A program made the translations under genes and the position numbers. From an uncultured Verrucomicrobiae bacterium (GTDB lineage Bacteria > Verrucomicrobiota > Verrucomicrobiia > Limisphaerales > J093), in contig CALFAV010000005.1 of the NCBI GenBank assembly GCA_937946835.1, positions 1-64,000 of the forward strand: 64,000 nt of DNA. The letters run 5' to 3'. Below are positions 1-64,000 of this stretch, one piece after another. Positions within the stretch are counted from its first letter, which is position 1. Every line of letters begins with the position of its first letter. Under the pieces are notes generated by a model that was not told the DNA's origin, searched no databases, and worked only from the letters and a program-made list of their open reading frames with translations.

Positions 1-1
1 C

Positions 2-199
2 CCGCCGGCGCCTGACCCGCAGCTTGAAGTTTTCCCGGCCCGGGTGCTTGAACCGGCGGTCGCGCGCGTGTCCGGTGCGCACCTCGAGCCACCGACGCAA
101 GGAGCCGGTCCGCCGTCCCTGCAGCCGAAGCCCGCCCCGGCGCCGACGTTGGTGTGGCTCAAATCTGGCCATCCGCCTGCCCACGCGGTAAGAGTCTGA
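2..199 (+). CDS. 3' end of an unidentified CDS (partial, proline-rich C-terminus)
   Basis: An open frame enters from the left edge and stops at TGA 197-199, giving 65 residues rich in Pro, Ala and Val that end in HPPAHAVRV. It lies on the same strand as the next gene, 16 bases upstream of it, which fits the tail of an operon partner. The composition resembles the proline-rich tail of the following protein. No domain is visible, and a chance open frame in GC-rich DNA cannot be excluded. Confidence 0.35.
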   Translation, partial: PPAPDPQLEVFPARVLEPAVARVSGAHLEPPTQGAGPPSLQPKPAPAPTLVWLKSGHPPAHAVRV

Positions 200-215
200 C
201 CCGGCATCGCTGCTG

Positions 216-2975
216 ATGCCGCAGCCAGACGTGGGCGAGACCGTCCAACCAAACTCCGGTCCTCCTGCGGGCGGAAAACGGCCTCCTCCGCCCGGGGGAG
301 GTGTTTTTTTGCTGGTGGTACTGTCCCTGGCCGCGGCCTGGGTCGCCGCCGGCTCGGTGGGCCTGATGGCGCATCCGCTGCGACGCATTGTCGCGGGACT
401 TTTGTTGGTGGGCGGGGTGCTGTCCGCGTTGCCGCCGGCCGCCGTCATGGGACCGGGCTGGCGAAAGCAGTGGGGCTGGCTCCTGGCCGCGGGGGCGCTG
501 CTGGCGGCGCCGTTTCCGGTCATCAACGTGCTGGCGGCCGGTCTGGTCCTGGGTGCGGCGGCGACCGCTGCGCAGTCCGGGGAAGGCCGGCGCGTGTTTG
601 GGGCGGGCGCGCAGGCGGTGCTGGTGTTCGCGTTGTACCTGTTCGCGGTGACGTTGGTGCCGTGGGGCTGGTGGGCCGCCGACCACCTGGCCCGGCTGCT
701 GGGCCGGGTCGTCAGTCTGGCCGGACCCTGGCCGTTGGAGGTCGGGCGCACGTATGCGGGGTTGGATTACCTGGTGCTCTCGACCACGTTTTGTGTCTTG
801 CTCGCCCGACAGTCCGGCCGGCGCGGATTCCGCTTCTGGAGCGCGCTGGTGCTGAGTGTGGGTTTGGTACACCTGGCGTACCTGTTCGCCGTGGCCGGTT
901 TCCCCCGCTGGCGGGAGTGGTTGCCCACCCTGGTCACGCCGCCCCGCCTCCCCGGGCTGGCGCCCACGACCAAGTCCCTCGCGGAGATTGTGCTCTGGCA
1001 ATTGCCGTGGCTGGGACTGGTGTTGCACCTGCCGCTGGTGGGCTGGTGGACCTGGCGGCTGGGCCGGCCGGGAATCAGCACGGAGGCAGGCTCACCCCCC
1101 GTCGCCAAACCGGCCGCCGGCCTTCCGCTTCTGCCGCGCTGGTCCTGGGTTGCCCTGCTCCTGGCCGTGGCGGTGCCGGGGGTGATGTTGCTCAACCTCC
1201 GGCCGCTGAGTCTCAAGGGCCGCAAAATTGTGGTGTACGAAAAGGGCTTTCTGAACTGGCTCAAGCCCCGGCACGGCGACTACGGCCGGCTCAGCGTGGG
1301 GATGTACGGGATGTGGCCCGCGTTTTGCGCCAGCTACGGCGCGCAGTGTGTGATTTCGCCCGATCTTGCAGAGCCGGACCTGGCCGGGGCGGATTTGCTG
1401 GTTCTGATCTTTCCGAACCGACCGTGGGAACCGGGCCAGTTGGAGCGCATCCAGCGCTTTGTTTCCGCCGGCGGCACCCTGCTGGTGCTGGGCGAGCACA
1501 CGGTGCGCGAAAAGGACGGCGGCAATCGGTTCAACGAAGTGCTCGGTCCCACCGCGATGCAGGTGGCCTTTGACTCGGCCATGTTTGCCGTGGGCGGCTG
1601 GTTGCACTCGTACCAGGCGCTGGCCCACCCGGCCGCCCTGGGCCTCCGGGATGACCGCAATCAGTTTGGCGTGGTCATCGGCGCCTCGGTTGAAGCCGGC
1701 TGGCCCGCGCGCCCGCTGCTGGTGGGACGCTGGGGCTGGGCCGATCCGGGCGATGTGACCAACGACGAAACCCGCGGCGGCTCGATGATGGGCAACCAGA
1801 AGTACGACGCCGGGGAGCGTCTGGGCGACGTGCTCTTGGCCGCCGAGCAACGCTGGGGCCGCGGCCGCGTGGTGGTCTTCGGCGACACGTCCGGCTTCAC
1901 CAACGGCATCCTCGTTGGTTCGCATCAGTACGTGGCGGCGCTGCTGGCCACGTTGTGCCAAAAGATCGAGTTTGGCGCCGGCCGGATGGTGGCCGCCCTG
2001 GCGGGGTGTCTGTTGCTGGCCGGGTGGGTTTGGCGTCAGCCCCGGCCCGGCCGGCTGCTGAGCGTCGCCCTCGTGTTCGGAGCCGCCACCTGGGGCGCGG
2101 CTGCCTGGTCGGCGGCCCGGGCCAATCTGGTCCCGGACGGCCGCGGCGCGCAGCCCAACAACCTGGCCTACCTGGACAGCACGCACGCGGAGCGGGTCAG
2201 CGGCGAGTCCTGGCGTCCCAACGGCCTGGGCGGGCTCCAGCTCACCCTGATGCGCAACGGGTACCTGGTGTTGAGCCTGCCAGAGTTCACCGCGCGGCGG
2301 CTGGAAGGGGCCGGATTGCTGGTCTGCGCCGCGCCGGGCCGTCCGTTCACCGCGCGCGAGCGGGCCGTGGCGCGCAGTTTTGTCGAGCGCGGGGGCATCC
2401 TCATCTTCACCGTGGGCTGGCCGGAAGCGGCCGCCAGCCGACGGCTGCTGGCGGAGCTGGGATTTTTTGTGGGCGGCCGCGGGGCGGCGGAGGGCCGGGG
2501 GCCGGAGCCGAAGCCGTTCGGGCACTTCAAGGCGCCGTACTACAACGGCGGGGATTACATGGCCTACGTGCGCTTCCACGCCGCCTGGGCGGTTGAGTCC
2601 TCCGACCCGAACGCCCAGCCGTTGGCTTACGGCCCCCGCGACCCGCTCACCGGGCGGGACCCGACCGTGATCCTGATGCGGCGCCTGGGTCGGGGCAAGG
2701 TGGTGGTGGTGGCCGACAGTGAATTTGCGACCAACCAGAACCTGGAAAACGAGGGCGGCCAGCCCTTCGAAGGCCTGCGGGAAAACGCGCATTTCTGGCG
2801 CTGGTTGCTCAGCTACCTCAACGACCAACCGGTGTGGATCCCGCCCCGGCCGGAGCCGGAAACGCCCGCCGCGCGGCCGGGGGCCGCGCCACCACCCGGC
2901 GAGCCGTCCCCGGGTACCCCACCCCCGGGCGCCGCTCCCGCCGAAGGCCCGCCACCGGAAGGAGACACGCCATGA
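216..2975 (+). CDS. Large membrane protein with two GATase1/DUF4350-like domains (paralogue 1)
   Basis: 919 residues. After a Pro/Gly-rich N-terminus there are about eight membrane segments (residues 28-310). A soluble alpha/beta domain follows around 335-590, with ADLLVLIFPNRPWEP and then a GGTLLVLGEHT strand-loop typical of DUF4350/class I glutamine-amidotransferase-like folds. A further membrane pair lies at about 588-632 and a second similar domain at 645-870 (GAGLLVCAAPGRPFTARE, ERGGILIF). The tail from 874 is Pro/Ala-rich. No amidotransferase catalytic Cys-His pair is evident, so it is probably a binding or structural fold. The stop overlaps the next start by four bases (ATGA), so the two proteins are likely made together. 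A weak resemblance of the N-terminal membrane part to exosortases, without the catalytic Cys, was noted. Function unknown, possibly envelope or cell-surface related. Confidence 0.75.
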   Translation: MPQPDVGETVQPNSGPPAGGKRPPPPGGGVFLLVVLSLAAAWVAAGSVGLMAHPLRRIVAGLLLVGGVLSALPPAAVMGPGWRKQWGWLLAAGALLAAPFPVINVLAAGLVLGAAATAAQSGEGRRVFGAGAQAVLVFALYLFAVTLVPWGWWAADHLARLLGRVVSLAGPWPLEVGRTYAGLDYLVLSTTFCVLLARQSGRRGFRFWSALVLSVGLVHLAYLFAVAGFPRWREWLPTLVTPPRLPGLAPTTKSLAEIVLWQLPWLGLVLHLPLVGWWTWRLGRPGISTEAGSPPVAKPAAGLPLLPRWSWVALLLAVAVPGVMLLNLRPLSLKGRKIVVYEKGFLNWLKPRHGDYGRLSVGMYGMWPAFCASYGAQCVISPDLAEPDLAGADLLVLIFPNRPWEPGQLERIQRFVSAGGTLLVLGEHTVREKDGGNRFNEVLGPTAMQVAFDSAMFAVGGWLHSYQALAHPAALGLRDDRNQFGVVIGASVEAGWPARPLLVGRWGWADPGDVTNDETRGGSMMGNQKYDAGERLGDVLLAAEQRWGRGRVVVFGDTSGFTNGILVGSHQYVAALLATLCQKIEFGAGRMVAALAGCLLLAGWVWRQPRPGRLLSVALVFGAATWGAAAWSAARANLVPDGRGAQPNNLAYLDSTHAERVSGESWRPNGLGGLQLTLMRNGYLVLSLPEFTARRLEGAGLLVCAAPGRPFTARERAVARSFVERGGILIFTVGWPEAAASRRLLAELGFFVGGRGAAEGRGPEPKPFGHFKAPYYNGGDYMAYVRFHAAWAVESSDPNAQPLAYGPRDPLTGRDPTVILMRRLGRGKVVVVADSEFATNQNLENEGGQPFEGLRENAHFWRWLLSYLNDQPVWIPPRPEPETPAARPGAAPPPGEPSPGTPPPGAAPAEGPPPEGDTP

Positions 2976-5914
2976 AACGACTCTGGCTGGGGTTGTTTCT
3001 GTTGGCGGCGTCCTGGCTCCCGGGCACCGGCTATTACCGGGCCGCGGATTGGGGCGCCTGGGGCCTGCTGGTCGCCGCGGGCCTGGCCTTGCTCTGCTTC
3101 TCACGCCTGGCCGGGCGATGGGGACCGGCCGGGCCGGAGATTTTCGGGCCGCAAGGGATTGTCCCTTGGACCGACCACCGCGGGCTGATGCTGGGGTTGT
3201 TGGCCCCGGCGGTGTGGGTGTTCCCCTGGCCGTATCGGTTGGCGCCCGGGTTGATGGCGCTCGCCGTATTGCTGGCGTGGCGACGGGCGCTGGTGAGTGG
3301 GGCTGGCCTTGAAGTCGGGGACCGGTCGGACCGGTCTTTGACCGGCGGTGTCCGACTGGCGGGAGTTGAAGCGGAAGGCCGGCCCGCGCCAGGGGCGGCA
3401 GAAGCGCGCTCGTTTCGTCTGGCCCTGGCCGAAGGTCTGGCGCTGGGGGGACTGGTCCTGGGGATTCAGGCGCTGGCCCTGCTGGTGTACCGCACGTTCA
3501 CCTCGTACTCCCATGAACTGCCCGCCCCGGTGGCGCAGGTGTTGGGGTTGGTCCTGCGCTGGGCGGGTATCGAGACCGGTGTGGAGGTCGGCGGGGAACA
3601 TCGGGCCCTGATGTTGCCGACCATGCGGCAGGTGCACGCGCTGGGAGCGACCTGGGAACTGCTGGTGGACCCGGGGTTGTGGTGTTTCCTGGTCACCGGC
3701 CTGGTGCTGGTGGCCGGTTGGGCTTTGCAGGGTGGGCGGGCGGTTCGCGGGGTGGCGACGCCGGTTCCCGTGTCGAGCCGAAAGACCCGTCGCAATCGCC
3801 CCCCGCCGCCTTCTCGCGCGCCGTTTTGGCGCGCGCTGGGGCGGCAGCCGTGGGTGCGGTTGGGGCTGGCCTGGGCCGGCGCGGCGCTGGTGTGGCTGCC
3901 GCTGCGGGTGTTGCTGCTGGCCGGGGTGATGGTGCACCGGGCGTTGTTGACCGAGTACGACGCGCCGCTGGACCTGATGCGGCCGTTTTGGAATGGCTGG
4001 GTGTTGCTGGGGCTGGGCTTGCCGCTGGTCTGGCTGCAGGCGCGCTGGCTGGGCGGTACGTGGAGGACGCTGGAGGTGAAGCACGGCCCCACCGTCCCCG
4101 TGCCACCGCTACCAACTGCGAAGGATGATTCCCTGACCGGCTCCGGGACGACGGTTGCCCTCCGTCCGGCGGGGATCGGGAAAGGGCTGGCGCCGGTGTG
4201 GGGAGGTGTGGTGCTGGTGACGCTGGGGGTGGTGTGGGACCCGGTGGGCACCCGCCAGGCGGGGCGCGTGGCCGTGGACGAGTACCATTCGAAGTGGGAG
4301 CCGACCGACCGGCCGTTCGACACCGAGTGGTACGGGCACTTGTCCGGGTACAACTACGCCTGCATTTACGATTATTGCTCGCGGTTTTTTCAGATGTCGC
4401 GGCTGACCGCGCCGCTGGACGACCGGACGCTGGCCGAGCTGGACGTGCTGGTGCTCAAGGTGCCCACCGCGCCCTACACGGCGGCGGAGATCGAGGCGGT
4501 GGTCCGGTTCGTCAAGCGGGGCGGGGGGCTGCTGTTGATCGGCGAGCACACCGACGTGTTCGGCACCGGCTACCATCTCAACGCCCTCGCCCGGCGTTTC
4601 GGGTTCGAGTACCGCTACGACTGCCTCTTCGGCATTGACTCGGTTTTCGAGCAGTACTACGTGCCGCCGTTTGTCCCGCACCCGGTGGTTCGGTATGTGC
4701 GGGGGATGGATTTTGCGACCTCGTGTTCCCTGCGCCCCTTCCAGCCCTGGCGCGGGCGCAGCGTCATCACCTCGACCGGGCTGAAAAACGCCCTGGCGGA
4801 TTACCACGTGAGCAATTTCTACCCCCAGGCGGTGGACCGGGCCGAGATGCGCTACGGGGCCTTTGTACAGTTGTGGGCCGTGCGGCAGGGGCGCGGTCGG
4901 GTGCTGGCGTTCACCGACTCCACGATCTTTTCGAACTTCTGCACCTTCGAGCCGGGCAAGGCGGAGTTGATGCTCGGGATGTTGGAGTGGCTCAATCACC
5001 GGGACCGCTGGGGCCAGGTGCGCCCGTGGCTGCTGCTCGCGGGGGGGCTGTTGGTCGGGGCGGGGCTGGGACGGCGGCGAAACGCTGGGGTGCGCCGGGG
5101 CCTGATCGTGGCGGGCAGCGCCGGCTTGTGCGCACTCACCCTCGCGGCCGTGCGCGAGATCCAGCGCCGCCAGTTCCCGCCGCCCGCGCCGCTGCGCCCG
5201 TGGGTGCAGGTGACGGTGGACCGCACCGCCTGCGAGGGGCCGCTGTCCAAGAATGGGTTCATCGAGGGAAAGAGCAATGGCTTCGGCATCTTCGAGCGGT
5301 GGATTTTGCGCCTGGGCTATTTCACCCGGCGGGAAACGGGGCTGTCCGCGCTGGCCGGCGACCTGGTGGTCTTTATGTATCCGACCCGCGCGGTGAGTGG
5401 GTCCTACGTGAAAGCCCTGGAACGGTACGTGGCCGACGGGGGCCGGGTACTGGTCTTGGACTCGGCGGAGAACACCAATTCGACCGCGGCGGCGTTGCTC
5501 GCACCGTTCGGGCTGGCGTTGGGAGCCCACCCGCAACCGGATGGCACGTTGAACCCCGGGGCCGGGCTTCCCGCTATTCCCGTCCAGGCGGCCCGACAAG
5601 TTACGGGGGGAACCGCCTTCAGTCATTTGCATGGGCGGCCGGTCGCTGCGGCGGTGCGGCACGGCCGGGGCACGGTCACGGTCCTGGGCATCGGCGCGCG
5701 GTTTACGGACGTGCGCATGGGTGTGACCGGCGATGTGGAGCCGGACGCGGCGTTGCGGCAGGTGTACGATTACCAGTTCGGGCTGCTGCGCCGGATCATC
5801 GAGGGGCCCTGGCCGCCGGCGACGGGTGATGAAGCGGGCGCCGCCTCGTTGGCCCCCGACGATGCTCTGGTTCGCTCAAAACTGGAGGGCGGGGCTGGCA
5901 GGTCGGCACCGTGA
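2972..5914 (+). CDS. Large membrane protein with two GATase1/DUF4350-like domains (paralogue 2)
   Basis: 980 residues from ATG 2972. This start has GGAG about eight bases upstream, overlaps the previous stop (ATGA) and opens with a hydrophobic segment, MKRLWLGLFLLAASWLPG. The architecture repeats the upstream protein. A multi-pass N-terminal membrane region (1-430) precedes a soluble domain near 436-675 with LDVLVLKVPTAPYTAAE and GGGLLLIGEHTDVFG. A membrane pair follows near 683-730 and a second domain near 743-960 (GDLVVFMYPTRAV, DGGRVLVLDSAENTN). The two genes are therefore paralogues by tandem duplication, and each contains an internally repeated domain. The motif WLPLRVLLLAGVMVHRA recalls the Arg-containing helix of exosortases, but this is weak. 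Function unknown; the pairing suggests a heteromeric membrane complex. Confidence 0.75.
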   Translation: MKRLWLGLFLLAASWLPGTGYYRAADWGAWGLLVAAGLALLCFSRLAGRWGPAGPEIFGPQGIVPWTDHRGLMLGLLAPAVWVFPWPYRLAPGLMALAVLLAWRRALVSGAGLEVGDRSDRSLTGGVRLAGVEAEGRPAPGAAEARSFRLALAEGLALGGLVLGIQALALLVYRTFTSYSHELPAPVAQVLGLVLRWAGIETGVEVGGEHRALMLPTMRQVHALGATWELLVDPGLWCFLVTGLVLVAGWALQGGRAVRGVATPVPVSSRKTRRNRPPPPSRAPFWRALGRQPWVRLGLAWAGAALVWLPLRVLLLAGVMVHRALLTEYDAPLDLMRPFWNGWVLLGLGLPLVWLQARWLGGTWRTLEVKHGPTVPVPPLPTAKDDSLTGSGTTVALRPAGIGKGLAPVWGGVVLVTLGVVWDPVGTRQAGRVAVDEYHSKWEPTDRPFDTEWYGHLSGYNYACIYDYCSRFFQMSRLTAPLDDRTLAELDVLVLKVPTAPYTAAEIEAVVRFVKRGGGLLLIGEHTDVFGTGYHLNALARRFGFEYRYDCLFGIDSVFEQYYVPPFVPHPVVRYVRGMDFATSCSLRPFQPWRGRSVITSTGLKNALADYHVSNFYPQAVDRAEMRYGAFVQLWAVRQGRGRVLAFTDSTIFSNFCTFEPGKAELMLGMLEWLNHRDRWGQVRPWLLLAGGLLVGAGLGRRRNAGVRRGLIVAGSAGLCALTLAAVREIQRRQFPPPAPLRPWVQVTVDRTACEGPLSKNGFIEGKSNGFGIFERWILRLGYFTRRETGLSALAGDLVVFMYPTRAVSGSYVKALERYVADGGRVLVLDSAENTNSTAAALLAPFGLALGAHPQPDGTLNPGAGLPAIPVQAARQVTGGTAFSHLHGRPVAAAVRHGRGTVTVLGIGARFTDVRMGVTGDVEPDAALRQVYDYQFGLLRRIIEGPWPPATGDEAGAASLAPDDALVRSKLEGGAGRSAP

Positions 5915-5968
5915 CTTGCCGACCGGTGTTCCGGAGGTGGAGGCGATTCAAAGCGCCGGTTTTTGCCG

Positions 5969-5996
5969 TTGCGCGGCAGGGGACGGCCGGTAAGTT
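5969..5996 (+). promoter_or_regulatory. Putative sigma-70 promoter of tRNA-Gln
   Basis: TTGCGC (5969-5974), 16 bases, TAAGTT (5991-5996), ending 13 bases before the mature tRNA. The -10 box matches TAAGTT/TAAGCT seen upstream of other genes in the window. Judged by eye only. Confidence 0.4.
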
Positions 5997-6009
5997 TGCC
6001 CGGCGGGGT

Positions 6010-6083
6010 TGTCCGATGGTGTAACGGTAGCACAGGGGTCTTTGGAGCCCTTAGTCCAGGTTCGAATCCTGGTCGGACAGCCA
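6010..6083 (+). tRNA. tRNA-Gln (anticodon TTG), CCA encoded
   Basis: Cloverleaf of 74 bases. Acceptor TGTCCGA pairs with TCGGACA, the T-arm is GGTTCGAATCC-like, and the anticodon loop CTTTGGA places TTG at 34-36. The discriminator is G and CCA is encoded at 6081-6083. It stands alone between the membrane-protein pair and the convergent small gene/ispF pair. Confidence 0.95.
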
Positions 6084-6145
6084 AGTGTGGGGGCTGTTTG
6101 CTGCCCTCACATCCCCGGGGGCTCCCCCTTGTGCCTGCAGCGCGC

Positions 6146-6418
6146 TCAGACCCGAGCCTCGGGAAAGCGCTCCCGGATGCGCCGGCGCAAGTGCGCCAGG
6201 TCGTCCGGGTGAAGCAAGCGGCGGTGGACCCGGCGCGTCACTGCGTCCAGCAGGTTCAACCAGTCCTCCAGTTCGGGCCGGGGCAGCGGCTGCCAGGTCT
6301 CGAAGCGCCGCGCGCGGACAAAGAACCGCCATTCCCCGCCGATGTGCCGGACGTACACCTCGCGGCGTTCACCTTCCGGCGTGCGAATTTTCCAGGAAAT
6401 TTCCGCTTTGGCCGACAT
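6146..6418 (-). CDS. Small conserved-looking protein downstream of ispF
   Basis: 90 residues from ATG 6418 (MSAKAEISWKIRTPEGERRE). An earlier in-frame start at 6460 would overlap the end of ispF and is less likely. The sequence has a beta-rich first half (VYVRHIGGEWRFFVRARRFE) and a basic helical C-terminus with LLDAVTRRVHRRLLHPDD. It follows ispF by 22 bases on the same strand, so the two are probably co-transcribed. It has no signal peptide or membrane segment. I do not recognise the family; the coding appearance and operon position support a real gene. Confidence 0.6.
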   Translation of the reverse strand: MSAKAEISWKIRTPEGERREVYVRHIGGEWRFFVRARRFETWQPLPRPELEDWLNLLDAVTRRVHRRLLHPDDLAHLRRRIRERFPEARV

Positions 6419-6440
6419 CCCGGGCAGCGCGGTCTGAGCG

Positions 6441-6920
6441 TCAACGGGGCAGGTCCACACACGCCACGGCCATCGCGGCGATACCCTCGCCGCGGCCGAG
6501 GAAGCCCAGGCCCTCGTTGGTTGTGGCCTTGATGCCCACCCGGCCGGGATGAACCTCCAGCGCCTCGGAGAGCTTGTGCTTCATGACGCGGATGTGCGGG
6601 GCCAGCCGGGGCTCCTGGGCAATCAGTGTGCAGTCCACGTTCACCACCCGCCCGCTGTGCAGGTGGAGCATCCGCACGGCCTCGTGTAGGAAGACCAGAC
6701 TCGAGGCGCCTTTCCAGCGCGGGTCGGTGTTGGGGAAGAACTGACCGATGTCGCCCTCGCCCATCGCGCCGAACAACGCGTCGCACAAGGCGTGAATCAG
6801 CACATCCGCGTCCGAATGGCCCTCCAGTCCTTTGTCATGGGGAATTTCCACGCCGCCCAGGACCAGGCGGCGTCCGGAGACCAACCGATGCACGTCGTAA
6901 CCGATGCCCACGTGGATCAT
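6441..6920 (-). CDS. ispF: 2-C-methyl-D-erythritol 2,4-cyclodiphosphate synthase
   Basis: Cytoplasmic enzyme of the non-mevalonate isoprenoid pathway. It cyclises CDP-methylerythritol 2-phosphate to MEcPP with release of CMP. 159 residues, the usual length, from ATG 6920 (MIHVGIGYDVHRL); open sequence upstream of this Met is unlike the family. The zinc ligands are visible as D9 and H11 in GYDVHRL and H43 in HSDADVLIHAL. The motif KATTNEGLGFLGRGEGIAA near the C-terminus is also typical. It is followed by a 90-residue unknown gene and preceded by tRNA-Phe on the same strand. Confidence 0.95.
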   Translation of the reverse strand: MIHVGIGYDVHRLVSGRRLVLGGVEIPHDKGLEGHSDADVLIHALCDALFGAMGEGDIGQFFPNTDPRWKGASSLVFLHEAVRMLHLHSGRVVNVDCTLIAQEPRLAPHIRVMKHKLSEALEVHPGRVGIKATTNEGLGFLGRGEGIAAMAVACVDLPR

Positions 6921-6993
6921 GGCCGGAGAGTAGGGGAACCGGGGCGCGGGAGTAAATCGCGAAGGCTGGCCGGGCGTGCGCCACGCACCGAAG

Positions 6994-7069
<76 letters not shown>

Positions 7070-7082
7070 GGCGCGGCGTTGA

Positions 7083-7112
7083 GTTATAACCCCCGGCGAC
7101 GCCCCTTGGCAA
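7083..7112 (-). promoter_or_regulatory. Putative sigma-70 promoter of tRNA-Phe
   Basis: On the minus strand: TTGCCA (7112-7107), 18 bases, TATAAC (7088-7083), ending 13 bases before the tRNA 5' end. This is one of the best consensus -10 boxes in the window. Confidence 0.55.
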
Positions 7113-7379
7113 GGTGACAGTTGCTTCGCGCCCGAGACCGGGGCGGCCGCGGTTCTTTTGCTCATCGGCAGCCGGCTCCGCAAAGTGCTGGCGGAGCGGT
7201 GGGGTCGGGGCCGTGGGTGCCTTTTCCGAATCGGCTTCTGGAACGGAACACGGCGCGGACCTGCAAACGACCGCACCCGCGGCGGGCCGAGGGTTTTCGG
7301 AAACCCCCCGGCTCGGAGCGGAAAAAACCAGGGGAAAGCCGCGGCCAATCGGCGAACCACAAAAAATTGCAGATACTAG

Positions 7380-7407
7380 TTGCAACGAAAGTCGCGATTG
7401 CTAAGCT
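7380..7407 (+). promoter_or_regulatory. Putative promoter of the ribosomal super-operon
   Basis: TTGCAA (7380-7385), 16 bases, TAAGCT (7402-7407). It lies in an AT-richer patch about 70 bases upstream of rpsL, the first gene of the cluster. The TAAGCT box is identical to that before accB. A second, weaker candidate is TATAAA at 7440-7445, without a good -35. The rest of 7113-7379 holds no recognisable gene. Confidence 0.45.
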
Positions 7408-7420
7408 TGTCGCCTCTTTT

Positions 7421-7436
7421 CGCCCGCCGGCGGGCG
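7421..7436. repeat. Perfect 16-base palindrome in the rpsL leader
   Basis: CGCCCGCCGGCGGGCG is its own reverse complement. It lies between the proposed promoter and rpsL, just upstream of GGTATAAAAG. It could form a leader stem or be an operator; neither role is shown. Confidence 0.5.
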
Positions 7437-7477
7437 GGGTATAAAAGCCGTCGCCGCCGGTGGGCGTGTTTATCGCG

Positions 7478-7894
<417 letters not shown>

Positions 7895-7906
7895 TCGAAT
7901 TCACGT

Positions 7907-8380
7907 ATGTCTCGCCGTCGTCGCGCCGTCAAACGACCGATCAGCCCCGACCCCAAGTACAATTCGCCCTTGGTGTCGCGGCTGGTGAACATCGTGATGC
8001 GCTGTGGCAAGCGCAGCACGGCCCAGCGCATCGTGTACGGGGCCTTTGATGAAATTGCGGCCAAGAACCCCACGACCCACCCGTTGGACATTCTCCAGCG
8101 GGCCGTGGACAACGCCAAGCCGCGCCTGGAGGTCAAGCCGCGCCGCGTGGGCGGGGCCACTTACCAGGTGCCGTTGGAAGTGCCTCCGGACCGCCAGCTA
8201 TCCCTGGCCATGCGTTGGATCGTGAGTTTTGCCGATGCCCGGAAGGGGCAACCGATGGTCAAGGCGCTGGCCGCCGAGATTCTGGATGCCTACCAGGGTC
8301 AGGGCAGCGCGATCCGCAAACGGGATGACGTGCACAAGATGGCCCAAGCCAACAAAGCCTTTGCCCATTTCCGCTGGTAA
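7907..8380 (+). CDS. rpsG: 30S ribosomal protein S7
   Basis: Primary 16S rRNA binder that nucleates the head of the 30S subunit. 157 residues, normal length, starting [18 protein letters not shown] and containing the family core [15 protein letters not shown] and [16 protein letters not shown]. It starts 12 bases after rpsL and precedes fusA by 70 bases, the usual str-operon order. Confidence 0.98.
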
Positions 8381-8450
8381 CCGAATCGGGAACGGGCGCC
8401 CCGAAGGCCGTGGTCAATCGGGGCGTTTTTGTTCCCCTGAACACGAAACC

Positions 8451-10628
8451 ATGCTCGCTGTGGCAACCGAAAACGCCGTCAATTCGCCGAACCGCAAGTA
8501 CACCTTGCAGTGCACGCGGAACATCGGCATTGCGGCGCACATTGACGCCGGCAAGACCACCACCACCGAGCGCATCCTCTTCTACACCGGCCTCATTCAC
8601 CGCATGGGCGATGTGGATGACGGCAACACCGTCACGGACTGGATGGAGCAGGAGCGCGAGCGGGGCATCACCATCACCTCGGCCGCCACCACCTGTTATT
8701 GGACCCCGCGGGCCGAGCCGGGGTGCGCCAAGCTCTTCGAGGGGGTCCCGCACCGGATCAACATCATTGACACCCCCGGGCATGTGGACTTCACCGCCGA
8801 GGTGGAGCGATCCATGCGGGTGTTGGACGGGGCGGTGGCCGTGTTTTGCGGGGTGGCGGGGGTGCAGCCGCAGTCGGAAACCGTCTGGCGGCAGGCCACC
8901 AAGTACCGCGTGCCGCGCGTGGCTTTTGTCAACAAGATGGACCGCACCGGCGCCAACTTTGAAAACGCCGTGGCGGAGATGCGCCAGAAACTGGGCGCGT
9001 ATGCCTACCCGGTCCAGATCCCCATCGGCCGGGAAGACCAGTTCCGCGGGGTGGTGGATGTGGTCAACCTGCGGGCCTACCTGTACGACCCGGAGGATGA
9101 GATGGGCATGCGCTACGACGTCACGGATGTGCCCGCCGAACTGCAGGAGGCGGCCACCCGCGCGCGCGCCGAGTTGGTGGACGCCGTGGCCAACAAGGAC
9201 GATGAAGTGGCCGCGCTGGTCATCGAAGACAAACCCGTGGACGCCCTGACGCTCAAGCGCGCCATCCGCCGGCTCACCTGTCAGATCGAGTTCGTGCCGG
9301 TGCTTTGCGGCTCGGCCTTCAAAAAACGCGGCGTGCAGCCGTTGATTGACGCCGTGGTGGACTACCTGCCCTCGCCCCTGGACATCCCGCCCCCCACCGG
9401 GGTGAACGCGGACCACCCCGAGGAAATCGTCGAGGTCCCCGTGCGCGACGACGCAAAATTCTGCGCGCTGGCCTTCAAGCTCTGGTCGGATCCGTTTGTG
9501 GGCAAGCTGGTCTTTTTCCGCGTGTACAGCGGCCAGATCAAGAAGGGCGAGATCATCTACAATCCGCGCACCCGCAAGCGCGAACGGGTCAACCGGGTCA
9601 TGATGATCCAGGCCGACAAACGGCTGGACGTGGATGCGGTTTACGCCGGCGACATCGCCGCCCTGGTGGGCCTCAAAAACATCACCACCGGGGACACCCT
9701 TTGCTCCGAGGATTTTCCCATCCTGCTCGAGCCGCCCACCTTCCCCGAGCCGGTCATTTCCATGGCCATCGAGCCCAAGACCAAGGCCGACCGGGACAAA
9801 CTGGGCGAAAGCCTGGCGCGCCTGGCGGAGGAAGACCCCACCTTCCGCTGTTTCACCAACGAGGAGACCGGCCAGTTGATCATCGCCGGCATGGGCGAGT
9901 TGCACCTGGAGATCATCCGCGACCGGCTCCTGCGCGAGTTCAAGGTCGAGGCCACGGCCGGCGCGCCCCAGATTGCCTACCGGGAGACGGTCACCCGCGC
10001 GGCCGAGGGCGTGGGCAAGTTCATCCGCCAGTCCGGCGGCCGCGGCCAGTACGGCCATGCGGTGATCACCCTGGCGCCGAACGAGCGGGGCAAGGGCATC
10101 GAGATCGAAAACAAGATCGTGGGCGGGGTGATCCCCAAGGAATACATCCCGGCGGTGATTGCCGGCCTCCAGGAAGCCATTGCCGGCGGGGTGCTGGCCG
10201 GCTACCCGATGGTGGATTTGAAGATTGCGATCGTGGACGGCACCTACCACGAGGTGGACTCCAGCGAGCTGGCCTTCAAAATGGCGGGCATCTTCGCCCT
10301 CAAGGACGCCGCCAAGAAGGCGAACCCCATCCTGCTCGAACCCATCATGAAGGTGGAGTGCACCACCCCGGAGGAATATCAGGGGGACATCCTCGGCGAC
10401 CTGAATCGGCGGCGGGGCAAGATCGTCAGCATCGAGGCCAAGAACAACGCCACCAGCATTCACGCCCATGTGCCGCTGGCGGAAATGTTCGGCTACGCCA
10501 CCGCCATCCGTTCCCTTTCCAAGGGCCGGGCGGCCTACTCGATGGAGCCGTATTCCTTCGAACCGGTGCCCGCGCAGGTGGCGGCGGCGATCCTGGACTC
10601 GGCCAAACCGAAGGCGGCGCGCGCTTAA
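8451..10628 (+). CDS. fusA: Translation elongation factor G
   Basis: Ribosomal translocase GTPase, 725 residues from ATG 8451 ([16 protein letters not shown]); open frame upstream overlaps rpsG and is not family-like. P-loop [14 protein letters not shown] at about 29-42, switch [11 protein letters not shown], and NKMD guanine-specificity motif are all present. Domains II-V follow, ending in a short Lys/Ala tail. tuf, which follows fusA in many bacteria, is absent here and rpsJ comes next. Confidence 0.98.
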
Positions 10629-10653
10629 AAAACCTCGACAACTCGCTCTTTGT

Positions 10654-10962
10654 ATGGCAGGACAACGCATTCGCATTCGCCTCAAGGCGTACGACCACCG
10701 GGTGATTGACCAGTCGGTGCGCGAGATTGTGGACACGGTCAAGCGCACGGGCGCCCTGGTGGCGGGACCAATCCCGCTGCCAACCCGGATCGAGCGCGTC
10801 ACCGTGCACCGCTCGCCGCACGTGGACAAAAAGTCCATGGAAACCTTCGAGCAGCGGACGCACAAGCGGCTGCTCGACATCCTGGAGCCCACGGCCAAAA
10901 CGGTGGACGAGCTCAAAAAGCTCAACCTGCCGGCGGGTGTGGATATTACCATCAAGATTTGA
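10654..10962 (+). CDS. rpsJ: 30S ribosomal protein S10
   Basis: 102 residues from ATG 10654 ([19 protein letters not shown]), the standard length. The NusB-binding and head-binding S10 core is intact ([21 protein letters not shown]). It lies 25 bases after fusA, linking the str and S10 blocks without tuf. The short gap CTCGCTCTTTGT before the ATG contains no Shine-Dalgarno sequence. Confidence 0.98.
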
Positions 10963-10964
10963 CC

Positions 10965-11753
10965 ATGATCGGGCTGATCGGAAAAAAACTCGGGCACACG
11001 CGCGTGTACGACGCGGAGGGCAACATCGTGCCCGTGACCGTCGTGCAGGCGGGGCCGAACCGCGTCCTCCAGGTCAAGACCCGCGAGGGCAAGGACGGCT
11101 ACAACGCCGTGCAACTGGGCTTTGGCACCCAGAAGGACTCCCGCCTGACCAAGCCCCTGCTCGGCCATCTGACCCGCTTCGGCGTGGAGATTAAGCGCCC
11201 CGACCCCAAAACGCCCGTCACCCTTCAGGGGGTCCAGCGCATCCGCGAATTCCGCGACTTTTCCCTCCCGGTCAAACCCGGCGACCTGATCGGCCCGGAG
11301 ATCTTCGTGCCCGGGGATTACGTGGACGCAATTGGCATCACCAAGGGCCGCGGCTTCGAAGGCGTGGTCAAGCGTCACCGGTTCCGCGGCGGGGACAGCA
11401 CCCACGGCGCCAAGGGGTGGCATCGGCGGCCCGGTGCCATCGGGCAGCGTCTCTTTCCGGGCACGGTGCGCCGGGGCATGCGCATGCCGGGTCACATGGG
11501 CCAGGTCCGACGCACCGTGCAAAACCTCGAAGTGGTGCGCGTGATCCCCGAAGAGCAGTTGCTGCTCATCAAGGGCTCCTGTCCGGGGGCCGAGGGGGAC
11601 TACGTCATCATCCGCGAGTCCAAGAAAATTCCCAAGGCCAGAGCCGAGGAGATCCGCCAACGCAAAGCCGAGTTGAAAGCCCGACTGGAAGCCGATAAGA
11701 AAGCCGCGGCCCAGAAGGCCGCCGCGGCCAAATCGGCGGCCAAGTCCAAGTGA
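10965..11753 (+). CDS. rplC: 50S ribosomal protein L3
   Basis: 262 residues from ATG 10965 ([16 protein letters not shown]), two bases after the rpsJ stop. A TTG two codons earlier is possible but would overlap rpsJ and extend beyond the family start. The glutamine region [19 protein letters not shown] and the loop reaching the peptidyl-transferase centre are recognisable. The C-terminus has an extra Lys/Ala-rich helix of about 35 residues. Confidence 0.97.
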
Positions 11754-11768
11754 CCGATTCCCAAGCCC

Positions 11769-12395
11769 ATGAAACTGCCGCTCAAAGACCTTCACGGCCA
11801 GACGACCGGGGAAATCGAAGTGGGCTTTCCGCTTGTTGAGGAAGGCCGTGGCACCCAGGCCGTCCACGACGTGGTCGTGGCGCACTTGGCGGCCGCTCGT
11901 CGGGGCACGGCCTGCACCAAGACCAAGGGCGAAGTGGCCGGTACCGGCAAGAAACCCTGGCGCCAAAAGGGCACGGGCCGTGCCCGGGCCGGTTCGTTTC
12001 AATCCCCGCTTTGGCGTGGCGGCGGGGTGGTCTTCGGCCCCAAGCCGCGCGACTTCAGCAAGAAGGTGAATGCCAAGGTCCGGCATCTGGCCTTGCAGAC
12101 CGCCCTCAGCTCCCGGCTGCGGGACGGCGATGTGCTGGTCCTGAACGAACTGACGCTGCCCGCGCCCAAGACCCGCGAATTCGTGAAGGTCCTGCGCGGA
12201 CTGGATTTGACCGGCCAAACCGTCCTCATTTGCGCCGCGCCGGACCCGGCTTTGCAGCGGGCCTCCCGCAACGTGCCCGGGGTGGACCTGACCACCGGCG
12301 AGCAATTGCACACCTACCAGGTGCTGCGGTACGACAAGTTGGTTTTCACCCGCGCGGCCTTCGAGCAGGTCGAGCAACGCCTCAAGCAGGTATGA
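11769..12395 (+). CDS. rplD: 50S ribosomal protein L4
   Basis: 208 residues. The extended exit-tunnel loop is clear in [20 protein letters not shown] and [19 protein letters not shown]. In many bacteria L4 represses the S10 operon by binding its leader, which would here involve the region upstream of rpsL or rpsJ; no such leader structure was identified. The stop overlaps the rplW start (TATGA). Confidence 0.97.
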
Positions 12396-12673
12396 ACCCC
12401 TTTGACATCATCAAAACCGCCCGCCTGACCGAGAAGGGCACCATTCAGTCCGAGAAGTACAACCAGTACACGCTGGTGGCGGACCGCCGGGCCACCAAGC
12501 CCCAGATCAAGCGTGCGGTGGAGGAGATTTTCAAGGTCAAGGTGCTGGCGGTAAACACCATGCAGATGCGCGGCAAAAAGCGCCGCCAACGCACCCACCA
12601 GGCCGGCCGGTCGCCGGATTGGAAAAAGGCCGTCGTCACCCTGAAGGAGGGCGACAAAATCGTCCTCACCTGA
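12392..12673 (+). CDS. rplW: 50S ribosomal protein L23
   Basis: 93 residues from ATG 12392, which overlaps the rplD stop by four bases. The family core is [20 protein letters not shown] and [15 protein letters not shown]23 sits at the tunnel exit and docks trigger factor and SRP; the loop residues near [13 protein letters not shown] are normal. This position between rplD and rplB is invariant in bacteria. Confidence 0.97.
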
Positions 12674-12687
12674 GCCAAGGCCACGTT

Positions 12688-13542
12688 ATGCCTGTTAAGA
12701 CTTACCGACCCCTGACGCCCTCGACCCGGTACATCACCCGGTCGGACTACAGCGACGTCACCAAGCACCGGCCCGAGAAGGCCCTGGTGGTCACCCGGAA
12801 AAAGACCGGCGGCCGCAACTGCTACGGGCGGGTCACCGCCCGCGGCATCGGCGGCGGCCACAAGCAGAAAATCCGCTTGGTGGACTTCAAACGCGACCGC
12901 CACGGTATCGAGGCCAAAGTCACGGCCATTGAGTACGATCCGTGCCGGAGTGCGCGCCTGGCCCTGCTGGAGTACAAGGACGGCGAGAAGCGCTACATCC
13001 TGGCCCCGCTGGGACTTCAGGTCGGGGCCACCGTGGTCAGCGGGCCCAACGCCCCCGCCGAGGTGGGCAACGCCCTGCCCCTCAAAGCCATCCCCGTCGG
13101 GCTGCAGATTCACAACATCGAGTTGATCCCCGGGCGAGGGGCCCAGTTGGTGCGCAGTGCCGGCGGTGCCGCCACCCTCATGTCGCGCGACGGGGGGTAT
13201 GCCCTGATCCGGTTGCCCTCGGGGGAAATCCGCAAGATCCACGAAAACTGCTACGCCACGATCGGGCAGGTGGGGAACCTGGACTGGGAAAACATCGTGT
13301 TGGGCAAGGCTGGCCGATCCCGCCACCTGGGCATCCGGCCGATCACCCGCGGCGTGGCGCGCAACCCGGTGGATCACCCCAACGGCGGCGGGGCCGGCAA
13401 GTCCAAGTCCGGCGGTGGCTGGCAGCAACTGACCTCGCCCTGGGGCCTGCTGGCCAAGGGCTACAAAACCCGCGACCGGAAAAAACTGTCCAACCGGTTC
13501 ATCGTGGTGCGTCGCGATGGCCGACCCATGAAACGCAAATAA
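12688..13542 (+). CDS. rplB: 50S ribosomal protein L2
   Basis: 284 residues from ATG 12688 ([18 protein letters not shown]). Central peptidyl-transferase protein. The conserved C-terminal segment with [15 protein letters not shown], containing the functionally important His, is present. Longer open sequence upstream overlaps rplW and is rejected. Confidence 0.98.
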
Positions 13543-13554
13543 GGCAGGCAAGCT

Positions 13555-13836
13555 ATGGGACGTTCCCTCAAAAAAGGTCCGTTCGTGGACCACCACCTGA
13601 TGGCCAAGGTGCTCAAGGCCAAGGAAACCCGTTCCAAGGCCCCCATCAAGACCTGGTCCCGCCGCTCCATGATCACGCCCGACTTTGTGGGGCTGACCTT
13701 CAACGTGCACAACGGCAAACTGTTCCTGCCGGTGTTTGTGACCGAGAACATGGTGGGGCACCGCCTGGGTGAATTTGCACCCACGCGCACGTTCAAAAAA
13801 CACGGCGCCCACACCGCCAAGGCCGAAGCCAAGTAA
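13555..13836 (+). CDS. rpsS: 30S ribosomal protein S19
   Basis: 93 residues, starting [19 protein letters not shown] with a C-terminal [15 protein letters not shown]. Head protein that contacts S13 and the A-site tRNA. It begins 12 bases after rplB and has a modest AAGGCAGG upstream. Length and sequence are typical. Confidence 0.97.
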
Positions 13837-13841
13837 TCATC

Positions 13842-14174
13842 ATGGAAGTCCGCGCCATCACCCGAAACGTGCCGATGTCCGCGCAGAAAGTGCGCGAGGT
13901 GGTCCGCCAAATCCAGGGCCTGCCGGCCGAGCGGGCCCTGGCGATCCTGGACCTGGTGCCGCGCAAGTCCGCGCGCCTGGTTCGCAAAACCCTGCGCTCG
14001 GCCATCGCCAACGCCGAGAACAACCGGAACCTCAAGGTCGAAAACTTGCGGATCAAGGAAGCCGTGGCCGGCACCGGTACCACCCTCAAACGCTTCCAAC
14101 CCAAGGCACGCGGATCGGCCGGCCCCATCCGCAAGCGCCGCGCCCACATTCGCATCGTGCTTTCCGACGAGTAA
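13842..14174 (+). CDS. rplV: 50S ribosomal protein L22
   Basis: 110 residues, starting [20 protein letters not shown]. The beta-hairpin that lines the exit tunnel ends in [20 protein letters not shown], the site of macrolide-resistance changes, and looks wild type. It lies five bases after rpsS. Confidence 0.97.
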
Positions 14175-14178
14175 GGCT

Positions 14179-14928
14179 ATGGGTCAAAAGACAAATCCGA
14201 TCGGCCTGCGCACCGCCGTCAACAAGGGCTGGCTGTCCAAGTGGTTTGCCCCCAAACGCGAGTTCGGCAAGTTGCTGGCGGAGGACCAGCTCATGCGCCG
14301 GCTCCTGAAGAAAAAGCTCGAGTCGGCCGCCGTGCCGCGCATCCAGATCGAGCGGGCGGCCAACCGCTGTCGCATCACCATCTTCACCGCCCGGCCGGGC
14401 GTGGTCATCGGGCGCAAGGGCGCCGAGATTGACAAGATCAAGGAGGAACTGAGCCGGCTCACCGGCAAGGAAATTTACGTGGACATCCAGGAGGTCAAGA
14501 CCCCGGAGCTGGAGGCCCAACTGGTCGCCGAAAACGTGGCCCTGCAACTGGAGCGCCGCATCAGCTTCCGCCGCGCCATGAAAAAAGCGGTCCAAACCGC
14601 GATGGACTTCGGCGCCGAGGGCATCAAGATCCGCTGCGCCGGTCGTCTGGGTGGAGCCGAGCTGGCGCGCGTGGAGACCTACCACCAGGGCCGGGTGCCG
14701 CTCCACACCCTGCGGGCGAACATTGATTACGGCTTTGCCGAGGCGCGGACGCTCTACGGCACGCTCGGGGTCAAATGTTGGATTTGCAAAGGCGAGGGCA
14801 AGCCGGACAAAACCGCCCGCAAACCCGGGGCACCGGCCCCGGCGAGCGCTCCGGCACCGCCCCCGGCCCCCGCGCCGGTGACCCCGGCGGCCGTGGCCCC
14901 GGCCCCGGCCTTGAACCCGCAACCCTGA
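14179..14928 (+). CDS. rpsC: 30S ribosomal protein S3
   Basis: 249 residues, starting [21 protein letters not shown]. The KH domain ([17 protein letters not shown]) and C-terminal S3 domain ([20 protein letters not shown]) are complete, and the protein lies at the mRNA entry. The last ~35 residues are an Ala/Pro repeat-like tail ([17 protein letters not shown]), not part of the usual core. Four bases follow rplV. Confidence 0.97.
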
Positions 14929-14947
14929 TTAAGGAGGACACGACGCC

Positions 14948-15367
14948 ATGGCCCTGATGCCCGCCCGGGTCAAGTACCGCAAGCAACAACGCGGCAGTCG
15001 CGCCGGCATGGCCAGCCGCGGCAACACCGTGGCCTTTGGCGACTACGGCCTGCAGGCCCTGGGCCGCTGCTGGCTGGACAGCCGCCAGATTGAAGCCGCG
15101 CGGGTGGCCATCAGCCGCCACCTTAAGCGCCGCGGCAAGCTCTGGATCCGCGTGTTTCCCGACAAGCCCTACACCAAAAAACCCCTCGAGGTGCGCATGG
15201 GCACCGGCAAGGGCAGTGTCGAGGGTTGGGTGGCGGTGGTGCGCCCCGCCACCGTGCTGTTCGAAATCGCCGGCGTGCCCGTGGACATGGCGCGCGAGTC
15301 CTTCCGCCTGGCGGCCACGAAGCTGCCGATCCCGACCAAGTTCATTACCCGCCATCCCAACGCCTGA
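14948..15367 (+). CDS. rplP: 50S ribosomal protein L16
   Basis: 139 residues, starting [16 protein letters not shown]. It organises the A-site tRNA region; the conserved Arg-bearing [17 protein letters not shown] is present. It has a perfect AAGGAGG at 14931-14937, ten bases before the ATG. This is exceptional in an operon whose genes mostly lack such a signal, so L16 synthesis may be initiated independently. Confidence 0.97.
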
Positions 15368-15381
15368 CCGACGCCCGGGCC

Positions 15382-15636
15382 ATGAAAACCTCCGAGTTCA
15401 AGAAAAGCCTCAAAGATAAAACCCTGGTCGAGCTGGCGGCCCTCAGCCGGGACCTGCGCCAGGAGCTGTTCAACCTGCGGCTCCAACAGGCCTCCAGCCA
15501 GTTGGAGAAACCCGCGCGCCTGCGCACCCTGCGCCGGGAAATCGCCCGCGTCGAGACCGCCCTGACCGCCTTGAAAAAGAAAGCCGCCTCCCGGTCCGGC
15601 GCGCTCAAAACACGGCCCGCCGTCGCGACCGCCTGA
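15382..15636 (+). CDS. rpmC: 50S ribosomal protein L29
   Basis: 84 residues from ATG 15382 (MKTSEFKKSLKDKTLVEL). The two-helix L29 core contains LRQELFNLRLQQASSQLEKP. The family is about 65 long; the C-terminus adds a basic, Ala-rich stretch. It lies between rplP and rpsQ as usual. Confidence 0.95.
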   Translation: MKTSEFKKSLKDKTLVELAALSRDLRQELFNLRLQQASSQLEKPARLRTLRREIARVETALTALKKKAASRSGALKTRPAVATA

Positions 15637-15644
15637 GTTTGCCT

Positions 15645-15950
15645 ATGCCCGAGACCCTGTCCCGAGTAAACCGGCGCAAGGAACGGATCGGCGAAGTCCT
15701 GCCGAGCAAAATGACCAAGACCATTGTGGTCCGGGTCGAACGGCGCTTCCGCCATCCGCGCTACCGCAAGGTGGTGACCCGGTTCAAGAAGTTCTACGCC
15801 CACGACGAGCGCAACGAGGCACGTCCGGGCGACCGGGTGCTCATCCAGGAGACCCGGCCGCTGTCCCGGCTCAAGCGCTGGCGGCTGGTGCAAATCTTGA
15901 ATCGCGCGGCCACCCCGGCCGCGCCGGAACTCCGCCTCGACGAAGCCTGA
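15645..15950 (+). CDS. rpsQ: 30S ribosomal protein S17
   Basis: 101 residues from ATG 15645 ([20 protein letters not shown]); a TTG two codons upstream is a poorer choice. OB-fold core with [20 protein letters not shown] and [19 protein letters not shown]. It lies eight bases after rpmC and ends four bases before rplN. The Ala/Pro C-terminal stretch is short. Confidence 0.96.
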
Positions 15951-15954
15951 GCCT

Positions 15955-16320
15955 ATGTTGCAAGTCCGTTCCATTCTCGACGTGGCCGACAACACCGGCG
16001 CCAAGCGCGCGGCGGCCATTGGGGTGCTGGGGCGCAACCAGCGGTACGCCCGGGTGGGTGACGTCATCAAGGCCCACATCAAAGAAGCGGCGCCCGACGG
16101 CACCGTGAAAAAGGGCGACGTGGTCAACGCCGTGGTGGTGCGCACCCGCCGGCCCATCCGGCGCTCCGACGGCTCGTACCTGCGCTTCGACAGCAACGCG
16201 ATCGTGATCATTGACAAGGACCTCAACCCCAAGGGCACGCGCATCTTCGGCCCGGTGGCGCGCGAGCTGCGCGAGAAGCGGTTCATGAAAATCATCTCCC
16301 TGGCCCCGGAGGTCATCTGA
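15955..16320 (+). CDS. rplN: 50S ribosomal protein L14
   Basis: 121 residues, starting [20 protein letters not shown], the normal length with the conserved [18 protein letters not shown]. It forms intersubunit bridges with 16S rRNA. First gene of the classical spc block; only four bases separate it from rpsQ, so the S10 and spc blocks look continuous. Confidence 0.98.
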
Positions 16321-16322
16321 CC

Positions 16323-16604
16323 ATGCAGAAGTTCCACGTCAAAAAGGGCGACGAGGTGGTCGTCATCAGCGGCACCGAGAAGGGCAAGCGGGGCCGCATC
16401 ATCGCCGTGCTGCGCAAGAAGCAGCGGGTGATCGTTGAAGGCGTCAAGCTCATCAAACGCCACCAGCGCAAGAGCGCCCAGTACCCCCAGGGGGGCATCA
16501 TCGAGCGCGAGGGCACCATTCATATTTCCAACGTCATGTTGGCGTCGCGTTACGACGCCCGCGCCGCCAAGCGGGCGGCCCGGGCCGGCGCGCCGGTCGC
16601 CTGA
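16323..16604 (+). CDS. rplX: 50S ribosomal protein L24
   Basis: 93 residues with the KOW motif region ([20 protein letters not shown]) at the N-terminus. Early assembly initiator of the 50S subunit. It starts two bases after the rplN stop, with no room for an independent ribosome-binding site, so translation is coupled. The last residues are Arg/Ala-rich. Confidence 0.97.
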
Positions 16605-16611
16605 GTCCCGC

Positions 16612-17157
16612 ATGAACAAACCGCGTTTGCAACTCCACTACGAGACGGTGGTCCGCCCGGCGCTCATGGAAAAGCACGGGTACCGCAACCTCCACCAGGT
16701 GCCGCGCCTGGAGAAGATCGTGGTCCACATGGGCGTGAGCGCCTCGCTGGAAAAAACCGCCGTCGAGGACGCGGCCCGCGACCTGGCGGCCATCACCGGC
16801 CGCAAGCCGGTGGTGGACCGCGCCCGCAAGAGCGTGGCCAATTTCAAGCTCCGGCGCGGTCTGCCCATCGGCTGCCACGTCACCCTGCGTCGGGCGGTGA
16901 TGTACGAGTTTTTGGACCGGCTGGTGGCCACCGCCCTGCCGCGCATCCGCGACTTTCGCGGCCTGTCCCCGCGGGCGTTTGACGGGCGGGGCAGTTACTC
17001 GCTGGGGTTGGAGGACCAGACCATTTTCCCCGAGATTGACCTGGACAAGATCAAGCGGCATCAGGGCATGGACGTGACCCTCGTCACCACGGCCGCCACC
17101 GATGCCGAGGCCTACGATTTGCTCAAACTGATGGGATTCCCCTTTGCCGAGAAATAG
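16612..17157 (+). CDS. rplE: 50S ribosomal protein L5
   Basis: 181 residues from ATG 16612 ([19 protein letters not shown]). 5S rRNA-binding protein of the central protuberance. Typical [20 protein letters not shown] and a C-terminal [12 protein letters not shown]-like segment ([19 protein letters not shown]) are present. Normal length and position. Confidence 0.97.
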
Positions 17158-17159
17158 CC

Positions 17160-17429
17160 ATGTCCAAAGCCTCCTGGATCGAACGTGACAAACGCCGGCG
17201 CGCCACGGTGGCCAAATACGCCGCCCAGCGGGCCGAACTCAAGGCGCGCAAAGACTACGCCGGCCTGGCCAAGCTGCCGCGCGACGCCAGCCCGGTCCGG
17301 TTGGTCAACCGCTGTAAGATCACCGGCCGGCGGCGCGCCTACATTCGCAAGTACGGCGTTTCGCGCCTCACCTTCCGGGAACTGGCCCTGGCGGGCATGA
17401 TTCCGGGGGTCATCAAAGCCAGTTGGTAA
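17160..17429 (+). CDS. rpsN: 30S ribosomal protein S14 (zinc-free form)
   Basis: 89 residues, starting [20 protein letters not shown]. It is the long form that lacks the CxxC pairs of the zinc-binding short form; only one Cys is present ([17 protein letters not shown]). Head assembly protein next to rpsH. It starts two bases after rplE. Confidence 0.97.
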
Positions 17430-17433
17430 CCGT

Positions 17434-17820
17434 ATGACCGATCCCATCGCCGATTTCCTCACCCGCATCCGCAATGGCAGCAAGGCCCTGTTGCCGTCGG
17501 TGGAAGTGCCCCATTCCCGACTCAAGGAGGGCATTGCCCGCCTCCTCGTTCGGGAGGGGTACGCCGCCGATTGCTCGGTCGAGGGCAACAAGGTCAAGCG
17601 GCTCAAGTTGCGCCTCAAGTACAACGGCCGCAAAGGCGTTATCACCGGCATCCGGCGCGTGAGCCGGCCCGGTTTGCGTCAATACAGCGGCGTCAAGGAA
17701 CTGCCCCGGGTGCTCGGCGGTCTGGGGGTGGCCATTGTCTCCACCCCCCAGGGGATCATGACCAGTGCCGAGGCCCGGCGCCGCAACGTGGGCGGGGAGG
17801 TGCTCTGTTACGTCTGGTAA
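17434..17820 (+). CDS. rpsH: 30S ribosomal protein S8
   Basis: 128 residues, starting MTDPIADFLTRIRNGSKALL and ending with ARRRNVGGEVLCYVW. Primary binder of the 16S central domain. In E. coli S8 represses this operon through an mRNA mimic near rplE; no equivalent site was looked for successfully here. Four bases follow rpsN. Confidence 0.97.
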   Translation: MTDPIADFLTRIRNGSKALLPSVEVPHSRLKEGIARLLVREGYAADCSVEGNKVKRLKLRLKYNGRKGVITGIRRVSRPGLRQYSGVKELPRVLGGLGVAIVSTPQGIMTSAEARRRNVGGEVLCYVW

Positions 17821-17834
17821 ATCCGCGCACGCTT

Positions 17835-18371
17835 ATGTCACGCATCGGCCGCCAGCCCATCGCCATTCCCCCGAACGTCAAAGTGGATATTCGGGGAGCG
17901 CAAGTCGTGGTCGAAGGTCCCAAGGGCCGGCTGCAACTGGCCCTGCCCGACCGCACAAGCGCCCGTGTCGAAAACGGGCAAATCCTTGTCACCCGCGACG
18001 GCGACGACGCCGAGGCCCGCGCCCGCCACGGCCTGAGCCGGGCCCTGCTGAACAACATGGTCCAAGGGGTGACCGAAGGCTATGTCAAAAGGCTCGAGAT
18101 TCAGGGCGTGGGTTTCAAGGCGGCCGTGCAGGGTCAGGTGGTGACCCTGAATTTGGGGTACTCTCATCCGGTCACCTACGCGGTGCCGCCCTCGGTCAAG
18201 GTGACCGTGCAGGAAAACACCAAGCTCACCGTCGAGGGACCGGACAAGCAACTGGTGGGTCAGGTTGCCGCGGACCTGCGCGCCTTCTACCCCCCCGAGC
18301 CCTACAAGGGCAAGGGGGTGCGCTACGTGGGCGAACGCATCATCCGCAAGGAAGGCAAGACCGTGCAGTAA
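17835..18371 (+). CDS. rplF: 50S ribosomal protein L6
   Basis: 178 residues from ATG 17835 (MSRIGRQPIAIPPNVKVD). Both repeats of the L6 fold are present, with the C-terminal PEPYKGKGVRYVGERIIRKE signature near the sarcin-ricin loop. A 48-base gap to rplR contains a small stem (CTGCC/GGCAG at 18384-18398). Confidence 0.97.
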   Translation: MSRIGRQPIAIPPNVKVDIRGAQVVVEGPKGRLQLALPDRTSARVENGQILVTRDGDDAEARARHGLSRALLNNMVQGVTEGYVKRLEIQGVGFKAAVQGQVVTLNLGYSHPVTYAVPPSVKVTVQENTKLTVEGPDKQLVGQVAADLRAFYPPEPYKGKGVRYVGERIIRKEGKTVQ

Positions 18372-18419
18372 CCGTGGCCCCGCCTGCCCGACAGGCAGAA
18401 CCCTCGCGAGCTTTGCCCC

Positions 18420-18785
18420 ATGAAGATCGAGAAGAAACAACGTCTGGCCCGGCGCCGCCGCTGGCGGATTCGCAAGAAAATTGTCGGCACGGCGCAGCGT
18501 CCGCGCCTGAGTGTCCGCTTCACCGGACAGCACATTTACGTGCAGTTTGTGGATGACGAGGCGGGCCGGACTCTGGCCAGCACCTCCACGCGCAGCAAGG
18601 CCCTGCCCGAGCGCGGCCAGCTCAAGGCAAACGTGGAAAGCGCCCGGCGGCTGGGCGCCGTGGCGGCCGAAGTGGCCCGTGCCGCCGGCATCACCGAAGT
18701 GGTCTTTGACCGCAGCGGCGCGCGCTATCACGGCAAGGTCAAGGCCCTGGCCGATGCGGCCCGCGCCGGTGGACTCAAATTCTAA
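18420..18785 (+). CDS. rplR: 50S ribosomal protein L18
   Basis: 121 residues, starting [20 protein letters not shown] and ending [21 protein letters not shown]. 5S rRNA-binding partner of L5 in the central protuberance. Normal length. A 23-base gap with CAGGAG leads to rpsE. Confidence 0.97.
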
Positions 18786-18808
18786 CCCCTCAACCAGGAG
18801 CATTCATC

Positions 18809-19483
18809 GTGTCCGAAAATCCCACTTCCACTTCCGGAGAAAGCCCCGCCCACCCCGCTGCGGGACCGCGGGCGGAAGGTCGCGCTGCCGGTCGCCCGGC
18901 CGGTCGGGGCGGACGCCGGGCCCGCCCGGCGAGCGAGAGCGCGGAAGCCGGTCTTGAGACCCGACCGGGTGACGAGTTGGTGGAAAAGGTGCTCTACATC
19001 AACCGCTCCTCCAAGGTCGTCAAGGGCGGACGCCGGTTCAGCTTCAGCGCGTTGATCGTGGCCGGCGACCGCAAGGGGCGCGTGGGGCTGGGTCTGGGCA
19101 AGGCGGGAGAGGTGGCGGATGCCATCCGCAAGGGCGGCGAAGACGCCAAGCGGAACCTCGAACCTGTGGCGATCCTCGAGGCCACCATTCCCCACGAGGT
19201 GCTCTCGGTGTACAGCGGCGCCCGGGTCCTGCTCCGCCCGGCCTCCCCGGGTACGGGGCTGATTGCGGGCAAGACGGTGCGCGCGGTCCTCGAGGCGGCC
19301 GGGGTCAAGGACGTGCTCAGCAAATGCCTGGGCTCGCGCAACGCCGCCAATGTGGCCAAGGCCACCTTGAATGCCCTGCGCCAGTTGCGCCGCCGCGAAA
19401 GCATTTTCCAATTGCGGGGCCTGCCGCTGCCGGCACCCGCCCCGGTGCCGGCTCCACTCGAACCGGCCCTGCCCGCCGCCTGA
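18809..19483 (+). CDS. rpsE: 30S ribosomal protein S5 with N- and C-terminal extensions
   Basis: 224 residues from GTG 18809, with CAGGAG at 18795-18800. S5 is usually about 165 long. Here the first ~50 residues are a Gly/Ala/Arg-rich low-complexity stretch, and the last ~20 are Pro/Ala-rich. The core begins near [17 protein letters not shown] and includes [15 protein letters not shown] and the accuracy-related GLGKAGEV. rplO follows after nine bases, with no rpmD (L30) between them. Confidence 0.96.
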
Positions 19484-19492
19484 TTTTGACCT

Positions 19493-19957
19493 ATGCGTTT
19501 GCACAACCTCAAACCGGTGCCCGGCGCCAAACGGCGTCCCAAGCGGCTCGGGCACGGCCGGGCCAGCGGCCACGGCAAAACCAGCGGCCGCGGCGGCAAG
19601 GGACAGACCGCGCGCTCGGGCAGTTCCATCCGACCCGGATTCGAGGGCGGCCAGATGCCGCTGATCCGGCGCATCCCCAAGCGGGGATTCAACAACGCCC
19701 GGTTTGCCATCCGCTACCTGCCGGTGAATCTCCGTGACCTCAACCGCTTTGAAGACGGCACGCGCGTGGATGAGGCCCTGCTGCGAAAGGCCGGGCTGGC
19801 CAACGGCCGCGCGGACGGGATCAAGATTCTGGGCACGGGCGAGCTGACCCGGCGCTTAACGGTCTGTGCCCATGCCTTCAGTGCTTCCGCCCGGGCCAAG
19901 ATCGAGCAGGCCGGCGGCACGGTGGAAGTGGTGGGGAAGGCCCCGGCCGCTTCGTAA
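19493..19957 (+). CDS. rplO: 50S ribosomal protein L15
   Basis: 154 residues, starting MRLHNLKPVPGAKRRPKRLG. The basic, glycine-rich N-terminal extension that penetrates the 50S core (GHGKTSGRGGKGQTARSG) and the globular C-terminus are intact. It directly follows rpsE where rpmD would normally intervene, and precedes secY by 24 bases. Confidence 0.97.
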   Translation: MRLHNLKPVPGAKRRPKRLGHGRASGHGKTSGRGGKGQTARSGSSIRPGFEGGQMPLIRRIPKRGFNNARFAIRYLPVNLRDLNRFEDGTRVDEALLRKAGLANGRADGIKILGTGELTRRLTVCAHAFSASARAKIEQAGGTVEVVGKAPAAS

Positions 19958-19981
19958 AGGTTTTCCGCGGCCCCGGCGCGT

Positions 19982-21379
19982 ATGTTCAAGAGCATTTTCG
20001 ACACCTTCGCCAACTGCTTCAAAATCCCGGAGCTGAAGTCCCGGATTTTGTTCACCGTGCTGCTGTTGGCGGTCTGCCGGCTCATCGCGTTGATCCCCAT
20101 CCCGGGGTTGGATGGCGCGGCGCTGGCGCTGTTTTTCGAGCAAAACGCGCAGCAGAGCGGGGGGTTGCTCGGCATGTACAGCCTCTTTACCGGCGGGGCC
20201 ATGGAACGGTGTGCCATTGGTTCGCTGGGGATCATGCCCTACATCAGCGCCACGATCATCATTCAGTTGATGAGCGCGGTGATCCCCCAATTGAGCAAGC
20301 TCATCCGCGAGGAGGGCGGCCGGATCAAAATCATCCAGTACGGCCGCTACCTCACCGTGCTCTTGTGCCTGGGACAGGGCTTTGTGATGTCGCTGGGCTG
20401 GGAAAATCCGCAGAAGGTCTTCGGCGAAAACTTTGTGGGCAATCTGGTGCTGGTGGAAAACCTCTGGTGGTACCGCATCCAGACCACGCTCATTCTGACC
20501 ACCGGAACGATCCTGCTGATGTGGCTGGGTGAACAGATCAGCGAGCGGGGTATCGGCAACGGGGCGTCCCTGATCATCACCATCGGCATCGTGTCCCGCG
20601 TGCCCCAGGCGATGACAGCCCTTTGGCTGATGTTCTTCCCGCCGCGCGGGGTTCAGGCCAACTACAACCTCTTTCATGCCATTGCCCTGGTGTTGCTGCT
20701 GGTGGCCGTGGTGGCGGCGGTGATCGCCGTGGTCCAGGCCCAGCGCAAGGTGCCCGTCCAGTATGCGCAGCGTGCCGTGGGCCGGAAGGTCTATGCCGGC
20801 GGCACCTCGTTCCTGCCCCTGCGCGTGAACTATTCGGGCGTCATGCCGATCATCTTTGCCCAGGCCATCCTGATGTTTCCGGAGAAGATTTTCTTCACCC
20901 TGGCCCAGGTGACCGAGAAAAGCTTGGCCGGTTTTTCCAAGGTGTGTCAGGCGGTGGCGGTGGCCCTCCAGCACGGCAGCCCGCTGTACATTTCGCTGGA
21001 GGCCCTGATGATCCTGTTTTTCGCCTACTTCTGGGTGGCCACCCAGTTCAACGAGGTGCAAATCGCCGACGACCTCAAAAAGTACGGGGGGTACATCCCG
21101 GGAGTGCGGCCGGGGCAGGCCACCAGCGATTTTTTGCACCGGGCGATGAGCCGGATCACCCTGGCTGGGGCGGTTTTCCTGGTGGTGATCGCCATCATTC
21201 CGACGCTGCTGTTCAAGTGGGTGGGGGTGCCGTTCGAGGTGGGCCAGTTTTTTGGCGGCACCAGCATGTTGATCACCGTGGGCGTGATGCTGGATACCAC
21301 CCGGCAGATGGAGTCCCACTTGTTGATGCGACACTATGACGGGTTCCTGAAAAAAGGTCGCATCAAGGGCCGATTTTAG
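19982..21379 (+). CDS. secY: Protein translocase subunit SecY
   Basis: 465 residues, the central channel of the Sec translocon in the inner membrane. Ten hydrophobic segments can be followed. These include the plug region after helix 1 (IPGLDGAALALFFEQNAQQS) and the cytoplasmic loop before helix 10 (LKKYGGYIPGVRPGQATSDF), which contacts SecA and ribosomes. SecA is encoded at 33-36 kb. Its gene position after rplO is conserved; adk does not follow. Confidence 0.97.
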   Translation: MFKSIFDTFANCFKIPELKSRILFTVLLLAVCRLIALIPIPGLDGAALALFFEQNAQQSGGLLGMYSLFTGGAMERCAIGSLGIMPYISATIIIQLMSAVIPQLSKLIREEGGRIKIIQYGRYLTVLLCLGQGFVMSLGWENPQKVFGENFVGNLVLVENLWWYRIQTTLILTTGTILLMWLGEQISERGIGNGASLIITIGIVSRVPQAMTALWLMFFPPRGVQANYNLFHAIALVLLLVAVVAAVIAVVQAQRKVPVQYAQRAVGRKVYAGGTSFLPLRVNYSGVMPIIFAQAILMFPEKIFFTLAQVTEKSLAGFSKVCQAVAVALQHGSPLYISLEALMILFFAYFWVATQFNEVQIADDLKKYGGYIPGVRPGQATSDFLHRAMSRITLAGAVFLVVIAIIPTLLFKWVGVPFEVGQFFGGTSMLITVGVMLDTTRQMESHLLMRHYDGFLKKGRIKGRF

Positions 21380-21414
21380 GCCGCACGCCGATGGCCCGGC
21401 GGAGAAAAACTCAG

Positions 21415-21428
21415 GGCCCGGGTGGGCC
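21415..21428 (+). other. GC hairpin in the secY-map gap
   Basis: GGCCC-GGGT-GGGCC forms a five-pair stem with a GGGT loop inside the 96-base gap between secY and map. A similar stem lies before rpoA. There is no T-run, so it is not a classical terminator; mRNA stability or attenuation are possible roles. Confidence 0.35.
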
Positions 21429-21475
21429 GGCTGGACGTTCTTTCACAACCGGGCAAACCGTGGAACAGTAAGGCG

Positions 21476-22240
21476 ATGATTCCCGTCAAAAACCAGCGGG
21501 AGCAGGAGGCCATGCGGGCCGCGGGGGCGGTCGCCGCCGCCGTGTTGAGCGAGGTGACCGCGTTCATCCGCCCCGGGGTCACCACGGCGGAGGTGGACCG
21601 TTTTGCGGCCGAATGCATCCGACGCCAGGGTGCGCGCAGCGCGTTTCTGGGATACAAAAAGTACCCCTGCCACGTGTGCATCTCGGTGAACGAAGAGGTC
21701 GTGCACGGCCTGGCCGGTTCGCGCCGGCTGGGGTTCGGCGACATCGTCAGCGTGGACGTGGGGGTGGTGTACCGGGGGTTCATCGGAGATACCGCCCGCA
21801 CGGTGCCGGTGGGGGGGTGCAGCCCCCTGGCGCAGAAATTGATTGATGTCACCGAGCAGGCTTTGTATATCGGCATTTCGCGCGCCCGCGCCGGCTACCG
21901 GGTGGTGGACATCTCCCGGAGCATCCAGGAGTTTGTCGAAAGCCACGGATTTAGCGTGGTACGCGAGTTTGTCGGGCACGGCGTGGGACGCAGCATGCAC
22001 GAGGAACCGCAGGTGCCCAATTACGTGGACGGCAAAAAGTCGCCGCGCTTGGTGCCCGGCATGACCCTGGCCATTGAGCCCATGGTCAACGCCGGCCGCC
22101 CCCAGGTGCGGGTGCTCGAAGACGGCTGGACCGTGGTGACTGAGGACGGATTGCCGTCCGCGCATTTCGAGCATACGGTCTTGGTCACCGAGGGCGAACC
22201 GGAGATTTTGACATGCTGCCGGACGATGGTTGCCGCGTGA
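21476..22240 (+). CDS. map: Methionine aminopeptidase, type I
   Basis: Removes N-terminal Met from nascent proteins. 254 residues from ATG 21476 (MIPVKNQREQEAMRAAG); an earlier in-frame GTG is unlike the family. Metal-binding residues are visible: the two Asp in VDVGVVYRGFIGDTAR, His in FVGHGVGRSMHEEP, Glu in LAIEPMVN and Glu in the terminal EHTVLVTEGEPE. Its end overlaps the next gene by 28 bases. The map-infA-rpmJ order is common in bacteria. Confidence 0.97.
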   Translation: MIPVKNQREQEAMRAAGAVAAAVLSEVTAFIRPGVTTAEVDRFAAECIRRQGARSAFLGYKKYPCHVCISVNEEVVHGLAGSRRLGFGDIVSVDVGVVYRGFIGDTARTVPVGGCSPLAQKLIDVTEQALYIGISRARAGYRVVDISRSIQEFVESHGFSVVREFVGHGVGRSMHEEPQVPNYVDGKKSPRLVPGMTLAIEPMVNAGRPQVRVLEDGWTVVTEDGLPSAHFEHTVLVTEGEPEILTCCRTMVAA

Positions 22241-22467
22241 CGGGTGTCATCGTGGCCGGGCTGGCCCCTGGTGTCTGGCAGGTGCAACTGCCCAACGGCC
22301 ACCGGCTCGTGGCCCGCGTGCGACGGCGCCAGTGGGAGCAGGGCTTGGGACGGACCTGGGGTCCCGGTCAGCAGGTCCCGTTGTGGGTAACACCGGCGGA
22401 CATGACCCGGGCCCTGGTGGTTGAGGAAGGAACGGACAGGTTGAATTTGGAAAGTGTGAAACCATGA
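22213..22467 (+). CDS. infA: Divergent translation initiation factor IF-1
   Basis: 84 residues with the OB-fold pattern of IF-1: [33 protein letters not shown], then [16 protein letters not shown]. The canonical N-terminal MAKED..IE..G and the RIL.GD segment are altered, with '[12 protein letters not shown]' replacing it. It occupies the usual infA slot between map and rpmJ, overlapping map by 28 bases and rpmJ by four. Family assignment is from recalled IF-1 sequence plus context; if a second canonical infA exists elsewhere, this may be a paralogue. Confidence 0.75.
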
Positions 22468-22577
22468 AAGTTCGCGCATCAGTCAAGCGCCTGTGCGAGC
22501 ACTGCAAGGTGGTGCGTCGCAAGGGCGTGATCCGCATCATTTGCAGCAACCCCCGCCACAAACAGCGGCAGGGTTAG
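22464..22577 (+). CDS. rpmJ: 50S ribosomal protein L36
   Basis: 37 residues, [20 protein letters not shown] onward, ending NPRHKQRQG. It is the zinc-binding form, with C11, C14 and C27 plus H32. The ATG overlaps the infA stop (ATGA). Full normal length. Confidence 0.96.
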
Positions 22578-22604
22578 ATCGTTCTCAAACCTCCCCCGAT
22601 TACC

Positions 22605-23000
22605 ATGGCGCGCATCCTTGGTGTTGACATTCCCGGTCACAAGCGCATTGACATTGCCCTGCGCTACATCTACGGCATCGGTCCCTCCAACTCGAAGGCC
22701 ATCCTTGAACGGGCGCAAATTGACCCGGCCATCCGGGCCAAGGACCTGTCCGAGCAGCAGTTATCCCGGATCGTTCACGCGATTCAGGAGGGCGGCTATG
22801 TGATTGAGGGCGACCTGCGCCGCGAGATCGGCCTCAACCTCAAGCGGCTCCAGGCCATCAAGTGCTACCGGGGCCTGCGCCACCTCCGCGGCTTACCGGT
22901 CCGCGGCCAGCGCACCCAGACCAATGCCCGCACCCGCAAGGGCCCGCGCAAGACCGTGGGCGTGCAGCGTAATCCGCACGCCAAGGCCGGCATCCACTGA
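22605..23000 (+). CDS. rpsM: 30S ribosomal protein S13
   Basis: 131 residues, starting [20 protein letters not shown]. It contacts P-site tRNA and the L5 bridge through its C-terminal tail, seen as [20 protein letters not shown]. Normal length. First gene of the alpha block, 27 bases after rpmJ. Confidence 0.97.
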
Positions 23001-23020
23001 CCCTCCGCCTCTTTCCCAGT

Positions 23021-23677
23021 ATGTCTGAAGTTCCCACGCCCGTTCCCCCATCGGAAAAATCCACCGCCGAGGCCGTCCCCGGCGCCAAGCAGACCAAAGC
23101 GCCCAAGCCGGCCGCCGCGAGCGGAGAAAAGGCCGCGCCCAAGGCCGCCCAGGCGGCGGGCAAGGGGGCCGAGAAACACGCGGACAAGGCCACCAAGGGT
23201 GGGGCGTCCAAAGGTTCGTCGGCAACGGAGACTCCGTCCTCCGCCGAGCCGGCGGCGGCCCCCACCGCGGCCGAGCTGTTGGCCGATGACCAGGCGGGCA
23301 AGAAAATCATCAAGGCCAAGGGCGCCAAGAACATCACCAGTGGCATCGCCCACGTCCTGGCCACGTTCAACAACACCATCGTCTCCATCACCGACATGCA
23401 GGGCAATGTCATCGGCTGGGCCACGGCCGGGCGTGCGGGTTTCAAGGGCTCCCGCAAGAGCACCGCCTACGCCGCCCAACAGGTCGCCCAACTGGCCGCC
23501 CGCCAGGCCATGGCGCACGGGATGCGGGAGGTCGAGGTGCATGTCAAGGGGCCAGGCTCGGGTCGCGAGTCGGCCATTCGGGCATTACAGGCCATCGGCC
23601 TGGAGATCACCGTGATCAAGGATGTGACGCCGATCCCGCACAACGGCTGCCGGCCGCGCAAAAAGCGCCGCGTGTAA
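23021..23677 (+). CDS. rpsK: 30S ribosomal protein S11 with a ~95-residue N-terminal extension
   Basis: 218 residues against about 129 for the family. The S11 core begins near residue 100 ([20 protein letters not shown]) and ends with the conserved [15 protein letters not shown]. Everything before is a Lys/Ala/Pro/Glu low-complexity stretch with no Cys or hydrophobic core, probably disordered. The extension is read in frame from ATG 23021; a shorter form could only start at an internal codon, none with a clear ribosome-binding site. Confidence 0.95.
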
Positions 23678-23720
23678 CCGGTCTCCCGCTGGTAGTTTAA
23701 CCCCTTACCGTTTTCTTCAC

Positions 23721-24329
23721 ATGGCTCGTTACACTGGTCCCCGCGTTCGCATCAGCCGCCGGTTCGGCGTGCCGCTGTTTGGTCCCACCAAATACCTCGA
23801 GCGCCGGAATTACGGTCCGGGCGTCCACGGTCCCAAAAGCCGGCGGAAGGTCTCCGACTACGGCCTGGGCCTGATGGAAAAGCAAAAGCTCCGGTACTAC
23901 TACGGGCTGATGGAACGCCAGTTCCGGCGCGTATACGAACGGGCCCTGCGCACCCGCGGGGTGACCGGGGAGATCATGTTGCAGATTTTGGAGACGCGTC
24001 TGGACAATGTCGTGTACCATCTGGGCTTTGCGCCCACCCGGCCGGCCGCCCGGCAGATGGTCACGCACGGTCACATCCGGGTCAATGGACGCAAGGTCAC
24101 CGTGCCGTCCTACGCGCTCAAAGTGAACGACGTGATCGAGGTGAAAAACTCGACCGTCGCCCGGCAGATGGCCAGCCGGGCCCTGGAGGCCGCCGGGGGC
24201 CGGAGCGTGCCGGACTGGTTGTCCCTCAACAAGGACGCCTTCAAGGGCACCGTCATGCGCCTGCCCGGCCGCGAGGACATCCACCCCATCGCCAATGAAC
24301 AGGCGGTGGTCGAATTTTATTCCCGCTAG
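23721..24329 (+). CDS. rpsD: 30S ribosomal protein S4 (zinc-free form)
   Basis: 202 residues, starting MARYTGPRVRISRRFGVPLF. It has no cysteines, so the N-terminal zinc cluster of the C+ form is absent. The S4 RNA-binding domain is seen at ETRLDNVVYHLGFAPTRPAA. S4 nucleates 30S assembly and often represses the alpha operon. A 101-base gap with a GC-rich hairpin separates it from rpoA. Confidence 0.97.
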   Translation: MARYTGPRVRISRRFGVPLFGPTKYLERRNYGPGVHGPKSRRKVSDYGLGLMEKQKLRYYYGLMERQFRRVYERALRTRGVTGEIMLQILETRLDNVVYHLGFAPTRPAARQMVTHGHIRVNGRKVTVPSYALKVNDVIEVKNSTVARQMASRALEAAGGRSVPDWLSLNKDAFKGTVMRLPGREDIHPIANEQAVVEFYSR

Positions 24330-24335
24330 TCTTGC

Positions 24336-24353
24336 GGGCCCCGGGTGGGGCCC
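24336..24353 (+). other. GC hairpin between rpsD and rpoA
   Basis: GGGCCCC-GGGT-GGGGCCC gives a seven-pair stem with a GGGT loop, seven bases after the rpsD stop. There is no T-run. It may limit read-through or protect the upstream mRNA, adjusting rpoA relative to ribosomal proteins. Confidence 0.4.
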
Positions 24354-24430
24354 CGGCAATTACACGGGTCGGCCCCGGAGCGGGAATAAATGACGGGGCC
24401 GGTCAGATTAAAATTGCTGCCTGAATCCCT

Positions 24431-25444
24431 ATGCCAATCCGACTCGGTCGCTTCGAAATGCCCAAGCGGTTGACGTGCGACACCGCCACCGCCACGCCCA
24501 CCTATGCCCGGTTCACCGCCGAGCCTTTTGAAACGGGCTACGGCTACACCCTCGGTAACTCCCTGCGGCGGGTCCTGCTCTCCTCGCTGGAGGGGGCGGC
24601 CATCACCTCCGTCAAGATTGACGGGGCCCTGCACGAGTTCACCACCATTGACGGGGTGGTTGAGGACGTCACCGAAATCGTGCTCAACCTCAAGAAAATC
24701 AAGTTCCGCGCCCACACCCGCGATCCCCAGATCGTGCTGCTCTCCGTCAACAAGGAGGGCCCGGTCACCGCGGCCGACATCCAGCTCAACCAAAACCTCG
24801 AACTGGTCAACCCCGACCAGTTGATCTGCACCCTCGACCGGAAGAAAAAGTTCGAGATGGAGATGGAGGTCAAGGTCGGGCGCGGCTTCTGCCCGGGCGA
24901 CGAAAACAAAAAGCCCGATCAACCCATTGGCGTGATCGCTATTGACTCGCTTTTCTCTCCGGTGGTGCGCGTCCGTTACCAGGTCGAGGCCGCCCGGGTG
25001 GGCCAGAAGACCGACTACGACCGGCTCATCCTGGAAATCTGGACCGACGGCCGGATCACCCCGGAAGAGGCGCTGGTGCAGTCCGCCGGCATCCTCCAGC
25101 GGCATCTGGACGTGTTCGTGGGCTACGACAAGAACGCCGTGGTCTTCGAGGAGGCGGAGAGCAAGCAGGACGAAGAGCGCGCCCGCCTGCGCAAGCTTTA
25201 CAACATGAGCGTCAACGAAATCGAGTTGAGCGTCCGCGCCGCCAACTGCCTCAACAACGCCAACATCACCACCGTCGGCCAGTTGGCCATGAAGACCGAG
25301 AGCGAGATGCTCAAGTACCGCAACTTCGGCAAGAAATCCCTCAACGAGATCAAGGAAAAACTGGCCGCGCTGGGCCTGACCCTGGGCATGAAGATTGACC
25401 CCAGCCTGCTCGAACTACCCAAGGAAACGCCCAAGAAGGCCTGA
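24431..25444 (+). CDS. rpoA: DNA-directed RNA polymerase subunit alpha
   Basis: 337 residues. The N-terminal assembly domain (EPFETGYGYTLGNSLRRVLL) dimerises and binds beta/beta-prime. The C-terminal domain near 255-325 (SVRAANCLNNANITTVGQLA, KYRNFGKKSLNEIKEKL) contacts UP elements and activators. Length is standard. Start ATG 24431 gives MPIRLGRFEMPKRL. Placement between rpsD and rplQ is the usual alpha-operon order. Confidence 0.98.
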   Translation: MPIRLGRFEMPKRLTCDTATATPTYARFTAEPFETGYGYTLGNSLRRVLLSSLEGAAITSVKIDGALHEFTTIDGVVEDVTEIVLNLKKIKFRAHTRDPQIVLLSVNKEGPVTAADIQLNQNLELVNPDQLICTLDRKKKFEMEMEVKVGRGFCPGDENKKPDQPIGVIAIDSLFSPVVRVRYQVEAARVGQKTDYDRLILEIWTDGRITPEEALVQSAGILQRHLDVFVGYDKNAVVFEEAESKQDEERARLRKLYNMSVNEIELSVRAANCLNNANITTVGQLAMKTESEMLKYRNFGKKSLNEIKEKLAALGLTLGMKIDPSLLELPKETPKKA

Positions 25445-25461
25445 CCGACCGCCGTCCGCCT

Positions 25462-25905
25462 ATGCGACACCTCAAGCGCACCGCCAAGCTGGGCCGCACC
25501 AGCGAGCATCGCAACCGCATGCTCGCCAGCCTGGTGTGCAGCCTCATCAAACACCGCCGCATCACCACCACCCTGGCCAAGGCCAGAGCCGCCCGGCCCG
25601 TGGCCGAGAAAATGGTTACCCTGGCCAAACGCGGCACCCTTCACGCCCGCCGGCTGGCCCTGGCCCGCCTCTACCAGGACAAGGAGGCGCTGCGCATTCT
25701 TTTCCGCGACATCGCCCCGGCCCACAAGGACCGGCCCGGCGGCTACACCCGCATCATCAAGCTCATGCACCACCGCCGCGGCGACGCCGCCCCGCAAGCC
25801 ATCCTCGAGTTTGTCGAGGCCGCCACTCCCGCCCCGGCCGCGGCCGAGCCGGCCCCTGCCGAGAGCAGCCCGGCACCGGCGTCCACGGAAAAACCCACGG
25901 CCTGA
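25462..25905 (+). CDS. rplQ: 50S ribosomal protein L17 with acidic Ala/Pro tail
   Basis: 147 residues. The core is MRHLKRTAKLGRTSEHRNRM through HKDRPGGYTRIIKLMHHRRG, about 110 residues. The remaining ~30 are Ala/Pro/Glu-rich and resemble tails on S3 and S5 of this cluster. Last gene of the super-operon. No classical terminator (stem plus T-run) was found downstream. Confidence 0.97.
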   Translation: MRHLKRTAKLGRTSEHRNRMLASLVCSLIKHRRITTTLAKARAARPVAEKMVTLAKRGTLHARRLALARLYQDKEALRILFRDIAPAHKDRPGGYTRIIKLMHHRRGDAAPQAILEFVEAATPAPAAAEPAPAESSPAPASTEKPTA

Positions 25906-27204
25906 TCCGGCCTACTCAAGACGCGGCGGCTACCCGGTCGCCCTTCCCATGAGCAGGGGTGCGCCCACCGGAACCCCGGGCTGGTGTCCTGCGGGCCTTG
26001 GTTTTCCAGCAGGGCGGCGAAGTCACCACCGCCGCCGCCACCGGGCACTTCACCCCTTTCGAGCGCTCGCCTTGATGTTGGTGACGCTTTCGCCACAGCG
26101 ACAGCCCATTGGGCACTGTTGAGGGAAACTGCCGGCCTCCCGGAAAGGTCCTGCCGGGCGGGGCCCTGGATCAGCCCACGCCGGACCCCAGATACGGCTT
26201 TACGGTGAGGCGGGAAGCCTGCCGCTACACTGCCTGCCGGCCCTTGTACAGAATTGTCGCGGCTGCGACGTTCCGTCGTTGCAACTCCCGCCGGGCTAGT
26301 TACGCCGCCGGGCGAGCACCGCGCGCCCATGCCCACGTTGGCTTTCAAAGGCAATGCATTCGGCCGTGCGCACCACCTCACCGTGCCCTTTCGAGAAGTG
26401 GTGGTGGAGGCAAAGCAATCGCTGCCCGCGCCCGCCGCCAAGCCATCGGCGCAGGACAAACTCCCTCACCATCCACGGCAACCACCTCCACGCATTCATG
26501 GCCCCGCTGCCGGTGTATGCCGGCAAGGTGGATAGCATCTGCAGTTCGCGGTGGCCAAGTTCACGTGGCACAAGGAGCTGACGCGGCAAGGCGTGGAGTG
26601 CTGCCTGTTGTCCCGTGCGCGATTCATCGGTGGGTGGAGGACAAGGCAAGGGGAAGTCGTTTTATCGAAACAACCATCGTCAGCGATCTGGTTGAGGAAC
26701 CCGTGCCGCGGGCCGGTCCCGGTCGCGGCCCCAGTCGCGTGCAGACGGATTCGGGAATTATTGGTGGCCGGGCGGCTGCCGCCCGCGGCCGCTTCGGGCG
26801 CCGTTCACCCGGCGGTCGCATCGCAGCACGGGCTGAACATCCGGCTTACGGGGAATTGCCGACATCTGGCCAATCCACATTGGCTCGGGAAACTGCGAGT
26901 GTTTGGGCAAGCATGGTTGGAGGCCCATCCACATCCCGGCCCGGTGATTAGCGGAGCGGGACTATCGGGCGCTACTGGTGCGGGAGGTGGCGTGGGACCT
27001 GGACGGCGAGCGGGCAGCGTGCGGGTGGCCTCGCATCTCCGTGAATCAGGACGGGCACTTGCAGGGCCGGCAATGCAACCAGGTCTGTCCCGGCTTTCCG
27101 GCCTGCGTACAGGAGCCGGGCGAGGGGCGGATCGCCTTGCCGTCCTCGAAACCTGGCGTCTGCCCCTGAAGGGGAACGAGGATACCGCTTGCAAGGCGCG
27201 GCTC
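25906..27204. other. 1.3-kb gene-poor scar after the ribosomal operon
   Basis: No open frame here looks like a native gene. Long frames exist on both strands but with mixed low-complexity content and no recognisable domains apart from the methyltransferase remnant at 26329-26542. The composition is slightly less GC-rich than the flanking genes. It is best explained as decayed horizontally acquired DNA between rplQ and the Nudix gene. Confidence 0.55.
26329..26542 (+). pseudogene. Frameshifted N-terminal remnant of a type III-like (Mod) DNA methyltransferase
   Basis: From ATG 26329 the frame reads MPTLAFKGNAFGRAHHLTVP, matching the recalled start of Mod-type adenine methyltransferases (MP.L.FKG..F...HHL.V). 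After QD the match continues only in the +1 frame as NSLTIHGNHLHAF and then PLPVYAGKVDSIC, matching the IHGDNL.AL..LLP.YAGKV.CI segment just before the catalytic DPPYNTG. One extra A in the AAA at 26458-26460 would account for the shift. The DPPY motif and everything after are missing. Identification rests on recalled family sequence. Confidence 0.6.
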
Positions 27205-27642
27205 TCAGCCCGGGCCGGTTTCTTCCCGCCACCAGGCCGGCGTGTCTCGGAGCAGCCCCAGCAGTTGCGCGTCCGCCGCGGGGAAGCGGTAGCGGGCCAG
27301 TTCCGCGGGCGTAACCCAGGCCAGGGCCTGACACCCCAGGGCGCGAGGTTCGCCCTCCAGCAGGTGGCAGCGGAAGAAATGCAGGCGCACGTGCCGGTCC
27401 GGGTAAACGTGTTCCAGGGTCAGAATCGGCTCGGGTGGGCTGACGCGGATGGCCAGTTCCTCCCACAATTCGCGGTGCAGGCAGGCTGCGGGAGTTTCGC
27501 CCGGCTCGCACTTGCCGCCGGGAAATTCCCACAGGCCGCCCAGATGATCCCCCGGCCGGCGCTGGCACAACAACACGCGGCCCTGATGGAAGACGACCCC
27601 GGCGGCCACCTCCACCGGGCGTGACAACTCGGGGGACGTCAT
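27205..27642 (-). CDS. Nudix hydrolase, MutT-like
   Basis: 145 residues. The Nudix box spans about residues 43-65: G43-x5-E49-x7-R57-E58-L-x-E61-E62, then LAI where the consensus has xGU, so the last Gly is Ala. The domain start AAGVVFHQGRVLLCQRRPG resembles 8-oxo-dGTP diphosphatases. Likely substrates are oxidised or other nucleoside triphosphates, but specificity cannot be read from the sequence. It starts four bases after the ugd stop, so the two are co-transcribed. Confidence 0.85.
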   Translation of the reverse strand: MTSPELSRPVEVAAGVVFHQGRVLLCQRRPGDHLGGLWEFPGGKCEPGETPAACLHRELWEELAIRVSPPEPILTLEHVYPDRHVRLHFFRCHLLEGEPRALGCQALAWVTPAELARYRFPAADAQLLGLLRDTPAWWREETGPG

Positions 27643-27646
27643 GGCC

Positions 27647-28945
27647 TCAGCGGCCCACGCTCTTGTACACCCAGCCCAGGCGCTCCATTTCGCGCGGGTC
27701 GAACAGATTGCGCCCGTCGAACAGGATCGGGTGGGTCATGGTCCGGCGCGCACGCTCCAGGTCCAGTTGCTTGAACTCGGGCCACTCGGTGGCGATCACC
27801 AGGGCGTCGCACCCCTCGGCCACGGCGTCGCGCTCGGGCACGTATTCCACCGTCGGGCCGGGGGGGAGCACGGCTTTGGCCTTTTCCATGGCCCGAGGGT
27901 CGTACACCCGCAGTCGGGCGCCCTCGCGCAAGAGCCGCTGGCAGACCTCGATGGCCGGGGACAGCCGCACGTCATCGGTGTTTTGCTTGAAGGCCAGGCC
28001 CAACACCCCGATGCGCTTGTCCTTGAGAACCCAGAGGGTGTCGGTGATTTTGCGCAGGAACCGGTCCATCTGCTGGGCGTTGATCAACTGGACCTGTTTG
28101 AGCAGGCCGAAGTCATAGCCCAGTTGCTCGGCGATCTTGATGAACGCGCTCAGGTCTTTGGGGAAGCAGCTGCCGCCAAAGCCCAGGCCCGCATCGAGGA
28201 AGCGCCGGCCGATGCGCTTGTCCAGGCCGATGCCGTTGGCCACCTCCTGCACGTCGGCACCCGAGGCTTCGCAGATCACCGAGATGGCGTTGATGTACGA
28301 AATTTTCAGCGCCAGGAACGAATTGGCCGCGTGCTTGATCAATTCGGCCGAGTTGATGTCCGTCACCAGCACCGGCGCGTCAATCGGCGCGTAAATCTCC
28401 CGCATCCGCGGCACCGGGCGGGGGCTGGAGACGCCGATGACGATGCGGTCCGGGTGCATGAAGTCCTCGACCGCGGAGCCCTCACGCAGGAACTCCGGGT
28501 TGCTGACCACGTCGAATTCGACCTTGGCGCGGTTGTAGCGCCGGATGGTCTCAGCCACTTTTTCGCCGGTTTTTACCGGCACGGTGCTCTTGTCCACCAC
28601 GATCTTGTAGGAGGTCAGACACGCGGCGATTTCCCGGGCCACCCCCTCGATGAAGCTCAGGTCCACGCTGCCGTCGGGCAGGGGCGGGGTGGGCACGGCG
28701 ATGAAGATCACATCCGCGTGCTCCACCCCTTCGGCCACACTGCCGGTGAAGCGCAACCGGCCGGCGGCGACGTTGCGCGGGACCAGTTCCTCCAGGCCTG
28801 GTTCGTAGATCGGGATGCCGCCGCTTTGGAGGGTGCGCACCTTTTCCGGGTCGTTGTCCACGCAGATCACGTGGTGCCCGATCTCGGCGAAGCAGGTGCC
28901 GGTCACCAGGCCGACGTAACCGGTTCCGATGATGGCGATGTTCAT
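27647..28945 (-). CDS. ugd: UDP-glucose 6-dehydrogenase
   Basis: 432 residues. It oxidises UDP-glucose twice with NAD+ to UDP-glucuronate, feeding capsule, exopolysaccharide or pentose synthesis. Rossmann start MNIAIIGTGYVGLVTGTCFA; catalytic Cys in GLGFGGSCFPKDLSAF near residue 260; C-terminal UDP-binding domain with GLAFKQNTDDVRLSPAIEV. Start ATG 28945. It lies between a TPR protein gene upstream (67-base gap) and the Nudix gene downstream. Confidence 0.95.
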   Translation of the reverse strand: MNIAIIGTGYVGLVTGTCFAEIGHHVICVDNDPEKVRTLQSGGIPIYEPGLEELVPRNVAAGRLRFTGSVAEGVEHADVIFIAVPTPPLPDGSVDLSFIEGVAREIAACLTSYKIVVDKSTVPVKTGEKVAETIRRYNRAKVEFDVVSNPEFLREGSAVEDFMHPDRIVIGVSSPRPVPRMREIYAPIDAPVLVTDINSAELIKHAANSFLALKISYINAISVICEASGADVQEVANGIGLDKRIGRRFLDAGLGFGGSCFPKDLSAFIKIAEQLGYDFGLLKQVQLINAQQMDRFLRKITDTLWVLKDKRIGVLGLAFKQNTDDVRLSPAIEVCQRLLREGARLRVYDPRAMEKAKAVLPPGPTVEYVPERDAVAEGCDALVIATEWPEFKQLDLERARRTMTHPILFDGRNLFDPREMERLGWVYKSVGR

Positions 28946-29012
28946 GCGGGCAGGCGCAAGCAGGGAAATTCTCGGGCCAAGGGGCGAGTGCTTGGGAAAA
29001 CCGGCGGTGTCC

Positions 29013-29822
29013 TCAGGGCGCGGGTGGAGGGGCGGTTCCCGAGGTGCCGTTCGGGGACGACGATCCCGGTGCCGGGGCGGCGGGTGGGGTTGGGTTTGGG
29101 CTTGCGGGGGGCGCTCCGTCGCCCACCGGGGTGATTACGGGGAGTTGGGCCGGGGCGCTGGCCGCAGCCAACTCCGGATGTTCCCTCAACAGGACCTCGC
29201 GCTTGACCGAGGCCTCCGCGCCGGCCGTGCCGGATTTCCGGTCCGCCACGAGGGAATCGTAAATCTTGAGCGCCTCCGCCGGTTGCCCGCGCGCCTCGTG
29301 CAGGGCGGCCAGGGCCAGGCGCGCGCGGCCGGCGACCGGGTCCTCCGGGTACTTGGCGACCACCTGTTGATAGGCCGCAAACGCCTCGTCCAGCTTGTTC
29401 TCGGCGTCCAGGCAGGAGGCCATCCCCAAAGCGGCCAGGGGCGCGAGCAACCCACTGGTGTCACGGCGCACGACCTCCTCGAAGTACCCCCGGGCTTCGG
29501 CATACTTGCCGGCCTGGTAGAGTTCGCCGGCGGCCAGCAGCAGGGCGCGGGTGGCGGTTTGGGAAGAGCCAAACTCGCTGGCCAGCTTCACAAAGGCTTC
29601 GTGCCCGGGGCTGTTTTTTTTCTCGGCCTGGTCCGGGGGGGAGAGGGCCAGCAGGGCCTGGTTGGCCCGCAGTTCGGTGTGGCCGCGGTACCAGAAGTAC
29701 ACGTAACCCGCGATGATCAAACCCAGCAATCCCACCGCGCCCAGCACGATTTGCCAGCGGTGCAACTCCGCCCAGCCCCAGGCTTCATAAATCCAGGTGG
29801 ACTCCTGCTTTTCCGGCTGCAT
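29013..29822 (-). CDS. Membrane-anchored TPR protein (YfgM/BamD-like organisation)
   Basis: 269 residues from ATG 29822 (MQPEKQESTWIYEAWGWAEL). One membrane segment (about 25-45, IVLGAVGLLGLIIAGYVYF) follows a short cytoplasmic N-terminus. Tetratricopeptide-like helical pairs follow (about 80-220, e.g. AGELYQAGKYAEARGYFEEV and AYQQVVAKYPEDPVAGRA). The C-terminus is a Pro/Ala/Ser-rich tail of some 55 residues. The shape resembles YfgM-type envelope quality-control proteins, an inference from architecture only. A weak promoter (TTGCCT at 29861-29856, 16 bases, AAGAAT) precedes it, divergent from the TerC gene. Confidence 0.75.
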   Translation of the reverse strand: MQPEKQESTWIYEAWGWAELHRWQIVLGAVGLLGLIIAGYVYFWYRGHTELRANQALLALSPPDQAEKKNSPGHEAFVKLASEFGSSQTATRALLLAAGELYQAGKYAEARGYFEEVVRRDTSGLLAPLAALGMASCLDAENKLDEAFAAYQQVVAKYPEDPVAGRARLALAALHEARGQPAEALKIYDSLVADRKSGTAGAEASVKREVLLREHPELAAASAPAQLPVITPVGDGAPPASPNPTPPAAPAPGSSSPNGTSGTAPPPAP

Positions 29823-29913
29823 AGAAAGCGCGGATTCTTTGAGCCGGGTCGGGAAAGGCAAGCGGGAAATCCCCGCCGCTGCTGCCCGCCCCGCAGCCGC
29901 CGGTTTGCGCCCT

Positions 29914-29942
29914 TTGAGTTTTCGGGGGTTGGAGGCTAGACT
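29914..29942 (+). promoter_or_regulatory. Promoter of the TerC-family gene, almost leaderless
   Basis: TTGAGT (29914-29919), 17 bases, TAGACT (29937-29942). The start codon at 29953 is only ten bases after the -10 box, leaving a leader of about four bases. Confidence 0.6.
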
Positions 29943-29952
29943 AATCGCTCCG

Positions 29953-30921
29953 ATGTTTGCGCTGACGGAAATCCACTGGTGGCACTACGCCACCTTTGTG
30001 CTGGCGGTTCTGGTGTTTCTGGCGTTCGACCTGGGGGTGCTGCATCGCCAGGCCCGGGCGGTGCGCTTTTCCGAGGCGTTGGGTTGGACGGCCTTTCTGT
30101 TTGTAATGGCGATGCTCTTTGCCTGGACGCTGGTGCCGGTGCGAGGGCGGGTGGAGGCGCTGGAGTTTGTCACGGGGTACCTCATCGAACTGTCGCTTTC
30201 GATGGACAACGTCTTCGTCATCGCCGTGATTTTCCGCTACTTCCGGGTGCCGCTGGAGTACCAGCACCGGGTGTTGTTTTGGGGCATCATGGGGGCACTG
30301 GTCATGCGCGGGCTGATGATCTGGCTGGGGGCCGAATTAATCGCCGCGTACCACTGGACCCTGTACCTGTTCGGGGTTTTTCTGGTGCTGACCGGCATCA
30401 AGATGATCGTCAGCGCCGATGAGGAAGTGGACCCGGCCCACAACCCGGTTTTGCGGCTGGCGCGCCGCTACTTCAAGTTCAGTGCTCATTACGACGGGCA
30501 GAAATTCCTCACTTGGGAAAACGGCCGTAAGGTGGCCACCCCCCTGGTGCTGGTGCTCTTGATGGTGGAGACCACCGACCTGATCTTCGCCCTGGACTCG
30601 ATTCCCGCCATCTTCGTGGTGACTCAAAAGCCGTTCATCGTCTTCACCTCGAATGTCTTCGCCGTGCTGGGTCTGCGCTCGTTGTACTTTGTCCTGGCCG
30701 GGGCCATGGCGTACTGCTGTTACCTCAAGTACGGCCTGGCGGTGGTGCTGGTCTTTATCGGTTTCAAAATGCTGATCGTGGATTGGATCCAAATCCCGAT
30801 CGGCGTTTCGCTCTGCGTGGTGGCCTGCTTGATTGGCGCATCGGTGCTGGCCTCGCTCATTGCTGCCCGCCGCAAGCAGGCCTGCCGCTCCGTGCCGGAA
30901 GTGTTGCCACCGCCCGCTTGA
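29953..30921 (+). CDS. TerC-family integral membrane protein
   Basis: 322 residues from ATG 29953 (MFALTEIHWWHYATFVLAVL) with about nine membrane segments. The family signatures are visible: E79-L-S-L-S-M-D85-N86 (LIELSLSMDNVFVIAVIF) and MVETTDLIFALDSIPAI near 198-214, acidic residues thought to bind metal ions. TerC/Alx-type proteins are linked to tellurite resistance and, more recently, manganese export to metallate secreted enzymes. It stands as a single gene, followed by a 153-base gap before recJ. Confidence 0.92.
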   Translation: MFALTEIHWWHYATFVLAVLVFLAFDLGVLHRQARAVRFSEALGWTAFLFVMAMLFAWTLVPVRGRVEALEFVTGYLIELSLSMDNVFVIAVIFRYFRVPLEYQHRVLFWGIMGALVMRGLMIWLGAELIAAYHWTLYLFGVFLVLTGIKMIVSADEEVDPAHNPVLRLARRYFKFSAHYDGQKFLTWENGRKVATPLVLVLLMVETTDLIFALDSIPAIFVVTQKPFIVFTSNVFAVLGLRSLYFVLAGAMAYCCYLKYGLAVVLVFIGFKMLIVDWIQIPIGVSLCVVACLIGASVLASLIAARRKQACRSVPEVLPPPA

Positions 30922-31074
30922 TGGGGATGGCGTACTTTCCCCGCGCCCCGCAAGCACCGGGCCGGGTCGAACCAACGGAAACCCGACCGGCTTCGGACTC
31001 GCCAGCCCCCCGGCCGCGCGCTACGGTCTGATGGCACGCGCCCTCCGTCCCGCGGGTGGGGCGAGGTCCAACCC

Positions 31075-32796
31075 GTGAAATACCGCTGGCAGGTTGCTTC
31101 CGCCGAGCCGCTGGTGGCCGCCCAACTCGAGGCCGCCCTGCGGATTTCCCCCTTGCTGGCGCAGTGTTTGATCAATCGCGGCGTGCGCACGCCCGCGCAG
31201 GCCGACGCTTTCCTGGCGCCCCGGCTCAAAGACCTGGCCGACCCGTTTCTAATTCCCCACCTGGCCGCCGCCGTGGACCGGCTCTGGCAGGCCCGCGACG
31301 CGGATGAGCCGGTGGTCATCTTCGGCGATTATGACGTGGACGGCGTGTCCGCCACGGCCCTGCTGCTGGAGGTGCTGCGGCCGCTGGGCTGGCAGATCGA
31401 GCCGTATCTGCCGCATCGCCTGGAGGAAGGTTACGGCCTGACGCGCGACGCGGTGGCCAAGTGTTTGCAACGTTTCCCCGGACGCCTGCTGCTGGCGGTG
31501 GACTGCGGCTCCACCGCTGCGGAGACCATTGCCTGGCTCAACCGGCGCGGCGTGGACGTGATTGTGCTGGATCACCACCAGGTGTCCAACCCGCCCCCGG
31601 CGGCCCGGGCGCTGGTCAACCCGCACCTGGGACCCGCCGGGCCCGAAGGGTTCCGCGAACTGTGCTCCGTGGGGTTGGCCTTCAAACTGGCGCACGGGCT
31701 CATCAAACGCGGCCGCGAAGCGGGCCGACCGGAGACGGTGCGGTTCGACCTCAAACCGTTGTTGGACCTGGTGGCCCTGGGCACCATTGCCGACCTGGTG
31801 CCGGTCACCGGCGAGAATCGCCTCCTGGTTACCGCCGGGCTGCGGCGACTCAACCAGCGCGTCCGGCCCGGCATCCGGGAATTGTGCGACGTGGCCGGCC
31901 TCAGCGGCGAAATCCGGCCCTACGAGGTCGGGTTCGTATTGGCGCCGCGCCTCAACGCCGCCGGCCGGCTCGAGGATGCCACCGAGGCGTTGGAGCTGCT
32001 GCTGGCCCCCGATGCCGAACGCGCCCGGCCTCTGGCCGAGTCCCTGGACGCCCGCAACACCGAGCGTCAGAACCTCGAGCGCGGCATCGCCGAGGAAGTC
32101 ATTGGCGCGGTCCGGGCCCGGTTCAATCCCGCCACCGATTACGTGATCGTGGAGGGCCAGTTGCTGTGGCACGTGGGCGTGGTGGGCATCGTGGCCTCGC
32201 GGGTGCTCCAGGAATTTTACCGGCCGACCATCATTTTGGGCGGCGACGGCCACGAATGGCGGGGCAGCGGTCGGAGCATTGAAGGGTTCGATCTGGCCGC
32301 CGCCCTGCGCCAATGCGACGACCTGCTGGTGCGGCACGGCGGTCATGCCATGGCTGCGGGCCTGACCGTGCGGCCCGAGTTGGTGGGGCCGCTGCGCGCG
32401 CGCCTCAATCACCTGGCGCGCGCCACGCTCCGCCCCCACCAGCTTCAACCCGTGCTGCGCTTGGACGCCACCGTGTCCCTGGATGCCCGCACCGAGGCCG
32501 CGTTGGCGGAAATGGAGCGCCTGCAGCCGTTTGGCCAGGACAACCCGCCGGTGCAGTTGCTGGTGGCCGGTCTGACGCACCGGCGGCCGCCCCGTAAAAT
32601 GGGTCGGGACGAGCAGCATGCCAAATTCTGGGTCACCCAGGGCGGACGGGCCTACGAGGCGGTGTGGTGGGGCGGCGGAAACAAGCCCTGGCCGGAAGAC
32701 CGGTTTGATCTGGCCGTGACGCCCCAGTGGCGTGAATACCGCGGGCAACGCCGGCTGCAGCTCCGCGTGTTGGACTGGCGGCCCGCCGGGGATTGA
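31075..32796 (+). CDS. recJ: Single-stranded-DNA-specific 5'-3' exonuclease RecJ
   Basis: 573 residues from GTG 31075 (MKYRWQVASAEPLVAAQ). DHH phosphoesterase domain with VVIFGDYDVDGVSATALLLE (about 80-98) and VIVLDHHQVS (about 165), then DHHA1 with GRSIEGFDLAAAL and HGGHAMAAGL, and an OB-fold end. It degrades single-stranded DNA in recombination and mismatch or base repair. Normal length. It runs toward tRNA-Val on the opposite strand. Confidence 0.96.
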   Translation: MKYRWQVASAEPLVAAQLEAALRISPLLAQCLINRGVRTPAQADAFLAPRLKDLADPFLIPHLAAAVDRLWQARDADEPVVIFGDYDVDGVSATALLLEVLRPLGWQIEPYLPHRLEEGYGLTRDAVAKCLQRFPGRLLLAVDCGSTAAETIAWLNRRGVDVIVLDHHQVSNPPPAARALVNPHLGPAGPEGFRELCSVGLAFKLAHGLIKRGREAGRPETVRFDLKPLLDLVALGTIADLVPVTGENRLLVTAGLRRLNQRVRPGIRELCDVAGLSGEIRPYEVGFVLAPRLNAAGRLEDATEALELLLAPDAERARPLAESLDARNTERQNLERGIAEEVIGAVRARFNPATDYVIVEGQLLWHVGVVGIVASRVLQEFYRPTIILGGDGHEWRGSGRSIEGFDLAAALRQCDDLLVRHGGHAMAAGLTVRPELVGPLRARLNHLARATLRPHQLQPVLRLDATVSLDARTEAALAEMERLQPFGQDNPPVQLLVAGLTHRRPPRKMGRDEQHAKFWVTQGGRAYEAVWWGGGNKPWPEDRFDLAVTPQWREYRGQRRLQLRVLDWRPAGD

Positions 32797-32854
32797 GCGG
32801 GCGAGGACCGGTTTTGGTGTTGGTGGGGAAGAACCGGTCCGGGGCGGTGGAAAA

Positions 32855-32929
32855 TGGTGCGCGCTGCAGGACTTGAACCTACGACCCCTTCCGTGTGAAG
32901 GAAGTGCTCTTCCACTGAGCTAAGCGCGC
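32855..32929 (-). tRNA. tRNA-Val (anticodon CAC), CCA encoded
   Basis: 75-base cloverleaf on the minus strand. Acceptor GCGCGCT pairs with AGCGCGC, then TA and GCTCAGT. Anticodon stem CTTCC/GGAAG encloses loop TTCACAC, giving CAC. The T-loop is GGTTCAAGTCC. Discriminator A and encoded CCA lie at 32858-32855. Confidence 0.94.
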
Positions 32930-33103
32930 CAAACGCCGGCCGGCCGCGGCTTGGAGAACCGCCCCAGCCGACCACGCGCGCCAGTTTACCCCGGCCCCCG
33001 GAAGTGGCAACCTCCTTTTGTACGCGCGTGCGGCAGCAGCCTCCCCCGGGGCGTCCCCGGGTCCGTCCCGCCGGGTTTGGCCCCGGTGCCGCGGGCAATT
33101 GCT

Positions 33104-33132
33104 TTGACGCTTCCGCCGTCTTCCCGTAGGCT
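33104..33132 (+). promoter_or_regulatory. Promoter of secA
   Basis: TTGACG (33104-33109), 17 bases, TAGGCT (33127-33132). Predicted start of transcription is near 33139, giving a leader of about 14 bases with no Shine-Dalgarno sequence; the leader is pyrimidine-rich (GCTTTTTCTTTCG). No SecM-like leader peptide is possible in so short a leader. Confidence 0.65.
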
Positions 33133-33152
33133 TCAATAGCTTTTTCTTTCGA

Positions 33153-36100
33153 ATGATTCGCTGGCTCATCAAGCAAGTCATCGGCACCAAGAACGACCGC
33201 GAAATCCGGCGGTTGCGTCCCTTGGTGGCCAAAATCAACGAAATCGAGGCGTCCCTCTCGAGCCTCAGCGACGAGGACCTGCGCGAGAAAACCGCCCGGT
33301 GGAAGGCCGAGCTGAGCCAGATCCAGGACAACGCGGAGCTGGCCCGGCGCTTGGACGAGTTGTTGCCCGAGGCCTTCGCCGTGGTCAAAAACGTCTGCCG
33401 CCGCCTGACCGAACGCCGGGAGAAAATCATCGTCCGCGGCCACGAAATGGTCTGGGACATGATCCCGTTTGACGTGCAGTTGATCGGCGGCTGGGCGCTG
33501 CATCACGGGCGGATCGCGGAAATGGCCACCGGCGAGGGCAAGACGCTGGTGGCCACGCTGCCCGTTTACCTGAACGCCCTGAGCGGTCGCGGGGTGCACG
33601 TGGTGACGGTCAACGATTACCTGGCCGCGCGCGACAGCGAATGGATGGGGGTGGTGTACAAGTTCCTCGGCCTGACCGTGGGTTGCATCCTGCACGACCA
33701 GCCCCCGGCGGTGCGCCGGCAGCAGTACTACTGCGACATCACCTACGGCACCAACGCGGAGTTTGGCTTTGACTACCTCCGCGACAACGGCATGGCCATC
33801 CGCAAGGAGGACCAGGTCCAGCGCGGGCACTACTTCGCCATCGTGGACGAGGTGGACTCGATCCTCATTGATGAGGCGCGCACGCCGCTGATCATCAGCG
33901 GCCCGGCGGTGGTCACGCAGGACAACGAGCTGTACCTGCAGTTCAAGCCGCAGGTCGAGGCCCTGGTGCGCGCTCAGGAACAACTGTGCAACCGGTTCCT
34001 GCGCGAGGCCGAGGAGCTGCTCAGGAAACTGCATCCCGAGGACGGGTCCACCCCCCCCGACGCCGAGGAGCTGCAACGTCGCATCGGCCTGCTGCTCTAC
34101 CGCGTCAAGCGCGGCAACCCCCGCTCCCCGGGCTTGCTGCGGCTGCTTGAGAACCCGGAGTGCGCCCGACTCATGAACGCGGCCGAGCTAGAACTCCACG
34201 CCGACCAAACCAAGAAGCAGCTCTATGCCGAGAAGGAGGAGCTGTTCTTCGGCATGGACGAAAAGGGTCACGAGGCGGACCTCACCGAAAAAGGCCGCAA
34301 CTTCCTCAGCCCCGGCGACCCGGATGCGTTCATGCTCCCGGACCTGATCACCGCCTTCCACGAGATTGACAGCGATCCCACGGCGGATTTGCGCCAGCGG
34401 CTGGACCGCAAGGCCAAGGTCCAGGCCGAGTTCGAGGCCAAAGCCCGCCGCATCCACGTCATCGCCCAACTGCTCAAGGCCTACTGCCTGTACCAGCGGG
34501 ACGTGCAGTACGTGGTGCAGGACGGCAAGGTCATCATCGTGGACGAAAACACCGGCCGGCTCATGACCGGCCGGCGCTGGAGCGACGGGTTGCACCAGGC
34601 GGTGGAAGCCAAGGAAGGCGTCCCCATCGAGCGCGAGACGCAAACCCTGGCCACGATCACCATCCAGAACTACTTCCGCCTGTACCAGAAACTGGCCGGC
34701 ATGACCGGCACCGCCGAGACCGAGGCGGCCGAGTTCCTGGACATTTACAAGCTGGGGGTGCTGGTCATCCCCACCAACAAGCCCTGCATCCGCAAGGATT
34801 ACCACGACACGGTTTACAAGACCAAGCGCGAGAAATACGACGCGGTCATCCGCGAAATCCAGGAAATCCACGCCCAGGGCCGCCCCATCCTCGTGGGCAC
34901 CATCTCGGTCGAGGTCAGCGAACACCTGTCCCGGATGCTCAAGAAGGTGGGCATCCCCCACGCGGTGCTCAACGCCAAGTACCACCAGCAGGAGGCCGAG
35001 ATCGTGGCGCGCGCCGGCCAGCGCGGTGCTGTCACCATCGCCACCAACATGGCCGGCCGCGGCACCGACATCAAACTGGGTCCCGGCGTTGCCGAACTGG
35101 GCGGCCTGCATGTGCTGGGCACCGAGCGCCACGAGGCCCGCCGCATTGACCGCCAGCTCCGCGGCCGGTGCGCCCGCCAGGGCGACCCCGGCTCGAGCCA
35201 CTTTTTCATCTCCCTCGAGGACGATCTGATGCGCCTGTTCGGCTCGGACCGGATCGTCAAGTACATGGAGAAAATGGGCCTGGAGGAGGGCCAGGAGCTG
35301 GAGCACCCGCTGTTGAACCGTTCCATCGAGCAGGCCCAGAAACGGGTCGAGCAGCACAACTTCCAGATCCGCAAGCGCACCCTCGAGTACGACGACGTGA
35401 TGAACAAACAGCGCGAGGTCGTGTACGGCTTCCGCAACGAGATCATCCACGCCGACGAGGTGCGCGACCGCCTCCTGGACATCATGGAAGAGGTCGTCAT
35501 CGAGAAGGTTCGCCAGCTCACCCCCGCGGACAAGGACCCGGCGGAGTGGAATCCGCGCCCCCTGGCCGACTGGGTGAATCTGAACTTCCCGCTGGGCCTG
35601 CCCGAGACGGAAATTCGCCGCGTGGCCGAAACCGGCCAGGAGGACCCCGAACCCGGTTCGCTTTTCGACGGCCTCAGCCCGGCGCAGTTGGCCGTGGCCC
35701 GGTTCATCGTCAAGAGCGTGCGCGACGCCTACGAGCTGAAGATCAGCTTCGAGGACCCCGTGGCGCTGGCCAAGGTCGAGCGCTACACCATCCTCAGCGC
35801 CATTGACCGTCTGTGGCAGGAGCACCTCTACCACATGGACAGTCTCCGCAACGCCATCGGCCTGCGCGCCTACGGTCAGCGCGACCCGCTGATCGAGTAC
35901 AAGGTCGAGGCGTTCAAGATGTTTGACGAGTTGATGGTCAACATCAAAACCGAGATTTGCCACAACATCTTCCGCAGCGCCTCCAGCCTCCTGGCCTTCG
36001 AAAACTTCCTGCGCAACCTGCCCCAGCGCCACGTTCACGCCGAAACCACCGCGTTCGGGTCCGGCCCGGGCGGCGCGGCCCCGCCGGTGGACAAGCGCGA

Positions 36101-36245
36101 CGGCAAACGGGCCAGCGACATCGTTTCCGAGGCCACCGAGGCCGTGGCCAAGGCCAAACCGGTGCGGGTGGGGCCGAAGGTCGGCCGCAATGACCCCTGC
36201 CCGTGTGGCAGCGGCAAGAAATACAAGCAGTGCTGCGGGCGTTGA
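33153..36245 (+). CDS. secA: Preprotein translocase ATPase SecA
   Basis: 1030 residues, the motor that drives precursor proteins through SecYEG. Walker A in MATGEGKTLVATLP near 123-136, DEAD-like IVDEVDSILIDEAR near 230, and helicase motif NMAGRGTDIKLG are present. The helical scaffold follows, and the C-terminal zinc SEC-C motif NDPCPCGSGKKYKQCCGR ends the protein. It is longer than E. coli SecA (901) because of insertions around residues 270-360 (e.g. LRKLHPEDGSTPPDAEELQR) in nucleotide-binding domain 1, seen in several non-proteobacterial SecA proteins. Confidence 0.97.
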   Translation: MIRWLIKQVIGTKNDREIRRLRPLVAKINEIEASLSSLSDEDLREKTARWKAELSQIQDNAELARRLDELLPEAFAVVKNVCRRLTERREKIIVRGHEMVWDMIPFDVQLIGGWALHHGRIAEMATGEGKTLVATLPVYLNALSGRGVHVVTVNDYLAARDSEWMGVVYKFLGLTVGCILHDQPPAVRRQQYYCDITYGTNAEFGFDYLRDNGMAIRKEDQVQRGHYFAIVDEVDSILIDEARTPLIISGPAVVTQDNELYLQFKPQVEALVRAQEQLCNRFLREAEELLRKLHPEDGSTPPDAEELQRRIGLLLYRVKRGNPRSPGLLRLLENPECARLMNAAELELHADQTKKQLYAEKEELFFGMDEKGHEADLTEKGRNFLSPGDPDAFMLPDLITAFHEIDSDPTADLRQRLDRKAKVQAEFEAKARRIHVIAQLLKAYCLYQRDVQYVVQDGKVIIVDENTGRLMTGRRWSDGLHQAVEAKEGVPIERETQTLATITIQNYFRLYQKLAGMTGTAETEAAEFLDIYKLGVLVIPTNKPCIRKDYHDTVYKTKREKYDAVIREIQEIHAQGRPILVGTISVEVSEHLSRMLKKVGIPHAVLNAKYHQQEAEIVARAGQRGAVTIATNMAGRGTDIKLGPGVAELGGLHVLGTERHEARRIDRQLRGRCARQGDPGSSHFFISLEDDLMRLFGSDRIVKYMEKMGLEEGQELEHPLLNRSIEQAQKRVEQHNFQIRKRTLEYDDVMNKQREVVYGFRNEIIHADEVRDRLLDIMEEVVIEKVRQLTPADKDPAEWNPRPLADWVNLNFPLGLPETEIRRVAETGQEDPEPGSLFDGLSPAQLAVARFIVKSVRDAYELKISFEDPVALAKVERYTILSAIDRLWQEHLYHMDSLRNAIGLRAYGQRDPLIEYKVEAFKMFDELMVNIKTEICHNIFRSASSLLAFENFLRNLPQRHVHAETTAFGSGPGGAAPPVDKRDGKRASDIVSEATEAVAKAKPVRVGPKVGRNDPCPCGSGKKYKQCCGR

Positions 36246-36555
36246 AGGACCGTCCCGCGGCGGCCCGACGCAAAGCCCGCAGAGCGCCGATGGGCGGTCC
36301 GTGACCCGCCCGACTGCCGGTCGGCGATGAACGTGGTTTCACAAGCGGCGAACCCGTCCGGGCGGCCCGCCCCCCGCCCCTGAGTTGCCGGCCCGGCCCC
36401 CGCCCGAGTTGCCCCCCCGCCGTCACGCGCTTTGTCGTTGACGCCATTGTTTTTGCGACCCATAAGCGTCGGAACATAGTCCGGCACTGCTTCTCCCCGG
36501 CCTTGGGGGGAAGCCCCGTGCGTGGGATGAACCTCGGGCCGGCACCCCGTCAGCA
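36246..36555. other. 310-base gap between secA and the hybrid kinase, with a candidate promoter
   Basis: It contains an imperfect inverted repeat near the secA end (GGACCGTCC with GGGCGGTCC). A Pro-codon-like C-rich run with a repeated CCCGAGTTGCC/CCTGAGTTGCC follows at 36390-36415. A candidate promoter, TTGACG (36438-36443), 17 bases, CATAAG (36461-36466), lies about 90 bases before the kinase start. No gene is recognisable. Confidence 0.4.
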
Positions 36556-39500
36556 ATGAGTGACTCCTCGGTCCTGACCGCGCTGTTGACCAACACCGCG
36601 CTCCTGATGGTGCTGGTGTTGTTCTTCGATCTGATCACCACCCACCGCCGGGTGGAGTGGCACTGGCCGGCGCAGTTGGTTGCCGGGGTGGTGGTGGGGT
36701 TTCTCGGGGTCGGGCTGATCGCCGCGGCCTATGTGGTCGAGCCAGGGGTGGTGTTCGACACCCGGTCCGTCCTGTTGAGCATGTCGGGACTGTTCCTGGG
36801 GCCGATTCCCACCCTCGTGGCCGTGGGCATGACCGGCGGATACCGCCTGCTGCTGGGCGGCGCGGCGGCCTGGCCGGGCGTGGCGGCCATCGTGATCACG
36901 GGGGGCTTGGGGCTGTTGTGGCGGGCGTATCGGCGCAAACCGCTGGCCGATTTGAACTGGGGAGAGCTTTACGGCTTTGGCCTGCTGGTGCACGGGCTGA
37001 TGTTGGGGGTGTTGGGGCTCACCCTGCCGGGGGAAATGGCCGCACGAGTTCTCCGGGTGATTGGGGGGCCGGTAATGCTGATTTATCCCCTGGCCACCGC
37101 GTTGCTGGGTTCGGTGCTGGCCAACCGGCTGCGCCGCGACCTGGCCGGGCGCGCGCTGGCCGAGAACGAGGCCCGCTTCCGCCAGCTTGTGAGCGCCCTG
37201 CCCGTGGCGGTGGTGGTCACGCGCGTCCCCAACTACCTCATCGAGTTCATCAACCCCAAGGCCGCCGAGGTCTTCGGGCTGAAGCCCGAAGCGGCGGTGG
37301 GCCGCCCCACCCTGGACTTTTACGTGGAAAAGGCCGAGGCCCGCGCCATCCGGGTGGAACTGGAGCGCACGGGTCGGGCGCACCGGAGCGAAATCCGCTT
37401 CCAACGGGCGGACGGCCGGCCATTCTGGGCCGAATTGTCCACGGTGTTGGTCACTGATGCCCGGGGCCGGATTGCACTTTCCAGCATCCAGGACATCTCC
37501 GAGCGCAAGGAGGCCGAAGCGGCCCTGCGGCGCAGCGAACAAAACTACCGCGAGATTTTCAACGCCGCCCACGACGCGCTGTTCCTGCACGACGCCGCCA
37601 CGGGCCGGATTCTGGACGTCAATGAGGCCATGCTGCGGCTTTACGGGTATGCGGACAAGTCGGAGGCCCTGGCGGTGGATGTGGAGGCGCTGAGTGCGAA
37701 CGAGCCGCCGTACACGCCAGATCAGGCGCTGGGGTACATCCGTCAAGCCGGTGGAGGGGAAGCGCGTGTTTTCGAATGGCTCGCGCGTCGGAAAAATGGC
37801 GAGCGCTTCTGGGTCGAGATTTCCCTGCGAAGCACGGCCATTGGCGGGGCCGGTCGGGTGCTCGCGGTGGTCAGGGACATCACCGAACGGAAGCGGGCCG
37901 AGGAGGCGTTACGCGAGCGCGAGCGCCAGTTGAGCACCCTGCTCAGCAACCTGCCGGGCATGGCCTACCGCTGCCAAAACGACGAGCGCCGGAGCATGGA
38001 ATTTGTCAGCGACGGCACCTTCGCGCTTACCGGGTACGCGCCCGCGGATTTGGTGGGCAACCGGCGCGTGGCCTATGCCGAGCTGATCCACCCCGAGGAC
38101 CGGACCCGGGTCTGGGGGGAGATTCAACATGCGCTGACGCAGGCTCTGCCCTTTATTTTGAGCTACCGCTTGATCCGCGCCAACGGGGAGGTGTGCTGGG
38201 TTTGGGAACAGGGCCAGGGGGTGTTTGATTCCCAGGGTCGGCTGCTCGCCCTGGAGGGGCTGGTCATGGACGACACCGCCCGTCACCAGGCGGCGGCGGA
38301 ACTGGAGCGCCGCGAGGCGTACTACCGGTCCCTGATCGAAAACGCCTCCGATCTGATCACCGTGCTCAACCAGGACGGTGTCATCTGTTACCAAAGCCCC
38401 TCGAGCCTGCGCCTGCTGGGGTATCCGCCCGAAAGTTTGCTGGGGGCCAGTTTGCTCTCCTATGTCCACCCGGACGATGCCTTCCAGGTGACTCAGGCCA
38501 TTGAACAGGTCCTGTCTTCGCCCACCCGGTCCGCGGCGCTGGAATGCCGGGTGCGCAACCACGCGGGCGAATGGCGCATCATCGGGGCCAGCGGCCGCCG
38601 TCTGCCCGAGCGCGGAAACCGCCCCCTCATCGTGGTCAATGCGCGGGACATCACCGATCAGCGCCGGCTGGAGGAACAGTTCCGCCAGGTGCAGAAGATG
38701 GAGGCCATCGGCCGGCTGGCCGGCGGCGTGGCCCACGATTTCAACAACATTTTGGCGATCATCATGATGCAGGCTGAAACCACCGCCCAGCTCGGGGACC
38801 TGCCCGACCGGGCGCGGGAAGGCCTCCGACAGATTGCCGCCGCGGCCGAGCGCGCCGCCAACCTCGCCCGCCAGTTGCTGCTGTTCAGCCGACGGCAGGT
38901 CATCCAACCCCGGGATCTGGACCTCAACGCGGTGGTGACCGGCATGGACCGGATGCTCCGCAGCGCCCTCGGCGAAACCATCCAGTTGGAGCTCCGGTTG
39001 CACGCAGAACCCTTGGGAATCCGCGCGGATCCGGGGATGATCGAACAGGTGCTGATGAACCTCGCGGTCAACGCCCGCGATGCCATGCCCGACGGCGGAA
39101 AAGTGGTCATCGCGACCACGCTTCGCAACGTGAACGAAGCGCACGTGCAGCGCCATCCCGAAGCCACCCCCGGGCGGTATGCCTGCCTGAGCGTGACGGA
39201 TACCGGTGCCGGCATCGCTCCCGAGGTCCTGCCCCACATCTTCGAGCCGTTTTTTACGACCAAGCCCACGGGCAAGGGCACCGGCCTTGGGCTGGCCACC
39301 GTTTTCGGCATCGTTCGCCAGCATCGCGGCTGGATCGAGGTGGACACCGAAGTGGGGCGGGGCTCAACCTTTTGGGTGTATCTGCCGTGGCAGCCGCAGA
39401 CTGCCGCAGCCCCCCGCCCGGTGGCGGCCCCCGCCCTGGCGCCCGCCCGGCCCCGCAGGGGCACCGAGACCCTGCTGGTGGTCGAGGACGAACCGGCCGT

Positions 39501-39831
39501 GCGGGCCTTGGTTCGCACGGTGCTCGAGCGGCATGGCTACACCGTGCTCGAGGCGGCCAACGGCGCCGAAGCCCTGGAGTGTTGGCAGACCCAGCGGGAC
39601 CGGGTGGCCCTGGTGCTCACGGATTTGGTCATGCCCGGGGGCATGAGCGGCCAGCAACTGGGGCGGCAACTGCGCCAGGAACGCCCCCATCTCAAGGTGG
39701 TTTATCTCAGCGGCTACAGCGTGGAGATCGCCGGCAAAACCCCCGTCTTGCAGCCCGGCGAACTGTTCATGGGCAAGCCCTTCACCACCGACCAACTGCT
39801 CCGCATCGTCCGGCAGGCGCTGGACGGTTGA
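36556..39831 (+). CDS. Membrane hybrid histidine kinase with four PAS domains and a receiver
   Basis: 1091 residues. An N-terminal block of about six membrane helices (8-195) resembles the 5TM-5TMR_LYT sensor module (GGYRLLLGGAAAWPGVAA). PAS domains lie near 203-320, 326-450, 452-580 and 581-705 (ENEARFRQL, RSEQNYREIF, RERQLSTLLSNLPGM, EAYYRSLIENASDL). The kinase core has phosphoacceptor H727 in GGVAHDFNN, N-box NLAVNARDAMPDGG, G1 DTGAGIAP and G2 GTGLGLATVFGIV. A C-terminal receiver follows, with acceptor D1023 in LVLTDLVMP. No DNA-binding domain or cognate regulator is adjacent. The next gene starts 23 bases downstream on the same strand. Confidence 0.93.
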   Translation: MSDSSVLTALLTNTALLMVLVLFFDLITTHRRVEWHWPAQLVAGVVVGFLGVGLIAAAYVVEPGVVFDTRSVLLSMSGLFLGPIPTLVAVGMTGGYRLLLGGAAAWPGVAAIVITGGLGLLWRAYRRKPLADLNWGELYGFGLLVHGLMLGVLGLTLPGEMAARVLRVIGGPVMLIYPLATALLGSVLANRLRRDLAGRALAENEARFRQLVSALPVAVVVTRVPNYLIEFINPKAAEVFGLKPEAAVGRPTLDFYVEKAEARAIRVELERTGRAHRSEIRFQRADGRPFWAELSTVLVTDARGRIALSSIQDISERKEAEAALRRSEQNYREIFNAAHDALFLHDAATGRILDVNEAMLRLYGYADKSEALAVDVEALSANEPPYTPDQALGYIRQAGGGEARVFEWLARRKNGERFWVEISLRSTAIGGAGRVLAVVRDITERKRAEEALRERERQLSTLLSNLPGMAYRCQNDERRSMEFVSDGTFALTGYAPADLVGNRRVAYAELIHPEDRTRVWGEIQHALTQALPFILSYRLIRANGEVCWVWEQGQGVFDSQGRLLALEGLVMDDTARHQAAAELERREAYYRSLIENASDLITVLNQDGVICYQSPSSLRLLGYPPESLLGASLLSYVHPDDAFQVTQAIEQVLSSPTRSAALECRVRNHAGEWRIIGASGRRLPERGNRPLIVVNARDITDQRRLEEQFRQVQKMEAIGRLAGGVAHDFNNILAIIMMQAETTAQLGDLPDRAREGLRQIAAAAERAANLARQLLLFSRRQVIQPRDLDLNAVVTGMDRMLRSALGETIQLELRLHAEPLGIRADPGMIEQVLMNLAVNARDAMPDGGKVVIATTLRNVNEAHVQRHPEATPGRYACLSVTDTGAGIAPEVLPHIFEPFFTTKPTGKGTGLGLATVFGIVRQHRGWIEVDTEVGRGSTFWVYLPWQPQTAAAPRPVAAPALAPARPRRGTETLLVVEDEPAVRALVRTVLERHGYTVLEAANGAEALECWQTQRDRVALVLTDLVMPGGMSGQQLGRQLRQERPHLKVVYLSGYSVEIAGKTPVLQPGELFMGKPFTTDQLLRIVRQALDG

Positions 39832-39854
39832 ACCGCCGGAGGGCGATTTTCCCC

Positions 39855-40604
39855 ATGCCAACCCCGAGGAACCTTTGGTTGCCCGTACTGCTCCTGAGCG
39901 GGGCGCTGAGCGCCCGGCCGGCCAGCCTGGCTCCGGAACCGGAGCGGGTGGCGGCCGCCCAGCAACGCTGGGAGGGAGAAATCGCCGCGCTGGAGGCCCG
40001 GGACCGAACCGAACACCATCCCCCGGACAGCATCCTGTTGGTGGGCAGTTCCTCGATCCGCCTTTGGGACAGTCTCGCCGCCGACCTGGCACCCTACCAC
40101 CCGATCCCGCGGGGTTTCGGTGGGTCCGGGTTTTCCGATGTGGCCGTGTTTGCCCGGCGGCTGATCGCCCCCCACCGCTTCCGGGCGCTGGTGCTGTTTG
40201 TCGCCAATGACGTAACCGGTGCTCCGGCAGACGCCACCCCGGAACAGGTGGCCGGATGGTTCGGGTACATCGTCGAGGTGGCGCGCGCGGTTCAACCCCA
40301 GGCGGTGATTTTCTGTTTGGAAATCACCCCAACCCCCGCGCGGTGGGCGGCGTGGCCCAAGATTCGCGAAGTCAACCGCGCCCTGGCCCGGGAATGCGCG
40401 GCACGGCCGGGGGTCTGGTTCATTCCCACCGCCCACGCGTATCTGACCGCCGAAGGCCGGCCGGCCGCTGACCTGTTCCGGGAAGACGGTCTGCATCAGA
40501 ATGCGCTCGGCTACCGCATCTGGTCGGCAATCCTCAAATCCCACCTGGACGCTCACCTGCGGTGGGAGCTGGCGCCGCACGGCCCGGATCGGCCCGGCCC
40601 TTGA
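39855..40604 (+). CDS. Exported SGNH/GDSL-family hydrolase
   Basis: 249 residues from ATG 39855. Signal-peptide-like start MPTPRNLWLPVLLLSGALSA. SGNH blocks are clear: GSSSIRLW at 64-71 (nucleophile probably S66), GFGGSGFSD oxyanion Gly, VANDV for the Asn, and REDGLHQN for the Asp-His pair. Such enzymes are esterases or acyltransferase-like hydrolases of carbohydrates or lipids, and this short type with the IRLW signature is common near polysaccharide enzymes. It follows the kinase gene closely and may be in its transcript. Confidence 0.88.
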   Translation: MPTPRNLWLPVLLLSGALSARPASLAPEPERVAAAQQRWEGEIAALEARDRTEHHPPDSILLVGSSSIRLWDSLAADLAPYHPIPRGFGGSGFSDVAVFARRLIAPHRFRALVLFVANDVTGAPADATPEQVAGWFGYIVEVARAVQPQAVIFCLEITPTPARWAAWPKIREVNRALARECAARPGVWFIPTAHAYLTAEGRPAADLFREDGLHQNALGYRIWSAILKSHLDAHLRWELAPHGPDRPGP

Positions 40605-40646
40605 GGGACTGACCCGCCTTCGGGATTGAGTTGTCCCGGGACTGCA

Positions 40647-40674
40647 TTGACCCGCGTCGGGCGGTGCGTAAGTT
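40647..40674 (+). promoter_or_regulatory. Putative promoter of the coiled-coil protein gene
   Basis: TTGACC (40647-40652), 16 bases, TAAGTT (40669-40674), ending ten bases before ATG 40685. Confidence 0.5.
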
Positions 40675-40684
40675 CATCCTGGTC

Positions 40685-41536
40685 ATGAAAGCAAGCCGGA
40701 CGGTTTTGTTGACGGTGGGTTTTGCCAGCGGGGTGGCCGCCGCGTTGTTGGTCTTGGTCCTGATCCTGGGCTGGGAACACGTCTCCCTGCGGGCGCGCCT
40801 GGACGCGGCGCAGGAGCAATTGCGGAGGTTGAGCGCCGAACGGGAGCACTGGCAAAACCAACAGCAACTCGCCGAGTCCCGTCTGAGCGAGCAGCAGCGG
40901 AAAGTGGACCTTTTGCAATCCGAATTGGCGACCCTGCGTGAAGGCCGGGCGACCAATCCGCCACCGGCGGGGACCCGTGTTCACGTGTTCGCCCAGGGCC
41001 GGTATCTTGGGAGCGGTTGGCTTGATCCCCGCGGTCCGGGTGCGCAACCAGAGTTGACCGTGCACCTCCCCGGTCCGGAAACCGGGGCCTCCGGCGACAC
41101 CCCGCCCCGAGGGGCCACCGCCGTGACCGCCTTCAGCGTGGCGCATCACTATCCGAGCTGGCCCTGGCTGTGGGTCTCGGGCTGGGTGGTCGGGGAGGCT
41201 ACCAACCACACGGCCGGTCTCCCGGGACCCGGCCCGCGTGGGGAGTCGCCGACCTCGCCCTCGGCGCCGCCTCCGGCCAACCCGCCCCCGCCGGCCGATG
41301 CCACTTTTTCGGCCCGTGGGCCGTGGCCGACCGGTTTGTTGAAATTCAGGCCCGAGGTATTGCGAACCGTCCCCGGAGTGGGTCGGCCGGGAATTGTAAC
41401 CGCGCGTCCGCTGGCGACCCCGGTCGGGCCCGGCTTGGTCTCCGGGACCACGCCGGAGCCGGTGACCGCTGTGAGCAAACCCGCGGCTCGCCGGACCCCG
41501 CTGCCCGGGGTGGACCGCCCACCGGTGCGGCGTTGA
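40685..41536 (+). CDS. Membrane-anchored coiled-coil protein of unknown function
   Basis: 283 residues from ATG 40685. A single membrane segment (about 7-28, TVLLTVGFASGVAAALLVLV) is followed by a coiled coil (about 34-82, with heptads in DAAQEQLRRLSAEREHWQNQ). A short globular-looking part with RVHVFAQGRYLGSGWLDPRG comes next, and a long Pro/Gly/Thr-rich C-terminus that is probably disordered. No family recognised. It stands between the SGNH gene and aroQ, with its own promoter candidate. Confidence 0.6.
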   Translation: MKASRTVLLTVGFASGVAAALLVLVLILGWEHVSLRARLDAAQEQLRRLSAEREHWQNQQQLAESRLSEQQRKVDLLQSELATLREGRATNPPPAGTRVHVFAQGRYLGSGWLDPRGPGAQPELTVHLPGPETGASGDTPPRGATAVTAFSVAHHYPSWPWLWVSGWVVGEATNHTAGLPGPGPRGESPTSPSAPPPANPPPPADATFSARGPWPTGLLKFRPEVLRTVPGVGRPGIVTARPLATPVGPGLVSGTTPEPVTAVSKPAARRTPLPGVDRPPVRR

Positions 41537-41542
41537 AACGCG

Positions 41543-41571
41543 TGGACAGCCCACCGGGCGCTTTCTAGCCT
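41543..41571 (+). promoter_or_regulatory. Leaderless-type promoter of aroQ
   Basis: TGGACA (41543-41548), 17 bases, TAGCCT (41566-41571). Only seven bases separate the -10 box from ATG 41579, so transcription is predicted to begin at or within a base of the start codon. Confidence 0.6.
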
Positions 41572-41578
41572 GCCGGCC

Positions 41579-42007
41579 ATGCGCATCCTCTTCTTAAACG
41601 GGCCGAACCTGAATTTGCTCGGTCGCCGGGAGCCGGAAATTTACGGTCGCACCACGCTGGCCGAAATCGAAACTGCCGTCCGGCGTCTGGCCGCGGAACG
41701 AGGGGTGGAGGTCGAGTTTCGGCAGAGCAACCGGGAAGGGGAGTTGGTGGATTGGATTCAGGAGGCGCAAGGGCGGTTCGACGCGGTGGTCCTGAATGCC
41801 GGGGCGTACACCCACACCAGCATAGCGTTGAGGGATGCCATTGCCGCCACGGGTATCCCGACGGTGGAAATCCACCTTTCTAACGTTCACGCCCGGGAGG
41901 AGTTTCGCCGAAACTCGGTCATCGCCCCGGTGTGTCGAGGGGTGATTTGCGGGTTTGGCGCCCGCTCGTACCTCTTGGGACTTGAGGCGGCGATCGTTAA
42001 CGACTGA
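41579..42007 (+). CDS. aroQ: 3-dehydroquinate dehydratase, type II
   Basis: 142 residues. Third step of the shikimate pathway, dehydrating 3-dehydroquinate; the type II enzyme is a dodecamer of flavodoxin-like subunits. Signature [20 protein letters not shown], catalytic Tyr Y22 in EIYG, and active-site segments [15 protein letters not shown] (H79) and [14 protein letters not shown] (H99, N102). Normal length. The ATG is immediately downstream of a -10 box. Confidence 0.97.
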
Positions 42008-42009
42008 AT

Positions 42010-42074
42010 CCGGAAGGCCAATTTGCCGCCCCGGGGAGGCAGGTAAGGCAGCTTTTTCTCGAGCGGCCTTCCGG
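42010..42074 (+). terminator. Inverted repeat and possible terminator after aroQ
   Basis: CCGGAAGGCC (42010-42019) and GGCCTTCCGG (42065-42074) are exact reverse complements 45 bases apart. Between them is TGCC-GCCCCGGGGA-GGCA, and a CTTTTTC run at about 42050-42056. The arrangement could terminate aroQ transcription, though the T-run is not directly after the stem. Confidence 0.35.
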
Positions 42075-42156
42075 CCCTCCGACTGAACTCGGAATGGGAA
42101 GGCACTCGGCAGGCTGAGTGGCGAGGGCGGCGCAGGGGGCGACGGAAAACCGGTTC

Positions 42157-42185
42157 TTGACGCCCCGAAAGCGATTCTTTAAGCT
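42157..42185 (+). promoter_or_regulatory. Promoter of accBC
   Basis: TTGACG (42157-42162), 17 bases, TAAGCT (42180-42185). It gives a leader of about 110 bases, unlike the very short leaders elsewhere in the window. Confidence 0.6.
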
Positions 42186-42208
42186 GCCCCCGCATTTCGG
42201 ATCAGTCT

Positions 42209-42240
42209 GAGCAGGGTCGGATTTCGGCTGCTGCTCTTTT
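42209..42240 (+). promoter_or_regulatory. Hairpin with T-run in the accB leader (possible attenuator)
   Basis: GAGCAG (42209-42214) pairs with CTGCTC (42231-42236) across a 16-base loop, followed directly by TTTTGCTT. It lies between the proposed promoter and accB, where an intrinsic terminator would act as an attenuator. The six-pair stem is short, so this is tentative. Confidence 0.35.
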
Positions 42241-42303
42241 GCTTAATGAGCGTCTTTGAACTTCGGACCGAGTTTGGGTCAACCGGCCATCCGGGAGGGT
42301 TCC

Positions 42304-42780
42304 GTGGACCTTAAAGACATCAAGGCGATCATTGACCTGATGCGCAAGAACTCGATCTCCGAGTTCGAGCTGGAAAAGGAAGGATTCAAAATCCGGCTCA
42401 AGCGCGGACCCAACGGAATTTCCCCCACTCCCAGTGAAGAGGTCCCCGGGTTAACCGGAGCTGCTCCCGCGCCGGTGGTCTTTCACCCCGCGCCTCCCGC
42501 GGCTCCCCCGAGTGCCCCGGGGGCAACCTTGGTTCCGTTGGAAACGGAGATTAAATCCCCGATGATCGGCACGTTTTACCGGGCCCCTTCCCCCGACGCC
42601 GCCCCTTACGTCGAGGTGGGCACCGCGGTGGAGCCGGACACGGTGGTCTGCCTCATCGAGGCGATGAAGGTCATGAACGAGATCAAGGCGGAGGCCAAGG
42701 GGGTCATCACCCAGGTGTTGGTGGAAAACGGCAAACCGGTCGAATTCGGCCAGCCCCTCTTCAAAATCCGACCCGTCTAG
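42304..42780 (+). CDS. accB: Acetyl-CoA carboxylase biotin carboxyl carrier protein
   Basis: 158 residues from GTG 42304 ([19 protein letters not shown] read as Met), with GGGAGG about five bases upstream; earlier in-frame codons are unlike the family. The N-terminal dimerisation segment and a Pro/Ala linker (about 42-80) precede the biotinyl domain, with K122 in the EAMKVMNE motif and the thumb region [16 protein letters not shown]. It carries the biotin carboxylated by AccC for malonyl-CoA synthesis. accC follows after 47 bases. Confidence 0.96.
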
Positions 42781-42827
42781 GCACCCGGGCCCCTCACCCT
42801 TCCTTTTTCCCCCGACTCCACGCCGAG

Positions 42828-44189
<1,362 letters not shown>

Positions 44190-44246
44190 GCCGGGGCACC
44201 CCGCCGCGGCTCCCCCGGCCTCCTCGCCCGGCGGTGCCGGCGGCGC

Positions 44247-45467
44247 TCACTCGCGCAAGCCGGTGGTGTCAAATTCCAGCCGGTCCCCGGCCCTGAGCAG
44301 GTCGGCCAGGGTCAGCTCGCCGCTCCGGTAGGCCGCCTCCCGGCCCAGCACGGCGGTCAGGTTCGACCGCACCGACGGCGCCACGGTGGGATTGTCAAAC
44401 CGCCCCTCGGTGATGGCCTGATGGAACTCGAGGATGTTCGCCACCGCCCCGTCCGTGTACAGGTTGCCCACCGGCCCGCCCGGGAACGGCTCGTTGCCCC
44501 GGATCCACACCTGCCCGAAATAATCGCCGAAGAAGTAGCCTTCCGAACCGTAGGCGCGGCAGGTGATCTCGTCCCGCATCTCCGGGATGGTCTGGATGCA
44601 ACTGAACGCCAGGGGCACGCCGTTGGCGAAATCGAACGTGACGGCGAAGTGATCCCAAATGCTGCCCGGCGGCCGCAGCCGCTGGCCGCCCAGGCCGAGC
44701 GCCCGCACCGGGTCGGCGTCAATCACCCAGGTGGCCAGGTCCAGCGCGTGAATGGCCTGCTCCACGATGAAATCCCCGGACAGCGCCTTCACGTGGTACC
44801 AGCGGCGCAATTGCTCTTCGCGACTGGCCGGGGGAGCCTCGCGACCGCCGCCGGACCACGGGTAATGGGCTTCCACCATCACCAGCTTGCCCAGGTCGCC
44901 CTGGCGAATGCGGGCCAGCGCCTCGCGGAACAGGGGGTGGGCGCGGGTCTGGAAGTCCACCAGAAACACCCGCCGTTTCTCGGTCGCGCGACGCCCGGAT
45001 TCGGCGATGCTCCGGCACCCGGGCACGTCCACCGCCACCGGCTTGGCCACAAACACATGTTTGCCGGCCTCGACCGCGGCGGCGCACTGCCCCGGGTGAA
45101 AATAGGGTGGGGTTTCGATGACCACGGCGTCCACCGGGCTTTCCAACAGCCGCCGGTACCCGGCCAGACCGGAGTAACGCCGGGCCGGCTCAATCCCGTG
45201 CTTTTCGCCCACGGCCTGGACGCGGTCCGGGAAGTAGTCCGCGCAGGCGGCCAGGTGGTACCTGCCCGTTTTGACAAACAGATCGGCGATCCACGTGCCG
45301 CGGCCCCCGCAGCCGATCAGACCCAGCGCCACGCGGGTGTTGGCCGGGGCGCCAAACACGGTCACGGGCTGGAGCACCGTGAAGGCGCCGACGGCGGCCG
45401 TGGCGTGGAGAAAACGGCGGCGGGGCAGGGACCCCGGGGCGTCCGAGGGGCGGGGCGAGGGCTTCAT
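44247..45467 (-). CDS. Tat-exported Gfo/Idh/MocA-family oxidoreductase
   Basis: 406 residues. A twin-arginine signal (LPRRRFLHATAAVGAF, R16-R18) precedes a Rossmann domain (VALGLIGCGGRGTWIADLFV). The catalytic EKP motif of the family appears as VAKPVAVDV near 140. The C-terminal alpha/beta domain includes GDFIVEQAIHALDLATWVI. Such NAD(P)-dependent enzymes oxidise or epimerise sugars and inositols, here likely in the periplasm with a tightly held cofactor. The start overlaps the upstream isomerase stop by four bases, giving a coupled operon. Confidence 0.9.
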   Translation of the reverse strand: MKPSPRPSDAPGSLPRRRFLHATAAVGAFTVLQPVTVFGAPANTRVALGLIGCGGRGTWIADLFVKTGRYHLAACADYFPDRVQAVGEKHGIEPARRYSGLAGYRRLLESPVDAVVIETPPYFHPGQCAAAVEAGKHVFVAKPVAVDVPGCRSIAESGRRATEKRRVFLVDFQTRAHPLFREALARIRQGDLGKLVMVEAHYPWSGGGREAPPASREEQLRRWYHVKALSGDFIVEQAIHALDLATWVIDADPVRALGLGGQRLRPPGSIWDHFAVTFDFANGVPLAFSCIQTIPEMRDEITCRAYGSEGYFFGDYFGQVWIRGNEPFPGGPVGNLYTDGAVANILEFHQAITEGRFDNPTVAPSVRSNLTAVLGREAAYRSGELTLADLLRAGDRLEFDTTGLRE

Positions 45468-46369
45468 GGGGAAACGGGGTTTTCGTTCCGGGACCGGTTG
45501 AGTCGTTGCCAGGCGGCCATCGAGCGGGCCAGGTGCGCGCGGGCGTCACCACCGATGCCGTAACATTGCAGCCCAATCGGCCCGGCGAAACCCAGCTCGC
45601 GCAGGGCACGCAGCAGACCGGCCACGTCAAAGTTGCCCTGGTCCAGCGGCTGAATGTACCGCGCCCAGCCGGGTTGGTCGTCGTGCTCGTCGGCGCCGTT
45701 GAGGGACACGGCCCACAGCCAGGGCCGGGCCAGTTTGAGCAACGGCCGGTATTCCCGCGCGGGGTCCACCCGCAGCCAGTGGCAGAGGTTGAACATCACG
45801 CCCACGTTGGGACGGTCCACTTTCGCGGCCACGCGCACGGCGTCCTCGATCCGTTCCACCCAGGACTCGACGTGGGGATAAAGCAGCAACTGCGCGCCGG
45901 CCGGACGCGCCGTCTCGGCCATTGCCCGCAGCAGGGTTACCGCGTGGGGGTCGCGGGCGGGATCGGACGGCCGCCAGCCGTTGAGAAGCAGATCAAACTG
46001 CACGCCCCGCCCCCGCACGGCCGTGCACACTTCGCGGAACCGCGCGGCGTCGTAGGGCGTCCGGTCCGGACCCACCTCCACCACCATCGTGATCTGGAAC
46101 AGCCGCAGCCCCACCGCATCCAGCGTGCGCAGCCGTTCCTCGACCCCGTCCAACCAGATGTGGCCCACGCCGTCGTAGCCCAGCTCGCGGAGCAGCTCCG
46201 CCTGCTGGGCGTAGGTGCGTTTTTTCTCGTCGTGCCAATCAATGCAGAACGGGAAAAAAGGGAAACGCCCCGGAGCGGGCGGGCGTTTGGCTGCGGCGCC
46301 AAGCCATCCCAGACCCGGGGCGGCGGCCAGGGTGCCCAGGAAAGCGCGACGCGAGCAACGAGGTTTCAT
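45464..46369 (-). CDS. Tat-exported sugar phosphate isomerase/epimerase-like TIM barrel
   Basis: 301 residues from ATG 46369 (MKPRCSRRAFLGTLAAAPGL, twin-arginine SRRAFLG). The mature part follows the xylose-isomerase-like AP_endonuc_2 fold: LLRELGYDGVGHIWL, GVMFNLCHWLRVDP with a metal-binding His, and GPIGLQCYGIGGDARAHL at the end. Likely isomerises or epimerises a sugar or keto-sugar made by the adjacent oxidoreductase. It overlaps both neighbours by four bases. Confidence 0.85.
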   Translation of the reverse strand: MKPRCSRRAFLGTLAAAPGLGWLGAAAKRPPAPGRFPFFPFCIDWHDEKKRTYAQQAELLRELGYDGVGHIWLDGVEERLRTLDAVGLRLFQITMVVEVGPDRTPYDAARFREVCTAVRGRGVQFDLLLNGWRPSDPARDPHAVTLLRAMAETARPAGAQLLLYPHVESWVERIEDAVRVAAKVDRPNVGVMFNLCHWLRVDPAREYRPLLKLARPWLWAVSLNGADEHDDQPGWARYIQPLDQGNFDVAGLLRALRELGFAGPIGLQCYGIGGDARAHLARSMAAWQRLNRSRNENPVSP

Positions 46370-46914
46370 GATCGGGGGGGAGAAGAAAGGTCCCTGGGTT
46401 CGGTCGCCGCCCTCGAGCCGGGGGCGGACGGGGCCGCCGCGCGCTTGCAGCGGTTTTCGTATTCGGCCCGCGCCCGCATGACGGTGTGCAGACGCGGGGT
46501 CATGGGGGTGCCGAGGTAGATGCTGCACAAGCCCAGGGCGGCGCCCAGCACCAGACACACCTCCGCGATCCGGCGCAGGTCGTAGCCGGAAGGCTTGGGG
46601 GCCTCGGTCAGGCGCAGGAGGGTGGTGCCCAAGATCGCGAAGAAGAGGTAAAACCCCAGCAGGGCCAGGAAGATCACCACCAGCATCGCGCACCGGGTTA
46701 GTTCCGCGTTCAACAGGGGCGGGTTCGAGGCCAGCAACTCCACCTGCCGCCGCTCCCGCTGTACCCGGTTTTCCCGCCAGCGCCGCACCGCCGGAAAGAC
46801 CGGGCTGAACGCCCGCAGGGTCGCGTCGCGGGCAAAGCTCCAGACCAGGCTGATCACGATCAGGCCCAGCAGCCCCGTAAACCACCAGTCCGGGTCCTGC
46901 AGTTGGCTGAGCAT
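46366..46914 (-). CDS. Small integral membrane protein of unknown function
   Basis: 182 residues from ATG 46914 (MLSQLQDPDWWFTGLLGLIV); GTG 46923 three codons earlier is an alternative. Membrane segments lie near 12-30, 75-98 and 115-135, with a charged loop (RRWRENRVQRERRQVELLAS) between the first two and a basic Pro/Ser tail. It overlaps the exported isomerase start by four bases and follows the cytoplasmic isomerase by 44 bases. No family recognised. Confidence 0.65.
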   Translation of the reverse strand: MLSQLQDPDWWFTGLLGLIVISLVWSFARDATLRAFSPVFPAVRRWRENRVQRERRQVELLASNPPLLNAELTRCAMLVVIFLALLGFYLFFAILGTTLLRLTEAPKPSGYDLRRIAEVCLVLGAALGLCSIYLGTPMTPRLHTVMRARAEYENRCKRAAAPSAPGSRAATEPRDLSSPPRS

Positions 46915-46958
46915 GGGGTTCACGTGTTCCGGGGGAGAAATGGCCCGACGGCGCGGAT

Positions 46959-47828
46959 TCAGCGTGGGCGCCGCTTCCGCAGCCCGGCCACCGCCGCCTT
47001 CATCCACTTGACGCTCGCGGCGATGTTCTCGTCCGAGCCGTGGCACTCGATCGAGACCACCCCGTCCCACTTCGTCTCGTCGAGATAGGCCAGGCAGCGG
47101 CGGATGTTCTCCGCGTTCACCCCGCCGCCCACCGGCACGATGCTGCTGCCGATGCCGGTTTCCTCGCCGCGGGCCGCGGCGGCCAGTTCGGCGCTCACGT
47201 CCTTGATGTGGCAGTGCACCACGTAGGGCCGCAGCGCCTTCAGGTAGTCGAGCGGGTCGTGGCCGGCGATGAAGGTGTTGCCGGTGTCGAAATTGCACCG
47301 CAGCCACTCCGAGTCGAAGGTCTTGAAGAGCTTCTGCATGAACTCCAGGTCGTTGGTGTACGGGCCGTGCGGCTCGACGTTGAGGATCACCCGGTAATCC
47401 TCGGCCCAGGCCAGGCATTGCCGGTAGTTGTCGCAGGTGACGCGGAAGACCTCCTGGCGCGTCAGCCCCGGGGTCTCGAACGCGCCGTCCACCGTGTCCA
47501 CCATCGGACACCCCAGCTCGGCGGCGAACCGGATGCTCTGCGTGACGTAGTGGATGCCGTAGGCCGAACCGTTGGGCCCCATCATCGGGTAGGAGCCGTC
47601 AATCTGCGAGACCTGCAGCCCCAGCTTGTCCAGGAAGCGCCGGAGCGCGCGGGGATTGGATTCCAGCGAAACGCCCGGGTCGTAACCGAGGGCGGCGATG
47701 AAGTTCTGGCCATCCAGCACGGCAAATTCGACGTGCTTGAGTCCCGTGGCGGCGATCTTTTGGCAGGCGGCCTCGAAGCCGGTGCTCAGGGGGCGCCAGT
47801 TGTCGGTGTGCAGGCCGAGGTGAATCAT
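46959..47828 (-). CDS. Sugar phosphate isomerase/epimerase, TIM barrel
   Basis: 289 residues, no signal peptide, MIHLGLHTDNWRPLSTGFEA. Xylose-isomerase-like barrel with metal-ligand positions in VILNVEPHGPY, RCNFDTGNTFIAGHDP, YVVHCHIKDVS and VSIECHGSDENI, close to hydroxypyruvate-isomerase or 3-dehydroshikimate-dehydratase-type enzymes in form. First gene of a four-gene minus-strand operon. A promoter ends six bases before its ATG, so its mRNA is probably leaderless. Confidence 0.88.
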   Translation of the reverse strand: MIHLGLHTDNWRPLSTGFEAACQKIAATGLKHVEFAVLDGQNFIAALGYDPGVSLESNPRALRRFLDKLGLQVSQIDGSYPMMGPNGSAYGIHYVTQSIRFAAELGCPMVDTVDGAFETPGLTRQEVFRVTCDNYRQCLAWAEDYRVILNVEPHGPYTNDLEFMQKLFKTFDSEWLRCNFDTGNTFIAGHDPLDYLKALRPYVVHCHIKDVSAELAAAARGEETGIGSSIVPVGGGVNAENIRRCLAYLDETKWDGVVSIECHGSDENIAASVKWMKAAVAGLRKRRPR

Positions 47829-47834
47829 GCGGCT

Positions 47835-47863
47835 GTGCTACGCTCGCCCGTGCGCGGCGTCAA
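47835..47863 (-). promoter_or_regulatory. Leaderless promoter of the isomerase/oxidoreductase operon
   Basis: On the minus strand: TTGACG (47863-47858), 17 bases, TAGCAC (47840-47835), then six bases and the ATG. The TGA inside the -35 box is the stop codon of the upstream glycoside hydrolase gene. Confidence 0.65.
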
Positions 47864-49293
47864 GGCGCACGGCGGCGCACCCGCAACGCCACGTCTTCCT
47901 CGAAGACGGGGCTGGTCAGGCGGGTCACCTCGGCCGTCGCGGGCACGGATTCCCGTTTGTCCACCTGCCCGGTGCGCGGGTTGATCCATTCGGCGGTGTA
48001 CTCCCCGGCCGGCAGGCGCAGGTGCAGCTCGGCGGTTTGCGGGCCGGTGGGGGCTTTCTTGTCCCGCGGGTCCCGGCCCACGTAGATCGCGTAGGCGCGC
48101 TCCGGCTCGGCCAGTGCGTAGGCACGGTGTCCCACCGGCACGCCGCCGGCGATGAGGGCGGGATCCGGTTTCATGCGGATGAAGTCCAGGCCACGGAAAA
48201 AGTCCGCCAGCACCTTCAGTTGCCGTCGGAACGCGGGATTGCCGCCGCCGGGCTGGCTGGCCGGGTACACAAAGGTGCCGTCCTCGTGGCCCACGGTAAA
48301 CGAGTAATCCAGGTGACTGAACAGCCCGCCGCCAGCCAGCAGGAAGCTCCAGGCCTCGACCCGGTAGGGCAGATCGTTGGTGCCGCGGAAGCCGGTTTCG
48401 TTGTCGCCGATCACCTTGTTCAGGCCGTAGTTCAACGCCACGGTGTCGGGCGGATGGGCGTAGTGGAAGTTGAAGATCGAAACCGCCGGGTGCGGGCGGT
48501 CCACCTTCGCCTTGTCGTTGGCGATGTTGAGTGAAATCAGGTGCCGCACTCCCAGCGCCTGCTCGGTTGCGACGATCACGTCCACCATGCGGTGCTGCCA
48601 GGCCATTTCCACCCCGCCGAAGTACGGTTCGTTGCAGACCTCGTAGTACAGGTTGTCAAAGTCCCGCAGTTCGGTCACCAGCTTGCGGACCAGGGCCTCG
48701 TGGTGGGGCAGCAGGCCGCCGTGCCGGTCCAGGGTGTACACGTTGGTGCGGGCGATGGCGCCGACGCCGTTGACGTTGTTGCTCGCGTTCATCGGGCTGA
48801 GCGCCCACATGGCCTCCTCGTAAAAGGGGCAGAACAGGTTCAACTCGACCACCACCCCGCGGGCCCCGGCGTGGGCCAGGAAATCCTTCAGGCGCGCGAA
48901 GTACTCGGGGTCCCAGCGGGTGAGGTCAAACTTGTTGCCCCCGTTCCGGTAACCGGGTTGGTCACTGCGCGCCCAGGGACAGATCAGCCGGCCCGGCGCC
49001 GGGGCCAGCGTGTTTCGGGCGATGTTGAACGCCCCCGGCGGCTCGCAGTACACGCCACTGAAGGTGCGGGTGTGGTTCAGCCCGTCCCGCGCCAGGGTGT
49101 CGAGGTAGGTGCGGTAATCAAAATCGCGGTTGAGCACCGCGCCGTAGTGCTCGCCGGAGCCGATCAGGACCGTGGGCTGCCCGCGCCAAAGGAAGTAATG
49201 CGGGTTGTCCGGGTGCAACGCCAGCGGCGCGGCCGCGTGCAGACCCAGCGCCAACAAGACCGGTCCGCCGACGGTCAACACAGGGGTTTTCAC
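47860..49293 (-). CDS. Exported glycoside hydrolase, clan GH-A TIM barrel (cellulase/GH5-like)
   Basis: 477 residues from GTG 49293. Signal-peptide-like MKTPVLTVGGPVLLALGLHA precedes a barrel that begins with HYFLWRGQPTVLIGSGEHYG. Candidate acid/base E222 is in YYEVCNEPYFGG and nucleophile E299 in GDNETGFRG, as in clan GH-A retaining enzymes. A C-terminal beta domain (ELHLRLPAGEYTAEWINPRT) follows. The substrate is unknown. The proposed promoter lies six bases before the GTG. Confidence 0.82.
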   Translation of the reverse strand: MKTPVLTVGGPVLLALGLHAAAPLALHPDNPHYFLWRGQPTVLIGSGEHYGAVLNRDFDYRTYLDTLARDGLNHTRTFSGVYCEPPGAFNIARNTLAPAPGRLICPWARSDQPGYRNGGNKFDLTRWDPEYFARLKDFLAHAGARGVVVELNLFCPFYEEAMWALSPMNASNNVNGVGAIARTNVYTLDRHGGLLPHHEALVRKLVTELRDFDNLYYEVCNEPYFGGVEMAWQHRMVDVIVATEQALGVRHLISLNIANDKAKVDRPHPAVSIFNFHYAHPPDTVALNYGLNKVIGDNETGFRGTNDLPYRVEAWSFLLAGGGLFSHLDYSFTVGHEDGTFVYPASQPGGGNPAFRRQLKVLADFFRGLDFIRMKPDPALIAGGVPVGHRAYALAEPERAYAIYVGRDPRDKKAPTGPQTAELHLRLPAGEYTAEWINPRTGQVDKRESVPATAEVTRLTSPVFEEDVALRVRRRAP

Positions 49294-49299
49294 GCCGGC

Positions 49300-49329
49300 A
49301 ACCTAGCGCCGGGGGCGTCCGCCGGGCAA
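49300..49329 (-). promoter_or_regulatory. Leaderless-type promoter of the GH-A hydrolase gene
   Basis: On the minus strand: TTGCCC (49329-49324), 18 bases, TAGGTT (49305-49300), then six bases and GTG. Transcription would begin at or beside the start codon. Confidence 0.5.
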
Positions 49330-49455
49330 GCGGGGGGTGTCCCCGCCCCGCGGCCAGACTCATTCTCCCGCCAGACCGACCGCCGAAAGCACACGCTGGC
49401 GGAGGCCCGATGATTCGGCTCCCCAAACCCAACCCACGGGCGTACACCTCGCGGC

Positions 49456-52245
49456 ATGAACTCCCCGTTGAGCGCGGTTCGACTCGTCGTGGTGCTCGGC
49501 CTGGGCGTCGCGGCCCCGGGCCGCGCGGACACCCACCTCACCTGGGAGGCGCGCTTTGCCCGGCCGCCCGCCGATGCGCGCATCCTCAAGATCATCCACG
49601 GGTGGCCGGACGCGCCCGAGCAGCAGGACCAGTGGATTCGCCGGCTGAGCGCCCAGGGTTTTGGTGGCGTGGTGTGCAACGTTTCCTTCCAGGACTACCT
49701 CGAAAGCGAGTCCAAGTGGGCCGCCTTCACCCGCGCCGTCCAAGCGGCCAAAGACGCCGGCTGGACGCTCTGGCTGTACGACGAGCACGGGTACCCATCG
49801 GGCAACGCCGGGGGGCTGGTCTTGCGCGGGCATCCCGAGTGGGAGGCGCGCGGCCTGTTGGTGACGGAGGCGGAAACCACCGGCGGGCCGGTCACGCTGG
49901 AACTGCCCCCCGGCCCGCCAGTGCTGGTCGCCGCCTACCCGGTGCGCGAGGACGGGATGGAATTGGCGGCGCGGGTGGAACTGTCCCCGGCGGTCCGGGA
50001 AGGCCGGTTGACCTGGACGGCCCCCGCCGGGCGCTGGCGGGTGCTGGCCATCACCGAAGACCGGCTCTTCGAGGGCACCCACGCCGCGGGCAACCTGCAC
50101 GCAAAACTTCCCTACCCGAACCTGCTGCTGCCCGAGCCGACGGCCCGGTTCATCGAATTGACCTACGGCAGCTATGCGCGCCATCTGGGGACCAACCTCG
50201 GTCGCTTCTTCGCAGCCACCTTCACCGATGAACCCTCGCTGATGAGCCTGTTCCTCGAACCCATGCCCTACCGGCCGTTGCCCTGGGCGCCCCATCTGCC
50301 GGCCGAGTTCCAACGCCGGCGCGGTTACGCGCTCGACCTTGCGCACTTGCCGATGCTGGTGGGGGATACCCGTCCCGGCCCGGCGAAACTGCGCCACGAT
50401 TTCTGGCTCACGGTGGGCGAGTTGGTGGCCGAAAATTATTTCGGGCAAATCCAGACCCACACGCGCCGGCTCGGCGTGGCCTCCGGTGGACACCTCCTGG
50501 CCGAGGAAAACCTTGTCCACCACGTCCCGCTGTACGGGGACTTTTTCCGCTGCCTTCGCCGGATGGATGCCCCGGGCATGGATTGCCTGACCAGCGTGCC
50601 GGCCGAAGTGCCCTGGCCCGTGGCGCGGTTGGTCAGCAGCGCGGCGGCACTGGAGGGCCGCCCCCTGGTGATGAGCGAAACCTCCGACCACGCCCAGGTC
50701 TGGCGCGCGCCCGGCGACCGACGCCCCCGGCGGGGGGTCACCGAAGGCGAAATCCGCGGCACCTGCAACCGCCTGTTGGTGGCCGGCGTGAACACGATCA
50801 CCAGCTACTACAGCTTCACCGACCTCGACGACGAGGCGCTGCGCCGGCTCAACGCGTGGGTGGGCCGCGGCGCCGCGGCGTTGCGCGGGGGCCACCAGGT
50901 GGCGGACCTGGCGGTGGTGTATCCGGTGGAAAGCCTCTGGGTGCGGTTCGTGCCCTCGCGCCACTGGACCCGGGAGGCCGCTGCGGCCGCGCGCCTGGAC
51001 CACCTGTACCGCAGCGCGGTCGAAGCGCTGTTCGCCGCGCGGCGGGAGTTCACGGTGGTGGACAGCCGCACGCTGGCCGAAGCCGCCGTGGAGAGCGGCG
51101 CGTTGGCGCACGGTCCGCTGCGCTGGCGGGTGGTGATCCTGCCGGGGGTGGACACCCTGCCCCTGGCGGCGTGGGAGAACCTGGCGCGGTTTGTGCGCCG
51201 GGGCGGCGTGGTGATCGCGCTGGGCGCCCTGCCCACCCACAGTGAACGCGAGTTCCCCTCCGCCCGTGTCCGGGCCCGGGCCGGGGAGATGTTTGGCACT
51301 GTCGAGGCGTCCGCGCGCGAGCCCCGGGTGCATTCCAACGCGGCGGGCGGGGCCGGCATTTTCCTGCCGGCGGGCGCGGAGGGGTTGCTCCCGTTGGTCC
51401 TGGACGGGGTGTTGGCGCCGGAATTAAAGGTCGCCGGCGGGGCCGCCGGAGGGCGGTCGCCGTTGCGGGCCACGCACCGGCGAATCGAGGGCCGCGAGAT
51501 TTATTTCGTCATCAACGACAGTGCCCGGCCATGGGCCGGTCGGGTGGAGTTTGCCGCGGAGGGCGAGGGGGAACGGTGGAGTCTTGCCACGGGCCGGTGC
51601 GAGGACCGGTTTCGGGGCGGCGCCGGGGAATTGAGCCTGGAGCCCTGGGACGCGGCGGTGTTTCGTTTTACCACGCCCCGGCCGCCAGCGCGCCGCCCTC
51701 TCGGCGCTGGGGCGCTCCCGGGCCTCGGGTTTCGCACCCTGGCCCCCGCCGCGCCCACGCTGCTGCGGGGGGAGTTTGTGCGCGCCGAACTGCGCCCCGC
51801 CGCCGGCCCGACCACCAACGCGCCGGCCTGGGAAGTGGCCGCGGCACTGACCCGCGGCCGGGTGGACACCTGGGCGTTCGCCCAGTTCCACTTTTCCCCG
51901 CCGCTGGACCTGAGCGCTGCCGATTGCCTGGCCCTCGAGACCTGGGTCCCGGAAGGTCAGACCACCGCGAACCAACTGCTGGTCCTCTTGCGCGAAGAAG
52001 GCGGGGGCGATTTCTTCGCCGAAACCGGCCGCTCCCTGGCCGGGCCGGGTTGGGAACGAAGTTTCCTTCCCCTCGAGCGTTTCCAACTCGCCGGCTGGTC
52101 CCGGGACCCGGACGGCGAGTTGGATCGGACGCGGATCAGCGACCTTCGCGTCGGCTGGGGAGGCTACCTCGGCACCGAGGGCGAACAGGTGCGGTTCCGC
52201 CTCGCGCCGCCCCAGATCGGCGCACGGATGCCCGGGAAACCTTAA
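49456..52245 (+). CDS. Exported glycoside hydrolase related to GH106 (alpha-L-rhamnosidase-like)
   Basis: 929 residues with a signal peptide (MNSPLSAVRLVVVLGLGVAA, cut near 24). The motif LWLYDEHGYPSGNAGG at about 105-120 matches the recalled GH106 signature. It is followed by FTDEPSLMSLFLEPMPY and a long catalytic module with MSETSDHAQVWR. A beta-rich C-terminal section (from about 700) may bind carbohydrate. It probably removes rhamnose or a related sugar from a plant or algal polysaccharide. It is divergent from the GH-A hydrolase (162-base gap), making a small degradation locus with the isomerase/oxidoreductase operon. Confidence 0.75.
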   Translation: MNSPLSAVRLVVVLGLGVAAPGRADTHLTWEARFARPPADARILKIIHGWPDAPEQQDQWIRRLSAQGFGGVVCNVSFQDYLESESKWAAFTRAVQAAKDAGWTLWLYDEHGYPSGNAGGLVLRGHPEWEARGLLVTEAETTGGPVTLELPPGPPVLVAAYPVREDGMELAARVELSPAVREGRLTWTAPAGRWRVLAITEDRLFEGTHAAGNLHAKLPYPNLLLPEPTARFIELTYGSYARHLGTNLGRFFAATFTDEPSLMSLFLEPMPYRPLPWAPHLPAEFQRRRGYALDLAHLPMLVGDTRPGPAKLRHDFWLTVGELVAENYFGQIQTHTRRLGVASGGHLLAEENLVHHVPLYGDFFRCLRRMDAPGMDCLTSVPAEVPWPVARLVSSAAALEGRPLVMSETSDHAQVWRAPGDRRPRRGVTEGEIRGTCNRLLVAGVNTITSYYSFTDLDDEALRRLNAWVGRGAAALRGGHQVADLAVVYPVESLWVRFVPSRHWTREAAAAARLDHLYRSAVEALFAARREFTVVDSRTLAEAAVESGALAHGPLRWRVVILPGVDTLPLAAWENLARFVRRGGVVIALGALPTHSEREFPSARVRARAGEMFGTVEASAREPRVHSNAAGGAGIFLPAGAEGLLPLVLDGVLAPELKVAGGAAGGRSPLRATHRRIEGREIYFVINDSARPWAGRVEFAAEGEGERWSLATGRCEDRFRGGAGELSLEPWDAAVFRFTTPRPPARRPLGAGALPGLGFRTLAPAAPTLLRGEFVRAELRPAAGPTTNAPAWEVAAALTRGRVDTWAFAQFHFSPPLDLSAADCLALETWVPEGQTTANQLLVLLREEGGGDFFAETGRSLAGPGWERSFLPLERFQLAGWSRDPDGELDRTRISDLRVGWGGYLGTEGEQVRFRLAPPQIGARMPGKP

Positions 52246-52522
52246 ACCCCCGCCGCGGGCTTCCGGGGCGCACCGAGGCACCTGCGCGCGGGGAACCCAC
52301 CCGCTCAACAGGGGATGAAGTCGCCCTCGCTTGGTTGAGCCGCCCCCGGCCCCGGACGAGTCCGGCGCCGGCCGGCCTGGAGGGCTGAGGTGGCCGATTA
52401 ATTTAGGCTGCTCATTTTTAATTTCAGTTTTCTCTTGACCGGACTCTCTGGCCGGCGCAGAAACGCCGTCGTACTCGGCCAGAAGAAGCCTGGTTGTCGG
52501 TACCTGGGGAGGCTTCTCAGAT
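52246..52522. other. Upstream region of the cyclase-oxygenase operon
   Basis: 277 bases without a gene. An AT-rich patch (52395-52440, with TTAATTTAGGCT and TTTTTAATTTCAG) stands out against the GC-rich background and probably holds the operon's promoter or operator, although no well-spaced -35/-10 pair was found. TTGACC occurs at 52435. GGGGAGG at 52506-52512 is a good ribosome-binding site for ATG 52523. Confidence 0.4.
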
Positions 52523-55500
52523 ATGCGTTGCCCTCATTGCCAGTCGGAATCTCCGGAACGAGCGCTGTTTTGCGTGGCGTGTGGCGGCGCGCTCTCCCGG
52601 GCATGCCCGGCTTGTGGGTGCGCCAATCCGTCCACCGCCCGTTTTTGCGCCGGCTGCGGGCGCCGGCTCGAAACGCCCCCCACCGCCTCGCCAAACACCC
52701 CGCCCGCGGCGAGCGCCGGTGCCCTCACCGAGGCCCCCGAACGCCGGCAATTGACGGTGCTGTTTGCCGACCTGATGGAATCCACCGCGTTGTCCGAGCG
52801 CCTGGACCCGGAAGTGATGCGGCGGGTGATGCGGGCCTACCAGGCAATTTGTGCCGAAGAGACCCGACACCACGGCGGGCACCTGGCCCAGTACCTGGGC
52901 GATGGCGTGGTGATTTTTTTCGGGTATCCCGTGGCGCACGAGGACGGGGCCCGCCGGGCCGTGCGCACGGCCCTGGGCATCTTGTCCCGCCTGGAGAGCC
53001 TCAACCGGACTTTTCAGACCGAGCTGGGCCTGGAACTGGGCGTGCGCCTGGGGTTGCACACCGGCACCGTGGTGGTCGAACACCTGGTGGAGGAGGGCCT
53101 GCAAACGCCCCTGGCCACGGGCGAACCGCCGAACATCGCCGCCCGCGTCCAAGCCCTCGCCGGGCGCAACAGCGCCGTGCTCACCGCGGACACCTACCGG
53201 CTGGTCGCACCGTTTGTCCGTTGCGAGGAGCTGGGACTGCACCCCGTCAAGGGCCTGACCCGCCCGGTGCGCCTGTATCGGCTGCTGGGGGACTCGGACA
53301 CCGCCACCCGACTGGAGGCCGCGGCCGCCGGCGGGCTGACCCCTCTGGTGGGACGGCAAACCGAGCTGGCCTGGCTTGGGGACACCTGGGCGGACACCGC
53401 CGCCGGCGGTTCCCGCTGGGTGTTGTTGTCCGGCGAGCCGGGGATCGGCAAATCCCGACTGGTGCAAACCCTGATCCAACGCGTGGCCTCCGCCGACGCG
53501 CAGGTGCTGGTCTGCCTTTGTTCCCCCCACTGGCAGAACAGCGCCTTTGCCCCCATCTCGGATTTGATTGCCCGGCGGCTGGACCTGAACAGTGCAGATC
53601 CCCCGGCCGCGCGCCTGGCCCGGTTGGAAGCGCGCCTGTCCGAAGACCGCCTGCCCGCGGCGGAAACGCTTCCCCTGCTGGCGCCGCTGTTCGACCTGCC
53701 GGTGCCGGCGACCGATCCGAGCCGGGACCTCACCCCGGCCCAGCGCCGGCAGCGCACCCTGGTGGCCCTGATGAACTGGCTCTTCGGCAAGGCGCAACGC
53801 CGGCCGGTGTTGCTGGTGGTCGAGGACCTGCATTGGGCCGACCCTTCGACGCTCGAACTGCTGGGGTTGATCCTTCAAACCCACGGCACCCACCGCTTGC
53901 TGACCTTGCTCACCGCGCGCCCCGAGTTTTCCCCCTCCTGGCCCCTGGGGGATGCGGGCCGCGTGTGGACCCTGAGCCGACTGAGCCAGCCGGAAGTGGT
54001 CCGGCTGGTGGCCGAAGTGGCCGGGGGACACGATTTGCCCAAAGTCGCGCTGGAGCAGATCACCGAACGGGCCGACGGCATCCCCCTGTTCATCGAGGAA
54101 CTGACCAAGATGTTTCTGGAAAGCGGGCCCGCGGCCGAAGCGCCGGCTCCCGCCGCCCGCCGGAGCGCCCCGGAGCGGTGGGCCATTCCCGCCACGATCC
54201 AGGATTCCCTCATGGCCCGGGTGGATCGCCTGGGCACGGCCAAGCGCCTGGCCCAGTGGGGCGCGGTGCTGGGACGGGAGTTCCGGCAGGACGTGCTCGT
54301 GGCCGTGGCCGGCCCGGCCTTTTCGGAGCTCGAAGCTGACCTGGGGCGGCTCCTGGCCGCCGGGTTGCTGGCCCGGGTGGGCACCCAAACCCCGGCCACC
54401 TATGTCTTCAAGCACGCGCTGATCCAGGATGCGGCCTATCAGTCGTTGCTCCAGGCCACGCGGCGTGACCATCACCGGCAGATCGGTCAGGTGTTGGAAA
54501 AACAGTTTCCGGAACTGGCGGCCGGCCGGCCGGAACTGCTGGCCCACCACTTCACCGAAGGAGGCGACCCCCGCGCCGCGCTTACCTGGTGGTACCGCGC
54601 GGGCGAAGCAGCCCGGGCCCGCTCGGCCAACCAGGAGGCGGCGACCCATTTCCGCCGCGGGCTGGAGCTGCTGGAAGGGCTGCCGGACGCCGCCGAGCTG
54701 GCGCCGCTGGAGCTGCAATTCCGGCTGGCGCTGGGCAGCCTGTTGATGGCCCTCCAGGGATACGCCGCCCCCGAAGTCGGCCGCCTGTTTGGCCGGGCGC
54801 GGGAGTTGTGTCAGGTCCTGGGCGCGCAGCCGCAACTGAGCCCCGCCATCAGCGGGCTGTGGTCCTACAGCATTGTGCGGTGCGAATTCGCCGAGTCCAC
54901 CGCCCTGGCGGCCCAAATGATGACCCTGGCGCGGGACACCGGCTCCCCCGATCTGGAACTGGAGGCCGAGGCCGGCACCGGCATCAATCTTTTCTGGGCC
55001 CACGCCCGGTTTGCGGAGGCCCGCATCCACCTGGAACGGGCCGTGGCGCTTTACGACGTCGAGCGGCACCGGACCCATGCGCTGATCTATGGCCAGGACC
55101 CCGGCGTCATGGCCGCGGCGCATCTGGTCTGGGTGCTGTGGATTCAGGGCGAGACCGAAGCGGGCGTGGCCCAGGTGGCCCGCCTGCGTCAGTTGGCCCG
55201 GTCCCGCGGCCACGCCTACAGCCTCGGCTACGCCTTTGCCTGGGAGAACACCCTCTGGTTTCTGGCCCGCCGGGTTCGGGCCGCCCTGCAAGCCGCGGCG
55301 GAAGCCATCCGGTACTGTGCCGAGCAGGGGTTTCCCCTCTGGCAATGTGTGGCCGCCTATGTCCAGGCCTGGGCGCGGGTGGCCACCGGCCAGGGCGAGG
55401 GCGCCGTCGAGGAAATCCGCCAGGCCCTCGCCACCTGGCGGGCCACCGGCGCCACGGTCTCCCAGGCCTATCAACTGAGTGTGCTGGCCGAGGTGCACCG

Positions 55501-55879
55501 CCTCCAGGGCGATCTGACCGCCAGCCGGCAAACCATCGAGGAGGCCCTGGCCCTGACCCGCACCTGCGGGGACCTTTGGTACCGGCCGGAACTGCTGCGC
55601 CTGCGGGGCGAACTCCTGCTGGCCGGCGGCGAAACCGACCTCGCCGAGGCGTCCCTGCGCGAAGGCCACGACCTGGCGCGGGCCACCGGCGCGCGCATGT
55701 GGGAGTTGCGCGCCGCCCTGGGGCTGGCCCGGCTGGCGCAGGCGCGGGGCCGGCCCGAGCCGGCCCGCCCGCTGGTGGAAGAGGCCCGCGCCGGGTTTCC
55801 CGTCGGAACCTCCGAACCGGAACTCGAGCTGGCGCGGCGTTTTCTGGACAACTCCGCAGCGCTTCCCGTCTGCGCATGA
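52523..55879 (+). CDS. Class III nucleotide cyclase fused to AAA ATPase and TPR-like repeats
   Basis: 1118 residues. Two zinc ribbons open the protein (CPHC 3-6 with CVAC 17-20; CPACGC 28-33 with CAGC 42-45). A Pro/Ala linker precedes a class III cyclase domain (about 75-265), with metal-binding D83 in LFADLMEST and D127 in YLGDGVVIFFG. Next is a large P-loop ATPase, Walker A GEPGIGKS at 304-311 and Walker B VLLVVEDLHWAD near 430-440, as in STAND/MalT-like regulators. TPR-like helices run from about 670 to the end. It probably makes or senses a cyclic nucleotide. Its stop overlaps the oxygenase start (ATGA), an unusual partnership. Confidence 0.92.
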   Translation: MRCPHCQSESPERALFCVACGGALSRACPACGCANPSTARFCAGCGRRLETPPTASPNTPPAASAGALTEAPERRQLTVLFADLMESTALSERLDPEVMRRVMRAYQAICAEETRHHGGHLAQYLGDGVVIFFGYPVAHEDGARRAVRTALGILSRLESLNRTFQTELGLELGVRLGLHTGTVVVEHLVEEGLQTPLATGEPPNIAARVQALAGRNSAVLTADTYRLVAPFVRCEELGLHPVKGLTRPVRLYRLLGDSDTATRLEAAAAGGLTPLVGRQTELAWLGDTWADTAAGGSRWVLLSGEPGIGKSRLVQTLIQRVASADAQVLVCLCSPHWQNSAFAPISDLIARRLDLNSADPPAARLARLEARLSEDRLPAAETLPLLAPLFDLPVPATDPSRDLTPAQRRQRTLVALMNWLFGKAQRRPVLLVVEDLHWADPSTLELLGLILQTHGTHRLLTLLTARPEFSPSWPLGDAGRVWTLSRLSQPEVVRLVAEVAGGHDLPKVALEQITERADGIPLFIEELTKMFLESGPAAEAPAPAARRSAPERWAIPATIQDSLMARVDRLGTAKRLAQWGAVLGREFRQDVLVAVAGPAFSELEADLGRLLAAGLLARVGTQTPATYVFKHALIQDAAYQSLLQATRRDHHRQIGQVLEKQFPELAAGRPELLAHHFTEGGDPRAALTWWYRAGEAARARSANQEAATHFRRGLELLEGLPDAAELAPLELQFRLALGSLLMALQGYAAPEVGRLFGRARELCQVLGAQPQLSPAISGLWSYSIVRCEFAESTALAAQMMTLARDTGSPDLELEAEAGTGINLFWAHARFAEARIHLERAVALYDVERHRTHALIYGQDPGVMAAAHLVWVLWIQGETEAGVAQVARLRQLARSRGHAYSLGYAFAWENTLWFLARRVRAALQAAAEAIRYCAEQGFPLWQCVAAYVQAWARVATGQGEGAVEEIRQALATWRATGATVSQAYQLSVLAEVHRLQGDLTASRQTIEEALALTRTCGDLWYRPELLRLRGELLLAGGETDLAEASLREGHDLARATGARMWELRAALGLARLAQARGRPEPARPLVEEARAGFPVGTSEPELELARRFLDNSAALPVCA

Positions 55880-57261
55880 ACCTGTCCCCCCTCCGCACCC
55901 CGCTTCGCCTGCTCGGCGCGTTGAGCCGCGCCGCCCTGGGCCGCCTCACCGCCGCGTGCGGTTGCACGCCTCATCGCCGGGCCGAGCGCTTTACTCCGGA
56001 CCCCGCACTGGAGGCTCTGCTGGAGCAAATGCGCTTCGAGGCGGACCCGCTGGCCGATGACACGGTCCGGCGCCTTTTCGCCAGCGGCGCGGGCATGGAC
56101 CGGGTCAACGAGCTGCTTGCCCGGCTCATTCACCAGGCGCCGCCCCCCGAGGCCCTGCGGGACGACGCGCAGGATGAGGCGGCGCGGGCCGCGCTCGAGC
56201 CCTACCTGGCGCACTGCCAGACCCTGCCGCCCTGGGCGGACCGGGCCGTGATTGGCCGCGCGGGCGCGCTGTTTGCCGAGCACGGGATGCTGGCCTTCTC
56301 GGTGCTGGGTTGCGCCAGCCTGCCCGTGGGCTACGCCGCCCCCGAGGCGGCGCGCGTGCTGGGATTCACCCAGCAACTGACCGAGCACGCCCAACGCCGC
56401 CTGGCCGAGACGGCACTGTTTCTGATTGACGTGATGTCGCGGGGCGGCCTGGAACCCGGGGGGCGCGGCCTGCAGGACATCGCGCGGGTGCGCCTGATGC
56501 ACGCGGCCATCCGGCACCTGCTGCTGCAACCGGCCCCCGGGCCGCTGGGCGAGGGCCGCCGGGACTTCGCCCGGGTGCTGGCCGAGGCGTCCTGGGACGT
56601 GCGCGCGCACGGCCAGCCCATTCATCAGGTGGTGATGTCCGCGACCATCCTGTGCTTTTCCTTCGTGGCCCTGCGCAGTGCGCGCCGGATGGGCCTTCAC
56701 CCGCCGCCGGAAGCCGAACACGCCTACCTGCACGCGTGGAACGTGGTGGGGTGGCTGATGGGCGTGCGGGACGAGTTGCTGGTGCCGCGGCCCGAGACCT
56801 ACGCGGGGGCGGAGAAACTCTTCAACCACATCTGGCATCGCTTCCGGGCCCGCGCGCCCTACGCCGAGGGGATTCAGCTCACCGCGGCGTTGCTGCGGTT
56901 TCTGGAAGACCCGCTGCACGATCTGCCCCCGCCCCTGCCGCGGCTGCCCCGTCTGGTCATGCGCGACCTGATCGGGCCGGATCTTACGCGCATTCTGGGG
57001 GTGAAGCTGGGGTTTTGGGACGAGGTGCTGCTGGGACTGGCGGTATGGGGAATCCGCGAGCTGGATCACCTGGGTGACGTGGTTTACGAGCGACTGCCGC
57101 AGTCGCGTCTGGCGGCGGAGTTTCTGTTCCGCCGGCTGGTCCGGGCGCTGGCGGGCGCACCCCGCGGCGGGGCGCGCCCGCCGTTTCAAATTCCCGATCA
57201 CCTGGCCGAGCGCTGGCGCGTGCGGCCGCCCTCGCCCCGCGCGGAACCTGTCGGCCCCTGA
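55876..57261 (+). CDS. Lcp/MpaB-like heme oxygenase (DUF2236 family, latex-clearing-protein type)
   Basis: 461 residues from ATG 55876. Lcp proteins oxidatively cleave poly(cis-1,4-isoprene); MpaB cleaves a prenyl side chain. The Lcp heme-site pattern is intact: R175-L-A-E-T179, then exactly 30 residues to H209 in VRLMHAAIRH, with R206 and R213 flanking. This spacing is the same as the recalled R164/T168/H198 of the Streptomyces enzyme, offset by 11. The family block AYLHAWNVVGWLMGVRDELL follows. No clear Sec or Tat signal is seen, unlike secreted Lcp. It overlaps the cyclase gene by four bases and precedes a methyltransferase by six. Substrate unknown; an isoprenoid or other long hydrophobic chain is likely. 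Confidence 0.82.
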   Translation: MNLSPLRTPLRLLGALSRAALGRLTAACGCTPHRRAERFTPDPALEALLEQMRFEADPLADDTVRRLFASGAGMDRVNELLARLIHQAPPPEALRDDAQDEAARAALEPYLAHCQTLPPWADRAVIGRAGALFAEHGMLAFSVLGCASLPVGYAAPEAARVLGFTQQLTEHAQRRLAETALFLIDVMSRGGLEPGGRGLQDIARVRLMHAAIRHLLLQPAPGPLGEGRRDFARVLAEASWDVRAHGQPIHQVVMSATILCFSFVALRSARRMGLHPPPEAEHAYLHAWNVVGWLMGVRDELLVPRPETYAGAEKLFNHIWHRFRARAPYAEGIQLTAALLRFLEDPLHDLPPPLPRLPRLVMRDLIGPDLTRILGVKLGFWDEVLLGLAVWGIRELDHLGDVVYERLPQSRLAAEFLFRRLVRALAGAPRGGARPPFQIPDHLAERWRVRPPSPRAEPVGP

Positions 57262-57267
57262 CTGCGC

Positions 57268-58134
57268 ATGGCCGCCAACTCGATCAGCCCCGCCGCGATT
57301 GTCCGGTACTACGACGTGCTCGAGCCGGACTATCGCTACATGTGGAATCTGGGGCGGAACGTGGCGATGCACTTCGGGTACTGGGACGCCGCCACGCGGA
57401 GCCTGCCCGGGGCGCTGGAGCGGGAAAACGCCGTGCTGGCCGAATTGGCCCGGGTGCACCGCGGCACGCGCGTGCTCGACGCCGGCTGCGGCATCGGCGG
57501 CAGCGCCATTTACCTGGCGCGGCACCACGGCTGCCGGGTGACCGGCGTCACGCTCAGCGCCAGACAGGTGCGGACCGCGCAGCGCCTGGCCCGCCGGGCC
57601 GGGGTGGCCGGGGGGACCGAGTTTTTGTGCCGGGATTTTCAGCAGACCGGATTTCCGGACGGGGCGTTCGACGTGGTGTGGGCCCTCGAGAGCGTGTGCC
57701 ACGCGCCGGACAAGGCGCGGTTGAGCCGCGAGTTTTTCCGGGTGTTGGCGCCGGGCGGCCGCCTGGTGGTGGCGGATGGGTTTGCCGCACGCGCGCACTT
57801 CGCGCCGGCGGACCGGGCGTTGATGGACCGGTGGCTGCGGGGTTGGTGTGTCGAGTCGCTGGCCACGCTGGAGGAGTTCACCCGGGCCCTGGGCGCGGCC
57901 GGTTTTGTCGGCGTCCAAGTCCGGGATGCCACCCCGAACGTGTTGCCCTCCTCGCGGCACCTGTACCGGTGGTCCCGGCCGCTGCTCGGGCTGGCCGCGG
58001 TGTTGCGGTGGTGTGGTCCGAACCTGCGCACCCGCGCGCTGAACATCGTGGCCGCACACGGCCAGTACCTGGCGTTGACCCGCGGTCTGTGGCGGTACGG
58101 CTTGATCGTGGCCTCCAAACTTCCCCCCGAATGA
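57268..58134 (+). CDS. SAM-dependent methyltransferase, sterol/tocopherol type
   Basis: 288 residues. Class I fold with SAM motif VLDAGCGIGGSAIYLA (about 69-84), VTGVTLSARQV and FDVVWALESVCHAPDKARL. The N-terminal YYDVLEPDY and MHFGYWDAATRS match the group containing Erg6/sterol C-24 and tocopherol methyltransferases, which methylate isoprenoid lipids. It sits between the Lcp-like oxygenase and a FadL-type channel, so it may act on the same hydrophobic substrate. Its stop overlaps the next start by four bases. Confidence 0.85.
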   Translation: MAANSISPAAIVRYYDVLEPDYRYMWNLGRNVAMHFGYWDAATRSLPGALERENAVLAELARVHRGTRVLDAGCGIGGSAIYLARHHGCRVTGVTLSARQVRTAQRLARRAGVAGGTEFLCRDFQQTGFPDGAFDVVWALESVCHAPDKARLSREFFRVLAPGGRLVVADGFAARAHFAPADRALMDRWLRGWCVESLATLEEFTRALGAAGFVGVQVRDATPNVLPSSRHLYRWSRPLLGLAAVLRWCGPNLRTRALNIVAAHGQYLALTRGLWRYGLIVASKLPPE

Positions 58135-59396
58135 ACCTTTTCTCACTCCCCGGTTGGCCCGCCGCCGTCCGCCGCAAGACCGGTTCGGCCTTGCGAAGCC
58201 CTCGGCGTTTTCCCGCCCGGTCGCTGCTCTGCCTGGCCGCGGTGGGCGGGCTCGCCGCCGCGCCGGTTTGGGGGGTGGCCTTTCGGGTCCCGAACCAGGA
58301 CGCCCGGGCCGTCGCGCGCGGCAACGCCTTCGCAGCCACCGCGGACAACCCCGCGGCCGTTTACTACAACCCGGCCGGCCTGGCGTTCCTGGAGGGCACG
58401 CAATTTCGGGCCAGCGCGTACCCGATTTGGCTCAAGGTGGACCATGAAGCCGCGGGGGGCGGGCGGTTCAGCACGCGCGACCAGTTGCAGGGCGTGGCGC
58501 AGGTGTATTTCACCAGCACCGCCGCCGGCGGCAGCCTGGCCGGGGGCGTGGGCCTGTACACGCCCTATGGCCTGGGCACGCTCTGGCCGGATGACGCGCC
58601 GTTTCGCGCGCTGGGTACCAAGGCGGAGTTGATGTACCTGGCCGTGAACCCCGTGGTCGCCTGGCGGCCCCGGCCCGCCCTGGCCGTGGCCGTGGGCCCC
58701 AGCGTGGACTGGGGGCGCGCCACGCTCCGGCAGGGCATCGGCACACGACCGGAGGACCAGTTCAATTTCACCGGGACCGACCTCAGCCTGGCGGCCACCG
58801 CGGGGTTCCTGTGGCGCCCCCATGCGCGGCACGCGTTGGGGGTGAGCTGGCGCAGTCCCGGGGAGATGACCTTTGAGGGCACGGCGGAAACCCGGGTGGG
58901 CGGCCTGCGGTTCGAGCAGGACGCCACCTACCGGCTGAACCTGCCCCAACACCTCATCGTGGGTTGGTCCTTCCGCCCCACGCCCGCCTGGAACCTCGAG
59001 GTGAACGTGGACTGGACGGACTGGCACGCCGTGGACACCGCCACGCTGGGGTTGCCGGGTGGCAAGACCGAGGTGCCGTTCCACTGGGAGTCCGGCTTCA
59101 TGTACGAGTTTGGCCTGACGCACACCTTCGCCTCCGGCACGGCCCTGAGCGTGGGTTACTGGTACGGCGAGGAGACCGTGCCCGACGCGCGTTACCAACC
59201 CATTGTGCCCGACGTGGCCCTGCACGCATTTTCCGCCGGCCTGGCCTGGCGTTGGGGCGCCTGGAACCTGGAGGCGGTGTACCAACTGGGCGTGGGCCCC
59301 ACCCGCACGGTGCGCGGCAGCCCGGGCGGATTGGCCGACGGTGACTTCACCTACCTCAGCCACGCCCTGAGCCTGGCCGCCGGGCGGAAGTTCTAA
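58131..59396 (+). CDS. FadL/TodX-family outer-membrane hydrophobic-substrate channel
   Basis: 421 residues from ATG 58131. An unusually long basic N-terminus precedes a signal segment (RSLLCLAAVGGLAAAPVWG, about 30-49). The mature protein starts with FRVPNQDARAVARGNAFAAT and the FadL hatch motif NPAAVYYNPAGLAFLEG. The rest alternates beta strands with aromatic ends and finishes in F (LSLAAGRKF), as for outer-membrane barrels. It likely imports long-chain hydrophobic compounds. Last gene of the operon; it converges with a PIG-L gene 38 bases away. Confidence 0.9.
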   Translation: MNLFSLPGWPAAVRRKTGSALRSPRRFPARSLLCLAAVGGLAAAPVWGVAFRVPNQDARAVARGNAFAATADNPAAVYYNPAGLAFLEGTQFRASAYPIWLKVDHEAAGGGRFSTRDQLQGVAQVYFTSTAAGGSLAGGVGLYTPYGLGTLWPDDAPFRALGTKAELMYLAVNPVVAWRPRPALAVAVGPSVDWGRATLRQGIGTRPEDQFNFTGTDLSLAATAGFLWRPHARHALGVSWRSPGEMTFEGTAETRVGGLRFEQDATYRLNLPQHLIVGWSFRPTPAWNLEVNVDWTDWHAVDTATLGLPGGKTEVPFHWESGFMYEFGLTHTFASGTALSVGYWYGEETVPDARYQPIVPDVALHAFSAGLAWRWGAWNLEAVYQLGVGPTRTVRGSPGGLADGDFTYLSHALSLAAGRKF

Positions 59397-59434
59397 GCCC
59401 GGGTCGGGCACCGCCCGCCGGTTGCTTACTGAGC

Positions 59435-60292
59435 TTACTGAAACAGGGTCGCCGCCGGCTGGCCGACCGGGAGCATCCGTCCGCCCGGGTAGAAGCGCTC
59501 GAACTGACCGCCGCGCCACCGGCGAACGCGGTACAGCGTGGCAAAGGTAAAGGCCGGTGCCGCGCCGCCCTGCCCGCCCACCAGTTCCCCCCCGCGGCGC
59601 ACGTTGTCCATCATCCAGGCCGGCAGGAGCAGGTGGTACGGGTTGCGGCGCACCTCGCCCACATGGAAGGAGCAGGCGGCCACGAGGTCGGCCAGGTCCT
59701 CCGGGCCGGCTTCGACGGCCGCGTTGGGATCGTCGCACTGGCCCCAGTACTCGGTCTCGACGGTGACACACTCCAGGCTGGTTCCCAGCCCGCGCAGGGC
59801 ATCCACCACCAGCCAGTGCACCCCCACGTGCGTGCTGTTCCAGTCCTGGTCGTGCGGGAAACAGATGACCTGCGGACGCTCCACCTGGAGCAGCTTGGCA
59901 ATCACGCGTACCTTGTCGGTCCAGCCCACCGGGTCCTGCTCGCGCGCGGCCAGATTCACCCGCTCCAGCCCGCGCGGCGCGGTCTGCTGCACCTCGAACC
60001 CCAGAAACGCACACGCGTTTTTCAACTCGGCCAGCCGGGCCTCCTGTCGGCCGGGGTCGCTGCCCTGGGTGACCGCCACGTTGATCACCCGGTACCCGGA
60101 TTCGCGCATCAACCGCAGCGCCAGCAACCCCACGATGCACTCATCGTCCGGGTGCGGGGAAAACAGCAGCACCTTGGGCGCATCGGAACCGGGCTTGGGG
60201 CGGGGCCGGAGGGGCAGGTCGCCCAGCGGCAGATGGGTTCCCAGCCCGGCCAGACTGGCGTAGCTTTGCACGTATAAGCGATAGGGATGCAT
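59435..60292 (-). CDS. PIG-L/LmbE-family deacetylase
   Basis: 285 residues from ATG 60292 (MHPYRLYVQSYASLAGLG); a GTG five codons upstream is an alternative. Zinc-binding motif SPHPDDECI at about 45-53 and the second metal-site segment FPHDQDWNSTHVGVHW near 150 are present. Family members remove acetyl groups from N-acetyl-glucosamine conjugates, chitooligosaccharides, or thiol-cofactor precursors; the substrate here is unknown. No signal peptide. Convergent with the FadL operon. Confidence 0.9.
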   Translation of the reverse strand: MHPYRLYVQSYASLAGLGTHLPLGDLPLRPRPKPGSDAPKVLLFSPHPDDECIVGLLALRLMRESGYRVINVAVTQGSDPGRQEARLAELKNACAFLGFEVQQTAPRGLERVNLAAREQDPVGWTDKVRVIAKLLQVERPQVICFPHDQDWNSTHVGVHWLVVDALRGLGTSLECVTVETEYWGQCDDPNAAVEAGPEDLADLVAACSFHVGEVRRNPYHLLLPAWMMDNVRRGGELVGGQGGAAPAFTFATLYRVRRWRGGQFERFYPGGRMLPVGQPAATLFQ

Positions 60293-60490
60293 GACGGGCG
60301 TTTCCACACCCCCAACAAAGATTCATGGCTGCCATACCGGCAAGCACAATTTGCTCCGGGAAACGGCGCTCGGACATCGGCACCAGACTCCCCGGCCCTG
60401 CACAGAAGGCGCGCGCGCCCACCGCGGGCGATCGCGGGCGGCCCCCCAGGTTCGGTCCCGGAGCGCCGGCACGCCCCCCGGGGTTCCGGC

Positions 60491-60519
60491 TTAACCACCG
60501 GTCGCGCCCGCCGTAACCT
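60491..60519 (+). promoter_or_regulatory. Leaderless-type promoter of the RluA-RlmI fusion gene
   Basis: TTAACC (60491-60496), 17 bases, TAACCT (60514-60519), then eight bases to the TTG start at 60528. Confidence 0.45.
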
Positions 60520-60527
60520 GTGCCGCC

Positions 60528-62144
60528 TTGTTGCCGTTGATCTGCCACGAAGACGAGCACCTGCTGGTGGTGAACAAGCCGCCCGGCTGGAGCACCCACG
60601 CCCCCGCCCCGTATGCCGGGGAGGGCGTGTACGACTGGCTGCGACATCGCGAGCCGCGCTGGGCCAACCTGGCCATCGTGCACCGGTTGGACAAGGACAC
60701 GTCCGGCCTGCTGGTCTTCGGCAAAACCCCCTTGGCCAACCGCGCGCTCACCGCGCAGTTTACGCGCCGCGAGGTGCGCAAGGAGTACCGGCTGGCCACG
60801 CGGGCACCAGTGCGTTTTCAGCGGCTGGAGGTGCGCACGGGGCTGCGCCGGGCGGGCGAACGTTACGTGGTTGCCCCGGCCGGTGCCGGTACGGAGCCGG
60901 CGATCACCCGCTTTGAAGTGCTCGAGGTCTCCGGCGGCCTGACCTGGTTGCGCGCCGTGCCGGTCACCGGCCGCACGCACCAGATTCGCGTCCATGCCGC
61001 CGCCCGCGGTTTTCCGATCCTGGGGGACACGCGGTACGGGGGCGAGCCCGCGGCGCGCCTCTGGCTGCACGCCCAGCGGCTGGCGTTCCGGCATCCGGCC
61101 TCCGGGGCCGAGGTTCAATTCCACGCGCCGGGGGACTTCACGGACGACCCCGCCCGGCTGTTGCGCGAAGCAATCTTCGACCCGGCGGAGACCGACACCT
61201 GGCGCCTGCTCCACGGCGCGGGCGAGCTGGCCGACGATTTCCGCGCCGCGGACAACGCGCCGGATTTCTGCGTGGACCGCTTCGGTCCCTACCTGCTGGC
61301 GCAAAGCGCCGGCCCGCCCGGGCGCACCCAGCTTGCTTACCTGCATCGGGAAGTGGAGCGGTACGGCCTGCGCGGGGCATATCACAAGACACTGCGCCGC
61401 GAGGTGCGGGGCTGTGGCGGGGCAGCGGCCTCACCGCAACTCCTCTTCGGCGAGCCGGCACCGGCCGCGTTTACCGTCCGTGAGAACGGCGTCGCTTACG
61501 AGATTCGCTTCGGGGAGGGGTACTCGGTGGGCCTGTTTCTGGACCAGCGGGACAACCGGCGCCGGCTGCTGGTGAACCACGTGGCGGCCGGTTTCCCGCT
61601 CTTCCCGGCCGGCCCGGCGGGCGCGGAGGTGTTGAACACCTTCGCCTACACCTGCGGCTTTTCCGTCTGCGCGGCCCGGGCCGGCGCGCGCGTCACCAGT
61701 GTGGACCTCTCGCGCAAATACCTCGACTGGGGCCGGCGAAACTTCGCGTTGAACGGCCTGGAGCCGGCGAGCCACGAGTTCCTGACCGGCGACGTGTTCG
61801 ACTGGTTGCGACGGTTCGCCAAACGCGGTCGGCAGTTCGACCTCGTCCTGCTGGACCCGCCGACCTTTTCCACCGCCAAGGGCGGAACGGTGTTCAGCGC
61901 GGAGCGGGACTACGGCCGACTGGTGCGGGCGGCGTTGCCGGTGGTCAAACCCGGCGGGGTGCTCTTCGCCTCAACCAACGCCGCGGAACTGGCGCCGGAG
62001 AAATTCCTGAAGCTGATCCACGCCGCCCTCGGGGAGTGGGGACGGCGCGTGCTCCAGCACCATTATGCGCCGCAACCGCCGGATTATCCCGTTGTGCGCG
62101 CCGTGCCGGCGCACTTGAAAACCCTGTGGCTGCGCCTGGAGTGA
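60528..62144 (+). CDS. Bifunctional RNA pseudouridine synthase (RluA type) - RNA cytosine methyltransferase (RlmI-like)
   Basis: 538 residues, probably starting at TTG 60528 or the next TTG; no ATG/GTG is available before the conserved LICHEDEHLLVVNKPPGWST. The N-terminal half is an RluA synthase with catalytic D55 in HRLDKDTSG and VTGRTHQIRVHAA. The second half resembles RlmI: an EEHEE-like part (DTWRLLHGAGELADDFRAAD, DRFGPYLLAQ), then SAM motif NTFAYTCGFSVCAA near 368 and LLDPPTFS near 441. One protein could thus make pseudouridine and 5-methylcytosine in RNA. No PUA domain was seen. Both active-site motifs look intact. Confidence 0.85.
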   Translation: MLPLICHEDEHLLVVNKPPGWSTHAPAPYAGEGVYDWLRHREPRWANLAIVHRLDKDTSGLLVFGKTPLANRALTAQFTRREVRKEYRLATRAPVRFQRLEVRTGLRRAGERYVVAPAGAGTEPAITRFEVLEVSGGLTWLRAVPVTGRTHQIRVHAAARGFPILGDTRYGGEPAARLWLHAQRLAFRHPASGAEVQFHAPGDFTDDPARLLREAIFDPAETDTWRLLHGAGELADDFRAADNAPDFCVDRFGPYLLAQSAGPPGRTQLAYLHREVERYGLRGAYHKTLRREVRGCGGAAASPQLLFGEPAPAAFTVRENGVAYEIRFGEGYSVGLFLDQRDNRRRLLVNHVAAGFPLFPAGPAGAEVLNTFAYTCGFSVCAARAGARVTSVDLSRKYLDWGRRNFALNGLEPASHEFLTGDVFDWLRRFAKRGRQFDLVLLDPPTFSTAKGGTVFSAERDYGRLVRAALPVVKPGGVLFASTNAAELAPEKFLKLIHAALGEWGRRVLQHHYAPQPPDYPVVRAVPAHLKTLWLRLE

Positions 62145-62549
62145 GCGGATGCGAATTCCCCGCGGCTGCAGGGTATTTGGCGTCCTGCCCGTTGCGCGCC
62201 ACGCGGCCCTACCGGGGAAAGCGCCAGCATGCGGGCGCACTCCAAAGGCTGGCGCCCGGGGTCGGCGTCCCTGCCCAAGCCAGGCGTCTGGGAGGGCCGC
62301 CGTCGCCGGCCGCTTACTCCAGGCAAGCCACACGGGAAGTTTTCCGCTGGTGGAAAGAAGCCGGGGCCTGCGGCGCTCGCTTCTCCGAGACGAAGGCTGG
62401 GCTTGCTGAATCCACCCTTCGAGGCGGCCGCGGGGTGTTTGGAAAAGTGAGCCGCGCGGGCAAATCCAGCCTGCGGTTTCCCAGGATGTGACCGGGCCGA
62501 AACCCGGGCGCCCGGGGGAAAAACGCGCAGGGGGGCAACCTCAGCCGGT
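62145..62549. other. 405-base gap between convergent genes
   Basis: No convincing gene. It contains a perfect 14-base palindrome CCCGGGCGCCCGGG (62503-62516) and a short TTTCC/GGAAA inverted repeat near 62341-62356. Neither is followed by a T-run in the reading direction of the adjacent gene, so terminator function is unproven. Confidence 0.4.
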
Positions 62550-63668
62550 TCAGCGCCCGCCGAAACGCGCCGGGTCCACCGCCCGCAGGATGCGCTCCAC
62601 ATCCACGTGCCGGGCGATGAGGTCCCGGATGAGTTCGATCTTGGCCACGTCGGAGGGCCGGGTTTTGACGGTGAGATCGTGGACGCGCGAGGCCACGCGG
62701 TAGCTTTCCTGGTCCACGGCCAGCACGGGGAAGGGCAGGGCCTGCACCACGCGCATGACGCTGGGCGAGGGGCGCTGGCCTCCGGTGAGCAGGATGCCCG
62801 CCAGGCCGTCGTGCGCCTGGTCGTAGAGGGTGGTGGCCGCGGCGAGCACGATGTCCTCGCGGTCGCCCGGGGTGATGACCAGGACACCCTTTTTGAAGTA
62901 GGCGAGGGCGTGGCGCACGCTCATGGCGCCGACCACGACCTCTTCGACCAGGTTTTGGTACTGGGTGCTGGCGTTGAGCGGCTCGGCGCGCAATTCCTCG
63001 CGGATGACCTCGAGGGTGGGGCTGGAGAGGATGGGTTGGAGGGGCAACACGCCCAGCAGTTCGAGGCCCTGGCGCCGGAGGCCCTTGCGGGCAAACTCGT
63101 GGATGAACTCGAGTTTTTCGGGCAGGACCTTGTTGAGGATGACGCCGATGACCTCGACGCCTTCCTTTTCGAAGAGGGCGTGGTTGACGCAGACTTCGTC
63201 AATGGGCTTGCCGATGCCGCCCTGGGAGACGATCACCACCTTCGCACCCAGCAGCTTGGCCACGCGGGCGTTGGACAGGTCGAACACCGAGCCCACCCCG
63301 GCATGGCCCGAACCCTCGCACAGGACGAATTCCTTTTCCCAGGCCACGCGGTCGAAGGCCTCGATGATGCGCCGGACCAGCACCTCGTAGTTGGACTTTT
63401 GGAGGTACTTGCGGGTGAAGTCCGGGTCCACCGCGATCGGGCTCATGTCCACCAGCGGGCAGCGCAGTTGGTACACCCGGTCCATGAGGATGATGTCCTC
63501 GTCAATTTTCTGGGTCTCGATCTCGACGAAGCGCTGGCCGACCGGCTTGATGTAGCCGATGCGCGGGTAGTGGCGCTGCAGGGCGCTGGCCAGGCCGAGG
63601 GAGATGGTGGTTTTGCCCTCGTTCTGGCGGGTGGCGGCGATGAAGACGCGGGGGGTGGTGGTGTTCAT
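62550..63668 (-). CDS. P-loop/DRTGG-domain protein (dethiobiotin synthetase-like; Pta N-terminal region homologue)
   Basis: 372 residues. It begins with a BioD/CobQ-like P-loop ATPase (RVFIAATRQNEGKTTISLGL, about 7-26) with FVLCEGSGHAGVGSVFDLSN and VSQGGIGKPIDEVCVN. A DRTGG-like domain follows (about 215-330; VVGAMSVRHALAYFKKGVLV, ITPGDREDIVLAA). This is the arrangement of the N-terminal half of long phosphate acetyltransferases, where it is regulatory. The ATG overlaps the upstream pta stop by four bases, so the protein is probably a separate regulatory partner of Pta. Confidence 0.85.
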   Translation of the reverse strand: MNTTTPRVFIAATRQNEGKTTISLGLASALQRHYPRIGYIKPVGQRFVEIETQKIDEDIILMDRVYQLRCPLVDMSPIAVDPDFTRKYLQKSNYEVLVRRIIEAFDRVAWEKEFVLCEGSGHAGVGSVFDLSNARVAKLLGAKVVIVSQGGIGKPIDEVCVNHALFEKEGVEVIGVILNKVLPEKLEFIHEFARKGLRRQGLELLGVLPLQPILSSPTLEVIREELRAEPLNASTQYQNLVEEVVVGAMSVRHALAYFKKGVLVITPGDREDIVLAAATTLYDQAHDGLAGILLTGGQRPSPSVMRVVQALPFPVLAVDQESYRVASRVHDLTVKTRPSDVAKIELIRDLIARHVDVERILRAVDPARFGGR

Positions 63669-64000
63669 ACCTCGGCGCTGACCGGCTCGCCCGGCAGGCG
63701 GCGGCCCGCCCCGGGGTAGAGCAATTCGTAATCCACCGCCTGCACCCCCACAATGGCCGCCACGCCCAGGATGTCGTGGGCGTTTGAACCGCGCGACACG
63801 TCGGCCGCCGGGCGGTCCAGCCCCAGCAGAATCTGGCCGTAGGCGTTGGCCCGGGCGATGACGCGGACCATCTTGCTGGCAATGTTGCCGGAGTTCAGGT
63901 CGGGGAAGATCAGCACGTTGGCCCGGCCGGCCACGCGGCTGTCCGGCACTTTGCGCGCCGCGATGTCCGGCACCAGGGCGGCGTCCAACTGCAACTCCCC
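63665..64000 (-). CDS. pta: Phosphate acetyltransferase, C-terminal part (runs off the right edge)
   Basis: The last 111 residues are in the window. GELQLDAALVPDIAARKVPDS, then VAGRANVLIFPDLNSGNIASK and ILLGLDRPAADVSRGSN match the C-terminal catalytic domain of phosphate acetyl/butyryltransferases. Pta interconverts acetyl-CoA and acetyl phosphate. The N-terminal part lies beyond the window. The stop overlaps the start of the DRTGG gene. Confidence 0.88.
   Translation of the reverse strand, partial: GELQLDAALVPDIAARKVPDSRVAGRANVLIFPDLNSGNIASKMVRVIARANAYGQILLGLDRPAADVSRGSNAHDILGVAAIVGVQAVDYELLYPGAGRRLPGEPVSAEV

Follow-up and report, generated by a model that had tools for sequence, protein, structure and literature searches.

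A predicted four-gene operon combining a nucleotide cyclase/STAND ATPase, an Lcp-like heme oxygenase, a methyltransferase and a FadL channel in an uncultured Verrucomicrobiae bacterium

Organization of the locus

The DNA analysed comes from an uncultured Verrucomicrobiae bacterium (J093; assembly GCA_937946835.1, contig CALFAV010000005.1), of which positions 1 to 64,000, a stretch of 64,000 nucleotides, are referred to below as the window. Direct reading of the ORFs (open reading frames) showed that four genes on the + strand, which we designate A, B, C and D, fill positions 52523–59396. Gene A (52523–55879) encodes an 1118-residue protein with zinc ribbon, class III cyclase, STAND ATPase and TPR regions, gene B (55876–57261) a 461-residue member of the Lcp/MpaB (DUF2236) heme-oxygenase family, gene C (57268–58134) a 288-residue class I SAM-dependent methyltransferase and gene D (58131–59396) a 421-residue outer-membrane channel of the FadL/TodX type. 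The A/B and C/D junctions are ATGA overlaps (at 55876 and 58131 respectively) and B and C are separated by a 6-base gap (57262–57267), so that the coordinates and junctions given in a preliminary description of this DNA are borne out. Its four family assignments also agree with our Pfam results, except that the sequence of C is not specifically of the isoprenoid type, small-molecule methyltransferases being its nearest relatives.

Gene A is preceded by a 277-base gap (52246–52522, + strand), which carries a GGGGAGG Shine–Dalgarno-like stretch and no CRP consensus site, and the preceding gene, on the same strand, ends at 52245; downstream of D lies a convergent PIG-L gene on the − strand (59435–60307). 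With this upstream gap and convergent neighbour the four-gene unit is well bounded. GC content by codon position is of the coding type in all four genes, and their tight spacing suggests that A, B, C and D are co-transcribed. A promoter and terminator scan of the locus gave nothing consensus-like above shuffled sequences. A recent foreign insertion is unsupported by composition, as the GC content of the operon matches that of its surroundings.

Gene A encodes a class III cyclase/STAND protein

By Pfam, A combines DZR, Guanylate_cyc, AAA_16 and TPR_MalT domains, i.e. a double zinc ribbon with four CxxC motifs (residues 3–45), a class III nucleotide cyclase domain (residues 73–252), an AAA_16/STAND ATPase (residues 274–460) with an intact P-loop, GEPGIGKS, at residue 304, and a C-terminal TPR region. 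Alignment of the cyclase domain, in which we recognized the motifs FADLMEST, GDGVV and NIAAR, with CyaB and 2w01 showed that both metal-binding aspartates and the transition-state asparagine and arginine are kept, and that a glutamine occupies the adenine-specifying (purine-recognizing) lysine position of CyaB. This substitution makes the cyclase activity, or the nucleotide used, unsure; it bears on the nucleotide made and not on class III membership. The best curated family for A in NCBIfam is TIGR03903 (TOMM_kin_cyc), at a score of 609.9 bits that falls below the cut-off of 705.75.

Gene B encodes an Lcp-like oxygenase

B matches PF09995 (MPAB_Lcp_cat) with 67.3 bits against a Pfam cut-off of 23, and a phmmer search of solved structures with its sequence returned a single match, the latex-clearing protein Lcp (5o1m, E value 1e-13). 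Structure prediction, a check that the preliminary description had proposed, gave an AF2 model (mean pLDDT 81.6) with an Lcp-like fold: by VIA-align it matches Lcp with a Z score of 30.1 over 348 residues and the t-anethole oxygenase 8s1j with a Z score of 18.4. Arg175, Thr179 and His209 of B are invariant in an alignment of 28 diverse homologs, and they align with three LcpK30 residues, Arg164, Thr168 and His198, the last being the proximal ligand of the heme (PMC5522427). At the position of the distal Lys167 of Lcp, B has Glu178, which is nearly invariant among the 28 homologs; as only 59% of Lcps carry the distal lysine (PMC5522427), this residue is not strictly Lcp-defining. The column of Glu148, the catalytic or tunnel base of Lcp, holds Ala158 in B, with Glu157 adjoining, and glycine in most other homologs. 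B is predicted to bind heme b, the cofactor with which related enzymes of PF09995 split C=C bonds (PMC12724181). Simple inspection of hydropathy showed no N-terminus resembling a signal peptide, and B is therefore probably intracellular.

Genes C and D encode a methyltransferase and a FadL channel

C matches the Pfam families Methyltransf_11 and Methyltransf_25, and CMAS and UbiE more weakly, with the motif DAGCGIG at residue 71; its nearest solved relatives are MitM and the 3bus methyltransferase. The NCBIfam model for geranyl-diphosphate methyltransferase (GPPMT) scored 81 bits on C, far under its cut-off, so that an isoprenoid substrate, although possible, is not indicated by the sequence alone.

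D matches PF03349 (Toluene_X/FadL) with 122.8 bits against a Pfam cut-off of 29.7 and has an NPAA motif at residue 73. Its signal-peptide-like hydrophobic stretch begins only at about residue 32, which makes a TTG start at codon 21 possible and the start of D uncertain. Homologs of D were present in 39 of the 58 genomes searched, its own genome being counted, and in the order they often adjoin two-component or SDR-type genes, these neighbours being named by sequence reading. In a phylogenetic tree D of the window lies outside the FadL clade of the genus and family; this disfavours D as the FadL of the genus, with weak support at the node of D itself. Several FadL homologs of the order lie amid histidine kinases and response regulators (L134 and L142, also L133 and L135), and the clusters of L134 and L142 include a FabF-like ketosynthase, possibly marking a conserved lipid-sensing cluster. 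In a relative (G051; L148, positions 1–4520) the FadL gene and an A-like cyclase/STAND gene are neighbours in convergent orientation.

The quartet is confined to one lineage among the genomes searched

Within the phylum, 446 genome searches gave no ortholog-like match to B outside the window; homologs amounted to a distant protein from the order (G016) and a single match that was marginal and partial. B is absent from all three genomes of the same genus and from the other family members searched, and its vertical inheritance is unsupported, since among the relatives searched only G016 has a homolog. We also scanned one genome per species across 84,980 species with two peptide patterns, where identity to B reached at most 38% among the best 80 of 250 relatives, and added further B loci from Acidobacteriota, Myxococcota and Actinomycetota. 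In other phyla about 155 neighbourhoods of B were covered, none of which has C or D beside B, and among the genomes and loci searched the quartet is thus particular to this lineage. The preliminary description had made its reading depend on co-conservation of the four genes, and in this it failed, the quartet occurring in no other genome searched.

Cyclase and STAND genes adjoin B homologs in other phyla

In Myxococcota, Acidobacteriota and Actinomycetota, B homologs have cyclase/STAND or kinase/STAND genes as neighbours. A-like proteins occupied 10 of 271 positions adjacent to B compared with 4 of 1128 positions at a distance of at least three genes (odds 10.8, p 3e-5), counts that are inflated by kinship of the genomes; with the window removed, the enrichment had a p value of 1e-4. 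Among the four counted as distant, L020 is truly adjacent, with B ending at 2608 and the cyclase starting at 2624. On the same strand, the cyclase precedes B in the myxobacterial loci L277, L286, L287 and L319 and follows it in the acidobacterial L020, and two Nonomuraea-type genomes have a crp–B–cyclase/STAND trio (L007, 7240–12502; L292, 4282–9543). Kinase-STAND proteins stand at the place of the cyclase in the acidobacterial loci L011 and L211, and in L207 the gene directly next to B encodes a kinase. In a further locus (L204, 6026–7801) a fusion of Fer2, class III cyclase and FAD/NAD oxidoreductase, encoded on the opposite strand, adjoins a B homolog.

These pairings look parallel rather than inherited as one operon, because A is much nearer to kinase-cyclase-STAND proteins, with 596 bits to that of L065, than to other B-linked cyclases, and because B of the window forms an isolated branch of the B tree (computed without L020), apart from the other cyclase-paired lineages. 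A single ancestral A–B operon is unsupported by that tree, from which L020 was left out. Control of the oxygenase by the cyclase/ATPase, as the preliminary description had supposed, gains from the recurrence of a link between signalling protein and oxygenase in other groups; the four-gene device of which it was to be part is without such independent support.

The four myxobacterial loci with the cyclase before B each contain an exact TGTGA-N6-TCACA between the two genes, about 100 bases before B (at about 7258 in L277, 6288 in L286, 5738 in L287 and 5932 in L319). Sites scoring at least 9/10 numbered 14 in the 2.09 Mb of the first locus set, three of them in these cyclase–B gaps, and no CRP consensus was found upstream of B in any other locus scanned, including the cyclase-less relatives L023, L282 and L288. 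The B proteins of L277, L286 and L287 are close kin in the tree; the B genes of all four loci fall within a single related group, and the loci are not independent events. The CRP scan found no consensus site in the window, the genome of which encodes four cNMP-binding proteins.

Substrate class of the B family

Although oxygenases of PF09995 are widespread, activity assays exist for few of them, and the known substrates are mainly rubber, nitrile rubber, anethole and a mycophenolic acid precursor. In five myxobacteria a B homolog forms the C-terminal part, and squalene-hopene cyclase (SHC) the N-terminal part, of proteins of ~1000 residues (PF13249 and PF13243 followed by PF09995; L272, 4796–7876; L273, 4763–7780; L274, 6632–9601; L275, 6456–9470; L276, 6611–9622). 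On a Streptomyces plasmid, two polyprenyl synthetase genes are followed by a B homolog, and the host genome of the window has one squalene-hopene cyclase gene and two squalene/phytoene-synthase-type genes. Taken together, these associations point towards isoprenoids or triterpenoids as substrates of the B family, the SHC-fused proteins being a branch of their own, separate from B of the window. A PF09995 protein of another architecture, from Fibrisoma limi (L050, 4935–9962), joins a caspase (Peptidase_C14), a GDSL lipase, MpaB/Lcp and DUF5995 in one chain.

The isoprenoid-like chemistry that the preliminary description proposed for B thus finds support in the Lcp fold, the heme residues, the SHC fusions and the polyprenyl synthetase neighbours. 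Import and cleavage of a polymer finds only partial support, since B, unlike the rubber-degrading Lcp, has no evident export signal.

Interpretation of the operon

The explanation we prefer, tentatively and with somewhat less than even confidence, is that a heme oxygenase inside the cell acts on an isoprenoid-like lipid under the control of a signal, and that a methyltransferase and a FadL channel were recruited to it in one lineage. A recurrent two-part module of A and B would be the core of this lineage-specific operon. A, as a signal-transducing nucleotide cyclase/STAND ATPase, would control the production or activity of B, and B, as an intracellular heme-b oxygenase, would most probably oxidize or cleave a hydrophobic, isoprenoid-like molecule at a C=C bond, this molecule being either made by the cell or taken up. 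C might methylate the substrate or product of B, and D might move a hydrophobic substrate in or a product out. The cyclic-nucleotide output of A, the substrate class, and what C and D do and in which order, are points that we infer.

A looser arrangement, in which A controls B or just precedes it while C and D are unrelated and serve no single pathway, seems to us somewhat unlikely. It would account for C and D standing beside B in no other locus, and D, whose homologs in the order often adjoin two-component or SDR genes and which itself falls outside the genus and family clade, suggests separate histories of the four genes; against this, the two ATGA overlaps and the 6-base gap speak for translational coupling across the quartet, the composition of the operon is that of its region, and B, C and D would all fit a hydrophobic small molecule. 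The same genes could instead serve to tailor and export a specialized metabolite, with B and C modifying a terpenoid, or a related compound, made by the cell and D letting the product out. Relatives of B that are fused to SHC or lie beside polyprenyl synthetase genes, and the nearness of C to 3bus and to MitM, a tailoring methyltransferase, agree with such a role, which we nevertheless consider distinctly unlikely, as the operon has no terpene synthase or prenyltransferase and FadL channels are known chiefly as importers.

A device that takes up a polyisoprenoid from the environment and cleaves it oxidatively, as envisaged in the preliminary description, appears highly improbable. The Lcp fold of B and the FadL channel speak for it, but a polymer that needs cutting outside the cell would be out of reach of an intracellular enzyme, and B has no evident export signal; moreover, the tunnel base Glu148 of Lcp is aligned with Ala158, although the adjacent Glu157 might take its place. 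As for anti-phage signalling, with A as a Pycsar-like cyclase and the other proteins as effectors, we give it hardly any credence: the PADLOC PycC matches to the cyclase domain of A are weak (64 bits) and reflect the class III cyclase domain held in common, and B, C and D include no effector-like partner.

Beyond the signal-controlled oxygenase that we prefer for this locus, a wider and rather unlikely proposal would make Lcp/MpaB oxygenases in several phyla the output of a cyclic-nucleotide circuit dedicated to them, running from a gene-linked sAC-like cyclase/STAND sensor through cAMP and CRP to an oxygenase acting on squalene- or hopanoid-like lipids, with the operon of the window as a version extended by the methyltransferase and FadL channel. 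The novelty lies in the A–B pairing and its control, and no new protein family is involved; in the literature searched we recognized no link of PF09995 oxygenases with adenylate cyclases or squalene-hopene cyclase. The pairing suggests that a little-known oxygenase family is under signal control, and the SHC fusions and the cyclase/CRP-site pairing provide testable leads to the substrates (triterpenes) and control (cAMP) of PF09995 enzymes.

Comparison with known systems

A covers positions 268–1265 of the 1267 of the TIGR03903 profile, i.e. the cyclase-STAND-TPR part of the TOMM kinase/cyclase fusions, but it has no kinase domain, its score is under the cut-off and no TOMM genes were recognized in the operon. 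In sAC-like and mycobacterial cyclase-AAA-TPR proteins, e.g. Rv0386, a class III cyclase is likewise followed by AAA/STAND and TPR regions; A differs from these in having one cyclase domain, an extra zinc ribbon and an oxygenase in the same operon. B resembles the rubber oxygenase LcpK30 in its predicted fold and in the equivalents of His198, Arg164 and Thr168, although the identity is ~21%, Glu178 replaces the distal Lys167, Ala158 is aligned to Glu148, no secretion signal is evident and a cyclase is encoded in its operon. With the MpaB family and the alkene-cleaving heme oxygenases (8s1j, Nro1), to which identity is 13% and compared with which its N- and C-terminal helices are longer and Lcp-like, B shares the PF09995-type core fold and, probably, a b-type heme and C=C bond cleavage.
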